Positions 1 to 47,232 of a stretch of DNA of 47,232 nt are shown here, piece by piece. The stretch is taken from assembly GCA_003551675.1 (NCBI GenBank), contig PUNG01000020.1, positions 1-47,232 of the forward strand, written 5' to 3'. Under the pieces are notes generated by a model. That model was not told the DNA's origin. It saw only the letters and a program-made list of their open reading frames with translations, and searched no databases. The position numbers and the translations under genes are program-made. The stretch is from Thermoplasmata archaeon (GTDB lineage Archaea; Thermoplasmatota; Thermoplasmata; Halarchaeoplasmatales; Halarchaeoplasmataceae). Every line of letters starts with the position of its first letter. The first letter of the stretch is position 1.

Positions 1-2
1 AG

Positions 3-101
3 TTTCAGAAAACAATCCAGAAACTCTTCAATCGGTTTAGCAAAAAGAACACCTTCGCTAAAGGATGGATTAAAAAGTTCTACTCAAAAATAACAAATTA
101 G
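3..101 (+). CDS. C-terminal fragment of an ORF entering from the left edge (FQKTIQKLFNRFSKKNTFAKGWIKKFYSKITN*), possibly a transposase end
   Basis: Frame 3 is open from the window edge to TAG at 99-101. Composition is basic and aromatic, and the flank is AT-rich. Family assignment is weak. Confidence 0.3.
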   Translation, partial: FQKTIQKLFNRFSKKNTFAKGWIKKFYSKITN

Positions 102-140
102 TTATGTCTAAGACTATAATTGCGTTGCGTCATCCACAAC

Positions 141-186
141 TAGTCAAGGACACTAAAAAAACAAATAAAAGTCGTGTCCTTGACTA
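141..186. repeat. 13-bp perfect inverted repeat (TAGTCAAGGACAC / GTGTCCTTGACTA) with a 20-nt loop
   Basis: Read directly: arms 141-153 and 174-186. Confidence 0.8.
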
Positions 187-289
187 TATTTTGTAAAAGA
201 AGATGGAAAACGGTGATGAATGTATAGCATACAATAAATGTCGTATGGGTAAGATTTTAATAGTGGACAGTTATTTGAACTGAACCACT

Positions 290-568
290 ATGAAAAAACC
301 ACGTAAGATAAAGGATTACTGTCCGAACTGTGACACACACAGCGAGATGGAGTTAAGCAAGGGCAAAAACAGACCAGGTAGCGAATTAAGAAAAGGTCAA
401 AGAAGATTTAGACGCGTCACGTCGGGTTACGGTGGATTTCCATGGTCCAAACCTTCCGGAGCTGGAAAACCCGTTAAACGAGTCTATCTGAAGTACACTT
501 GTACCGAGTGCGGAAAGACCTGGCAGAAGAAATGCCAACGTTCTGGAAGATTTGAATTCATAGAGTGA
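290..568 (+). CDS. rpl44e: 50S ribosomal protein L44e
   Basis: 92 aa with paired CxxC motifs (CPNC, CTEC) and L44e-like sequence; followed by rps27e and aIF2alpha as in the common archaeal operon. Confidence 0.93.
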   Translation: MKKPRKIKDYCPNCDTHSEMELSKGKNRPGSELRKGQRRFRRVTSGYGGFPWSKPSGAGKPVKRVYLKYTCTECGKTWQKKCQRSGRFEFIE

Positions 569-607
569 GTTCAGCTCGATGGTAATTGATATAGTAGGAG
601 TGAAAAT

Positions 608-796
608 ATGCCGGAAAAAAAATTTGTCAGGATCAAGTGTTCCGATTGTGAGAATGAGCAGGTGACGTTCAAACGCGTCTCTTCAAAGGTTGAATGTCTG
701 GTCTGCGGTGCTCGACTAGCCGAACCTACGGGAGGCTCTTCTTTATTCAAGGGAGAGATAATCGAGGAGCTCGGAGCTTCAGAAGAGGGTGAATGA
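608..796 (+). CDS. rps27e: 30S ribosomal protein S27e
   Basis: 62 aa, zinc-ribbon CSDC...CLVCG, S27e-like; follows rpl44e. Confidence 0.93.
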   Translation: MPEKKFVRIKCSDCENEQVTFKRVSSKVECLVCGARLAEPTGGSSLFKGEIIEELGASEEGE

Positions 797-1581
797 TGAC
801 GTCTCCGGACGAATATGAATGGCCCAGCGAGGGCGAACTCGTTATATGTAACGTAAAAACCGTTAAGGATTTTGGAGCATTTTTAACTCTGGAAGAATAT
901 GAGAACAAAGAAGGTTTTGTGCATATATCTGAGATCTCATCCGGTTGGGTCAAGAGGATAAAAGATCATATACAGGAAGGAGAAAAAAGAGTCTGCAAAG
1001 TTCTTAGAGTTGATAAATACAAAGGACATATCGATCTTTCTCTGAAAAAAGTTAACGAACATCAAAAAAGGGAGAAACTACAGGCATGGAAGAATCATAA
1101 AAAAGCCGATAACCTTTTGAACTTGGTGGCTGAAAGGTTGGATAAAGAACTAGAAGAGTGCTATGAAGAATTCGGTTTTGAACTGAGTGATAAGTATGGA
1201 AGTCTTTATCAAGCTTTCGAAAAGTGTTCTCTCGATCCAGAGATATTGGAAAAGGACGGTTTCCAAAAAGAATGGACCGAGCATTTGATCGAAGTTGCCC
1301 AGGAAAACATATCCCCGCCCTATGTAAGTATAACAGGATTTGTGGAGGTTTCATCGACCAACCCCGATGGCATAGATGATATAGATCATTCTTTATCCGC
1401 CTTCGAAGATACTGAGGACTCCAAAGTAGATGTAAGCTATGTGGCCGCACCAAAATATCGTATAGAAGTGCAGTCTGAAGATTATAAGATAGCCGAAGAG
1501 GTATTCGAAGAGCAGGCTGAGGATGCCGTACAAAGGATAGAAGAGCGCGGCGGAAAGGGCAGTTATTACCGAGAAGAGTGA
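793..1581 (+). CDS. Translation initiation factor aIF2 subunit alpha
   Basis: N-terminal S1 domain (GELVICNVKTVKDFGAFLTLEEYENKEGFVHISEIS), 262 aa, overlaps the rps27e stop. Confidence 0.95.
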   Translation: MMTSPDEYEWPSEGELVICNVKTVKDFGAFLTLEEYENKEGFVHISEISSGWVKRIKDHIQEGEKRVCKVLRVDKYKGHIDLSLKKVNEHQKREKLQAWKNHKKADNLLNLVAERLDKELEECYEEFGFELSDKYGSLYQAFEKCSLDPEILEKDGFQKEWTEHLIEVAQENISPPYVSITGFVEVSSTNPDGIDDIDHSLSAFEDTEDSKVDVSYVAAPKYRIEVQSEDYKIAEEVFEEQAEDAVQRIEERGGKGSYYREE

Positions 1582-1589
1582 AGTAAAAA

Positions 1590-2210
1590 TCAAACTTGAA
1601 GTAGATCTTTTTTAAATCTTTCTTCTTCGCTGAATATACATCCACAGTAGTTCTGTTTGTAAAGACCCATCTCGTTTGCCAGTCTATGATGCTCTTGGAA
1701 TCCATCCCTCATGTCTTCATAGATAAATTCTATTTCTTTTTCTTCGCCTATCCGAGAGCCTATGTGTTTCAACCGTTCGTGGTCCTGGTAGGGTGAGAGT
1801 ATCAAAGTGGTAGAGAACGCATCATGATCTCGTTTAAGTGCTTCTTTTGCGGTTTTTTCTAACCTCCACGTCAAGCAAAAATCACATCTTTCTTCGCTCT
1901 TCGAGGTACCCTCTAAAAATTCCTTCAATCCGTATTCATCTATATATATGACTTCGATCTCGTTCTCTTCTTCGTATTTTTTGAGCGATCTAAATCGATT
2001 CTCGTACTCCTCAAAAGGATGTATATTGGGATTGAACCACAATGCGGTGACCCTATCAAATCTTTTTTCAAATTCTTTGGCCGTGTATGTTAAACATGGG
2101 CTGCAGCAGGTATGCAGCAGTAGGCTTCCTTTTTTTTCTATATCCCCATATCTACTCGTTTTCGTTTCGTTTTTTTCTCTTCTTTCAGTTTTGTTCCGCA
2201 GCCTGGACAT
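1590..2210 (-). CDS. queH: Epoxyqueuosine reductase QueH-like (DUF208) protein
   Basis: LLLHTCCSPC, FNPNIHPFEEY, CDFCLTWRLEKTA, TLILSPYQDHE, YCGCIFSEEER motifs characteristic of QueH/DUF208. The only ATG upstream of the conserved core overlaps the upstream gene by 73 bp. Confidence 0.85.
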   Translation of the reverse strand: MSRLRNKTERREKNETKTSRYGDIEKKGSLLLHTCCSPCLTYTAKEFEKRFDRVTALWFNPNIHPFEEYENRFRSLKKYEEENEIEVIYIDEYGLKEFLEGTSKSEERCDFCLTWRLEKTAKEALKRDHDAFSTTLILSPYQDHERLKHIGSRIGEEKEIEFIYEDMRDGFQEHHRLANEMGLYKQNYCGCIFSEEERFKKDLLQV

Positions 2211-5200
2211 CTTTTTGTTTCCTCCTCACAAGTTTCGTGGAAGGTCTTTCCACAATCACAGACCACTCCTTTATCTTTATCTATATCCTCCCCGCAGATA
2301 TCACATACTTTTCTTTCTTCGCTCCCTTCTTCCGTGGTCTCCAATTCACAGCCGTATTCAATTTTCTTTTTGTCGAAGGCCCGGACCACACTAGCGATGA
2401 TCTTGGTGTTCTTACCTTTTGGTTTGATCCTACCTTTTGACTCGATCTTTTCACCGGCCTTCAATCTATCCTTGAAATCGAATCCTTCCATCTTTCCTCC
2501 TCTGATCTTTAGTTCTAGTTCTCCTGCAAATCCTTTCCCAGTGTTTTCCAATGATATCGTTGTGGAGTTCCACTGGTCGTGTTCAAATCGTTCGGATACT
2601 TTTATATCTATCTTCGGACTGTATGGTTCCAGGTTATCTTCTAAGTTTTGGAGAGCTTCTTCGGCTTTTTCTAGAGCCTGGTCCATATCACCTTTTTTTT
2701 CGAAACTTTTAGCATCCTCTATATCGTTTTTCACATCTTTTACAGGCGCGCCGAATTTTTTTGCTTTCTCTACTAGATTCTCTGCTTCTTCTATTATGTT
2801 ATCATATTTTTCTTCTTTAGCTAGACCCGATACCTCTTTAGCTTCGTTTATCAACCGGACCACCTTGAAGGATCGCCCCATCTCTAGAACGTTACGGGCT
2901 TTATCCAATAGGTTATGGGCCCGCTCTTTTTCTTCGCCCCGTTCTTCTGTCTTGTTTTCTATATCAGATATTATGTTTTTCAGTACGTCTTTTTTATCAT
3001 CTAGGTATTCCTCGGCTTTACCGATGAAGGAATGTGCCTTGATGTAGTCTCCATTATGGAAATTTTTTTCCACCATCTCTTTTGAATTTTCTAATTCACT
3101 AACACCTATACCTTCATGTTTTAGATCCCTGATACACTCGTCTATATGTTCCAAAAATATCTCGACTTCCTCGACGGCCTTCTGTGCTCTGTTCAATCTA
3201 TCGCCGGCTTCCAAGGCTTTGTTGAAGGCTTTGACGTAAAATCCACTTTGATAGGAGTCCTTTGCTTCGTTGAGGATTTTTTTCACCTCATCTAAAAAGA
3301 GCCCATCCGCTTCGGCTTCCTTCAATTTTTTTTGTGCGGTGGATATGCCTTTTTTAGAGATGGACTGTTGAAGGCCTATCTTTTCTAGTTCTCCTTCGCT
3401 CTGCATCGAGTAGTTTATAGCTTCTTTATATGCTCCTTCTTCTTTCGCCTTTTCCGCTTTTCGAAGCAGATTATCGGCTAAAGCCGTATCTCTGTCAGCC
3501 TTTCTCAAAGATTTTATCTTATCTCTGAATTTTTCTAGTATACTCCCGACTCTTTTTTTCTGGGCCTTCTCTAACTCAGTCTCTGCTTCTTTTGCCTTTA
3601 GAATACTTTCTTCGTATTTATCTTCTTCAAAATCCAATTCAGCCTCTTCCAAAAGCTCCTTTCCTTCTTTTATATCTGCTTTTATGTTCTCGGCTTCCTG
3701 CAGTTTGTTTCTAGATCTTTCTATCACCTCTTCCGCTTCATCGTATTTATTTTTGAGTTCTTGTATCTTGGTTTTACATGAATTTAAAGTCTCTAGACCT
3801 TCCCAATAGTTGCCTTCGTCTACCAACGGTCCTATTTTTTCAAATTCTTTCCATAACACTTGGGTATCCATCCCTAAATTTTCCGCGGACTTTATCGATC
3901 TTTCAGTTTCTTCGAGTTGTTCTTCTATTGTCTTTTTGAGGATAGAATCGATTTCATCTTGGATCTTTTCTAACTTTTCTACACCTTCTTGAAGCCCACT
4001 TTTTTCATTCAACTCTTCAGCTTCTTCGACTTCTTCTTTGAGGGCGTCTATCTTCTTTGATTTTTCTTCTACATCTGATCCTTCGAGCCTTGAGATATTC
4101 TCCTCTAACTCCTTTTTCTTCTCTTCGAAAACATTTTCCTTTTCGATGTTTTGGATGATACGATCCGCCTTTTTAGCCGTCTCTATGGCTCCAGAGTAGT
4201 CTCTGTCTCTGAATACTTCTTTCGCCTCTACAAGGATCTCTTTTATATCGCTTATATCCTCTATTTTTCCGTCTCTTTTCAAGGCACTGAGTTTTGTTGC
4301 TACCTCCGAGATCTTTTCATAAGCTTCTTTCCTTGCCGTTCTGGCTTTTTCAGCATCTTGTTTCACATCTAAAGATTTATGGATGGATCGGAGGTAATCG
4401 CCTTGTTTCATTTCCTTTTTAGATTCTATCAACTTTTCTCTTAAATCCTCGATACGCACCCCTGTTTTTTTGGCCTGGACAGTTTCCTTTTTTGCCAATC
4501 CAAAGAGATGTTCGGCTTTTTCTTGTAACTCTTCGTTCAATTCATCCCTTGCCTGATCTATAAATTTGATAGATTCGTAGTGTTCTCCCTCGTCGAAACT
4601 TTCTTTTGCCTTTTCGATCCCCTCTTTGAGTATCGATAGATCCATTTCTTCCATATCCATATCTTCTTCAAGAGACTCAAGCGTCTCTAAAAGTTCAGTT
4701 GCGTTTTGAATATACTTTTCGGCGCTGCCGACTTGGGCGTAATCAAGTTCCTCCCTTGCTTCCTTTATCAACTGATGGGTTTCCATGTACTTCTCAGAAC
4801 CGAGTTTGTTGTAGGCTTTCCCTAATATATCTTTGATCTTCCCCCTGGTGTCTTCTTCTATCTTGTCTATCATGTTCACTCCCTTGTTTATGTCTTCGAT
4901 GATATGGTCGAGTTCGTTTTCGATCCTTTCTTTTGCGGTTTTTATACCGTTTTCAGCTATTTTTGCGGCTTCTAGATACTCCGAAGATTTGGTCTTTTTA
5001 ACACTTTCATCCAATTCTTCAGTGAGATCGTCCATTTCTATATCGATGTCCTTTCCTATCCCGTTCAATTTTTCAAATTCGTCTATCTTTTCCATGAGAC
5101 TTTCGTAAACTTTTTTGTGAAAACCATCCTCAAACTTTTCGATCACGGATGACGCTTCGTCATAGTCTCTGTTCTTCAGATGTTCTTCTGCTTCGGAGAT

Positions 5201-6517
5201 GTTTTCATCCAGATCGGGCGCCTCTAGGTCCAGCAATTTCATCAGTTCTTTTATGTTGTTTATTCTTTGTTCAAATTTCTGTTCCATCTCGAAATGTCCT
5301 TTTACGACCTTTTCGACTTTTTCTCTTCCTTTTTCAGCCCACTCCAAAGCTTTTTTGTAGTCCTCTTCTTTCAAGGAAGCTCTAGCGTTGTTCAGCATCT
5401 CCATGGGTTCTTTTATATCCGCACCTATGTTCTTTGCCTTGATGAAATAATCTCTAGATTCCGCTATGGTTTCTAGTACCTGGTTAAATTTCGCTTCTTT
5501 TACCTTTTTGGAGGCACCTTTTAAAAGTTCGCGAGCTTTTTTGAACTGTTGTTTTTCTTTAAGTTCCTCTGCTTCTTCCAACATGTCTTTTACTTTTTCA
5601 GTGGATGTACCTATCTCCTCCGCTTCTTTTATCTCTTTTTCTATCTCTTGGACTCTTTTGTCAAAAGTGGCCGTAAAAGAATTATCTAGAAGCTCATGGC
5701 CCGTTTGAATACTTTTGACCGCTTTGCCGTAACTTTTTTTCTCTTTCAGCTCCTTGGCATCTTCCACCTTTTTTTCAACTTTCGAAACATCGATACCCAT
5801 CTCACGGGTTCTTTTTATCCGGTCCTCTAACTCATCTATCATATCTTCCAATTGGTCGCCTAGTTTTTCTCCTAATACATCTCTGCTCTCATTTATCAAG
5901 GACATGGCTCTTTCATATTCATCTGCTTCGTATGCATAATTCGCCTTCGACACGGTCTTTTTGAGCTGAGATATCTGTTTACCTGATGAATCCATGGTCT
6001 TTAAAAGAGATTGGATCTCTTCCAATTCGTTACCTACTTCCCTTTCTATCACCTTTTCGCTTTCATCTTTGATCTTTTCGGCTTTTTTGAAACCTTTTTC
6101 AATTTTTCCCTCTTCTATCAGACCTTTAGCTTCTTCCATCTCCTCCTTTAGAGATTTGAAACCTTCTCCTTCCCCAGCAAGTTCTAAAAGATCTTTCACC
6201 GGTTTAAATAACTTATCTAGTTTTGCAAAATTTGAGCTTTGTATCTCCTCGATGACCTCGTCAAAATCTTTTTCAGCTTCCTCAAAATTTTTTTCATTTA
6301 TCTTTTCTTCGGTATCTTCTATCTTTTTTCTTAAACCGTCCTCATCTATTTTCACATCTACCTCTATGTCGATGTCCAAGGAGGCTTCTAAAAGCTCCTC
6401 TACCTTTTTTCTCTTTTTTTTAGCCTCCTCTTTCATCTTAGCGGTTTTTTTGGCCTTCTGTTCCATCTCTCGTGCGAGTTTTCTAGCCTTCAGATACTTT
6501 CCCGACAAATTCGTCAT
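2138..6517 (-). CDS. 1459-aa helical-repeat/coiled-coil protein with C-terminal Ig-like domain and RING-like zinc-binding motif
   Basis: Long ORF of heptad-rich helical hairpin repeats; C-terminus has a beta-rich segment (SPKIDIKVSERFEHDQWNSTTISLENTGKGFAGELELKI) then CDICGEDIDKDKGVVCDCGKTFHETCEEETKRCPGCG. Confidence 0.85.
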   Translation of the reverse strand: MTNLSGKYLKARKLAREMEQKAKKTAKMKEEAKKKRKKVEELLEASLDIDIEVDVKIDEDGLRKKIEDTEEKINEKNFEEAEKDFDEVIEEIQSSNFAKLDKLFKPVKDLLELAGEGEGFKSLKEEMEEAKGLIEEGKIEKGFKKAEKIKDESEKVIEREVGNELEEIQSLLKTMDSSGKQISQLKKTVSKANYAYEADEYERAMSLINESRDVLGEKLGDQLEDMIDELEDRIKRTREMGIDVSKVEKKVEDAKELKEKKSYGKAVKSIQTGHELLDNSFTATFDKRVQEIEKEIKEAEEIGTSTEKVKDMLEEAEELKEKQQFKKARELLKGASKKVKEAKFNQVLETIAESRDYFIKAKNIGADIKEPMEMLNNARASLKEEDYKKALEWAEKGREKVEKVVKGHFEMEQKFEQRINNIKELMKLLDLEAPDLDENISEAEEHLKNRDYDEASSVIEKFEDGFHKKVYESLMEKIDEFEKLNGIGKDIDIEMDDLTEELDESVKKTKSSEYLEAAKIAENGIKTAKERIENELDHIIEDINKGVNMIDKIEEDTRGKIKDILGKAYNKLGSEKYMETHQLIKEAREELDYAQVGSAEKYIQNATELLETLESLEEDMDMEEMDLSILKEGIEKAKESFDEGEHYESIKFIDQARDELNEELQEKAEHLFGLAKKETVQAKKTGVRIEDLREKLIESKKEMKQGDYLRSIHKSLDVKQDAEKARTARKEAYEKISEVATKLSALKRDGKIEDISDIKEILVEAKEVFRDRDYSGAIETAKKADRIIQNIEKENVFEEKKKELEENISRLEGSDVEEKSKKIDALKEEVEEAEELNEKSGLQEGVEKLEKIQDEIDSILKKTIEEQLEETERSIKSAENLGMDTQVLWKEFEKIGPLVDEGNYWEGLETLNSCKTKIQELKNKYDEAEEVIERSRNKLQEAENIKADIKEGKELLEEAELDFEEDKYEESILKAKEAETELEKAQKKRVGSILEKFRDKIKSLRKADRDTALADNLLRKAEKAKEEGAYKEAINYSMQSEGELEKIGLQQSISKKGISTAQKKLKEAEADGLFLDEVKKILNEAKDSYQSGFYVKAFNKALEAGDRLNRAQKAVEEVEIFLEHIDECIRDLKHEGIGVSELENSKEMVEKNFHNGDYIKAHSFIGKAEEYLDDKKDVLKNIISDIENKTEERGEEKERAHNLLDKARNVLEMGRSFKVVRLINEAKEVSGLAKEEKYDNIIEEAENLVEKAKKFGAPVKDVKNDIEDAKSFEKKGDMDQALEKAEEALQNLEDNLEPYSPKIDIKVSERFEHDQWNSTTISLENTGKGFAGELELKIRGGKMEGFDFKDRLKAGEKIESKGRIKPKGKNTKIIASVVRAFDKKKIEYGCELETTEEGSEERKVCDICGEDIDKDKGVVCDCGKTFHETCEEETKRCPGCGTKLKEEKKTKRKRVDMGI

Positions 6518-6674
6518 CTCCTATCATAGGAAGGGCTTACCTTCCGTGAAGTTTTAGGGTTTTACCATTTATGAATAAGGTAGGGTTTATTTGTTTTTTC
6601 TCTTCGTAACGGCAACTTTCGCTTACCCCTCCCTACATGAAAGATTGATTTAACTCTTGTGAATTATCTAGGTG

Positions 6675-6776
6675 ATGAGTGATATATGCCCTGAATGCGG
6701 ATCTGAAAATTATCAACCCATGGAAGGATGTGGTTATTGTTATGAGTGTGGATATTCAAAGTGCGGAAATCATTGA
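6675..6776 (+). CDS. 33-aa zinc-ribbon microprotein MSDICPECGSENYQPMEGCGYCYECGYSKCGNH
   Basis: ATG to TGA read directly; CPEC...CGYCYECGYSKCG resembles the C-terminal Cys motif of B12-dependent ribonucleotide reductases; AGGTG upstream of the ATG. Confidence 0.6.
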   Translation: MSDICPECGSENYQPMEGCGYCYECGYSKCGNH

Positions 6777-6833
6777 GTGCGGATCTTGCTCATCCGAAAG
6801 GTTAAATAGCTAAATCAGAGTAGCTCGGATTCC

Positions 6834-9110
6834 ATGACGACGCTGTTGATCTGCGAGAAAAAAAGTGCGGCTTCCCGTATCGCCCACCTCCTTTCAGGAG
6901 GGGACCAGACCCAAAGATCTTATCACAAACATCCTTATTTCGAATTCAAAAGGAAAGGAGAAGATTATATCTGTGTACCTCTACGAGGCCATATAGTTCA
7001 GTACGACTATCCTAAAAAGTACAACAATTGGGGTCGTGTCGACGAGGAGAAACTCATCTGGGTAGAACCTGAAAAGAAGATGACCTCCAAAAGGATAGCC
7101 AACTTACTGAAAAAAAAGGGAAAGGAAGTGGATCGTATAGTAGTAGCCACTGATTATGATAGAGAGGGCGAGCTCATAGGTTTAGAAGCGGTCAGGATCG
7201 CCCAAAATGATTCTGAGATACCTATTGAAAGGGCAAGATTCAGCTCGTTGTCCAAGACCGAATTGGAAGAAACCTTTTCGAACCTAAAAGGTGTAGATGT
7301 GAAGTTGGCGGAGTCCGCGGATTCCAGACAGGTTATAGATCTGGCATGGGGTGCCGTACTGACAAGATTTCTTTCTAAAGCTTCCGGTCGTTATGGGAAG
7401 AATTTTCTTTCGGTGGGTAGGGTCCAGAGTCCGACCCTTGCTATCGTAGTCCACCGAGATCATGAGATCGATGAATTCGAACCCGAACCTTATTGGAAAT
7501 TAACGGCTCTTCTCGAAAAAAAAATAGAGTTCGAAGCGCACTACAAAGACGACAGGGTATGGGATAAAGAAAAGGCCGAAAAAATCTACAAAAAAGTCGA
7601 GGAAGCGGATCAGGCCGAGACCGTTGCCTTCGAAGAGAGAACAAAAAAAGATTGGCCGCCCAGTCCCTTCAACACCACTACATTCCTTTCGGATGCGAAC
7701 AAGATCGGTCTTAGTCCGTCACAGGCCATGAGCATAGCTGAAAGTCTTTATACCGCTGGCTGGATCTCATATCCAAGGACTGAAAATACAGTCTATCCTA
7801 AAAGTTTGAACCTTAAAGAACAGCTTAAAAAATTGAAGAGATCCGAGTTATCAAAAGAAGTGGATGAGATACTGTCTCAAGATAAGATATACCCTACAAA
7901 GGGAAAGAAAAAGACCACGGACCATCCTCCTATCTATCCCATAAAACCGGCAACTAAAAAGCAACTAAGCGGTAACCAGTGGAAAGTGTACGAACTCGTC
8001 TTAAGAAGATTTTTGGCAACATTGGCACCGTATGGAGTAAAACGTTTGAGAAAGGCTGAATTCGATATAGAAGGAGAAGAATTCAGATCCAAAGGCACCG
8101 AGTTGATAAGACCCGGTTGGAGGAAGTACTACCCTTATTATAAAGCAAAAGAAGTCAAGATACCTTCTCTAGAGAAAGGAGAGATGGTAGATATCTTGGA
8201 TATGCTTATCGATGAGAAGGAAACGAAACCTCCGAATCGTCACTCCCAGGGCAGCCTTGTGAAGATCATGGAAAAAAAAGGGCTCGGTACAAAAAGTACA
8301 AGACACGGCATAATACAGAAGCTTTACGACAGAGATTTTATCAGAGGCAAGGTCCCCTCCTCTACAAATTCCGGAAAAAGTGTTATCGATACACTGGAAA
8401 GCCATGCGGAGATGGTCACGAAGCCGGAGATGACCAGTAGACTTGAAGAGGATATGGAGAAGATAGCCCAAGGAGATATGGAGAAAGAACAGGTGATAGA
8501 AGAATCTAGAGAGATGCTTCAGACCGTGATAGAATCTTTAAAAAAGGACAGGGAAGAGATCAGAAAGGAATTAAAACAGTCCTTGACGGATCAAAACGCA
8601 GTTGGAGTATGTCCCAAGTGCGAAGACGGTACTTTATTGATAAGAAAATCTAAAAACGGTCGTTTCGTAGGATGTTCTAATTATCCCGAATGTGAGAACA
8701 CGTATTCTTTACCTCGCTCAGGTAGGATAAAAGAAGGAGACGGTGATTGCCCCGAGTGTGGATCTCCTAAGATCAAGGTGTACCATAGTGGGGATACCGA
8801 GGAACTCTGCATCGATGTGCGGTGTGATCATTCACATGAACAGAGGTATAGAGGAAGATGTCCAGAGTGCGGAGGCGACATACGGGAGCAGCGTTCGTAC
8901 AGAGGTAAAAGATTTTTAGGATGCTCAAACTTTCCGGAATGTGATAATACTTATCCCATCCCACAAAGAGGGAACATATTATCCTTTGGAGAAAGCTGTC
9001 CCGAGTGCGGAGCGCCTTTGCAGAAGATGCTAAAGAAAAACAAAGAGCCTTGGATATTCTGTCCTAACCCAGACTGCTCTTACAAGTTTGAAGGTAAAGA
9101 TAAAAAGTAA
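6834..9110 (+). CDS. topA: DNA topoisomerase I (type IA) with C-terminal zinc ribbons
   Basis: TOPRIM (LLICEKKSAASRIA, ATDYDREGELIG), active-site region (GWISYPRTENTVYP), and four C-terminal Cys clusters. Confidence 0.96.
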   Translation: MTTLLICEKKSAASRIAHLLSGGDQTQRSYHKHPYFEFKRKGEDYICVPLRGHIVQYDYPKKYNNWGRVDEEKLIWVEPEKKMTSKRIANLLKKKGKEVDRIVVATDYDREGELIGLEAVRIAQNDSEIPIERARFSSLSKTELEETFSNLKGVDVKLAESADSRQVIDLAWGAVLTRFLSKASGRYGKNFLSVGRVQSPTLAIVVHRDHEIDEFEPEPYWKLTALLEKKIEFEAHYKDDRVWDKEKAEKIYKKVEEADQAETVAFEERTKKDWPPSPFNTTTFLSDANKIGLSPSQAMSIAESLYTAGWISYPRTENTVYPKSLNLKEQLKKLKRSELSKEVDEILSQDKIYPTKGKKKTTDHPPIYPIKPATKKQLSGNQWKVYELVLRRFLATLAPYGVKRLRKAEFDIEGEEFRSKGTELIRPGWRKYYPYYKAKEVKIPSLEKGEMVDILDMLIDEKETKPPNRHSQGSLVKIMEKKGLGTKSTRHGIIQKLYDRDFIRGKVPSSTNSGKSVIDTLESHAEMVTKPEMTSRLEEDMEKIAQGDMEKEQVIEESREMLQTVIESLKKDREEIRKELKQSLTDQNAVGVCPKCEDGTLLIRKSKNGRFVGCSNYPECENTYSLPRSGRIKEGDGDCPECGSPKIKVYHSGDTEELCIDVRCDHSHEQRYRGRCPECGGDIREQRSYRGKRFLGCSNFPECDNTYPIPQRGNILSFGESCPECGAPLQKMLKKNKEPWIFCPNPDCSYKFEGKDKK

Positions 9111-9125
9111 AAAATCTTTTTTTAC

Positions 9126-9275
9126 TCAGAGTCTCCGACTCTCTTTAGCTTTCATCCTTAGTTTGTCCTCACCACATTTTCTACATCTATTGGCTCTGAC
9201 AGGATTGCTAGCGTAGCAGTTCATGCATATCTTCTTGTCCAACAGTCTTTTTTCAGCTTCGGGGAATCTTGCCAT
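9126..9275 (-). CDS. rpl40e: 50S ribosomal protein L40e (49 aa)
   Basis: Manual reverse-strand translation: [49 protein letters not shown]; absent from the ORF track because it is short. Confidence 0.93.
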
Positions 9276-9415
9276 ACTTACACCGCAGTTAGATGATGAG
9301 AGTGTTCTATTATATAAATCATTAGGCTGGGTTCTGCATCGTCACCTAAGATGAAGCCGAGCTGATGTGTGTAGGAAAAATTATTAACGTGGATCAGGAT
9401 GCGTTTCTAGATAAT

Positions 9416-10093
9416 ATGTCTTATACTAACCAAAAAAGAAATGCGGGTTACAGAGCCGCTGAATATGTTGAAGACGGTATGGTTGTGGGTCTCGGAACGG
9501 GGTCGACGGCAAAGTTCGTCGTTGAAAAGATAGGTGAAAGGATAGAAGATGAAGGGTTAGATATCGTAGGTATACCTACTTCTTTGGAAACGGAAAAACA
9601 GGCTAAAAAAGCAGGCATAACCATCATAGAATTGGATGAGGCTGATAAGATAGACCTCGCCATAGACGGAGCCGACGAAGTTGATCCGGATAAGCAGCTG
9701 ATCAAAGGAGGAGGAGGTGCTCTCTTGAGAGAGAAGATAGTCGCTCATAACTCTAAGAGGTATATAGTGATAGTCGATGCTTCCAAGATGGTGGAGAAAC
9801 TAGGTGTTGATTTTGCTCTTCCCGTGGAGATACTGCCCCGGTGGACCGAAGGTATATCGGATTGTGTAAGAAAGCTTGGTTGCGAACCCGAACTTCGTAT
9901 ATCCAAAGGAAAGACTTACCGGACGGACAATGGGAACAACATACTAGATTGTGATTTTGAGGGGATCGAGGAACCCAAAGAACTTTCCCAAAGATTGGCT
10001 TCTATACCTGGTGTTCTAGAACACGGACTTTTCATAGATCTAACCGACCTTGTGATATTGGGGAATGAAGGCGGATTCGAAGAGTTGGATTGA
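9416..10093 (+). CDS. rpiA: Ribose-5-phosphate isomerase A
   Basis: GLGTGSTAKFVV, DLAIDGADEVDP, LIKGGGGALLREKIVA. Start placed at 9416 (MSYTNQKRNAGYRAAEYV); the track ORF starts at 9365. Confidence 0.95.
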   Translation: MSYTNQKRNAGYRAAEYVEDGMVVGLGTGSTAKFVVEKIGERIEDEGLDIVGIPTSLETEKQAKKAGITIIELDEADKIDLAIDGADEVDPDKQLIKGGGGALLREKIVAHNSKRYIVIVDASKMVEKLGVDFALPVEILPRWTEGISDCVRKLGCEPELRISKGKTYRTDNGNNILDCDFEGIEEPKELSQRLASIPGVLEHGLFIDLTDLVILGNEGGFEELD

Positions 10094-10168
10094 AAGTCGA
10101 GGTATTTTTAGTTTTAAAATAGGAGAAAAATTATATAGGCTGACCGACATAACCTTTAACGATGGACC

Positions 10169-10975
10169 ATGTTTGATAAGATACTGATAGCAACTGACGA
10201 CTCGCCACAGATAAAGAGCGCCATAGAATACACAGCCACTATTTTTCCATATGCTGAGTATCATCTCATCAACGTTGTTAATACCTCTGACAGAAGTATA
10301 CCCCAGACAGATCTTATGCAGGCCAAATTGGCAGAAATATCTCAGGGAGCATTGGACAGCGGAGAAAAGATCCTCAACAGGAAGGGTATAAAAAGGATCA
10401 AAAAAAGAAAACCAAAAGGCACTCCATCCAAAGAGATAATTAGATACATAGAGGAAGAAAATATAGATGTGCTGGTGATGGCCACCCATTCTAAGAGAGG
10501 AACACAAAGAGTCCATATAGGTGAAACCGCTCTTCACTCACTCCAGGTCACTACCATACCTTCTTTGGTGTTCTCATGTGAGTGCGACCCAGAGATACCT
10601 AAAAGGATATTCAATCCCACCACTTTTAGTTCTTATTCCGTCGAAGCATCCATGATAGCTTTGGATCTAGCCGAGTATCTCGGGGCGAGTCTTACCACAT
10701 ATCATATAGGCATGGACGATCCAGGAGATCATTCTAGAAGGATTAAAAAAAGGGCGGAAAAAGCCGGAGTGGATTTCGACATATCGATAGATAAAGGCGC
10801 TTCTGATAAGAAGATAATAGAAAAGTCCAAAGAGTTCGATTTCATAGTAGGTAGTAGAGGCCGAAAAGGGCTTCTGTACAAGTTTCGCCATCTGTTTCCG
10901 CGGCTCTCTCTAAGCAATATAGAGAAGGAGTTGATGGCTGAAAGTGAGATACCTTTCTTGATGGTGGGTGATTGA
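10169..10975 (+). CDS. Universal stress protein, two tandem UspA-like domains
   Basis: MFDKILIATDDSPQIKSAIEYT ... VLVMATHSKRG; second half ends FDFIVGSRGRKGL ... IPFLMVGD. Confidence 0.85.
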   Translation: MFDKILIATDDSPQIKSAIEYTATIFPYAEYHLINVVNTSDRSIPQTDLMQAKLAEISQGALDSGEKILNRKGIKRIKKRKPKGTPSKEIIRYIEEENIDVLVMATHSKRGTQRVHIGETALHSLQVTTIPSLVFSCECDPEIPKRIFNPTTFSSYSVEASMIALDLAEYLGASLTTYHIGMDDPGDHSRRIKKRAEKAGVDFDISIDKGASDKKIIEKSKEFDFIVGSRGRKGLLYKFRHLFPRLSLSNIEKELMAESEIPFLMVGD

Positions 10976-10977
10976 TG

Positions 10978-12225
10978 TTACATCCCATATTTTGAGATAG
11001 TCCCCAGCTCTTCTTCGATCTCTAAAAGTCGGTTGTATTTAGCGGTCCTTTCTCCCCTTGCAGGGGCACCTGTTTTTATCTGTTTAGACGAGAGTGCTAC
11101 GGAAAGGTCGGCTATAAATGGATCCGTGGTCTCACCGGAACGGTGGGATATCATGACATCGTATCCGTTGCTCGTGGCTAGAGAAGAAGCGTCCATGGCC
11201 TCGGTCAGACTCCCTATCTGGTTAACCTTTAGTAAAACTGCATTACAGGCCCCGTCTTTTATACCTTCCTCGATCAACTTTGGATCGCTTACGAAGTTAT
11301 CGTCCCCTACGATCTGGATCTTATCACCAAGGCGCTCAGTGATCTCGATGAAGCCGTTCCAATCGTCTTCTCCAAGGGGATCCTCGATGGAGATCAACGG
11401 ATATTTATCTACCAACTCTTCGTAAAACTGTATCATATGTTCCGAATCCAGCACTTCTCCTCCCGATTCGTATCCTTTGGAAGTTTTGAATTCACTCGCC
11501 GCGGAGTCCACAGCAAGATTTACTTTATCTGAATAACCACACTGCTCCATGGCTTCTATGATCAGATCGAAAGGTTCAGTGGGATCACTCAGAGGTGGAG
11601 CGTAGCCTCCTTCATCTCCTAGGTTTGAAGCAGCCGGTCCGTATCTTTTTTCGATTATCGACCCTAGGGAGTGATATATCTCGGTCCCTATCCTGAGAGC
11701 TTCTTTAAAATTCTCGGCGCCGGTGGGTGCTATCATATACTCTTGTATGTCTAGGTCGTTTCCGGCATGTTCCCCTCCGTTGAGGACGTTGAGAAAGGGC
11801 ACAGGTAGGGTAACATCGTTCACTCTTCCTAGATATCTGTAGAGAGGTATGTTCAAGGTATCTGCGGCGGCTCTTGCCGCAGCGAGAGAAACGGCCAAGA
11901 TAGCATTGGCACCGAGCTCGCTCTTATCTTCCGTTCCATCCAACTCTATCATCTTTCTATCTATATCGGCCTGTTGGATCACATCTTCACCTAGAAGTTC
12001 TGGTTTGATGATATTTTTTATATTTTCAACGGCCTTTTGGACACCTTTTCCCCCATATCTTTCGCCTCCGTCCCGGAGTTCTAAAGCTTCCATACTTCCT
12101 GTAGATGCTCCGGAAGGTACCGCCGCTTTACCCATACCGCAGGAGGTTTTCACGATAGCTTGCACGGTGGGATTGCCTCTGGAATCCAATATCTCTCTAG
12201 CATCTACTGATTCGATCTTTACCAT
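10978..12225 (-). CDS. eno: Enolase
   Basis: VDAREILDSRGNPTVQ, SGASTG, LLKVNQIGSLTEA, SHRSGETTDPFIADLSVAL. Start placed at MVKIESVDARE (12225). Confidence 0.97.
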   Translation of the reverse strand: MVKIESVDAREILDSRGNPTVQAIVKTSCGMGKAAVPSGASTGSMEALELRDGGERYGGKGVQKAVENIKNIIKPELLGEDVIQQADIDRKMIELDGTEDKSELGANAILAVSLAAARAAADTLNIPLYRYLGRVNDVTLPVPFLNVLNGGEHAGNDLDIQEYMIAPTGAENFKEALRIGTEIYHSLGSIIEKRYGPAASNLGDEGGYAPPLSDPTEPFDLIIEAMEQCGYSDKVNLAVDSAASEFKTSKGYESGGEVLDSEHMIQFYEELVDKYPLISIEDPLGEDDWNGFIEITERLGDKIQIVGDDNFVSDPKLIEEGIKDGACNAVLLKVNQIGSLTEAMDASSLATSNGYDVMISHRSGETTDPFIADLSVALSSKQIKTGAPARGERTAKYNRLLEIEEELGTISKYGM

Positions 12226-12348
12226 ATTATCACTTTTGATCTTGAGAATACTTGAAGTGATTAAAAGTTTGTCATCTAATGATGTGAAATGAGAGTGAAA
12301 TGAGAAAATGATTAAGTACATCTTTAAAGATATCGGCAGTGTGTAACG

Positions 12349-13440
12349 ATGCCTCCCGGAACGGAAGAATATAAATGGCCGTTAGAATATATGGCTCGCT
12401 ATCCTTTTTTGAGCGGGGCCAAGGAGTACATAAAGAGGGAGGCACCGCCTATGGATGAATTACTGAGAGATAATCTATGGGGACCTGTTAGGAAAAGAGG
12501 TAAGGACAGGGTTATGGAATCTCTTGAGAACGGTAGAGTCAAGATAAGGAGGATTGAAGACGAGCTTGAGATAGAGAACGAACTCTTTTCTTATCCCATC
12601 GCACGCATGCTCGTTTCTTCCATAGGTGATAATTTTTTAGTCAGAAGATATAGTTTAGGGGAGGCGGAAAGAGTTGTGGACGAGTTATCCAGGGAGGCCG
12701 ATGATGAAAAGCTTATAGACCTAGCGAAGGAACTCGGTCTTAGATCAGAAAAAGATGGCGAAAATTTCAAGGTTTTTTTTGCTCATTATCTAGAGAATAC
12801 CGAGCACCTAAGGTCCTCGGAGTGGAAACTCACTAATCTAGACTTGAGAAAAGGAAACGTGTATCTAGAGAGAGATCGATTCGTACGTTTGCTGAAGGAA
12901 AGAATTTTTTCTTTGATCTATCTGGACCTACCGGCACCTGTTTCTGATCTGATATTGGAAAGTTTAGAAAAGCAGATAGAAGATATAAAAGAAGTTCTTG
13001 AGGAAAAACGGAAGGAGATAAAAGATATCGATCTAGGTAAGGTAGAGGATGAGTTATTTCCACCGTGTATCAAGTATCTACTCGTCTCACAACAGGAGGG
13101 GCAGAACCTTTCACACGAATCTAGATTCGCTTTAACGGCTTTTTTGAGAAAAGTCGGTCTATCCGAGGACGGGATCATATCGTACTTCCAAGAATCTCCA
13201 GATTTTGACGAACAACTCGCTTCCTATCAGATAGAACATATAATCGGTGAGATATCTGGTACTGAATACACTCCCCCTGGATGTTCTCTCATGAGGACCA
13301 ACGGCATATGTTTTCAACCGGATTCGCTTTGTGAGCAGGAATGGATGAGCCATCCACTGACCTATTATTCTTTCAAAAAAAGAAAGAAGGCCGAGTCCGA
13401 AGCGGAAGAGAAAGAAAAAGAAGAAAAAGAGGAAGATTGA
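12349..13440 (+). CDS. priL: DNA primase large subunit PriL
   Basis: N-terminal YPFLSGAKEYI; C-terminal FPPCIKYLL...QNLSHESRFALTAFLRKVG...TPPGCSLMRTNGICF, typical of the PriL Fe-S domain. Confidence 0.92.
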   Translation: MPPGTEEYKWPLEYMARYPFLSGAKEYIKREAPPMDELLRDNLWGPVRKRGKDRVMESLENGRVKIRRIEDELEIENELFSYPIARMLVSSIGDNFLVRRYSLGEAERVVDELSREADDEKLIDLAKELGLRSEKDGENFKVFFAHYLENTEHLRSSEWKLTNLDLRKGNVYLERDRFVRLLKERIFSLIYLDLPAPVSDLILESLEKQIEDIKEVLEEKRKEIKDIDLGKVEDELFPPCIKYLLVSQQEGQNLSHESRFALTAFLRKVGLSEDGIISYFQESPDFDEQLASYQIEHIIGEISGTEYTPPGCSLMRTNGICFQPDSLCEQEWMSHPLTYYSFKKRKKAESEAEEKEKEEKEED

Positions 13441-13447
13441 CGATCAT

Positions 13448-14086
13448 CTACTTTTTGGATAACTGATCCCAGGTATTTTTTCCCCTGTAGAGTGCGGTCA
13501 TATTACCTGATATCGCAAACCAGATCAGCAGTAATTCGAATAGATTCAATTCCGTCTCTAAAATATGTAAACTTGTAAATCCCGTATCGTATAAGAAAAA
13601 GTACAGAAAAGAGAATAGTATCAGCAGTACCAAGCGTTCTGCTCTTCCGGCTATTCCACCATAATCTCTTGAAACACCTACGGCGTCGGCCTGAGTCCCC
13701 ATGTAGGACGTCATGAGCACACCTATCAATGCCAGGACCCCTATCCATGTTCGGACCAAGGGTCCCAATATTATGCCGGATAGTATCAATATGTCCGCAT
13801 ACCTATCTATGCTATGGTCTAAGAAGTCGCCCCTTAGAGAAGCCTTCCCCGCGAGTTTAGCTATCTTGCCGTCCAAAGCGTCGAATAAAGAATTGATGAT
13901 GACGAATATTCCACCTAAAAGTACGAAAAAACTTCTTTCTTCGTGGTAAAAATAGAAGAACAGACCTGCTATTAAAGCGCAAAGGAGAGATAACCAGGAG
14001 ATAAAGTCTGGGTTCACGTGGAGCATCTTCTTTGCCAACGGTTTTAGAAAGAAGTCGGCCTGCTCTCTATAGTTGTTCAACACCAT
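13448..14086 (-). CDS. CDP-alcohol phosphatidyltransferase, archaetidylinositol phosphate synthase-like
   Basis: SLFDALDGKIAKLAGKASLRGDFLDHSIDRYAD motif plus multiple TM segments. Confidence 0.85.
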   Translation of the reverse strand: MVLNNYREQADFFLKPLAKKMLHVNPDFISWLSLLCALIAGLFFYFYHEERSFFVLLGGIFVIINSLFDALDGKIAKLAGKASLRGDFLDHSIDRYADILILSGIILGPLVRTWIGVLALIGVLMTSYMGTQADAVGVSRDYGGIAGRAERLVLLILFSFLYFFLYDTGFTSLHILETELNLFELLLIWFAISGNMTALYRGKNTWDQLSKK

Positions 14087-14125
14087 GGTCTGTTTAATAG
14101 AAACAGGTAATAAAATCTATCGCTT

Positions 14126-14653
14126 CTAAAGGTATTCTTCCGACCAATCTATTTTGCCGGGTTTATAACCCTTTGTACTTCCTTTGAGTATATCTTTTAT
14201 GGACTCTTTTACCTCGTTCGGCGTTTTTTCCGTGGTGTTGATCTCGTAAACTTCGTCACAGATGCCTATAGCTTGGACCAGTATCACGTCCAGGGCCTCC
14301 GCTTCTGCATTCTCCTCTATCTTCTTTTCATCCCATCCCTTGTTTCTCATCCTTTCCTTCAGCTCTGGAGGGGAGCATCTTAGTACTATCGTGTGAGATA
14401 ATTCAAGGTGATGGGAAAGGTGTCCCTCTACTATATCGGTTTTTTTGCCTTCTTTTTTGAATCGTTCCCCCAATGCTTCCGTATCGACGTTAAAGGAGCC
14501 TCTTTTTATGTCCTTCTCTTCCAAAAGACCTTTTTTCCTGATGAATCTATTGAGATCTAGCACATCGTAACCTTCTTTTCTCAACAGGTCCGAAACGGTG
14601 GTTTTCCCCACTCCAGGTGTTCCAGTCAAAGCACACTTTGCCATAGGCATCAT
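14126..14653 (-). CDS. AK6/Fap7-type adenylate kinase-like NTPase
   Basis: CALTGTPGVGKTTVSDLLR Walker A; IVEGHLSHHLELSHTIVLRCSPPELKERMRNKGW. True start may be 3-9 nt downstream. Confidence 0.88.
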   Translation of the reverse strand: MMPMAKCALTGTPGVGKTTVSDLLRKEGYDVLDLNRFIRKKGLLEEKDIKRGSFNVDTEALGERFKKEGKKTDIVEGHLSHHLELSHTIVLRCSPPELKERMRNKGWDEKKIEENAEAEALDVILVQAIGICDEVYEINTTEKTPNEVKESIKDILKGSTKGYKPGKIDWSEEYL

Positions 14654-14750
14654 AATCGGAAAAGCATATATGTAATTTGTCTTGGCTACTTTTGGCTACC
14701 CCCCTCCCCCGGCCACAACTATATATACGTTATTGAAAATATGAATATAG

Positions 14751-15998
14751 ATGAATGGGAACAAGGGTAAGGAAAAACCGGAACGAAATATTTACTGCGT
14801 ATCCGATCTTAATCTCTACGTCAAGTCGTTGCTCATGAACGAGGACGAGATACAGGATGTCTGGGTAAAGGGAGAGATATCAAATTTTAAGCATTACAAA
14901 GGTAAACACATGTATTTTGTTCTGAAGGACGATAAAAGCGAGATCAACAGTGCTATGTTTCGATCCCATAACAAAAAATTGGATTTCGAACCCGAGGAGG
15001 GCATGGAGGTACTATGTAGAGGCGACGTAGGTCTTTACGTTCCTAGAGGCCAGTATCAATTGGTGATAAAAGAGATGATGGTGGGTGGCATCGGTAAACT
15101 TTATCTAGCTTACGAGCAGCTGAAGAAGAGGTTATCTGAGGAAGGTCTGTTCAGTGAAGAACATAAGAAAGAACTGCCTTTTTTACCCCGGAAAGTTGGG
15201 ATCGTGACCTCTGAAGAAGGCGCAGGTCTTAGAGATATGATAAAGATCCTTAAACAGCGCTATGAAAATATCGATATAGTGATAGCTCCTGCCCTGGTAC
15301 AGGGTAAGATGGCCGCAGACAGTATAGTCGCTTCTATAAAACTACTTGATAAGAAAAACCTAGATGTCATAATAATCGGCAGAGGTGGAGGCTCCATAGA
15401 AGATCTCTGGTCCTTCAACGAAGAAAAAGTTGCTAGGGCTGTTTATAAGGCGAAAACCCCTATAGTTTCGGCCGTGGGTCATGAAACCGATTTTCTCATA
15501 TCTGATTTTGTGGCGGATAAAAGGGCACCAACACCTACTGGGGCAGCGGAGTTAGTCGTGCCTAAAAAGTCCGAATTGGAGCAGATATTAAAGCAGCAGG
15601 AAAGAAGGTCCGTTACCGCTATGAGGAACATAGTCAGAGAATGTAGAGAAAGATTGGACAATCTAAAAGGTAGACCCGTATTCCGGGACCCGAAAATTCT
15701 ACTAGAGGACGGGTATCAAAGATTAGACGATAACCAGAATAAGCTGAATCTAAATGTAAAGAGATATATGGAAGACCACAGACAGATCTTGAAAAGCCAG
15801 CGGGAGAGGTTGACCGCCTTGGGCCCTTTACAGACCATGGAACGCGGCTACTCCATAGTCATGGACAAGAACGGAGAGGTCGTAACCAGTGTGGAGGATG
15901 TCCAAAAAGAAGAGCTCATCGATATCAATGTTAAAGATGGAGATATAGAAGCGGAAACCAAGGAGGTAAAAAGATGTCAGAAAGATTTAAAAATGTAG
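14751..15998 (+). CDS. xseA: Exodeoxyribonuclease VII large subunit
   Basis: OB-fold DVWVKGEISNFKHYKGKHMYFVLKD; GRGGGSIEDLWSFNEE; SAVGHETDFLISDFVADKRAPTPTGAAELVVP. Confidence 0.96.
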   Translation: MNGNKGKEKPERNIYCVSDLNLYVKSLLMNEDEIQDVWVKGEISNFKHYKGKHMYFVLKDDKSEINSAMFRSHNKKLDFEPEEGMEVLCRGDVGLYVPRGQYQLVIKEMMVGGIGKLYLAYEQLKKRLSEEGLFSEEHKKELPFLPRKVGIVTSEEGAGLRDMIKILKQRYENIDIVIAPALVQGKMAADSIVASIKLLDKKNLDVIIIGRGGGSIEDLWSFNEEKVARAVYKAKTPIVSAVGHETDFLISDFVADKRAPTPTGAAELVVPKKSELEQILKQQERRSVTAMRNIVRECRERLDNLKGRPVFRDPKILLEDGYQRLDDNQNKLNLNVKRYMEDHRQILKSQRERLTALGPLQTMERGYSIVMDKNGEVVTSVEDVQKEELIDINVKDGDIEAETKEVKRCQKDLKM

Positions 15999-16231
15999 GC
16001 GATATAAAGGAACTAGGCTTCAAAGAAGCGCTCGAAAGATTAGAGAGCATAAATGAAAGATTGGAACGTAATAAAGTTTCGCTGGAAAATGCCATCGAAC
16101 TTTATCAGGAAGGTATGTCTCTGATAGAACACTGTGACGAGAAGCTTGAGGAAGCCGAAGGCAAGATAAAGAAGATCACCGAAGAAAATAAAGAAGGTTC
16201 CGAGATGCACTTTGATGAAGGATCCGCATGA
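15974..16231 (+). CDS. xseB: Exodeoxyribonuclease VII small subunit
   Basis: FKEALERLESINERLERNKVSLENAIELYQEGMSLIEHCDEKLEEAEGKIKKI; overlaps the xseA 3' end. Confidence 0.93.
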   Translation: MSERFKNVGDIKELGFKEALERLESINERLERNKVSLENAIELYQEGMSLIEHCDEKLEEAEGKIKKITEENKEGSEMHFDEGSA

Positions 16232-16291
16232 TCTTCTTGACTGGTCATTAAAAGCACGCTTGAATTTATAATTATAAAGTAATATTGGTAA

Positions 16292-16322
16292 ACGTTAGCA
16301 ATATATATATAAAATGTTTGCA
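16292..16322 (+). promoter_or_regulatory. TATA region flanked by direct repeats ACGTTAGCA / ATGTTTGCA, 22 bp apart
   Basis: 16292-16300 and 16314-16322 flank ATATATATATAAAA, upstream of an HTH gene. Confidence 0.5.
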
Positions 16323-16362
16323 TGGTTGTACACAGGAGTAAATAAAGCGAACGTGGAGAACG

Positions 16363-16947
16363 ATGAAAGATGAAATCCGTCTCATCGAGGACCCGGCTTC
16401 GTTGAAGGTCGGCCTCGAAGGAACTAGAAGTCAGATCCTGGCTCTTTTGAGAGTCAAGGAGATGGCCATATCTCAGATCGCGGAGGCTCTAGGCAAGGAT
16501 CAATCCACCATCTATAGACATGTAAAAAAATTGGAGGAATCGGGTTTCATCGAAGTCGTAGACGAACGAAAGCAGCATCATATCCCTGAAAAAATATACG
16601 GCAGAACCGCTAACTGGTTTCTTTTGACTCCGGAACCCCTTGGAAGCAAAACACCCTACGCACTGGGTATGGATTGGAACGAAGATAGGATAAGTAGTTG
16701 TTTGGACATCTTGGAAGAGATGGGTTTCGTATGTGATAAAAAGGAAGAAGTGGTTCAAAGATTGAACGAAATTCTTTGCAGTTTAGAGAGCGAGGTAACC
16801 CGAGACATGATGGATTCGCTGGATGAAAATATGAATATCGATTTCTTTTCTTTGCTGCACGTAAAGTTTTTGGTGGAGCTCCTTAAAGTAGAGTATGAAG
16901 AGGAACTGAACAGGGAGATCAAAGAGATAATCTCCGAATTTCAATGA
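16363..16947 (+). CDS. ArsR-like winged-HTH transcriptional regulator
   Basis: GTRSQILALLRVKEMAISQIAEALGKDQSTIYRHVKKLEESGFIEVVDERKQHH, a wHTH signature. Confidence 0.85.
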   Translation: MKDEIRLIEDPASLKVGLEGTRSQILALLRVKEMAISQIAEALGKDQSTIYRHVKKLEESGFIEVVDERKQHHIPEKIYGRTANWFLLTPEPLGSKTPYALGMDWNEDRISSCLDILEEMGFVCDKKEEVVQRLNEILCSLESEVTRDMMDSLDENMNIDFFSLLHVKFLVELLKVEYEEELNREIKEIISEFQ

Positions 16948-17002
16948 TCATAGGTCTTCTTTGACCGCAATCTTTTTACACCTATTCTCTTTAACCTAAC
17001 AT

Positions 17003-17683
17003 ATGACAAAAGAGCTGGAAGATCACCTACCTGACGAGAAAGGAGGAAGTGACAGTCCTTTTTTGGACCCCGCCGCTAAGATCGTAGGTGACGTTGAGAT
17101 CCGGAACAAAGCATTTTTGTTACCGGGCTGCATGGTTGACGGTGATGGATCGGAGGTTTACGTAGGAGAGGGCTCTATAATCATGAACCACGCCTTTGTA
17201 AGCTCTACTGAAGACAAGTCCGTCTTTCTTGGAAAAGAATCTTTCGTTTCTCCCGGTGCTAGGTTGGAAGGATGCTCCCTGGAGGAAGGGGTTTTGGTGG
17301 GCATGGATTCCGTGGTGATGGAAGGTGCCGAAGTGGGTAAAGAGTCTATCGTCGGTACGAACGCGATAGTACCGAGAGGCATGAAGATACCGGAACGAAA
17401 AGTTGTACTGGGTCAGCCCGCCGAAATCGTCAAGGACGTTTCGGAAGAGGACTTGGAGAAGATCGACGAGATCAGAAAAGATATGTACGGAAAAAGGAAA
17501 GAATTTCAGATCATCGAACAAAGGGGCGAAAGGTTCGGTGTTTTTGAGACTCCTAAAAGACCCCATGATATATTAGAAGAGAACAGGGCAAAGAAAAGAG
17601 AGACCAAGAAAAAGGACGTACCCGACATGGAAAAGGTGAAAGAGAGCTTAAAAGAGCTAGAAAAAGATAACCACACTTTTTAA
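17003..17683 (+). CDS. Left-handed beta-helix (hexapeptide, gamma-carbonic anhydrase-like) protein
   Basis: FLDPAAKIVGDVEI...VYVGEGSIIMNHAFV...GVLVGMDSVVMEGAEVGKESIVGTNAIVPRGMKIPERKVVLGQPAEIVK. Confidence 0.85.
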   Translation: MTKELEDHLPDEKGGSDSPFLDPAAKIVGDVEIRNKAFLLPGCMVDGDGSEVYVGEGSIIMNHAFVSSTEDKSVFLGKESFVSPGARLEGCSLEEGVLVGMDSVVMEGAEVGKESIVGTNAIVPRGMKIPERKVVLGQPAEIVKDVSEEDLEKIDEIRKDMYGKRKEFQIIEQRGERFGVFETPKRPHDILEENRAKKRETKKKDVPDMEKVKESLKELEKDNHTF

Positions 17684-17689
17684 AAAGGA

Positions 17690-17767
17690 TGGTGGGGCCG
17701 CCGAAATTCGAATTCGGGTACCAGGCTCCCAAAGCCCGAAGGATGGACCAAGCTACCCCACGGCCCC
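17690..17767 (-). tRNA. tRNA-Pro (anticodon TGG) with encoded CCA
   Basis: Reverse complement GGGGCCG TG GGGTAGCTTGGTCCATCC TT CGGGC TTTGGGA GCCTG G TACCC GAATTCGAATT TCGG CGGCCCC A CCA. Acceptor 7 bp pairs, anticodon loop TTTGGGA, TTCGAAT-type T loop. Confidence 0.95.
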
Positions 17768-17848
17768 TTTGAGACAATGAGTGATGAAAGTGAAACAGTA
17801 TTACTAATAAATAGTTTCTCCCTGACTGGAGCCCACATCCTAACGAAA

Positions 17849-17856
17849 CGTATAAA
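17849..17856 (+). promoter_or_regulatory. TATA box (TATAAATA) about 38 bp upstream of a 49-aa ORF start
   Basis: cgTATAAATAcacc at 17849-17856; position fits a short-leader transcript. Confidence 0.5.
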
Positions 17857-17893
17857 TACACCTTCTTTTCTGCGCACTCTCAAGTGGTAAAAA

Positions 17894-18043
17894 ATGAAAA
17901 CAAAAAACAGTGATGTATCATTGTTCACGCCACTGAAACAAGATAAAGGTATCATCGAGAATCTTAAGGATCTCGGTTTTCTCTCGTATCTCTATCTTCT
18001 CAGGATGAGGAGGAGTAAAGAGAGAGAAGATTTATCGAAGTAA
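17894..18043 (+). CDS. Hypothetical 49-aa protein MKTKNSDVSLFTPLKQDKGIIENLKDLGFLSYLYLLRMRRSKEREDLSK
   Basis: ATG at 17894, TAA at 18041-18043, TATAAATA upstream; otherwise noncoding gap between the tRNA and the kinase. Confidence 0.45.
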   Translation: MKTKNSDVSLFTPLKQDKGIIENLKDLGFLSYLYLLRMRRSKEREDLSK

Positions 18044-18157
18044 GTTGCTTATCTGTTTTCTTCTGTTTTATTTTTTTTATGAAAGAGGCGAAAAGTATAA
18101 TAACTTTACTTCATATATTATCTGTGCGGTGAGGGCCGCTAAGACCAAGGAGAGGGA

Positions 18158-21100
18158 ATGAGGAACATGCCGAAAAAAACTGTCACAGATGATACGTTTA
18201 AAAAAAGTGCTTCCCAGTTGTTAGAATCTATGGAAGAAGGAGTTTTAGTAACTGATGGAGATGCTAATATATTATATGCGAACCAAGGATTCCATGAGAT
18301 AACGGGTTTTACTCCAAATGAAGTGATAGGTGAAGAGGTCACAGATGTAGTCAAGGAATTGATGAAAGGTGATACTCCTGAACAAACAATCGATCTATTC
18401 AGGAGGAACGTTTTGAAAAAGGGTGAAGGAATAAATGTCACCATGGGATCCAAAAAAGGTGAAAAAAGATGCATAAACCTAGAATCTTCTTTTTTGGAAG
18501 GTGAAAAGAGTAGAGATATGATCTTTATCAGCTTTAAAGATATTACAGGTATAAAAGACTTGGAAAAAACTCTCAGAAAAAGAGAAAAAAAACTAAAAAA
18601 AACGCTGATATTTGAAAGCACGTCGGAACATATCATATATCATGACAGAGACCATAGAGTTATATGGGCTAACAAAGCCGCAGCCGATTCAGTAGGAGAA
18701 GCACCAGAAGATCTCAAAGGCAGGATGTGCTACAAAGTATGGGGTTATCAGGACAGACCCTGTGACGACTGTCCGGTTACGAAGGCTCTGAAAACCGAAG
18801 AGATAGAGCGGGGGGAAATCGAATCTCCTGATGGCCGGTACTGGTTTATCACCGCCACTCCTGTAAAAGATGACGGAGGTAAGATAGAAGGCGTGGTAGA
18901 GGTAAGTGTAGACCTTACCGAAAGGAGAGAGATAGAGAGGGAACTAGAAGAAAAACATCGTCAGATGAAGACGATCCTCAGTAATATGCCGGGTATGGCT
19001 TATCGCTGTCTTAACGACAAAGATTGGACCATGAAATTTGTAAGCGAAGGTTGTAAAGAACTGACAGGCTACGAACCTGAAAATTTGCTGAAAGAAGGAG
19101 GTACATCTTATGGCGACCTCATAATCCCCGAGGATAAAGATATGGTTTTGGATAAGATCCAGTCGTTCTTAGATAAGAGAGAACCCTTTGAAATTACTTA
19201 CAGGATCAAGACAAAAGATGATCGTACTAGATGGATGTGGGAACGAGGCGTAGGTATATATTCGGACCAAGGAGAACTAAAATTTATAGAAGGCCTGATC
19301 ACAGATATCACCGAACGGAAAGAGGCTAAAAAAAGGTTCCAAACGATCATAAACAAAGCCCCTGAAGGGATAATAGCGTATGATGAAGATGGCGATATTA
19401 TTCTAGCGAACCCAAAAGCTTCGGAATTATTAGGGTACTCTAAGGACGAGTTGAACTCCATGAACATATGTCAAATCGATCCGAGTGTAAAAAAAGATGA
19501 TCACGGGTTGTTTTGGAACGACCGACCTTTAGATGATCTAGATGACATAGAGTCTGAACATGTGAAAAAAGATGGTAGTACGTATCCCGCCAGGATAACT
19601 ATCAATAGGATGATACTAGACGGACAAAAGATGACTCTAGGTTTCTTTTTGGATATCACCGAACGAAAAGAGGCCAAGCACGCACTGAGAGAGCGAAATA
19701 AAAAGATAAAGAGATTACATGAAAAAGCCATGGAATTTGAGAAGTGTAAGAGTAAAGAAAAAGTCAGCGAATTGGTGGTAGAGGCTTCTGAGAATATCTT
19801 AGATCTGGATGTCAGCAGCATCGATTTTGTAGAAGACGATAGATTCGTAGTAAAAGCCACGGTCAGGGGTGCTCTGGAAAAGGGCACTACTTATCCTATA
19901 GAAGGGATAGCCGGAAAAACATTTAGAGATGACGAATCATTTTTGATCCAGGACTTAGATGAAGAAGAGGAAGCCGTACCGAGAAAAGAGTCGTATCGTT
20001 CGGCGATCAGTATTCCTGTAGGTGATGTCGGAGTTTTTCAGGCGCTTTCGGAAGAAAGATGTTACTTTGATGAGACGGATCTAGAACTCGCTGAGATACT
20101 GATAAACCATGCCGCCGAAGCTATAAATCGTCTTAGATACGAAGAAGAATTGAAGAGAAGTAAAAAGAGGTTTGAAACCCTGATATCCAAGGCCCAGGAA
20201 GGAATATATATCAGAGATCTCGACGGAAAGATAACTTATGTGAACGAAAAATTTGCCGATATTCATGGGTATGATAGAGATGAACTCATAGGTAAAAGGT
20301 CATCTAACCTGTTACATCCAGACTCTAGAAAGGAATTTGAAAGTTTAGAGGATTATGATAACGTATCATTAAACATGCCTGAAGAGATAAAGATAGTAAG
20401 AAAAGATGGAGAGACTAGATATGTATCGAATATCATCTCGATCATCGAGAGTGATGAAGGAAAAAAAGAAGTATTTGGTTTAGTTCGTGACATAACCGAA
20501 AGGAAGGAAAATGAAGAGAAGATAGAACATCTGAATAATCTACTGCGTTCCATACGGCAGATCAATCAACTCATCGACCAGGAAGAGGACCTGTTTGAAT
20601 TGATGAAAAGATCTCGGGAGTCGATGATAAACAATCGGGGTTATTCGGACGTGTCTATTCTTCTCATGTCTCAGGGGAAAGTCAACAAAAAAATTGGAAG
20701 TATCGGCATAGACGATATAGACTCTAAGATAGATGAGCTCAAAAGGAAAAAGAAGACTTTGATCATCGAAGAAGATGGATCTACCACCGTTCTAGTACCC
20801 ATGATGGATAAATATATGGAAGGCGTTTTGGCGGTGGATATAGTAGGAGAGGTGGATGAAGAAGAATTAGGTCTCTTAGAAGAAACAGCCGGTGATTTAA
20901 CGGTGGGAAAAAACAAGATAGAATCAGAAGAAAAATTGAAAAGATCATTGAGAGAAAAAGAAGTTCTTCTAGATGAGGTGCACCACAGAGTAAAAAACAA
21001 TCTTCAGGTCATATCAAGCATGTTAAAACTTCAGGCGAGCAGAGAGAACAAAGAGATGTCGAGAGTTTTACAAGAAGGGCAGTCTCGTATCCAGTGTATG

Positions 21101-21577
21101 GCACTGATCCACGAGATGCTTCATAGATCAGAGGATGTAGCTAGAGTAGGCCTTAATCAATACATAGACGAACTTGTAAGAACTATATATAGGACCTATG
21201 ATATTGGTCATGATGTTGAACTCGAAACTGATCTAGAATACATAGAACTCGGTATGGACCAGGCGAACCCCTGTGTACAGGCGATCCACGAGGTGGTCTC
21301 AAATGCTCTACAGCATGCATTCCCGGAAGACCACGGAGAGCGAGGAAAACTTAAGATATCGTCTTCACTCACAGACGATGGGATGGTAGAGATGATCATC
21401 AGTGATAATGGAGTCGGACTGCCTGAAGATATGGATATAAGAGATACAAAGACCATAGGTTTAAGATTGGTACATATGCTTGTCGAAGATCAGCTCGACG
21501 GGCATATAGAGCTGAATAGGGATGGTGGAACGACGTTTAAGATAAGATTTGAGAAGGAGAGTGAAAGTTATGGATGA
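18158..21577 (+). CDS. Multi-PAS/GAF sensor histidine kinase (HisKA_2-type)
   Basis: Repeated PAS signatures (ITGFTPNEVIGEEV, LLGYSKDEL, IHGYDRDELIGKR), DITERKE linkers, LLDEVHHRVKNNLQVISSMLKLQASRE (HisKA_2) and HATPase motifs (EVVSNALQHAF, ISDNGVGLPED). Confidence 0.93.
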   Translation: MRNMPKKTVTDDTFKKSASQLLESMEEGVLVTDGDANILYANQGFHEITGFTPNEVIGEEVTDVVKELMKGDTPEQTIDLFRRNVLKKGEGINVTMGSKKGEKRCINLESSFLEGEKSRDMIFISFKDITGIKDLEKTLRKREKKLKKTLIFESTSEHIIYHDRDHRVIWANKAAADSVGEAPEDLKGRMCYKVWGYQDRPCDDCPVTKALKTEEIERGEIESPDGRYWFITATPVKDDGGKIEGVVEVSVDLTERREIERELEEKHRQMKTILSNMPGMAYRCLNDKDWTMKFVSEGCKELTGYEPENLLKEGGTSYGDLIIPEDKDMVLDKIQSFLDKREPFEITYRIKTKDDRTRWMWERGVGIYSDQGELKFIEGLITDITERKEAKKRFQTIINKAPEGIIAYDEDGDIILANPKASELLGYSKDELNSMNICQIDPSVKKDDHGLFWNDRPLDDLDDIESEHVKKDGSTYPARITINRMILDGQKMTLGFFLDITERKEAKHALRERNKKIKRLHEKAMEFEKCKSKEKVSELVVEASENILDLDVSSIDFVEDDRFVVKATVRGALEKGTTYPIEGIAGKTFRDDESFLIQDLDEEEEAVPRKESYRSAISIPVGDVGVFQALSEERCYFDETDLELAEILINHAAEAINRLRYEEELKRSKKRFETLISKAQEGIYIRDLDGKITYVNEKFADIHGYDRDELIGKRSSNLLHPDSRKEFESLEDYDNVSLNMPEEIKIVRKDGETRYVSNIISIIESDEGKKEVFGLVRDITERKENEEKIEHLNNLLRSIRQINQLIDQEEDLFELMKRSRESMINNRGYSDVSILLMSQGKVNKKIGSIGIDDIDSKIDELKRKKKTLIIEEDGSTTVLVPMMDKYMEGVLAVDIVGEVDEEELGLLEETAGDLTVGKNKIESEEKLKRSLREKEVLLDEVHHRVKNNLQVISSMLKLQASRENKEMSRVLQEGQSRIQCMALIHEMLHRSEDVARVGLNQYIDELVRTIYRTYDIGHDVELETDLEYIELGMDQANPCVQAIHEVVSNALQHAFPEDHGERGKLKISSSLTDDGMVEMIISDNGVGLPEDMDIRDTKTIGLRLVHMLVEDQLDGHIELNRDGGTTFKIRFEKESESYG

Positions 21578-22685
21578 CGGACAGATACTGATAGTGGAGG
21601 ACGAAAGGCTCGTAGCAGAAGACATAAAAGAAACTTTGAAAGAGCTTGGATACACCGTTATGGGTATAGTAGATAACGGTGAGGAAGCGGTGGAATCGGT
21701 GAGGGAAGAAGAGCCGGACCTGGTCTTGATGGATATAGTTTTGAAGGGAGAAATGGACGGGATCGAGGCCGCCCGTATCATCAACTCGGAATTTGACGTA
21801 CCCGTTATCTATCTCACGGCTTATGCCGATGACAAAAGATTGAAAAGAGCCAAAGTGACTGAACCCTATGGGTACATACTCAAACCCTACCGTGAGAGGG
21901 AACTGCACAGCAACATAGAGATGGCTTTCCATAAAAACGAGATGGAAAAAAAATTGAAAGAAAGCGAGAGGAAGTATAGAGCTATATTTGAAAATACGGG
22001 TACGGCCATGGCTTTGATAGAGGAAGATAGAACCGCCTCGTTGGTGAACCAAAAGATGGAAGAACTTACTGGATATCCCAAGGAAAAGTTAGAAGGGGAT
22101 ATGAGGTGGGACGAGGTCGTTAGTGACGCAGATTTAGAGAAGATGAGGATGTATCATGAAAAGAGAAGAGAAGATCCGGAAAGTGTTCCCTCACGTTACA
22201 CTTTTACAGTGATCAACAGGTTCGGAGACGTGAGAAAGGTCCTGGCACAAGTTGGTATGATCTCAGGAACCAAAAAAAGTATCATCTCGGTCATCGACGT
22301 TACCGAAGAACGCAGGAGGTTCGAAACCATGAGGGAAAGTCAGGAGGCCTTTCGAAATCTCTTTGAAAGATGTCACGACGCGGTGATCTTGATAGACCAA
22401 GAGGGTAGATGCAAAGAAGTCAACCATAATTTTTGCCACTTGTTAGGCTACTCTGAAGAAGAACTCTCAGAGAAGGAATGCACAGATATACTCATCAAAA
22501 AGGATGCGGAAAAGCTGCATGAACTTTTCCATGAGATGTTCAAGGGCGAAGTCAAAGAAGAAAGTCTAGTGGTGACCGGAACCACCAAAGATGATGAAGA
22601 GATCTCTCTTGAAGGGAGATTCACATCGGTAACTGACGTTGAAGGAAAACCGTTGTACCTTATATGGAATATCAAATTTGACTAG
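21570..22685 (+). CDS. Response regulator receiver domain protein with C-terminal PAS domains
   Basis: DGQILIVEDERLVAEDIKETLKELGY...EEPDLVLMDIVLKGEMDGIEAA...PVIYLTAY, then PAS. Start at 21570 overlaps the kinase stop. Confidence 0.92.
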   Translation: MDDGQILIVEDERLVAEDIKETLKELGYTVMGIVDNGEEAVESVREEEPDLVLMDIVLKGEMDGIEAARIINSEFDVPVIYLTAYADDKRLKRAKVTEPYGYILKPYRERELHSNIEMAFHKNEMEKKLKESERKYRAIFENTGTAMALIEEDRTASLVNQKMEELTGYPKEKLEGDMRWDEVVSDADLEKMRMYHEKRREDPESVPSRYTFTVINRFGDVRKVLAQVGMISGTKKSIISVIDVTEERRRFETMRESQEAFRNLFERCHDAVILIDQEGRCKEVNHNFCHLLGYSEEELSEKECTDILIKKDAEKLHELFHEMFKGEVKEESLVVTGTTKDDEEISLEGRFTSVTDVEGKPLYLIWNIKFD

Positions 22686-22730
22686 CAGCACCCATTCCGA
22701 TAGAAAAAATTATTAGAAAGTACTCGTCCT

Positions 22731-23576
22731 GTGGATCAGGAGATAAACTTGAAACGGGAAGATGTTGATGTAGCGGTTTTGCGTATCGAGGGAACGAACT
22801 GTGAAGAGGAATCATACCTGGCTTTCAAACGTTTAGGAGCAAATGCGGAGAAAGTCCATCTGAAACAGCTTCTTTCAAAGGACGTTCTTGAAGATGAAGA
22901 AAGGTCTTTAGACGGATACGACATATTGATGATTCCAGGAGGATTCTCTGCAGGAGATTATATCAGAGCCGGCGCTATATTCGGTGCTAGAACCAAAAGT
23001 GCGTTGGGTGAAGAGTTAAAAAATTTCGTGGAAACGGGAAAACCCGTTTTGGGGGTCTGCAACGGTTTTCAGATACTAGTTGAGATGGGACTCCTGCCTG
23101 CAGTGGATAAAACCATCAGCCAGGTACCCAAGGCTGCCTTGGAAACCAACGACAGTAACAGGTTCGAATGTAGACCTACCCTGCTCAAAGTTGAAGATAA
23201 CTCGAACTGTGTGTTCACTCGCGGCTACAAAGAACATGAGATAGTTCTCTACCCCTCGGCGCATAAGGAAGGTAAATTTGTACTGGATGAAAGTATATCC
23301 CTAGAAGAACTAGAGAAGAATGATCAGATCGTTTTCCGTTATACCGCGCCCGACGGAGGAGAACCCGAATACCCTTGGAATCCCAACGGTTCTTTAGATA
23401 ACATCGCAGGTATCTGTAATCCTGAAGGTAACGTTCTTGGTCTGATGCCGCACCCGGAAAGGGTTTTTGATCCATATACGAATCCGGATTGGACCAGGAA
23501 AGGTTTGAAAGAAAATAGAGGCGATGGAAAGACACTATTCAAATCTGTTCTGGAGTACGTAGAAGATAATTTTTAG
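22731..23576 (+). CDS. purQ: Phosphoribosylformylglycinamidine synthase subunit PurQ (GTG start)
   Basis: VAVLRIEGTNCEEE, IPGGFSAGDYIRAGAI, PVLGVCNGFQILVEMGLLP, GLMPHPERV. Confidence 0.93.
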   Translation: MDQEINLKREDVDVAVLRIEGTNCEEESYLAFKRLGANAEKVHLKQLLSKDVLEDEERSLDGYDILMIPGGFSAGDYIRAGAIFGARTKSALGEELKNFVETGKPVLGVCNGFQILVEMGLLPAVDKTISQVPKAALETNDSNRFECRPTLLKVEDNSNCVFTRGYKEHEIVLYPSAHKEGKFVLDESISLEELEKNDQIVFRYTAPDGGEPEYPWNPNGSLDNIAGICNPEGNVLGLMPHPERVFDPYTNPDWTRKGLKENRGDGKTLFKSVLEYVEDNF

Positions 23577-24370
23577 TCTAGATGGACGAATATCTCGAGC
23601 TCGTCTCCGTCCTCTAGGTTCAAGACGTCTCTCAACTCGTATTTAGAGATGATCTCCAATACCTTTTCATATCTAGTCTTCTCAGGGAGTATCAACAAGG
23701 TTCCAAGGTCTATGCTGGACCCTTTGCTGTTGTTATTTATCTTACATCTGAAGCACCTTACGCTTCCGTAATCACGACCGTTTTCGTGGAATCTTTTGAT
23801 CACTGTTCCCTCATTTTCCTTCAGCTCCTCGTATCGGTCTAGGTACTCCCCTTCCAATCTTACGTTGAGCGTGCCTTCGAAGGGTTCGAATCCGAATCTG
23901 TCTTTGAATCGGTCTTTGTACCCGTTTATACTCAAAAAATACTGCCCCTCGTTGACTCCGGAAACAACTTCTCCCTTTAGCTTTACGATGTTTCCTTTCT
24001 TTTCTCTGAACAACCAATCTTCTCCGGCCAATTCTAGATGCGACCTAGAGCGAAGGTATGCCACCGGTATCTTTCTTTTCAAGGCTCTTTTCTTCAACTC
24101 ACTGTCGTTGGTCACTATTATCCCTTGCAGTTTTTCAGCGGCTTCCAACACACCGTCGTCGCCCTTTTTTTCTACATCTATATCTTTGTACTTCTCGCTG
24201 AGTTTTAACGCTCCTTTTTTTCCCAAACCCTTCAACTCCTTGGTGACCGAGGAAGGAACATAGACCTTCGAGGACACATCTCCCAACAATCTTTCTATTT
24301 CGTCATCTAAGTTCAAGTTGAATTGGAAAGGCATCAGCAGGGCGTTGGTATCCAATATTATGTGTGTCAT
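23573..24370 (-). CDS. PIN-domain protein fused to an archaeal CTP-dependent riboflavin kinase-like (DUF120) domain
   Basis: N-terminal IILDTNALLMPFQF...GIIVTNDSELKKRALKRKIPVAYLRS (PIN); C-terminal GEVVSGVNEGQYFLSINGYKDRFKDRFGFEPFEGTLNVRLEGEYLDR...LNLEDGDELEIFV (DUF120/RibK-like). Confidence 0.8.
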   Translation of the reverse strand: MTHIILDTNALLMPFQFNLNLDDEIERLLGDVSSKVYVPSSVTKELKGLGKKGALKLSEKYKDIDVEKKGDDGVLEAAEKLQGIIVTNDSELKKRALKRKIPVAYLRSRSHLELAGEDWLFREKKGNIVKLKGEVVSGVNEGQYFLSINGYKDRFKDRFGFEPFEGTLNVRLEGEYLDRYEELKENEGTVIKRFHENGRDYGSVRCFRCKINNNSKGSSIDLGTLLILPEKTRYEKVLEIISKYELRDVLNLEDGDELEIFVHLD

Positions 24371-24408
24371 GTTACCACTTCAAAAAAACAGATGGTCTAT
24401 TAATTTTT

Positions 24409-25068
24409 CTAAGCTTCGCTTTCAGCCACTATCTTTTTTTTTCGTTTTTGTTCGTTCGCGGTTTCCAATTTATCTGGTCTTTCCCTTTTGATAAAACCGT
24501 TAGCTCGATCTTCTTTTTCTAATATATCTTCTATCTCCTTTCGAGCTTGGGGGATGGGCTGGGTGGTATCGATCCTATGCCAATCCTCTACCATGGATAA
24601 GGCCTTCTTTTTTACCTTGATAAGATCTTTTTTGTTTTCGAATATTTCGGTCTCCTCTCTTTCATCTTCTACTCTTCTTAAAGCTTCATCAGGGTCAACG
24701 TCTAAAAAGAACATATAGTTCGATGTAGGAAAGATCTTTGAGCACACGGTGTAGAGTTTTTTTACCATGGAACGCGGAAGATAAGCTATTCCACATAAGT
24801 ATCTCACAAAGATCACCGTGTCTGCCTTTCCATAATAATTGATGAGTGAATAGAAAACGTCTAGTGCAAAAAAGATGCTCGCTTTGGTCTTAGATAGTTT
24901 ACCTCCTTCCAGTAGTGCTTTTTTCGCTTGGTATCCGAACATGTTGTCCGTGGAAGGATGTGAACGGATTATCACCTTTTCTCCTTTCTTTTCATATCTT
25001 CGTTTTATGAGCAGAGCATGTGTATCTTTTCCTGCTGCATCCAATCCGTCCACTACTATAAATCGCAT
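24409..25068 (-). CDS. Thymidylate kinase-like P-loop kinase
   Basis: MRFIVVDGLDAAGKDTHALLIKRRYEKKGEKVIIRSHPS; DVDPDEALRRV. Confidence 0.82.
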   Translation of the reverse strand: MRFIVVDGLDAAGKDTHALLIKRRYEKKGEKVIIRSHPSTDNMFGYQAKKALLEGGKLSKTKASIFFALDVFYSLINYYGKADTVIFVRYLCGIAYLPRSMVKKLYTVCSKIFPTSNYMFFLDVDPDEALRRVEDEREETEIFENKKDLIKVKKKALSMVEDWHRIDTTQPIPQARKEIEDILEKEDRANGFIKRERPDKLETANEQKRKKKIVAESEA

Positions 25069-25069
25069 C

Positions 25070-25756
25070 TTATACGACGGAGTGAACCATGGTATAATAA
25101 ATTATCGCCGTAAGTATGGCTATGGTCAGGTTGTCGAATCCCCTTCCTATGACGGCCTCTATGACCGTTGCGGAGAGTGAGACCACGAATATAACATAAA
25201 GTGCAGGCATGTTCACACCGAAGTACAAGAGGATAAAAGGTATAACGGCAAAAGTGGTGACGAACATAGTCATAGACCCTTCTAAACTCTTTTCACAGGA
25301 CGGTAAGAGGGAGAACTTGTATTTCCCGTATTTTTTCCCTACGTATCCCGCCATCCCGTCTCCGTAGGACATGGCCGCGATACCGATGGCGATCACCTCC
25401 GGCGTTTCAAAAAAGAAAAAAGCCAGTACCGTCCAAGATATAGCATAGTAAAAAAGACCGAGATCATGCCCCTTTGATGACAGTTTACTGGTGATCTCTA
25501 GGGGAGAACTCTCGCTTATAAGAAAAGTCAGTATCACGAAAGGAAATGCGGCGTATAATACCATGGCTCTTCTAGTATCGAATAAAGGAAGTAAAAATAT
25601 TATATTGCCCACCATAAAGTGAAGAAATTTTCTGCCGAAGAACGGTCTCTCTTTTAAAGCTACGGTACATAACAGCAACAGCAATCCTACATAGATGTAT
25701 ACTGACAAGACACCTATCATATCTCCAGATATAAAGGAGGCGTTGGATAACATCAA
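25070..25756 (-). CDS. Membrane lipid kinase/cytidylyltransferase family protein (dolichol/phytol kinase-like)
   Basis: Multi-TM; SYGDGMAGYVGKKYGKYKF...CEKSLEGSMTMFVTTF...AVIGRGFDNLTIAI. Confidence 0.78.
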   Translation of the reverse strand: MMLSNASFISGDMIGVLSVYIYVGLLLLLCTVALKERPFFGRKFLHFMVGNIIFLLPLFDTRRAMVLYAAFPFVILTFLISESSPLEITSKLSSKGHDLGLFYYAISWTVLAFFFFETPEVIAIGIAAMSYGDGMAGYVGKKYGKYKFSLLPSCEKSLEGSMTMFVTTFAVIPFILLYFGVNMPALYVIFVVSLSATVIEAVIGRGFDNLTIAILTAIIYYTMVHSVV

Positions 25757-25841
25757 CTCGTTATCGATATGATATATTTAAAGATAAGTATCGTTAAGCC
25801 ATTTCATTTATATACTTCTCTTTCATTCGGGTTGAAGTTGA

Positions 25842-27188
25842 ATGGTCATAACGCAAGGTGATATCTTGAAAAAAAACGAATTGATAGAAGAGGTAAAAGA
25901 AAAAAAAGTTAGGTTTGTAGAGATGCAGTTCATGGATCTTCTCGGAGGGGTCAAATCCGTATCTATTCCCACCTCACATCTGGAACGTGCCATAGAAGAA
26001 GGTGTTCTTTTTGACGGTTCGTCTATAATGGGTTACGCTACCATCGACGAATCTGACCTGAGAGCCTATCCCGACCTAGATACTTTTCTTGTATTTCCAT
26101 GGATCGAAGAAAAGATCAAGACGGGCCGGTTGATATGTGATATCTACACATCGGACGGAGAAAGATTCGAAGGGGATCCTAGATTCATACTTCAAAGTCA
26201 GATGGCTAAAGCGGAGAAAAAAGGTTACGAGTTCAATGTAGGTCCCGAGTACGAATTTTTTCTGTTCAAAACCGACGAAAACGGAAGGCCTACGGTCAAG
26301 CCCGATGACAACGGAGGCTATTTCGATCTGATGCCGCTGGATAGAGCAGATAAAGTCAGAAAAGAGTGCAATCTTTATTTCGATGATATGGGGTTCGAAG
26401 TAGAAGCGTCACATCACGAGGGTGCAGCGGGTCAACATGAGATAGACCTCAGGTTCGACGACGGTCTTACCATAGCGGACCAAATCATGACTCTTAAACA
26501 TACTATAAAGACGGTAGCCAAATTGAACGGACTCCACGCAACGTTCATGCCCAAACCCATCGCCGATGTTAACGGTACTGGGATGCATATACACCAAAGC
26601 TTGTTGGGTGAGAACAAGAATTACTTTTATGATGAAGATGATCCAGAGGGTTTGAGTGATCTAGCTCGCTATTACATCGGAGGACTTTTGAAGCATGCAC
26701 GGGAGATGAACGCAGTTCAAAATTCCTGGGTCAATTCGTATAAGAGGTTGATCCCGGGTTATGAGGCTCCTGTTTATGTTTCCTGGGCATATCTTAATCG
26801 GAGTGTGCTAGCTAGGGTACCTGCAGGTAGAGGTATGGGAACCAGAGTTGAGATAAGGAATCCTGATCCCGCAGGTAACCCCTATCTTCAATTTGCTCTT
26901 CTGCTGCGGGCGGGTCTTGACGGTATAGAAAATGAGATCGAACCCGGTGAACCTGTAAAAGAAGATCTTTTTTCCATGTCGAAGGAAGAACGAAAGGAAA
27001 GAGGTATCGAATCATTACCTTACAACCTAGGTCATGCTTTATTGGTGATGGAAGAGAGCGATTTTGTGAAAGATATCTTGGGAGAACACACCTTTCAACA
27101 TTATCTCCACAATAAAAAAGAGGAGTGGCGCGAGTATAGAAAACAGGTGACCCGATGGGAGATAGATAAATACCTCCCTCACCTGTAG
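25842..27188 (+). CDS. glnA: Glutamine synthetase type I
   Basis: FMDLLGGVKSVSIP, LFDGSSIMGY, NVGPEYEFFLF, GTGMHIHQSL, NSYKRLIPGYEAPVYVSW, RVEIRNPDPAGNPYL. Confidence 0.97.
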   Translation: MVITQGDILKKNELIEEVKEKKVRFVEMQFMDLLGGVKSVSIPTSHLERAIEEGVLFDGSSIMGYATIDESDLRAYPDLDTFLVFPWIEEKIKTGRLICDIYTSDGERFEGDPRFILQSQMAKAEKKGYEFNVGPEYEFFLFKTDENGRPTVKPDDNGGYFDLMPLDRADKVRKECNLYFDDMGFEVEASHHEGAAGQHEIDLRFDDGLTIADQIMTLKHTIKTVAKLNGLHATFMPKPIADVNGTGMHIHQSLLGENKNYFYDEDDPEGLSDLARYYIGGLLKHAREMNAVQNSWVNSYKRLIPGYEAPVYVSWAYLNRSVLARVPAGRGMGTRVEIRNPDPAGNPYLQFALLLRAGLDGIENEIEPGEPVKEDLFSMSKEERKERGIESLPYNLGHALLVMEESDFVKDILGEHTFQHYLHNKKEEWREYRKQVTRWEIDKYLPHL

Positions 27189-27207
27189 GTATCGTAGAGA
27201 TAAAAAA

Positions 27208-27933
27208 ATGGAACCCATCTGGAATCGCCGACTTTTGAAGGCTGAAGACAATCTAGTAGTAGCGGATATCCACCTGGGTTATGAAAGAGAACTAGAAAAG
27301 AAGGGAATAAACATCCCTGACCAGTCTGACCGTATGACAAAGTCCATCTATGAGATGCTCGAAAAAAAAGATGTAAAACGCCTCATAATCGATGGTGATT
27401 TTAAGCACAATATCCCTAAAGCTACGTGGCAGGAGTATAGGGACATACCGAGGATGGTGGACGAGTGGTTGAAAGTTGTAGATGAGATACATCTGATCCC
27501 GGGTAATCACGACGGAGGCATATCCAAATATATTCCGTCGGATGTGGTAGTGCACGATCCCAGCGGAACGGTGATCGATGAGATAGGTTTTTTCCACGGC
27601 CACGCGACTCCTTCTGAAAAAGTACTCTCAACAAAGAAAGTCGTTCTCGCTCATGTTCACCCTGCCGTCTCCTTTATAGATTCTTTTAAAAACAAGGAGA
27701 AAAAGGAATGCTGGATCAGGTTGGATTACCAGTGGGAAGGAGGAAAGGGTGAAGCCATAGTCATGCCTCATTTTAATCCTCTTTTAGGCGGTATCAGCGT
27801 CAATGTTCGGAAAGACCCTTATATGGGACCGTTCCTGAGAAATAAAAGATTGAGTAAAGAAAAGTTGTATCTACTCGACGGAACTTATCTTGGGTTTAGA
27901 GAAGATATGATACCGGATCAAGGTGTGAAATAA
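27208..27933 (+). CDS. ICC-like metallophosphoesterase (COG1407 type)
   Basis: LVVADIHLGYERELEKKGINIP, LIIDGDFKH, LIPGNHDGGI, FFHGHATPS, VLAHVHPAV. Confidence 0.88.
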   Translation: MEPIWNRRLLKAEDNLVVADIHLGYERELEKKGINIPDQSDRMTKSIYEMLEKKDVKRLIIDGDFKHNIPKATWQEYRDIPRMVDEWLKVVDEIHLIPGNHDGGISKYIPSDVVVHDPSGTVIDEIGFFHGHATPSEKVLSTKKVVLAHVHPAVSFIDSFKNKEKKECWIRLDYQWEGGKGEAIVMPHFNPLLGGISVNVRKDPYMGPFLRNKRLSKEKLYLLDGTYLGFREDMIPDQGVK

Positions 27934-28451
27934 TTTTTATCTTTGACAACTTTTGTGGTGACGGCTAGACATATATTAGCATCTATAAGGCCAAGGTGTT
28001 TAGCGGCTAGACCTCCTCTTATGGATATATCAGGTTGAAATCCGTGTATATCCGCGGTACTCAAAGAGTTACCTAAAGCGGTACCAAGGTCCAACAATCT
28101 GAAGGTGCAGTTAGGTCCTTTAAAGATATCTTCAGTCTCTTCAGCATCCGATAGTTCATTACAATCGTCGTAACCACAGGCCCTACAGTTCAACCCTAAA
28201 GGAGGGTGTTCGTTCAAACCGATGAGTATCACTTCTTCCGATGCCTCTACGGCTTCGCCTTTTTCGCTGTACGTCTCATCTTCCAACTCGTTGGATAGTT
28301 GAAACATCTCCTCAGCTAGCATCTCTCTTTCTGCGTCGTCGAGTACCACTATATCAAGATAGTCTCCCGATGCTTTGGGGGAACTTTCGGCCGATATCTT
28401 CATGAGGTTTGAAACTATCCTACTGACTTTTTCTTCTTTCAATTTACCCAC
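27918..28451 (-). CDS. DUF2148 (ferredoxin-like domain) protein
   Basis: LIGLNEHPPLGLNCRACGYDDC...GPNCTFRLLDLGTALGNSLSTADIHG...AKHLGLIDANICLAVTTKV. Confidence 0.85.
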   Translation of the reverse strand: MGKLKEEKVSRIVSNLMKISAESSPKASGDYLDIVVLDDAEREMLAEEMFQLSNELEDETYSEKGEAVEASEEVILIGLNEHPPLGLNCRACGYDDCNELSDAEETEDIFKGPNCTFRLLDLGTALGNSLSTADIHGFQPDISIRGGLAAKHLGLIDANICLAVTTKVVKDKNYFTP

Positions 28452-28505
28452 CTTATGAGGGATGATGTCGGTATGATATTAAATTTCCCCCTGGCCTTTT
28501 GTGAC

Positions 28506-28928
28506 CTAAATCTCAAGACCCCTGTCGAATGTGGCGAGTAGGGCCAAAGCACCTCCGAAAAGAGCCACTAACCCCGCTAGTATCCCTACGATACCGCCAA
28601 AAGTCACCAAGACTATAGAAAAGATCAGGGATAGAACGGCCCACTTTTTTGCTTCTAGGTCTCTTTTTATCCTCGAGTAGGAGATCAAAATAGCTAATCC
28701 AAAGACGACGTTTATGACCAGATGAAAGATGAGAGCGGCACGGAAGTCGCCGATGACTGAAAGCACGAAATGAAGTGTTCCTATACCCAACGCCATGTAT
28801 CCTGAGATCACCAGCAAGATGGAGTGGAGTGATAGTTTTTCAAGTTCGTCGGCAGATCTAGGAGAGTACTCGATCAACTCTTGGAGATCCTTTGTCATCT
28901 TGTCTAAGACCTGGTTTTGATCGACCAT
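28506..28928 (-). CDS. Small multi-pass membrane protein, unknown
   Basis: 140 aa with several hydrophobic segments (HSILLVISGYMALGIGTLHFVLSVI...GIVGILAGLVALFGGALALLA). Confidence 0.7.
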   Translation of the reverse strand: MVDQNQVLDKMTKDLQELIEYSPRSADELEKLSLHSILLVISGYMALGIGTLHFVLSVIGDFRAALIFHLVINVVFGLAILISYSRIKRDLEAKKWAVLSLIFSIVLVTFGGIVGILAGLVALFGGALALLATFDRGLEI

Positions 28929-29001
28929 CGTACCGAGTATGCTTTTTACCTATAAATCATTTATCAAAAGATATATCTAAACGGCCTCGTTAAGTCTTAC
29001 C

Positions 29002-29853
29002 ATGAGATTGATCGTTTCTTCGGACCAGGATGAGGCCAGCAAAAACATACTGTCCCGCATGCTTGAAAAGGGGGACGGATGGGAAGAGATCGACGAATTT
29101 CAAAATAATCCCGTTTACAAAAATGGAAACGATCACATGGTCATGGTAGAAAATCATCACATATATTGTGATGATCTCGATGAAGAGGTACAGGATACGT
29201 TAAACATCGAGTTCGACGAGCTGGTTTTCATCTCAAGGCATTCTTCAAAGGCAGGTGTTGATTCTCTGACAGTGCATCCCATCGGCAACTACGGCGAGGC
29301 AAAATTTGGTGGATCGGATGAAAAACTCGTTCTTTGTTCACCATACAAGATGACAAGGGCATTGTTGATATTGAAGGATAGAGCGGAGAAAAAAGAGCTC
29401 GACGACGAGTATGAGATATCGTTGGAAGCGACGCATCACGGGCCTTTTTTAAAAAAGCCTACTTACTACATAGAGATAGGCAGCGACAGTGGTGCATGGA
29501 CGGATAAAAGAGCCGGTGAGGTCATCGCAGAGACGGTCATGAGTAAAATGGTCAAAGGTAAAGTAGATAAAAAAGAGCCCGTGGTCGTGGGTATCGGAGG
29601 AGGACATTATGCACCTCGTTTCAGTCAGTTGGCCTTGAGAAGAAAGGTATCCATAGGTCATATGGTACCGGACTGGGGCCTTAAATACCTGACAAGAGAA
29701 AGTTTTGGAGAGTTGGTTAAAAAGACTCCTGATCTAGATCACGTATATTTCGACAGGAGCAGTACTTCTGGCAAAGAAAGAGAAAGAGTAAGATCTTGGG
29801 CCCAAGAGTATGACCTTAGCGTGGCGAGAGCTGATCACTTCGAGGAAAGGTGA
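29002..29853 (+). CDS. dtdA: D-aminoacyl-tRNA deacylase (archaeal DtdA/GEK1 family)
   Basis: ELVFISRHSSKAGVDSLTVHPIGN, ATHHGPF, YYIEIGSD, VGIGGGHYAPRFSQLALRRKVSIGHMVPDW. Confidence 0.94.
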   Translation: MRLIVSSDQDEASKNILSRMLEKGDGWEEIDEFQNNPVYKNGNDHMVMVENHHIYCDDLDEEVQDTLNIEFDELVFISRHSSKAGVDSLTVHPIGNYGEAKFGGSDEKLVLCSPYKMTRALLILKDRAEKKELDDEYEISLEATHHGPFLKKPTYYIEIGSDSGAWTDKRAGEVIAETVMSKMVKGKVDKKEPVVVGIGGGHYAPRFSQLALRRKVSIGHMVPDWGLKYLTRESFGELVKKTPDLDHVYFDRSSTSGKERERVRSWAQEYDLSVARADHFEER

Positions 29854-29862
29854 TCTTCGGGG

Positions 29863-31179
29863 TCACTTTTTCTTTTCCCATCTTTCGAGTTCCATCACTA
29901 CGGAGAGCGTTCTTCCCTCTTTTATCTCCTCTCTCACCCTGTTCTCTCTCTCCATAACGTCCAAAGAACGGTTGGCCACCTGCAGCGCTTCTTCTTTTGG
30001 AACCACTACGACTCCACTGTCGTCACCTATTATCCAGTCACCTGGTTTTACTTTTCTACCTCCACAGATTATCTTGTCATCCAGGGCGCCGTATCCCTTG
30101 GGGTCGCCGGCGTTGGATGCTATGTATCTTGCGAAGATGGGGAGACCTAACTCTTTTATATCATCCACATCACGGACTGCGCCGTCGATCACCACTCCTT
30201 CGATGCCTTTCTGTTTACAGGACCAGGATGCGAGTTCTCCCCACACGGCCGTTTTACCTCCGCCCGCATCGATGACGATAACTTGGTTCTGATCCGCTTC
30301 TTCGATGGCCTCGACCGGCTTGGCCCAGTCGCCGTCCACAGTTCTGACCGTGAATGCTCTACCGATGATTTTTTTACCTTCGGTGGTAACGGGTCTTATG
30401 CCTTTCATACAGGGTTCCCTGTGCATGGCATCCGAAATATTTGGTGTTGATACGTCTTGGAACACGTTTCTTATCTCGGCACTCCCTCTCTTTTTCTTGA
30501 TTTCCGACTTTATACTTACGCCTTCCGAGATAGCTTTTTTCAGGTCTTGAGTCGCCTTTTTCACGTCTTTAGCTTTTATGATGGCGCCTCCTACTATGAT
30601 TATATCCGCACCATTTTTTACTATATCTGGAGCAGTTTCTGAGTTCAACCCACCAGCCGCCGCTATGGGAAGGTGAGTCGCGCCAGAGATATTTTTGACA
30701 AGTTCACTAGGATCCATCCCTTTCATCTGGGCATCCACTCCTACGTGGACTCCTATGTAGTTCACACCCAACTCGGTCACTTCTTTTGCTCTTTTCACTT
30801 TATCTTCTACTTGGATCAGGTCGGCAAGGATCTCCGCGTCGTAATTTTTTGCGGATCTTATGCCTTCTTTTAGAGTTTCATCGTCTGCAGCCCCTAGTAT
30901 ACCTATTATGTCCGCCCCGGCTTTTGCCGCCATCTCCACTTCTACACTTCCCACGTCCATGGTCTTCATGTCGGCGACTATCTTTTTTTTAGGGAATTCC
31001 TTTTTCAATCTTCGTACGGCGTTCATCCCTTCCGATTTTATAAGAGGTGTTCCGGCCTCGACCCAGTCCACACCTCCTTCGACTGCCTTTTTTCCGATCC
31101 TTACCGCTCTCTTTATATTCATCAGGTCCAAAGCGACTTGTAGTTTGGGATGTTCTTCTTCACTTTTTGTCTCCATCAT
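29863..31179 (-). CDS. Bifunctional 3-hexulose-6-phosphate synthase / RraA-like fusion
   Basis: LQVALDLMNIKRAV...DWVEAGTPLIKSEGMNAV...VADMKTMDVG (HPS); C-terminal NISDAMHREPCMKGI...VIDAGGGKTAVWGELASWSCKQKGIEGVVIDGAVRDVDDI (RraA). Confidence 0.92.
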   Translation of the reverse strand: MMETKSEEEHPKLQVALDLMNIKRAVRIGKKAVEGGVDWVEAGTPLIKSEGMNAVRRLKKEFPKKKIVADMKTMDVGSVEVEMAAKAGADIIGILGAADDETLKEGIRSAKNYDAEILADLIQVEDKVKRAKEVTELGVNYIGVHVGVDAQMKGMDPSELVKNISGATHLPIAAAGGLNSETAPDIVKNGADIIIVGGAIIKAKDVKKATQDLKKAISEGVSIKSEIKKKRGSAEIRNVFQDVSTPNISDAMHREPCMKGIRPVTTEGKKIIGRAFTVRTVDGDWAKPVEAIEEADQNQVIVIDAGGGKTAVWGELASWSCKQKGIEGVVIDGAVRDVDDIKELGLPIFARYIASNAGDPKGYGALDDKIICGGRKVKPGDWIIGDDSGVVVVPKEEALQVANRSLDVMERENRVREEIKEGRTLSVVMELERWEKKK

Positions 31180-31286
31180 CTCACCTTTACCGCGACTAAA
31201 ACCGTACCGTGAGATAAAAAATTATGGTTTAAAATGGCCAAAAATAAAAAGTAGCAGTACCTTATTTACGGTCATAGTGATATGAC

Positions 31287-32072
31287 ATGGCAAAAGAAAA
31301 ACTTACCTATGAGAACGATATTGCTTTTGATGTAGTATTGGAGGATGATGAGGTACCGGATTATGATATATTGGTCGCGGGTTTTCCCGGCACTGGTTTG
31401 ATAGGTGGTATAGCCTCCGAACAATTGATAAATACTCTTGATCTAAAACAGGTGGCGTCCGTACACTGTGATAAATTTCCTCCCACTGCGGTGATATTCG
31501 ACGGCATACCCAGGAGGCCCGTACGGTTTTTTGCCGGTGAGAAATTCTTACTGGTAAAATCCGATATGATCATACCTCCGAACTTGACGGCAAATCTTGC
31601 CGAGACCATAATCGACTTCGCCCTGGATTGCAATGTCGAAGAAGTGATCATATTCGACGGCATACCGAAAAGTGAAAACGCGGAGAAGTCGGTTGAACTA
31701 GAAGGGGAAAGAAAGGTATGGGGCGTTTTGAGCTCACACAAAGCAAAAGAGGGAGCTGAAGAATTGAACATAGATATCATCTCAAGAGGAGCGGTTTCTG
31801 GTATATCCAGCTCTTTATTGCTCGATGCAAATGAGAAAGAAGTCAAGGCCATAGGCATGTTGGTCGAGGGTAATCCCAATATGCCGGATCCTAGAGCATC
31901 TGCGATATTGTTGCAAAGATTTTCCGAGTACAGAGGGATCGATATAGAGACGGAAATGCTCTTGGAAAGCGCTGAGCAATTGGAAGAACAGTACGCACAG
32001 ATGGTGGATCAGGCTAACAAGGCTCAGGACGACATGGAACGAAAATCTGCACACCCGCCGTTGTATGGATAA
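31287..32072 (+). CDS. PAC2-family (proteasome assembly chaperone-like) protein
   Basis: DILVAGFPGTGLIGGIASEQLINTL...IPRRPVRFFAGEKFLLVKSDMIIPP...RGAVSGISSSLLLDANEKEVKAIGMLVEGNPNMPDPRAS. Confidence 0.9.
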   Translation: MAKEKLTYENDIAFDVVLEDDEVPDYDILVAGFPGTGLIGGIASEQLINTLDLKQVASVHCDKFPPTAVIFDGIPRRPVRFFAGEKFLLVKSDMIIPPNLTANLAETIIDFALDCNVEEVIIFDGIPKSENAEKSVELEGERKVWGVLSSHKAKEGAEELNIDIISRGAVSGISSSLLLDANEKEVKAIGMLVEGNPNMPDPRASAILLQRFSEYRGIDIETEMLLESAEQLEEQYAQMVDQANKAQDDMERKSAHPPLYG

Positions 32073-32496
32073 AATGATGGACGAAGTATCTGCAGGTATC
32101 ATCGCGTACAGGGCTGAAAGTCCTAGGAAGTATCTCTTACTTCTTTATCCCGCGGGCCATTGGGACTTCCCCAAGGGTCACATCGAGCAGGGCGAAAATG
32201 AGAGAGATACGGCCTTGAGAGAGTTGAGAGAAGAAACAGGCATAGCTAGTGACGAGCTGGAGCTGAAAGACGGTTTTAAAGAAGAGATCGAGTACTTTTT
32301 CAAAAAAAGGAACGAACTCTCTCATAAAAAGGTCATCTATCTTCTTGGAGAGACGGAAAAAAAGGATGTATCCATCTCCAACGAACATCGTGGTTTCATA
32401 TGGCTGCCCTTTGAAGAGGCAAAAGAAAAGGTCACGTTCAGGAACGCAAAAAATCTACTCGAAAAAGCTAAGGACTATCTCGAAGAAGAGGAGTGA
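32065..32496 (+). CDS. NUDIX hydrolase
   Basis: Nudix box GHIEQGENERDTALRELREETGIAS. Confidence 0.92.
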   Translation: MDKMMDEVSAGIIAYRAESPRKYLLLLYPAGHWDFPKGHIEQGENERDTALRELREETGIASDELELKDGFKEEIEYFFKKRNELSHKKVIYLLGETEKKDVSISNEHRGFIWLPFEEAKEKVTFRNAKNLLEKAKDYLEEEE

Positions 32497-32574
32497 TGAT
32501 GTTACCGCTCAATAATACATAAATATTAAATACACATCCCATATCGTACAACCCTAAGATTTTGGTGCTGCCAT

Positions 32575-33477
32575 ATGAAGAAGTTGATAAGGAAAGGAAA
32601 AGTCAAAGAGGTTTACGAGGTGAGCAAAGACCGTTTAGAATTTCTGTTCACAGATAACATCTCCGTTTTCGATAAGGTCGTGCCCAACGAGATACCAAGG
32701 AAGGGTGAGACGCTCTGTAAGACTTCTTCTTACTGGTTCGAGAAGCTGGAGGGCTTGGGATACAAGACCCATTTTATAGATAGGATCGATGATAAACAGA
32801 TGGAGGTCAGAAGGGTTGAAGTCATAGGTGATTACGATAAGCTCGATGAAGAAACCACTGATTATCTGATCCCCTTGGAATTCATAGCTAGATATTTTGT
32901 AGCCGGCTCCCTATATGACAAGATAGAGCGTGGAGAAGTAGATCATGAAACGTATGGGTTCAGTGAAAAGCCTGAGTACGGCGATATGCTGCCTGAACCC
33001 TGTTTTGAAGTCACCACTAAATTGGAAGAGTACGATAAGAGATTGACCATGGAAGAGGCTCTTTCCATCTCCGGTCTGACAGAGGTAGAGTTCTTTAAGA
33101 TAAAGGAGATGGTGTTCGCCATAGATGAGATGATAAAGGAGAACGTAGAAAAAAACGATCTTTTACATGTCGACGGTAAGAAAGAATTCGCTATGGATGA
33201 GAACAGGGAACCCATGGTGATCGATACGTTCGGGACCGCCGACGAGGACAGATGGTGGGTAAAAGAAGAGTACCAAAAAGGCGACATAGTTCAGAAAAGC
33301 AAAGAATTCGTCAGGCAGTATTATAGAAAGATAGGTTACCATGAAGAGCTTATGGAGGCCAGGCGTAACGGTAGAGAAGAACCTCCGCTGCCTCCACTGC
33401 CCCCTGACGTGGTGGAAGAAACCACAGAGCTGTATGTGGATATAATGTCTAAACTGACCGATGGTAGATTTAGGTGA
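32575..33477 (+). CDS. purC: Phosphoribosylaminoimidazole-succinocarboxamide synthase
   Basis: RKGKVKEVYEVSKDRLEFLFTDNISVFD, IPRKGETLCKTSSYWFEKL, RYFVAGSLYDKIERGE, PEPCFEVTTKLEEYDK. Confidence 0.95.
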   Translation: MKKLIRKGKVKEVYEVSKDRLEFLFTDNISVFDKVVPNEIPRKGETLCKTSSYWFEKLEGLGYKTHFIDRIDDKQMEVRRVEVIGDYDKLDEETTDYLIPLEFIARYFVAGSLYDKIERGEVDHETYGFSEKPEYGDMLPEPCFEVTTKLEEYDKRLTMEEALSISGLTEVEFFKIKEMVFAIDEMIKENVEKNDLLHVDGKKEFAMDENREPMVIDTFGTADEDRWWVKEEYQKGDIVQKSKEFVRQYYRKIGYHEELMEARRNGREEPPLPPLPPDVVEETTELYVDIMSKLTDGRFR

Positions 33478-33481
33478 AAAA

Positions 33482-34396
33482 ATGACAAAAAATGTGATAT
33501 CGATCTTAGATGTTGAAAAAAACCTGAAAGAGATATTGAGGATAGCAGGAGAGATGAAAAAGAAGTACAAGAACGGCGAATCCATCCGTTCCTTGGAAGA
33601 TAAAAGCTTGGCGATGATATTCGAAAAGCCGAGTACCAGGACCAGGATCTCATTTGAAGTGGGCATGACTCAGCTCGGCGGACATGCGTTATATCTGAGC
33701 CCCAAAGATCTTCAACTCGGAAGGGGCGAAACCATAGCAGATACCGCTAGAGTTCTCAGCAGATACGTTGACGGTATAATGTATCGTGCCTTCGAACACG
33801 AGATGATGTTAGAGTTGGCTGAAAATTCATCTGTACCTGTTATCAGCGGCTTGGACGACAGAGAACATCCGTGCCAGATACTAGCGGACTTCCTAACCAT
33901 ATTGGAGAAAAAAGGGAATTTCAATCAAAAATTAGTATATGTCGGTGACGGCAACAACGTTTGCCATTCTTTGCTTTTAGGTTCTCCCGTGGTGGGTATG
34001 GACATGGTGGCCTGTACTCCTGATGATTATAAGCCCGATGATGAGATATACGAAAGGGCGCTGGAACTCGGTGAAGAGTACGGCGTGAATATTACCCAGG
34101 AGGATAGCCCGAAAGAGGCGGTAAAAGGCGCCGACGTGATATATACCGATGTTTGGGTATCCATGGGTGATGAAGAAGAGGCTGAAAGAAGGAAAAAGGA
34201 CCTCATGGAATATCAAGTCAATAAAGAGTTGGTGGAAAGGGCGGACGACGAGGTCATAGTGATGCACTGCCTACCTGCACATAGAGGTGTAGAGATAACC
34301 AGCGAAGTTTTGGACGGTCCTCATTCCGTTGTCTTGGATCAAGCGGAGAACCGTTTGCATGCGCAAAAAGGATTATTATTTGAACTTCTTGGATGA
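33482..34396 (+). CDS. argF: Ornithine carbamoyltransferase
   Basis: MIFEKPSTRTRISFEVGMTQLGG, DDREHPCQILADFLTI, VMHCLPAHRGVEI. Start placed at MTKNVISILD (33482). Confidence 0.95.
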   Translation: MTKNVISILDVEKNLKEILRIAGEMKKKYKNGESIRSLEDKSLAMIFEKPSTRTRISFEVGMTQLGGHALYLSPKDLQLGRGETIADTARVLSRYVDGIMYRAFEHEMMLELAENSSVPVISGLDDREHPCQILADFLTILEKKGNFNQKLVYVGDGNNVCHSLLLGSPVVGMDMVACTPDDYKPDDEIYERALELGEEYGVNITQEDSPKEAVKGADVIYTDVWVSMGDEEEAERRKKDLMEYQVNKELVERADDEVIVMHCLPAHRGVEITSEVLDGPHSVVLDQAENRLHAQKGLLFELLG

Positions 34397-34409
34397 CCGA
34401 GGTTAAAAG

Positions 34410-35576
34410 ATGGAAGAACATGTAAAAAGGATGCTCGACGTCTCCTTTTCGGCCACCATGAGGATCTCAAAACTAGCTAAAGAGATGAAGGACGGTGGCG
34501 AAGATATCATCTCTCTTGCAATAGGAGAACCCGACTTCGATACTCCTGATTTTATCATCGAAGCGGCCTATGAAGCCATGAAAGAGGGTTTCACCCATTA
34601 CACACCTCCCAAGGGTATAGCGGAACTCCGAGAGGCCATCGCTGAGAAGAGTAGAAAGGAAAACGATCTGGATTTTTCTTCTGAAAATATACTGGTTACG
34701 CCCACAAAGCATGCTATATTCATGTCCGTACTGGCTCATCTTGATGATGGTGCCGAAGTCATATTACCCGATCCTGCTTGGGTTTCTTACGAACCCATAG
34801 TAAAGTTCGCCGACGGCATCTTGCGAAGGGTTCCGGTGCGAGAAGAGGACGCTCGTTTAGGGCAGGAGGAGTTACAAGAAGCCATCACTTCAAGAGCGGA
34901 CATGATGATATTGAACTCGCCCTGCAACCCCACAGGGAAGATGATGAACAAGGAAGAACTCAAGATGGTGAGAGACCTGGCGGTAGATAACGATCTGCTC
35001 GTGGTAACTGACGAGGTCTACGAAAAACTGGTCTTCGAAGGCGAACACGTCTCTATAGCGTCCTTGGACGGTATGAGAGAAAGGACCATAACGGTCAACG
35101 GCTTTTCCAAAGCTTATGCCATGACGGGATGGCGTATCGGGTGGTTAGCCTGTACCAAAGAGTTGTTGGAAAATATAGCTAAGATACAGACGCATTCGGT
35201 CACTTGTGCCACTTCTTTCGGACAGAAGGCGGCGTACGTAGCCCTGAATGAGAAAGAGAAGTCGGAGAAAGCTTTTGAGCATATGATGGACAGATATAGA
35301 GAAAGAAGAGAGATAGTGATCAAAAGATTGAAAGAGATAGACGGTTTCGAATGTGATAAGCCCGAATCAACTTTTTATACGTTCCCTTCATTTGATCATG
35401 ATAAGGATTGTATGGAGATGTCCATGTATCTGCTAAGAGAGGCGAAGGTTGCAACAACTCCTGGGTCCGCATTCGGGGACAGAGGTAAAAAACATCTGCG
35501 TTTGTCCTTCGCCAATTCTAAGGAAAATATACAAGAAGCCATGGACAGGATCGAAAGAGCTGTTGAAAAGCTTTGA
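34410..35576 (+). CDS. Class I/II pyridoxal-phosphate aminotransferase (aspartate aminotransferase-like)
   Basis: SLAIGEPDFDTPDFI, NSPCNPTGKMM, VTDEVYEKLVFEG, TVNGFSKAYAMTGWRIGWL. Confidence 0.93.
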   Translation: MEEHVKRMLDVSFSATMRISKLAKEMKDGGEDIISLAIGEPDFDTPDFIIEAAYEAMKEGFTHYTPPKGIAELREAIAEKSRKENDLDFSSENILVTPTKHAIFMSVLAHLDDGAEVILPDPAWVSYEPIVKFADGILRRVPVREEDARLGQEELQEAITSRADMMILNSPCNPTGKMMNKEELKMVRDLAVDNDLLVVTDEVYEKLVFEGEHVSIASLDGMRERTITVNGFSKAYAMTGWRIGWLACTKELLENIAKIQTHSVTCATSFGQKAAYVALNEKEKSEKAFEHMMDRYRERREIVIKRLKEIDGFECDKPESTFYTFPSFDHDKDCMEMSMYLLREAKVATTPGSAFGDRGKKHLRLSFANSKENIQEAMDRIERAVEKL

Positions 35577-35686
35577 CGGGTTCGATGATGACGAGCTTGA
35601 TATGAGCCTTCAGGCGATGATTAACCCTATGAGTTCTGAGAAAACCCCTTCGGTCTGATCTTTTTTAAAAAAAGGTAAAAGGTTTT

Positions 35687-35771
35687 AGCAGTGGGTAGGC
35701 CCCGTTTAGCGAGGGAGGACAGGTTCCTCTGCATACCACGCGGTTTCGGGGCTTGTAACTACCCATCTGCT
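35687..35771 (+). ncRNA. Putative structured noncoding RNA, strand inferred from an upstream TATA-like tract
   Basis: AGCAG-TGGGTAG-GCCCCG (35687-35704) pairs with CGGGGC (35747-35752), CTACCCA (35759-35765), CTGCT (35767-35771). GC-rich island in an intergenic gap; upstream TTTTTTAAAAAAAGG, downstream T-rich tract. Confidence 0.5.
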
Positions 35772-35839
35772 GCCTGTCTTTTCGTGTCTTAGTTTTATTA
35801 CCATGTTTATTCCTCCTTTTCGTTTTTCATCTTTCTTTT

Positions 35840-35923
35840 CGTTTAGATGGCGTCTTAATCGTAATAGGGCAGGGGTAATATTTAAATATTTCGGACCTAT
35901 TTGTACGTTTAGATGTCATCTTA
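35840..35923. promoter_or_regulatory. Operator-like direct repeat pair CGTTTAGATGGCGTCTTA / CGTTTAGATGTCATCTTA flanking a TATA-like ATTTAAATATTT
   Basis: Copies at 35840-35857 and 35906-35923, identical at 16 of 18 positions; second copy contains the perfect palindrome AGATGTCATCT. Confidence 0.6.
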
Positions 35924-35934
35924 TAGGTGTTATC

Positions 35935-36483
35935 ATGCCTGAAGACTTGGAACCGAGCGTTGATCAGATAAAGGTCCTATCTAATGCGTCGCGACTGCAG
36001 ATAATGGCCCTTTTGTTGGAAGAAGAAAAGACCATAAGTGAGCTGGCCGAAGAGATCGGCATAACCCCTCAGACCACACACCACCACGTACATCAGTTGT
36101 TGGATGCCGGTCTGATACACGTTTCTAGAGAGGAAACCCTGGGGAACATAGTCAAAAGATACTACGACGTAGAAGAAGAATGGCTGAACTCCTCCAAGGT
36201 TTGGGACGACCTGACCATCGAGGAGAAGAAAAATTATAAGATAGCGGCTTTGGGCACTATCAAAGGTATGGCGAATCGAGGTATAAGATATATACAAGAT
36301 AAAGAGCGCATAGATCAGGAAGTGGGCTGGGTATCCTTCAAGAAGATATCGTTCACTGAAGAGAACATGGATAAAGTGGACGAGATCTTCAAGGAGACCA
36401 TAAAAAAGTTAGACGAGCTGGATGATAAAAAGGACGAAGATGAGGAGGAGATAACCATGCTCATCGCAACTCTTCCCGGGTGA
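35935..36483 (+). CDS. ArsR-family winged-HTH transcriptional regulator
   Basis: DQIKVLSNASRLQIMALLLEEEKTISELAEEIGITPQTTHHHVHQLLDAGLIHVSREETLGNIVKRYY. Start placed at 35935 (MPEDLEPS). Confidence 0.88.
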   Translation: MPEDLEPSVDQIKVLSNASRLQIMALLLEEEKTISELAEEIGITPQTTHHHVHQLLDAGLIHVSREETLGNIVKRYYDVEEEWLNSSKVWDDLTIEEKKNYKIAALGTIKGMANRGIRYIQDKERIDQEVGWVSFKKISFTEENMDKVDEIFKETIKKLDELDDKKDEDEEEITMLIATLPG

Positions 36484-36525
36484 TCTAGCCAAAAAACTTT
36501 TTTGCTATGATATCCATCGACGCTT

Positions 36526-37287
36526 ATGTCTGTGAATCTGTACTTCGTAGGAACTGCTGGTTCTGGAAAAACCACTCTGACTAAAACTTTCAAGGATTGG
36601 ATGGAGCTGCACGGCTATCAAGCTGTTACGGTGAACCTTGACCCGGGAGCAGATGATCTGCCTTATAACGTGGATATCGACGTGAGAGATTGGATCTCTC
36701 TCCGCGAGGTCATGGCGGAACACGAACTCGGTCCCAACGGAGCCCAGATAGTATCGGCGGATATGGTGGCCATGAACGCTGGTGAGATAAAAGATGTCAT
36801 GGAAGAGTTCGAGTGCCACTACTTCTTGATAGACACACCCGGCCAGATGGAGTTGTTCACATTTAGACAGGCCAGCCGTGAGATGGTCAGAACGTTGGGC
36901 GAAAAGTCGTTGATCTCCTTCCTGTTCGATCCAGTACTTTCAAAACAGCCTTCGGGTTTTGTTTCGTTGATGACTTTAGCCGCTACTACTCAGTTCAGGT
37001 TCGATATCCCTTACCTTCCCATACTTTCCAAGTCGGATATCCTCTCTGACAAAGAGTTGGGTATGATAAAAAAGTGGTCGAAGGATTTTTGGCATCTAGA
37101 TTCGGCCCTGAGAGAAAGTGCGGTCACAGAAACACAGGTTAGCATAGAATTGATCAAGAGCCTTCAGAACATGGGTCTCCAAAGAGGTATCTTTCCGGTT
37201 TCAAGCGTTGATATGTACGGCATGGAAGACATATACACGGCGGTCCAAGACGCGTTCTATGGGGGGGATGATCTTCCGGTAGGTTGA
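36526..37287 (+). CDS. GPN-loop GTPase (XAB1/Npa3-like family)
   Basis: FVGTAGSGKTTLTKTF, NLDPGADDLPYNVDIDVRDWI, HELGPNGAQI (GPN loop), FLIDTPGQMELF, LSKSDIL. Confidence 0.95.
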   Translation: MSVNLYFVGTAGSGKTTLTKTFKDWMELHGYQAVTVNLDPGADDLPYNVDIDVRDWISLREVMAEHELGPNGAQIVSADMVAMNAGEIKDVMEEFECHYFLIDTPGQMELFTFRQASREMVRTLGEKSLISFLFDPVLSKQPSGFVSLMTLAATTQFRFDIPYLPILSKSDILSDKELGMIKKWSKDFWHLDSALRESAVTETQVSIELIKSLQNMGLQRGIFPVSSVDMYGMEDIYTAVQDAFYGGDDLPVG

Positions 37288-37290
37288 ATA

Positions 37291-37626
37291 TCAGTCTTTT
37301 TTAAGCTTTTCTTCTATATCTTTGTTCTGGATCTCTTCTTTATGTTCCATCAGGTGATCGACGTATTCATCTCTTGTATCACAATTATCTTCCCCCGCAC
37401 AGTGAAAATAGCCGTACTTTTTACAGTATATCCCGGTTTCGGTGTTCGGACACCCTTCCTGCTCTGAAGGTTCTTCTTCTTCTTTGGTTATAGTGTCCGT
37501 TTCCATCTCTAGGATATCTTCTACCAATGGATCATCAGACAACGTGCATCTACTCTCTCCAACACACTCCAACGCCATGTTGCGGGGGTGTGAACATTTT
37601 TCTTCTCCGAATTGATACTTACACAT
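37291..37626 (-). CDS. Small Cys-rich protein, unknown
   Basis: 111 aa with spaced cysteines (CKYQFGEEKC, ECVGESRC, GCPNTETGIYCKKYGYFHCAGEDNC). Confidence 0.65.
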   Translation of the reverse strand: MCKYQFGEEKCSHPRNMALECVGESRCTLSDDPLVEDILEMETDTITKEEEEPSEQEGCPNTETGIYCKKYGYFHCAGEDNCDTRDEYVDHLMEHKEEIQNKDIEEKLKKD

Positions 37627-37669
37627 CGCGGCATCCCATCCTTTTTTAGTATATCGACGGATTTAACTT

Positions 37670-37987
37670 TTACTCTTCCTCGTCTTTGTCTTTTTTTGGC
37701 CAAGGTACTTTTTCTTTGGCTTTTTTTGTGAGTGTTTCATGAGGTGAGATCGACACTATGTCGTCTTCATTCACCTTCAAGCTATTCATATCCTTTTCTC
37801 TCAGATAGATCACGCCTTCTTCCACTAGATCGTCGGTAAAAGCCTTCAAAGTTATGCTTTTTTCATCAGAAGTTATAACGATGTCTGTTCCATCTTCTAA
37901 CTCCAAACTTTCCAATGCGTTTTGGCACACACGGGTTCTACCTGTTTTGCCTATCTTGCTTTTTTTAACCTTTACATCTACCATCAT
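37670..37987 (-). CDS. Hypothetical protein, possible double-psi/CDC48-N-like barrel
   Basis: GRTRVCQNALESLELEDGTDIVITSDEKSITLKAF...VIYLREKDMNSLKVNEDDIVSISP pattern; start overlaps the upstream gene by 4 bp. Confidence 0.6.
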   Translation of the reverse strand: MMVDVKVKKSKIGKTGRTRVCQNALESLELEDGTDIVITSDEKSITLKAFTDDLVEEGVIYLREKDMNSLKVNEDDIVSISPHETLTKKAKEKVPWPKKDKDEEE

Positions 37988-38196
37988 TTTCTTTCCTCCT
38001 CTAAATTTATCTTTACGGGGTATCTTCTTGTTTTGATATGTTCCAACCTTCCTCGTATATCGCTTATCTTTTTATCTACTTTGCTCTTTGGAACGTCCGA
38101 TCCTTTATCTTTACTTTTCTTCCTGTAAAGATAAGTGAGTATAACTGAATATATGACCAATATCACTATAGCTATCATCAATACTCTCAATATCAT
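37984..38196 (-). CDS. Single-pass membrane protein with basic cytosolic tail
   Basis: MILRVLMIAIVILVIYSVILTYLYRKKSKDK; tightly spaced in the operon. Confidence 0.6.
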   Translation of the reverse strand: MILRVLMIAIVILVIYSVILTYLYRKKSKDKGSDVPKSKVDKKISDIRGRLEHIKTRRYPVKINLEEERK

Positions 38197-38200
38197 CTTC

Positions 38201-38695
38201 CTATACCTTCCCCCATCCTTTTTTGAGCTTTATCTTTTTACTCGTGACATCTTTCACGGCCTTGGTTGGTATCTTGTCTCTCCTCTTCAACGGAGACAGA
38301 CCTGAAGGGTTTATCAGCATCTTCCAGACCTTCCATGGAGTTATCTCCGTATACATCTCAAAATCGTATATCCTTCCCAATTCCTTTCCATCGTGAGATA
38401 TGACTTTGCTTCCATCGACGCGTGAAAGGAACAATTCGTGCTCTTTCGGCGATCTTCTGCCCTTCTCCAAAGGTTTGGACAGTTCTATGACCTTTTTCTC
38501 TCGATCGTATTTAACGTCTGAAACAGAGAAGAACACGCCTTTTCTGTTCACCATCCCAGACTCTATCATGACTTCTTCGACTTGCCACTTATCTTTTTTT
38601 CTGAGCACCAATATCTCCACTAGCTTTGACTTTCCTTTTGTTTTGGGTGTGTTCACCCTTTTCCTCAAGATTTCCGAATACAGTACAGATCTCAT
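38201..38695 (-). CDS. PRC-barrel-like protein
   Basis: GSKVISHDGKELGRIYDFEMYTEITPWKVWKMLINPSG, PRC-barrel-like pattern. Confidence 0.6.
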   Translation of the reverse strand: MRSVLYSEILRKRVNTPKTKGKSKLVEILVLRKKDKWQVEEVMIESGMVNRKGVFFSVSDVKYDREKKVIELSKPLEKGRRSPKEHELFLSRVDGSKVISHDGKELGRIYDFEMYTEITPWKVWKMLINPSGLSPLKRRDKIPTKAVKDVTSKKIKLKKGWGKV

Positions 38696-38706
38696 GTAAA
38701 TATCTC

Positions 38707-39060
38707 CTATCTAGTCAATTCGAGTTTGTTGCAATATGGACATTCTTTCAGATAATTCTTGTACATATCGCAGTTGGGGCAGAAGGCGGAGCCGTATTTT
38801 ATCATCTTCGGTTCTCTCTCTTTGTTGAATAGGGCGGTCTCCATCCTGAATACCCTTTTCTTTTCTTTTCTAGCTTTTAATTGTCGGGATATATGCTTCT
38901 TCAACACCCTTCTGCTCACGTTCCCTATGTTTTTTTGGTATAGATATCTCTGGAGCAGCTTTATTTTCCTCTTGTTGTAAGGATCGTCCTGGGCGAGGAC
39001 ATAGCAATTTATGACCCTCTTCAATCGTTTGCTCGGCACAGCTTTTCTCAAGGGGTACAC
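38707..39060 (-). CDS. Basic protein with C-terminal zinc ribbon
   Basis: FCPNCDMYKNYLKECPYCNKLE at the C-terminus; Lys/Arg-rich N-terminal region. Confidence 0.65.
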   Translation of the reverse strand: MYPLRKAVPSKRLKRVINCYVLAQDDPYNKRKIKLLQRYLYQKNIGNVSRRVLKKHISRQLKARKEKKRVFRMETALFNKEREPKMIKYGSAFCPNCDMYKNYLKECPYCNKLELTR

Positions 39061-39064
39061 GCTC

Positions 39065-39400
39065 CTAGCGTTGGAGTTCTTTTTCTATACGGTCCAACCT
39101 AGCTTTGAATAGTTTCAGCTCGTCCTTCACATCTTTTTGGAATTCCTTGAGCTCTTCTGTTTCCTCTTGGCAGTGCTCCAATTTTTCCTCATAGATGTGT
39201 AGGTCGATCTCTCTGACCAGGTTAAATTCTTCTATGTATTCCTCGAAGTGCTCGTCGAGATATTTTTCTATCCTTTTATCGAACATCCTTCTTTGATAAC
39301 CACTTCCTTCTATCTCGATCTCTCCTGGGAAGAGAGATTCTTCGATCCTATCCAAAACGTTCGAACCCTTTCTTATGTTTTCATTCACAAATTCAGCCAT
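39065..39400 (-). CDS. Coiled-coil protein (member of a local paralogue set)
   Basis: KRIEKYLDEHFEEYIEEFNLVREIDLHIYEEKLEHCQEETEELKEF...LFKARLDRIEKEL. Confidence 0.65.
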   Translation of the reverse strand: MAEFVNENIRKGSNVLDRIEESLFPGEIEIEGSGYQRRMFDKRIEKYLDEHFEEYIEEFNLVREIDLHIYEEKLEHCQEETEELKEFQKDVKDELKLFKARLDRIEKELQR

Positions 39401-39402
39401 AT

Positions 39403-39813
39403 CTAATCCTCCTTACCAAACAATTCTCTTTCGGCTTTTTTAACTTCACTCATGGTCTTCAACAACTTAGCATTTTCCGAACCTCTTTCTAGTCTCTGCA
39501 TCCTTTCCTCTACCTCGCTCATGAGGGCTAAAGCCCTTCTAGACAAGATCGCCTTGTCCCTTTCGATGTGGTCCAACTTCTTTTTTTCATCGTCCTTCAA
39601 CATCATCGAAGCTTCTTTCAGCTTGTCTATGTGTCTTTCTTTCTTTGCCATCTCTAGTTTCTGGAATTTTAGCCTCATATCGCCGAGGTCTTTTTTCTCC
39701 TTTGCCTTCTCTCTGGTTATTATCACCTTAGCGATGATGGCCAAGATGATAACTACTATTATAGAGTAAAAGATGGGAAGAAAATTTTGGGAGATGGTAT
39801 CTGCAAGAGACAT
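39403..39813 (-). CDS. Membrane-anchored coiled-coil protein
   Basis: N-terminal TM (FLPIFYSIIVVIILAIIAKVIIT) then a charged coiled coil. Confidence 0.65.
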   Translation of the reverse strand: MSLADTISQNFLPIFYSIIVVIILAIIAKVIITREKAKEKKDLGDMRLKFQKLEMAKKERHIDKLKEASMMLKDDEKKKLDHIERDKAILSRRALALMSEVEERMQRLERGSENAKLLKTMSEVKKAERELFGKED

Positions 39814-39819
39814 GTTGTT

Positions 39820-40167
39820 TTACCTCCCTTTTTCCGCTAGGGTCTCTATCCTTTTCTCCACCGCGGTCAGCTCTTGGTCTATCTCTACTTTGTTAGCTTT
39901 CAACTCTTCTATGTCGGTGGATACCGTTTCTACCCTATCGTCCATATCGTCGACCCATCGGTCCACTTTGTCCTTTTTTACAAGGTCCCAATTGTCTATA
40001 ATGCTGTCAAAGTACTCTTTAAAGTACAGTTCGATGTGGCTCGGTACTCTGCCGTATTTCTTTTCCAAGGCTTTCTTCCTAGCACGATGCTTGAAGAAAA
40101 GGAATATACCTATCATGATGAGTATGACCAATAGTATTATCAGCACGAGTATGTACCACTCCATCAT
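39820..40167 (-). CDS. Membrane-anchored coiled-coil protein (member of a local paralogue set)
   Basis: TM (YILVLIILLVILIMIGIFLFF) followed by IELYFKEYFDSIIDNWDLVKKDKVDRWVDDMDDRVETVSTDIEELKA...ELTAVEKRIETLAE. Confidence 0.65.
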   Translation of the reverse strand: MMEWYILVLIILLVILIMIGIFLFFKHRARKKALEKKYGRVPSHIELYFKEYFDSIIDNWDLVKKDKVDRWVDDMDDRVETVSTDIEELKANKVEIDQELTAVEKRIETLAEKGR

Positions 40168-40490
40168 GATCCCTCCTTGATCTCTTCAGCATCAAAATCG
40201 ATCCCCAGTTTTTCTTCCATCTCTTCGATGATGGCTCTGTCTCTATGTACTCTTTCTTCCGTGGTCTCTTTCCAATCGTTGAGATCCGATATCTCGGCCA
40301 TGAAGCCTTCTATCTTTTTGTCTATCCCGTTAAGGTCTGATTTTGTCGCTAGTTTGTATTCGTCCACATATCCAGCTAAATTTTTTGTAAGATGCTCATC
40401 GACCTTATCCGAAGGGGTGATCGCCTTTTTCTTGAAGAATCCCTTGGCTCTTTCCAACAATCCTATCTTGTTTCCTTCTTCGTCTCCCAT
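40164..40490 (-). CDS. Coiled-coil protein (member of a local paralogue set)
   Basis: Start placed at MGDEEGNKIG (40490), preceded by AGGTG; DKVDEHLTKNLAGYVDEYKLATKSDLNGIDKKIEGFMAEISDLNDWKE. Confidence 0.65.
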   Translation of the reverse strand: MGDEEGNKIGLLERAKGFFKKKAITPSDKVDEHLTKNLAGYVDEYKLATKSDLNGIDKKIEGFMAEISDLNDWKETTEERVHRDRAIIEEMEEKLGIDFDAEEIKEGS

Positions 40491-40590
40491 GTTAACACCT
40501 ATTAGACTATACTCGATAATGCGTATTTGTCTAATAAAGTTTTCCTCTATACTGTAGTTTCCCATGTTAGGATGTAAATTACCGGACAAC

Positions 40591-40636
40591 TTTTAAATAA
40601 GTGAGAAAAGCTATCATTATCAATAAAAAGAGGAGG
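40591..40636 (+). promoter_or_regulatory. TATA box (TTTTAAATA) and ribosome-binding site (AGGAGG) for the giant surface protein
   Basis: TTTTAAATA at 40591-40599; AGGAGG at 40631-40636, 11 nt before the ATG at 40648. Confidence 0.65.
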
Positions 40637-40647
40637 TTTTTCAAAAC

Positions 40648-43600
40648 ATGCCCCTGAATAGACCCTTAAGAAGATTTAAAAAATTTAAAAGATTTAAAGG
40701 AGACGAAGGCGGTGTATCCGAGGTGGTCGGTACTATTTTGACTTTGGCCATAACTGTGGTGCTGTTCACTAGTGTTTTTGCCGTCGTGACTCAGATGGAC
40801 GAACCGGAAGAAAGAGACCATGCCGACTTCGAAGCGAATTTTGAGCGCATCGAGGACGCTGCTTATATAAATATAACTCACAGAGGCGGTGCATCTCTAG
40901 AGATAGGCAACTTGGAATTTATATTGTCTATAGAAGGCGAAACCTATCGACTGGATGACGATATGTTAAATTCAGATGATACCTGGTCTTCTGGACAGGT
41001 CGTTGTGATCTTCATAGATGAAGACGATGATGTCCCTGTCGATGAACCCGATATCGAACTCATGATCCGTAAGAGAGATACTCATCAGATCATCTATACC
41101 ACTACGTTGGTGGATAGAGAGGACGAACCCATCACCATCAGGTGGGTCGATATCAAATACAAGTACGAATGGAGAGAGTACACGGAGCCGGGAGACGAGG
41201 TAGAGATCAGAGCGGAAGTCGTCGTCGGTGGAGAATTTGATGTAGATGATGTTACGGTGGAAGCGAGCGTGCCCCGGGCCGATGTTTTTGATGAAGATGA
41301 GCCAGTGACGTTGGAGAAGGGTAGAGGAAATGTTTACAGCAGCAAAGTCAACATAAGTTCTGATGCGGATATCGACAGGTACAGTCTGAAGGTAACCGCG
41401 GAGGTCGATGGTCATTCTGAAGAGGAATATTTGACTCTAAACGTAGGTGAAGAGACCGTGGACCTTTATAGGCCTGATCTTGTTGTTGGTGACATACGTT
41501 TCAGTCCGGGATCTCCTTCTCACGGAGACGAGGTCGTGGTTACCGCAGATATATACAACAACGGAAGGGTGAACTACACGGCGGAGTGGGAAGTAAAGGA
41601 TGATGGAGATCTCAAGAGAAGGTCGAATACCACGTTCCCACACGGTCCCGCTCCTACCAGGATACAAGCTAGTTTTGTCGTGGAAGGACACGGACCTCAT
41701 GATATCACGGTTTCGGTCTCTACCGACCTTTATGAAGATGAAGATCTAGATGAAGAGGGACAACCCGAAGAAGATGCGACCCCTATAGAGGACGTAGAAC
41801 CCGAAGACAACCGTAGGACCGTAAAAGTCCATGTCGATCCCCACGTGTTGGTGGTCAGGGATTCTCTCGAAGAAGGATTGAGAGAAGGACGTATCATGGA
41901 GAACGCCCTTATAAGCTTGAACTTGGATTTTGAAAGGATGGATGTCAATTCTGGAAATGATGTCCCAGACTTGGATGAAATGTATGAACACAGTTTGATC
42001 ATATGGATGAGCGGTAACAGGACGGAGGAAATACACGTCGAAGATGCTAGCGATGATCTCGATGAATTCATAGAAAACGGAGGTGCATTCTGGCTGATAG
42101 GATCCAACTTAGACGGGATGGGAGATATAGGTGATCTCGAAGACAAACTCGGATCTATAGGTTTTGACGAAGTTCCAGATGATGGATTTTCCGAGGAAAC
42201 CGTCTTCGAGCCAGGCGGCGAGGACGGCACGTACGGCGATCTAAATTACACTGTAAGGCCAGGAGATGAATATCTTATCATAGACGATAAGAATGATGTT
42301 GAAGATAACAACACATTGATAGAGGAAGGTACCGATGACATATACGGCGTAGGTTACGATGTCGGTGAAAGGAACAGGACTGCGGTGAATTCTTTCTTGT
42401 TCGAAAATATTATGGATGCGGGTCAGAGGAGCACCATGGTATCCAACGTAGTCAGCTGGATAACCAACATGGAGACCAGGAGCGGTGTGGACGTTGCTGT
42501 TTCGTCCCAACTCATCGAACCGGCCAATCCCATGTTCATGGACGAGGTCGTGATCACCGCAACACTGAGGAACAACGGTCCTGAAGATCTTTACGTGACG
42601 GTAAGGTGTGAGAGGAACGGTGGTGAAGAGATATTGAGGCCCGAAGAGGGCGATAACATATACCTACCTAAAGACGGAGGAACCGAGACAGTCACTTTCA
42701 TCTGGATAGCCGAGGAACTGGGAGTTCAGGAGTTCATAGCCATAGCGGATTATTACAACGAGATCGACATGGTCACCCGTAGGAACAACGATATCCGATA
42801 CAAAGATTTAGAAGTTACTGACGACAGGATAGAAGTGAACGTGCATTATTCTACGCTGTTAGTGGACGCCGACTATTCCATAGATGGAGATCACCACAAC
42901 GCCACAAGGGACGTAGAAGAATCTTTTATACGATTGGGTCACAAAGAAGGTATAGACTACGATTACGTATTGGTGGAAGAAGGTGAAGACGGACCTGGTT
43001 TCGACCAAGGGGAGCCAAAGTTGGAGGATTATAACGCTGTCTTTTGGGTGACCGGTGAAAGGAAAAGATGGGAAGATGATAATGTACTGACTGAAGCCGA
43101 TATGGAAAATTTAGAGAGTTATGTGAACCAAGAGAGGGGAGCCAACTTGATACTGATGGGAGAGTATATACTCGAGGATCTAGATCATAATGATGAAGAC
43201 GAATTTTTAGAGGACGTGTTGGGGATCGACCCTGGCTCTATCGGAGAGTTGGGATACGAGCCCGAGGCGTTGATAGGTCAAGAAGATAATAGGATTTCGC
43301 GTGGCTTGAAGTACGAGCTTTATGGTTCTAACGATCTATATACGTTCTATACGGAGGAAGGTACCGACACACTGTTCCAGGATGAGAACGGCAACGATCT
43401 CGCATCCATGCGTGACGATGGTAGATCCAAGGTGATTTACATGGGTATCAACCTCAGCCACTTGAGCGGACCGTTGGTGGACGAAGAGAAGTACGAGGAC
43501 TGGCCTGCCGGGGAAGTGGACCTGAGTCACGAGAGTGCGAGAGAGGAATTCATCTATACGACGATGTGGCAGTTAGGTAAGAGAGATGATAGAGCCGAGC

Positions 43601-46600
43601 TGAGAGTTTTAGATCATGATATCGAGTTTTCAACGGACGAACCGCACACGGGTCGTTCTTACGAGATAAGAGCTGAGATACAGAACATCGGTTATAGAGG
43701 TACTTCCGCTTTGATAAGAGTGAAAGAGGGCGAAGATTATGTCGGTGCGGAAAGTGCTTTTATAGAGGGATCTCGAAGAGATTCGGTCGACGGCAGCACT
43801 TACTTTGAAGTGGATCCCGGAACCGCAACCATAGAGGTCACGTGGCGTCCTTCTTACGCAGGTAATAGAGACATACGAGTAAGGGTCGATCCCGTGCGAA
43901 GAACCAGAGAGATCTCGGAAGATAGAGAAAGTGAAGAGAACAAGCTCATGGAGTTCCACAACCAGGCCACCGTTACGCAGCCCGTTTATTACTTCCACGA
44001 TGATATGGAGACTGGTGATAACTGGGACCACGATACCACCGTGGCGAACATCGATGGTAGCGGAGCATTGGATCTAGTTGAGAATCCTCGCGAAACCCAA
44101 GTACATGGAGATTGGGATGGAGATTATTCAGGCATGACTGCTAGACATGGCGCCGAAGATCAAGGCTATTGGGAGACCGACGATGAAGACGTTTCCGATT
44201 TCACCGATAAAGCGAGTTATTCTTCTCCAAGGTCTTACTGGATGCCGGAGACCTATGCCGGCGGGACTGGCGAGAGGAAGCCCATCGATATGGTGCTAGT
44301 GGTTGATACATCGGGCAGTATGGTCGGTGGCTCGGATGGTTATACAGACCCTCCTACTATCGATTGGTGGGAACATGCTTATGATGCCACAAGAGCTGTG
44401 GCTCATGAGCTTAGAGAGGGAGATAGATTGGCAATTTTTGATTTTGAGAGTGGTTCACCTTATGGCCCAAGAATGATCATTGGATTCAATGAGTTTGATG
44501 ATAATGGATATTGTTTAAGTGAGGATAATCAGCAGGAGTTCATCGAGAAAGTGATATCCCCTTATATTGGTGATTCTAAGGAGTACGAATCAATGACACC
44601 TCTTTATGATACAGTTTCACGGGCTATACAACACCTTGACGAAGAGGCCCGGCCCGAAAGTGAAGCTACAAGGGCAGGAATACTCATGACGGATGGTGGT
44701 GGTAATTATGATGTAGGATCCGAACTTTATGAGCCAGGAACAGGGCATTATGAGGTTGATACACCTGGTCCAGCGACCTACTTTGTTAGCGGAGAAGAAA
44801 GTGGATTGTTAGGAATACCTTATGATTTTATGACGGTCACCCTTGGTCATCTAACCAGGGATTCAAGATTACATGCGATATCGGCATCAGCTACAGGTGA
44901 AAACAATTTTGGAGTTTTTGAAGAGGAACCAAAAAAATTGGGTCCTCTTTTTGCGATGTACACCGCAGCGATGGTAGAGGAATCCGAAGGAGGTATCAGG
45001 TCGGAACGCAGGACAGGTTTAAACAACGAATACGAGTCGATAGTTACGGATTTCAGTGTGTTTTCGGACGCGTTCTTAGGGGGTATGTCTGGTGTAGATC
45101 TTGACGAGTGGGAGACCGTTTATGGGGATCAATGGAACGCAGATGGATTTGATCTTCATGAGATTAATGGAGATTATAGGTCTGCAAGAGCGAATGACAA
45201 TGGAGATTCACTCACCTATGAGGTTGATCCATCTCTCACTTTAGACAATCTGCAGGGTGAGATAAACTCCATCGAAGATGTGATCGTTAATTTTGAATTT
45301 TCAACACCTACACCCGGCAATGGATGTCTTTTATCTGGTGATTCTCATAGACCGTTACAGGATCATGCAGAACTAGATGTTTACGTTGATGGTGACCTTG
45401 TTGAAGATGGCTTTAGTCAAACCAGTGATTATGATATAGACGACCCGGACACTTGGGATGAAGTCTATATCACTGATCATATTACTAACCTAGAAGCACC
45501 GTTCGAGATAGAATTTAGAAAAAGTGGTGCCGATGATGAGCCATTAGACATCGTATCTGTTAATGTGTTGTATAGGCTCGATTATGAGATATATACCGGT
45601 CCAAGCCCTGATCATGTTGAGGATTATGAAGATGTATCAAATGAGAACGATTTAAACACATCTAATGATTTATCTGATTACGAAGACAGTGGCATAGAGT
45701 ATCTGACCCCACCACCATATTACAGATACACTACAACACCTGCGATAGAGGTCCTCGATACTACAAACGAAAAATTGTCATTCCGAACCAAGTATTGGAT
45801 GACCCAGGGAACCAATGGTGGTATCATGTATCTCTGGGGAAGAAATGAAACGCAAGGACAAGATTGGGTATGGCAGTCTTACGATAGGCGGTATATAAGG
45901 CCGGATCAATCTTATACTGGCAATCTTGATTTTAGTGTAGTGAATGCTGATGCGGATACAGGTGGTCCTGACCTAGATAATAATGGTGGTACTGGTTTGA
46001 GAGATGCAGAAGGCGATCTCCCTTACTGGTGTTTCAACGGGAAAAGTGTCGGAGGCACTTTTGAATGGACTTATATCAGTGTGGATCTGTCTAGATACGA
46101 AGAATTTATGGAAAAACATGACGAGGTGCGGGTAGTATTTGTGACTGCCCAGATGGGTGGTATATCAGAGGAAAGGTGGCGACCCGAGATGGGTTGGTAT
46201 CTAGATAATGTGAGAGTGACTGTTACCAGAGATGCAGGGGATGAAGTTCCTGACGACGATCTTGGGTACTGGATGCGTGTCAATAGGAGCATGGTGCTAG
46301 ACCGATTTGATGAGAATAAAATCGATGAACAGTATTATCATGACAGCAGTGGAGACCCTGAAGGGAAGTTCTGGATGTATGCTGCTAATGATGATGGTGA
46401 ACCCGTACTACCCAAAGGCGTAGATTCGAGCCTTTATACTTCCATGATCACTCTGTCCAATGCGGAGAATCCCGAATTGAGTGCTTATATGCGGTTCAAC
46501 TTTGATGATGGAGGTGGAAGACCTCCAAATGGTTTGAGAGTTGAGATATCTGAGGACGATGGCAGATCATGGGAAACCCTTACATATGGTATAAGAGTAG

Positions 46601-47082
46601 GATGGAATCACACTGGACATAGTTGTGATTATTCTGGAGAGACCGATGATGGAGAAGATGGATATGGATGGGTCGATACGTCCACGCTTGTACGGTTAAA
46701 TACTGACTTATCAGATTGGAGAGGTAAAAATGTGAGGCTCCGGTTTAGGGTTTTCACGAACGAAACAGAGAGCAGTTTCTACCATAAGGAAACTCTACCT
46801 AAACCCGTCTTCATAGACAATGTGATCGTAAGAGAAAGAGATATGGACCTACATACACCTTTATTTGAATCACCAGATGTAGGGCCTATGGGTCTTTGTA
46901 ATACTGCGTCAGAGATCGAACATTTGCAGAGAGGAGATCAAATCGAATATTATGAGATATATTCTAAAGAAGCTTCTCATCTTTCATTCCTGCCTGGAAT
47001 AGAAAGAACCTCAACTTATTTCAATGACATGGAAAAAGAACCGCTGAGAGACAGTATTGAAAGGAGGGAGCTACAGTGGTGA
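40648..47082 (+). CDS. 2144-aa surface protein: type IV pilin-type N-terminus, CARDB-like and GATase-like/ThuA-like repeats, VWA domain, lectin-like segments
   Basis: N-terminus RFKGDEGGVSEVVGTILTLAITVVLFTSVFAVV; CARDB-like (DLVVGDIRFSPGSPSHGDEVVVTADIYNNG; VDVAVSSQLIEPANPMFMDEVVITATLRNNG); VWA MIDAS DMVLVVDTSGSM. Confidence 0.88.
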   Translation: MPLNRPLRRFKKFKRFKGDEGGVSEVVGTILTLAITVVLFTSVFAVVTQMDEPEERDHADFEANFERIEDAAYINITHRGGASLEIGNLEFILSIEGETYRLDDDMLNSDDTWSSGQVVVIFIDEDDDVPVDEPDIELMIRKRDTHQIIYTTTLVDREDEPITIRWVDIKYKYEWREYTEPGDEVEIRAEVVVGGEFDVDDVTVEASVPRADVFDEDEPVTLEKGRGNVYSSKVNISSDADIDRYSLKVTAEVDGHSEEEYLTLNVGEETVDLYRPDLVVGDIRFSPGSPSHGDEVVVTADIYNNGRVNYTAEWEVKDDGDLKRRSNTTFPHGPAPTRIQASFVVEGHGPHDITVSVSTDLYEDEDLDEEGQPEEDATPIEDVEPEDNRRTVKVHVDPHVLVVRDSLEEGLREGRIMENALISLNLDFERMDVNSGNDVPDLDEMYEHSLIIWMSGNRTEEIHVEDASDDLDEFIENGGAFWLIGSNLDGMGDIGDLEDKLGSIGFDEVPDDGFSEETVFEPGGEDGTYGDLNYTVRPGDEYLIIDDKNDVEDNNTLIEEGTDDIYGVGYDVGERNRTAVNSFLFENIMDAGQRSTMVSNVVSWITNMETRSGVDVAVSSQLIEPANPMFMDEVVITATLRNNGPEDLYVTVRCERNGGEEILRPEEGDNIYLPKDGGTETVTFIWIAEELGVQEFIAIADYYNEIDMVTRRNNDIRYKDLEVTDDRIEVNVHYSTLLVDADYSIDGDHHNATRDVEESFIRLGHKEGIDYDYVLVEEGEDGPGFDQGEPKLEDYNAVFWVTGERKRWEDDNVLTEADMENLESYVNQERGANLILMGEYILEDLDHNDEDEFLEDVLGIDPGSIGELGYEPEALIGQEDNRISRGLKYELYGSNDLYTFYTEEGTDTLFQDENGNDLASMRDDGRSKVIYMGINLSHLSGPLVDEEKYEDWPAGEVDLSHESAREEFIYTTMWQLGKRDDRAELRVLDHDIEFSTDEPHTGRSYEIRAEIQNIGYRGTSALIRVKEGEDYVGAESAFIEGSRRDSVDGSTYFEVDPGTATIEVTWRPSYAGNRDIRVRVDPVRRTREISEDRESEENKLMEFHNQATVTQPVYYFHDDMETGDNWDHDTTVANIDGSGALDLVENPRETQVHGDWDGDYSGMTARHGAEDQGYWETDDEDVSDFTDKASYSSPRSYWMPETYAGGTGERKPIDMVLVVDTSGSMVGGSDGYTDPPTIDWWEHAYDATRAVAHELREGDRLAIFDFESGSPYGPRMIIGFNEFDDNGYCLSEDNQQEFIEKVISPYIGDSKEYESMTPLYDTVSRAIQHLDEEARPESEATRAGILMTDGGGNYDVGSELYEPGTGHYEVDTPGPATYFVSGEESGLLGIPYDFMTVTLGHLTRDSRLHAISASATGENNFGVFEEEPKKLGPLFAMYTAAMVEESEGGIRSERRTGLNNEYESIVTDFSVFSDAFLGGMSGVDLDEWETVYGDQWNADGFDLHEINGDYRSARANDNGDSLTYEVDPSLTLDNLQGEINSIEDVIVNFEFSTPTPGNGCLLSGDSHRPLQDHAELDVYVDGDLVEDGFSQTSDYDIDDPDTWDEVYITDHITNLEAPFEIEFRKSGADDEPLDIVSVNVLYRLDYEIYTGPSPDHVEDYEDVSNENDLNTSNDLSDYEDSGIEYLTPPPYYRYTTTPAIEVLDTTNEKLSFRTKYWMTQGTNGGIMYLWGRNETQGQDWVWQSYDRRYIRPDQSYTGNLDFSVVNADADTGGPDLDNNGGTGLRDAEGDLPYWCFNGKSVGGTFEWTYISVDLSRYEEFMEKHDEVRVVFVTAQMGGISEERWRPEMGWYLDNVRVTVTRDAGDEVPDDDLGYWMRVNRSMVLDRFDENKIDEQYYHDSSGDPEGKFWMYAANDDGEPVLPKGVDSSLYTSMITLSNAENPELSAYMRFNFDDGGGRPPNGLRVEISEDDGRSWETLTYGIRVGWNHTGHSCDYSGETDDGEDGYGWVDTSTLVRLNTDLSDWRGKNVRLRFRVFTNETESSFYHKETLPKPVFIDNVIVRERDMDLHTPLFESPDVGPMGLCNTASEIEHLQRGDQIEYYEIYSKEASHLSFLPGIERTSTYFNDMEKEPLRDSIERRELQW

Positions 47083-47232
47083 ATGAAAGAGGGAAAAACA
47101 AATTGATGCAAAAACGCTGTAGTGAAAGATCGCAACCATTGGCAAGGGACGAAGAAGGTGTATCCGACGTAGTGGGTAACATCCTCACGCTGGTCATAAC
47201 AGTGGTCATATTCTCAAGTATCTTCGCCGGCG
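47079..47232 (+). CDS. Second protein with archaeal pilin-type N-terminus, truncated by the window edge
   Basis: GTG at 47079 after AAGGAGGGAG (47061-47070), overlapping the upstream TGA; MNERGKNKLMQKRCSERSQPLARDEEGVSDVVGNILTLVITVVIFSSIFAG... Confidence 0.8.
   Translation, partial: MNERGKNKLMQKRCSERSQPLARDEEGVSDVVGNILTLVITVVIFSSIFAG

Follow-up and report, generated by a model that had tools for sequence, protein, structure and literature searches.

Giant proteins with a type IV pilin module in a Thermoplasmata archaeon and its relatives: candidate minor pilins with adhesive arms

Two overlapping genes for giant proteins

The window analysed here is an entire contig of 47,232 nt (PUNG01000020.1, referred to below as C95) from the genome of a Thermoplasmata archaeon (GCA_003551675.1). 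The long open reading frame that a first-pass annotation had placed near its end was found exactly as given (gene 1; Table 1), and the BLAST matches of its product to giant proteins in other families are nearly full-length; in a scan of a collection of genome contigs, the full protein matched solely a near-identical contig, PWHN01000063.1. A second gene (gene 2) begins with a GTG that overlaps the TGA of gene 1 by four bases. Its protein starts with ARDEEGVSDVVGNILTLVITVVIF, a resemblance to the start of gene 1 that had already been remarked on in the first-pass annotation; the 51 residues that lie in the window score 23.3 bits against the Pfam family Pilin_N. Since the last 121 bases of C95 are the first 121 of contig C33, gene 2 can be followed across the contig end to a full length of 2272 aa. 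The two proteins are 39% identical over about 2,190 alignment columns, and that of gene 2 ends in a lectin-like Laminin_G_3 domain (48.6 bits). Contig C9 of the same genome carries another tandem pair of giants, of 1820 and at least 935 aa.

Table 1. Features of the giant-gene locus; positions are those of the window, and residues are those of the gene 1 protein.
Feature	Position	Strand	Basis or remark
Shine-Dalgarno-like AGAGGAGG, upstream of gene 1	40629..40636	+	sequence
Giant modular pilin gene (gene 1), 2144 aa	40648..47082	+	ORF, ATG start; Pilin_N 47.9 bits; BLAST
Charged leader, residues 1-23	40648..40716	+	sequence; cleavage predicted behind G23 or one residue earlier (G22/G23); -1 G/A rule (PMC4371748)
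Pilin alpha1-N hydrophobic helix, residues 24-50, Glu at +3	40717..40797	+	Pilin_N, conservation
Pilin beta head (INITHxGG motif), residues 51-165	40798..41142	+	profile A3 vs pilin structure 8fj5
Ig-like and first CARDB-like units, residues 166-395	41143..41832	+	conserved N scaffold; boundaries approximate
GATase-like unit 1, residues 396-616	41833..42495	+	repeat family A2; weak PDB match 2gk3
CARDB domain, residues 620-714	42505..42789	+	41 bits, cut-off 22.7
GATase-like unit 2, residues 737-985	42856..43602	+	aligned to unit 1 in A2, 18% identity
Third CARDB-like unit, residues about 990-1135	43615..44052	+	inferred from sequence and place in conserved N scaffold
Variable insert, residues 1202-1695, VWA domain first	44251..45732	+	profile and alignment
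Conserved C scaffold, MAM-like, residues 1696-2063	45733..46836	+	profile coverage; InhA-like_MAM in 13/26 giants
Shine-Dalgarno-like AAGGAGGG, within gene 1 end, upstream of gene 2	47061..47068	+	sequence
Second giant pilin gene (gene 2), start	47079..47232	+	cut by contig end; continues on contig C33, 2272 aa

Behind its pilin module, the gene 1 protein is fused to domains that are not specific to pili (CARDB, VWA and MAM-like). CARDB, named in the first-pass annotation, is confirmed by a match well over the Pfam cut-off (Table 1), and the Ig-like/first CARDB-like region has a match to NPCBM_assoc that lies under the cut-off (16.5 bits). The VWA domain is likewise real: by Pfam alone (VWA_2) it scores 21 bits, below the cut-off of 27, but a family profile shows it clearly, and the metal-binding MIDAS (DxSxS, T, D) is complete, with D1220, S1222, S1224, T1317 and D1349. 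Among the adhesins matched by a VWA profile are pneumococcal RrgA (2ww8) and a type IV pilin, PilB of Streptococcus sanguinis (7b7p), the sequence match to RrgA and SpaC being weak. In the paralogue L019, MIDAS residues of the VWA domain have been lost. As to the two units described as GATase-like, they are indeed true repeats of one domain (family A2), but the name itself is weak, because the best structure match of the repeat profile, the putative GATase-like 2gk3, reaches E=0.014 only.

The pilin module and its predicted cut site

Type IV pilus fibres are usually built by small pilins, and the first-pass annotation had read the start of this very large protein as that of an archaeal prepilin. 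Residues 22-97 match Pilin_N (PF07790) with 47.9 bits, the curated cut-off being 25.2, whereas the archaellin/pilin N-terminal model TIGR02537 gives 14.3 and 16.6 bits, under its cut-off of 20. This shortfall weakens the longer Pfam match without overturning it, since TIGR02537 is a short model of 33 positions that covers the same segment. Pilin_N was found in all 26 full-length giants scanned. In an alignment of 26 giants, residues 22-48 form the most conserved of 1,472 windows, with a pairwise identity of 0.61 in comparison with 0.27 overall. Built from residues 1-170 of 25 giants, a profile (A3; 171 positions) matches archaeal pilins solved by cryo-EM: 8fj5 with E=1.2e-11 over profile positions 9-124, Natrinema PilA2 (8gi2) with E=2.6e-6 over positions 10-126, and 9myg with E=1.1e-5. 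Because the matches to 8fj5 and 8gi2 cover both the helix and the beta head, we conclude that the giant bears a whole pilin module and not a leader alone. A low-confidence, single-sequence model of residues 1-284 (pLDDT 48) places a helix at 23-48; it was too poor for a fold search and was left out.

Any hydrophobic N-terminal helix can look like a pilin start, and a surface protein with a plain signal anchor might match a pilin model by chance, as the TIGR02537 score below cut-off would suggest. This explanation is contradicted by the Pfam score, the conservation at the level of single residues, the homology of the head, the recurrence of the module in every giant scanned, and the presence of a prepilin peptidase in the genome (see below); we regard it as very improbable, and the sequence comparisons indicate that the Pilin_N match in giants is not due to chance.

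Archaeal prepilin peptidases are said to require a charged residue at -2, and the rule for -1 is G, A or S. For comparison of cut sites, we defined +1 as the residue after G/A, following the cleavage position of Haloferax PilA (PMC4371748). The residue at -1 is G/A in all 50 large Pilin_N proteins compared. At -2, a charged residue is present in 19 of the 50 large proteins versus 27 of 32 small ones, with the count for large proteins rising to 40 if a cut one residue earlier is allowed; judged from these sequences, the less frequent charge at -2 is the one weak point of the cut-site argument for the giants. The two size classes are separated by position +3, which is Glu or Asp in 50/50 large proteins and Pro in 31/32 small ones (Fisher 2e-23, a p-value that is overstated, the sequences being related). 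Among proteins sampled from outside this archaeal class, large ones with the N-terminal motif again have Glu or Asp at +3, and small Pilin_N proteins have Pro or Ala, with one Glu.

Giants and pilus machinery among relatives

We searched a sample of 61 genomes, comprising the source genome and 60 relatives, and found Pilin_N in 52. Among the 150 matches listed, 82 lie on small frames of 100-350 aa (mostly 150-250) and 64 on large ones of 500-2,670 aa; small and large frames each occur in 42 genomes. A large protein with a pilin start is thus no exception within the group, being present in 42/61 genomes. At least 22 of the large frames are in same-strand tandem, and among the 150 matches listed, small and large Pilin_N frames are never closer together than 15 kb. 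Frame lengths here are distances between stop codons; direct reading covered 27 full-length giants, and a pilin motif at the protein start was confirmed for about 50 large proteins. Frames of 4,600 aa, considered as still larger giants with an N-terminal pilin, were rejected since their pilin lies at the C-terminal end.

Nearly all giants have a single, N-terminal transmembrane helix. In 21 of the 27 giants, two conserved scaffolds, one N-terminal (about 1,100-1,250 aa; pilin, Ig/CARDB and GATase-like units) and one C-terminal (about 310-380 aa; MAM-like), flank an insert that ranges from 42 to about 1,130 aa; the common part of the remaining six consists of the pilin and a nearby Ig-like part only. 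Of the 18 longer inserts, 17, among them that of gene 1, have a VWA match with E<0.01, and some inserts also hold Big_5, fn3-like or MAM-like domains.

Genes for a prepilin peptidase and for PilB/TadC-type assembly proteins are both present in the genome. The two outcomes that the first-pass annotation had named as contradicting its reading, an N-terminus of the plain signal-anchor kind and a genome lacking the peptidase, are thus not what the sequences show. A direct scan of the genome with PF01478 gave no match to a prepilin peptidase; one was found by way of a same-genus peptidase to which it is 63% identical (C158:18580-19491), and it exceeds the cut-offs of PF01478 (31.5 bits; cut-off 26.5) and Arc_PepC_II (49.7 bits; cut-off 29.9), retaining two candidate catalytic aspartates (RDLKTRR, GGADAK). 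PilB-type ATPases (PF00437) have five matches, on contigs C46, C25 and C36, and TadC (PF00482) has three, on C46 and C36; on C25, a long TadC-type gene, additional to the PF00482 matches, follows the ATPase. The genome holds three PilB/TadC-type systems. The cluster on C46 comprises two ATPases, two TadC proteins and a DUF7289 pilin-like protein. In this genome, the giants and PilB are on different contigs.

In several relatives the two are neighbours. In both genomes of family f15, each a single contig, a giant adjoins a cluster of a 270-aa pilin-like gene, PilB, TadC and TadC; in all five genomes of family f8, a Pilin_N protein of 570-670 aa lies 3-6 kb from a PilB-TadC cluster; and in families f16 and f11 (G036 and G025), giants and a PilB-TadC cluster share one locus, with other large secreted proteins between them. 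The linked clusters in these four families are orthologous to that on C46: their ATPases share 55-63% identity with the C46 ATPases, whereas identity of the ATPases on C25 and C36 to those of C46 and of the relatives' clusters is about 23-29% (about 26% for C46 alone). In G085, a genome from another class, two Pilin_N frames (2115 and 1628 aa) would lie 2-4 kb from PilB, going by search coordinates. Giants of families f3 (83-86 kb) and f13 (359 kb) are far from PilB.

An alternative possibility is that the giants are membrane-anchored surface adhesins whose pilin-like start, cut or uncut, serves for targeting only, the protein never being assembled. In favour of this are the one N-terminal transmembrane helix and the giants of f3 and f13, which are unlinked to PilB; nonetheless, the pilin helix is the most conserved part of the protein, the pilin head has been kept, and linkage to PilB-TadC is conserved in four families. 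We consider a pure membrane anchor unlikely, if the most serious of the alternatives.

Proposed role and relation to known modular pilins

We propose that the giants are minor pilins, processed by prepilin peptidase and displayed as adhesive arms, most likely at the tips of PilB-TadC pili; from the sequence evidence, we put the probability of this reading at roughly 60%. The gene 1 product would be made as a prepilin and inserted by Sec, and the FlaK/PibD-type peptidase of the genome would cut it directly ahead of the hydrophobic helix. By this N-terminal helix, the pilin module would dock into a type IV pilus of the PilB-TadC machine encoded on C46. With some 1,950 residues attached to a pilin module of 165, the giant would most likely be a minor pilin located at the tip. 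The Ig, CARDB and GATase-like units may form a stalk, and the VWA insert, together with the lectin-like end of gene 2, may bind surfaces or other cells. The tandem, coupled paralogues, the lone N-terminal transmembrane helix of nearly all giants and the likeness of the VWA insert to adhesins count in favour of the minor-pilin reading; the distance from PilB in f3 and f13, the charge at -2 and the TIGR02537 score count against it. The idea of a very large adhesin or fibre that uses pilin machinery, as put forward in the first-pass annotation, is thus supported by the pilin match with its head, the peptidase, the PilB/TadC genes and their adjacency to giants in several families, with assembly itself being what we infer.

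The tandems of paralogues, of which up to four were seen in one locus, and the distinct acidic class at +3 would also fit a filament or surface layer of its own kind in which the giants, each with a large arm, serve as chief subunits instead of as minor pilins at a tip. Indeed, the Sulfolobus bindosome assembles subunits about four times the size of a pilin (PMC4371748). Most genomes with giants, however, also encode small VSP-type pilins, the obvious subunit for a shaft, and a further 1,950 or so residues on every subunit would presumably be hard to pack; we therefore think this arrangement improbable. A further, speculative idea, which we rate as rather unlikely, is that two pilin classes are told apart by +3, with Pro marking small shaft pilins and Glu or Asp marking giants of 600-2,700 aa, and that the pilus machine reads this residue, placing the tandem-encoded giants as interchangeable arms of 200-300 kDa at filament tips or as subunits of a filament of their own.

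Where a 2015 review takes up predicted archaeal prepilin-like proteins, their lengths range from <150 to well over 1000 aa (PMC4371748, citing Szabo et al. 2007). Since such predictions and modular pilins were already established, the giants are not wholly novel in kind. In that part of the review, however, archaeal proteins with class III signal peptides form an uncharacterised list, whereas here they are a defined orthologous family with a scaffold, an insert, linkage to machinery and a +3 signature. A description of the giant family, with its scaffold-insert design, PilB-TadC link and +3 split, was not found in the open-access literature, and in this respect we consider it new.

Like the giants, PilB (vWA) and PilC (lectin) of S. 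sanguinis join a pilin module to bulky adhesion modules (PMC8179133, PMC9934059). There, a VWA domain with a metal site and a concanavalin-A-like domain are in separate subunits, as VWA is in gene 1 and Laminin_G_3 in gene 2, and by analogy the pair of a VWA giant and a lectin-like giant appears to parallel PilB/PilC (PMC8179133). The S. sanguinis modular pilins are about 50 kDa, however, and the VWA there follows the pilin directly; the giants, of 2144-2272 aa, have an archaeal PF07790 module, many stalk units and a VWA within an insert in the scaffold. In the Sulfolobus bindosome, as in the giants, a prepilin start precedes large domains that are not of pilin type, PibD and a PilB/PilC pair being the machinery there, but its subunits are sugar-binding, whereas the giants keep a pilin head and carry CARDB, VWA and MAM modules. 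For the tip complexes of the Myxococcus Kil/Tad system (KilLMN, TadG-like; PMC12075869), interchangeable sets of large modular minor pilins have been proposed to cap one pilus; these are bacterial, and the tandem sets of giants are likened to them purely by analogy. PilY1 and the sortase-pilus tip adhesins RrgA and SpaC have a VWA adhesin displayed at the pilus tip, as we propose for the giants, but are not pilins themselves, whereas the giants carry a pilin module of their own.

Modular pilins are known mainly from bacteria, the largest named in a published survey (bacterial domain IPR012902) being 860 aa (PMC8179133, PMC9934059), and the giants are two to three times larger than this. Most genomes sampled of one archaeal class have them, frequently as tandem genes and frequently next to a pilus motor. 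The split between acidic residues and proline at +3 offers a testable hypothesis, resting on one residue, for how a pilus machine may discriminate tip from shaft subunits, and the giants provide a prediction of how these little-studied archaea may attach to surfaces or partners.

Gene neighbourhood of the giants and the end of the window

The giants, surface proteins of ~2,000 residues with an N-terminal type IV pilin module, are flanked in the window by a divergent cluster encoding coiled-coil, one-TM and one cysteine-rich small proteins, together with genes for an ATP_bind_1 GTPase and an ArsR-type HTH protein; three relatives belonging to the window's family (L073, L076 and L079) keep this gene order beside their giants. 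A secreted protein encoded near the giants of one relative combines zinc carboxypeptidase (M14) and clostripain (C11) domains with a C-terminal TM helix, and genes of similar size come after the giants in G036 and G053. The window also encodes a sensor kinase with five PAS domains, one GAF domain and HisKA_2/HATPase. Window positions 47112-47232, inside the second pilin gene, are identical to positions 1-121 of contig C33; this exact 121-base overlap is an assembly-graph break, and the window end is therefore artificial.

Coordinates of features (L, locus; G, genome; C, contig; G000, the window's own genome)
Feature	Position	Remark
Divergent small-protein cluster	window 37291-40589	
Sensor kinase	window 18158-21577	1139 aa
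Secreted protein	L084:13414-16524 (G025:C4)	1036 aa; between giants and PilB locus
PilB-TadC pair	L018:2146-5866 (G000:C25)	
PilB-TadC pair	L016:3310-7162 (G000:C36)	
C-terminal pilin fusion	L152:13400-16900 (G134:C2)	
C-terminal pilin fusion	L153:1-4300 (G143:C7)	
C-terminal pilin fusion	G152:C105, G078:C30, G095:C20	
Degenerate VWA metal site	L019:3739-4692	
Degenerate VWA metal site	L077:6102-7073	

Additional pilus genes and C-terminal pilin fusions

Two more PilB-TadC pairs are present in G000, each with a long, one-piece TadC (~674 aa) and with ATPases just ~26% identical to those of C46, the contig carrying the PilB-TadC cluster whose orthologues in several related families lie beside, or share a locus with, large Pilin_N genes. 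After the C36 pair come a 1241-aa membrane protein and a pilin-like start (EDGVMDYPFRLLIISIVLV).

In a different class of the window's phylum, a very long surface protein carries a small VSP-type pilin joined in frame to its C-terminal end, the reverse of the arrangement in the window's giant. A C-terminal TM helix is followed by an acidic linker and an A|VSPVIATILM pilin, ~165 aa up to the stop. Within one family the junction is uninterrupted in ~50 of 57 genomes, mostly in frames of ~4,500-4,800 aa. These fusions may be polyproteins from which prepilin peptidase frees the pilin; alternatively, they may reflect an internal start combined with conserved absence of a stop.

VWA metal sites in tandem giants

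Some paralogues have a degenerate VWA metal site whereas their neighbours keep an intact one, which suggests a division of labour among the members of tandem sets of giants.
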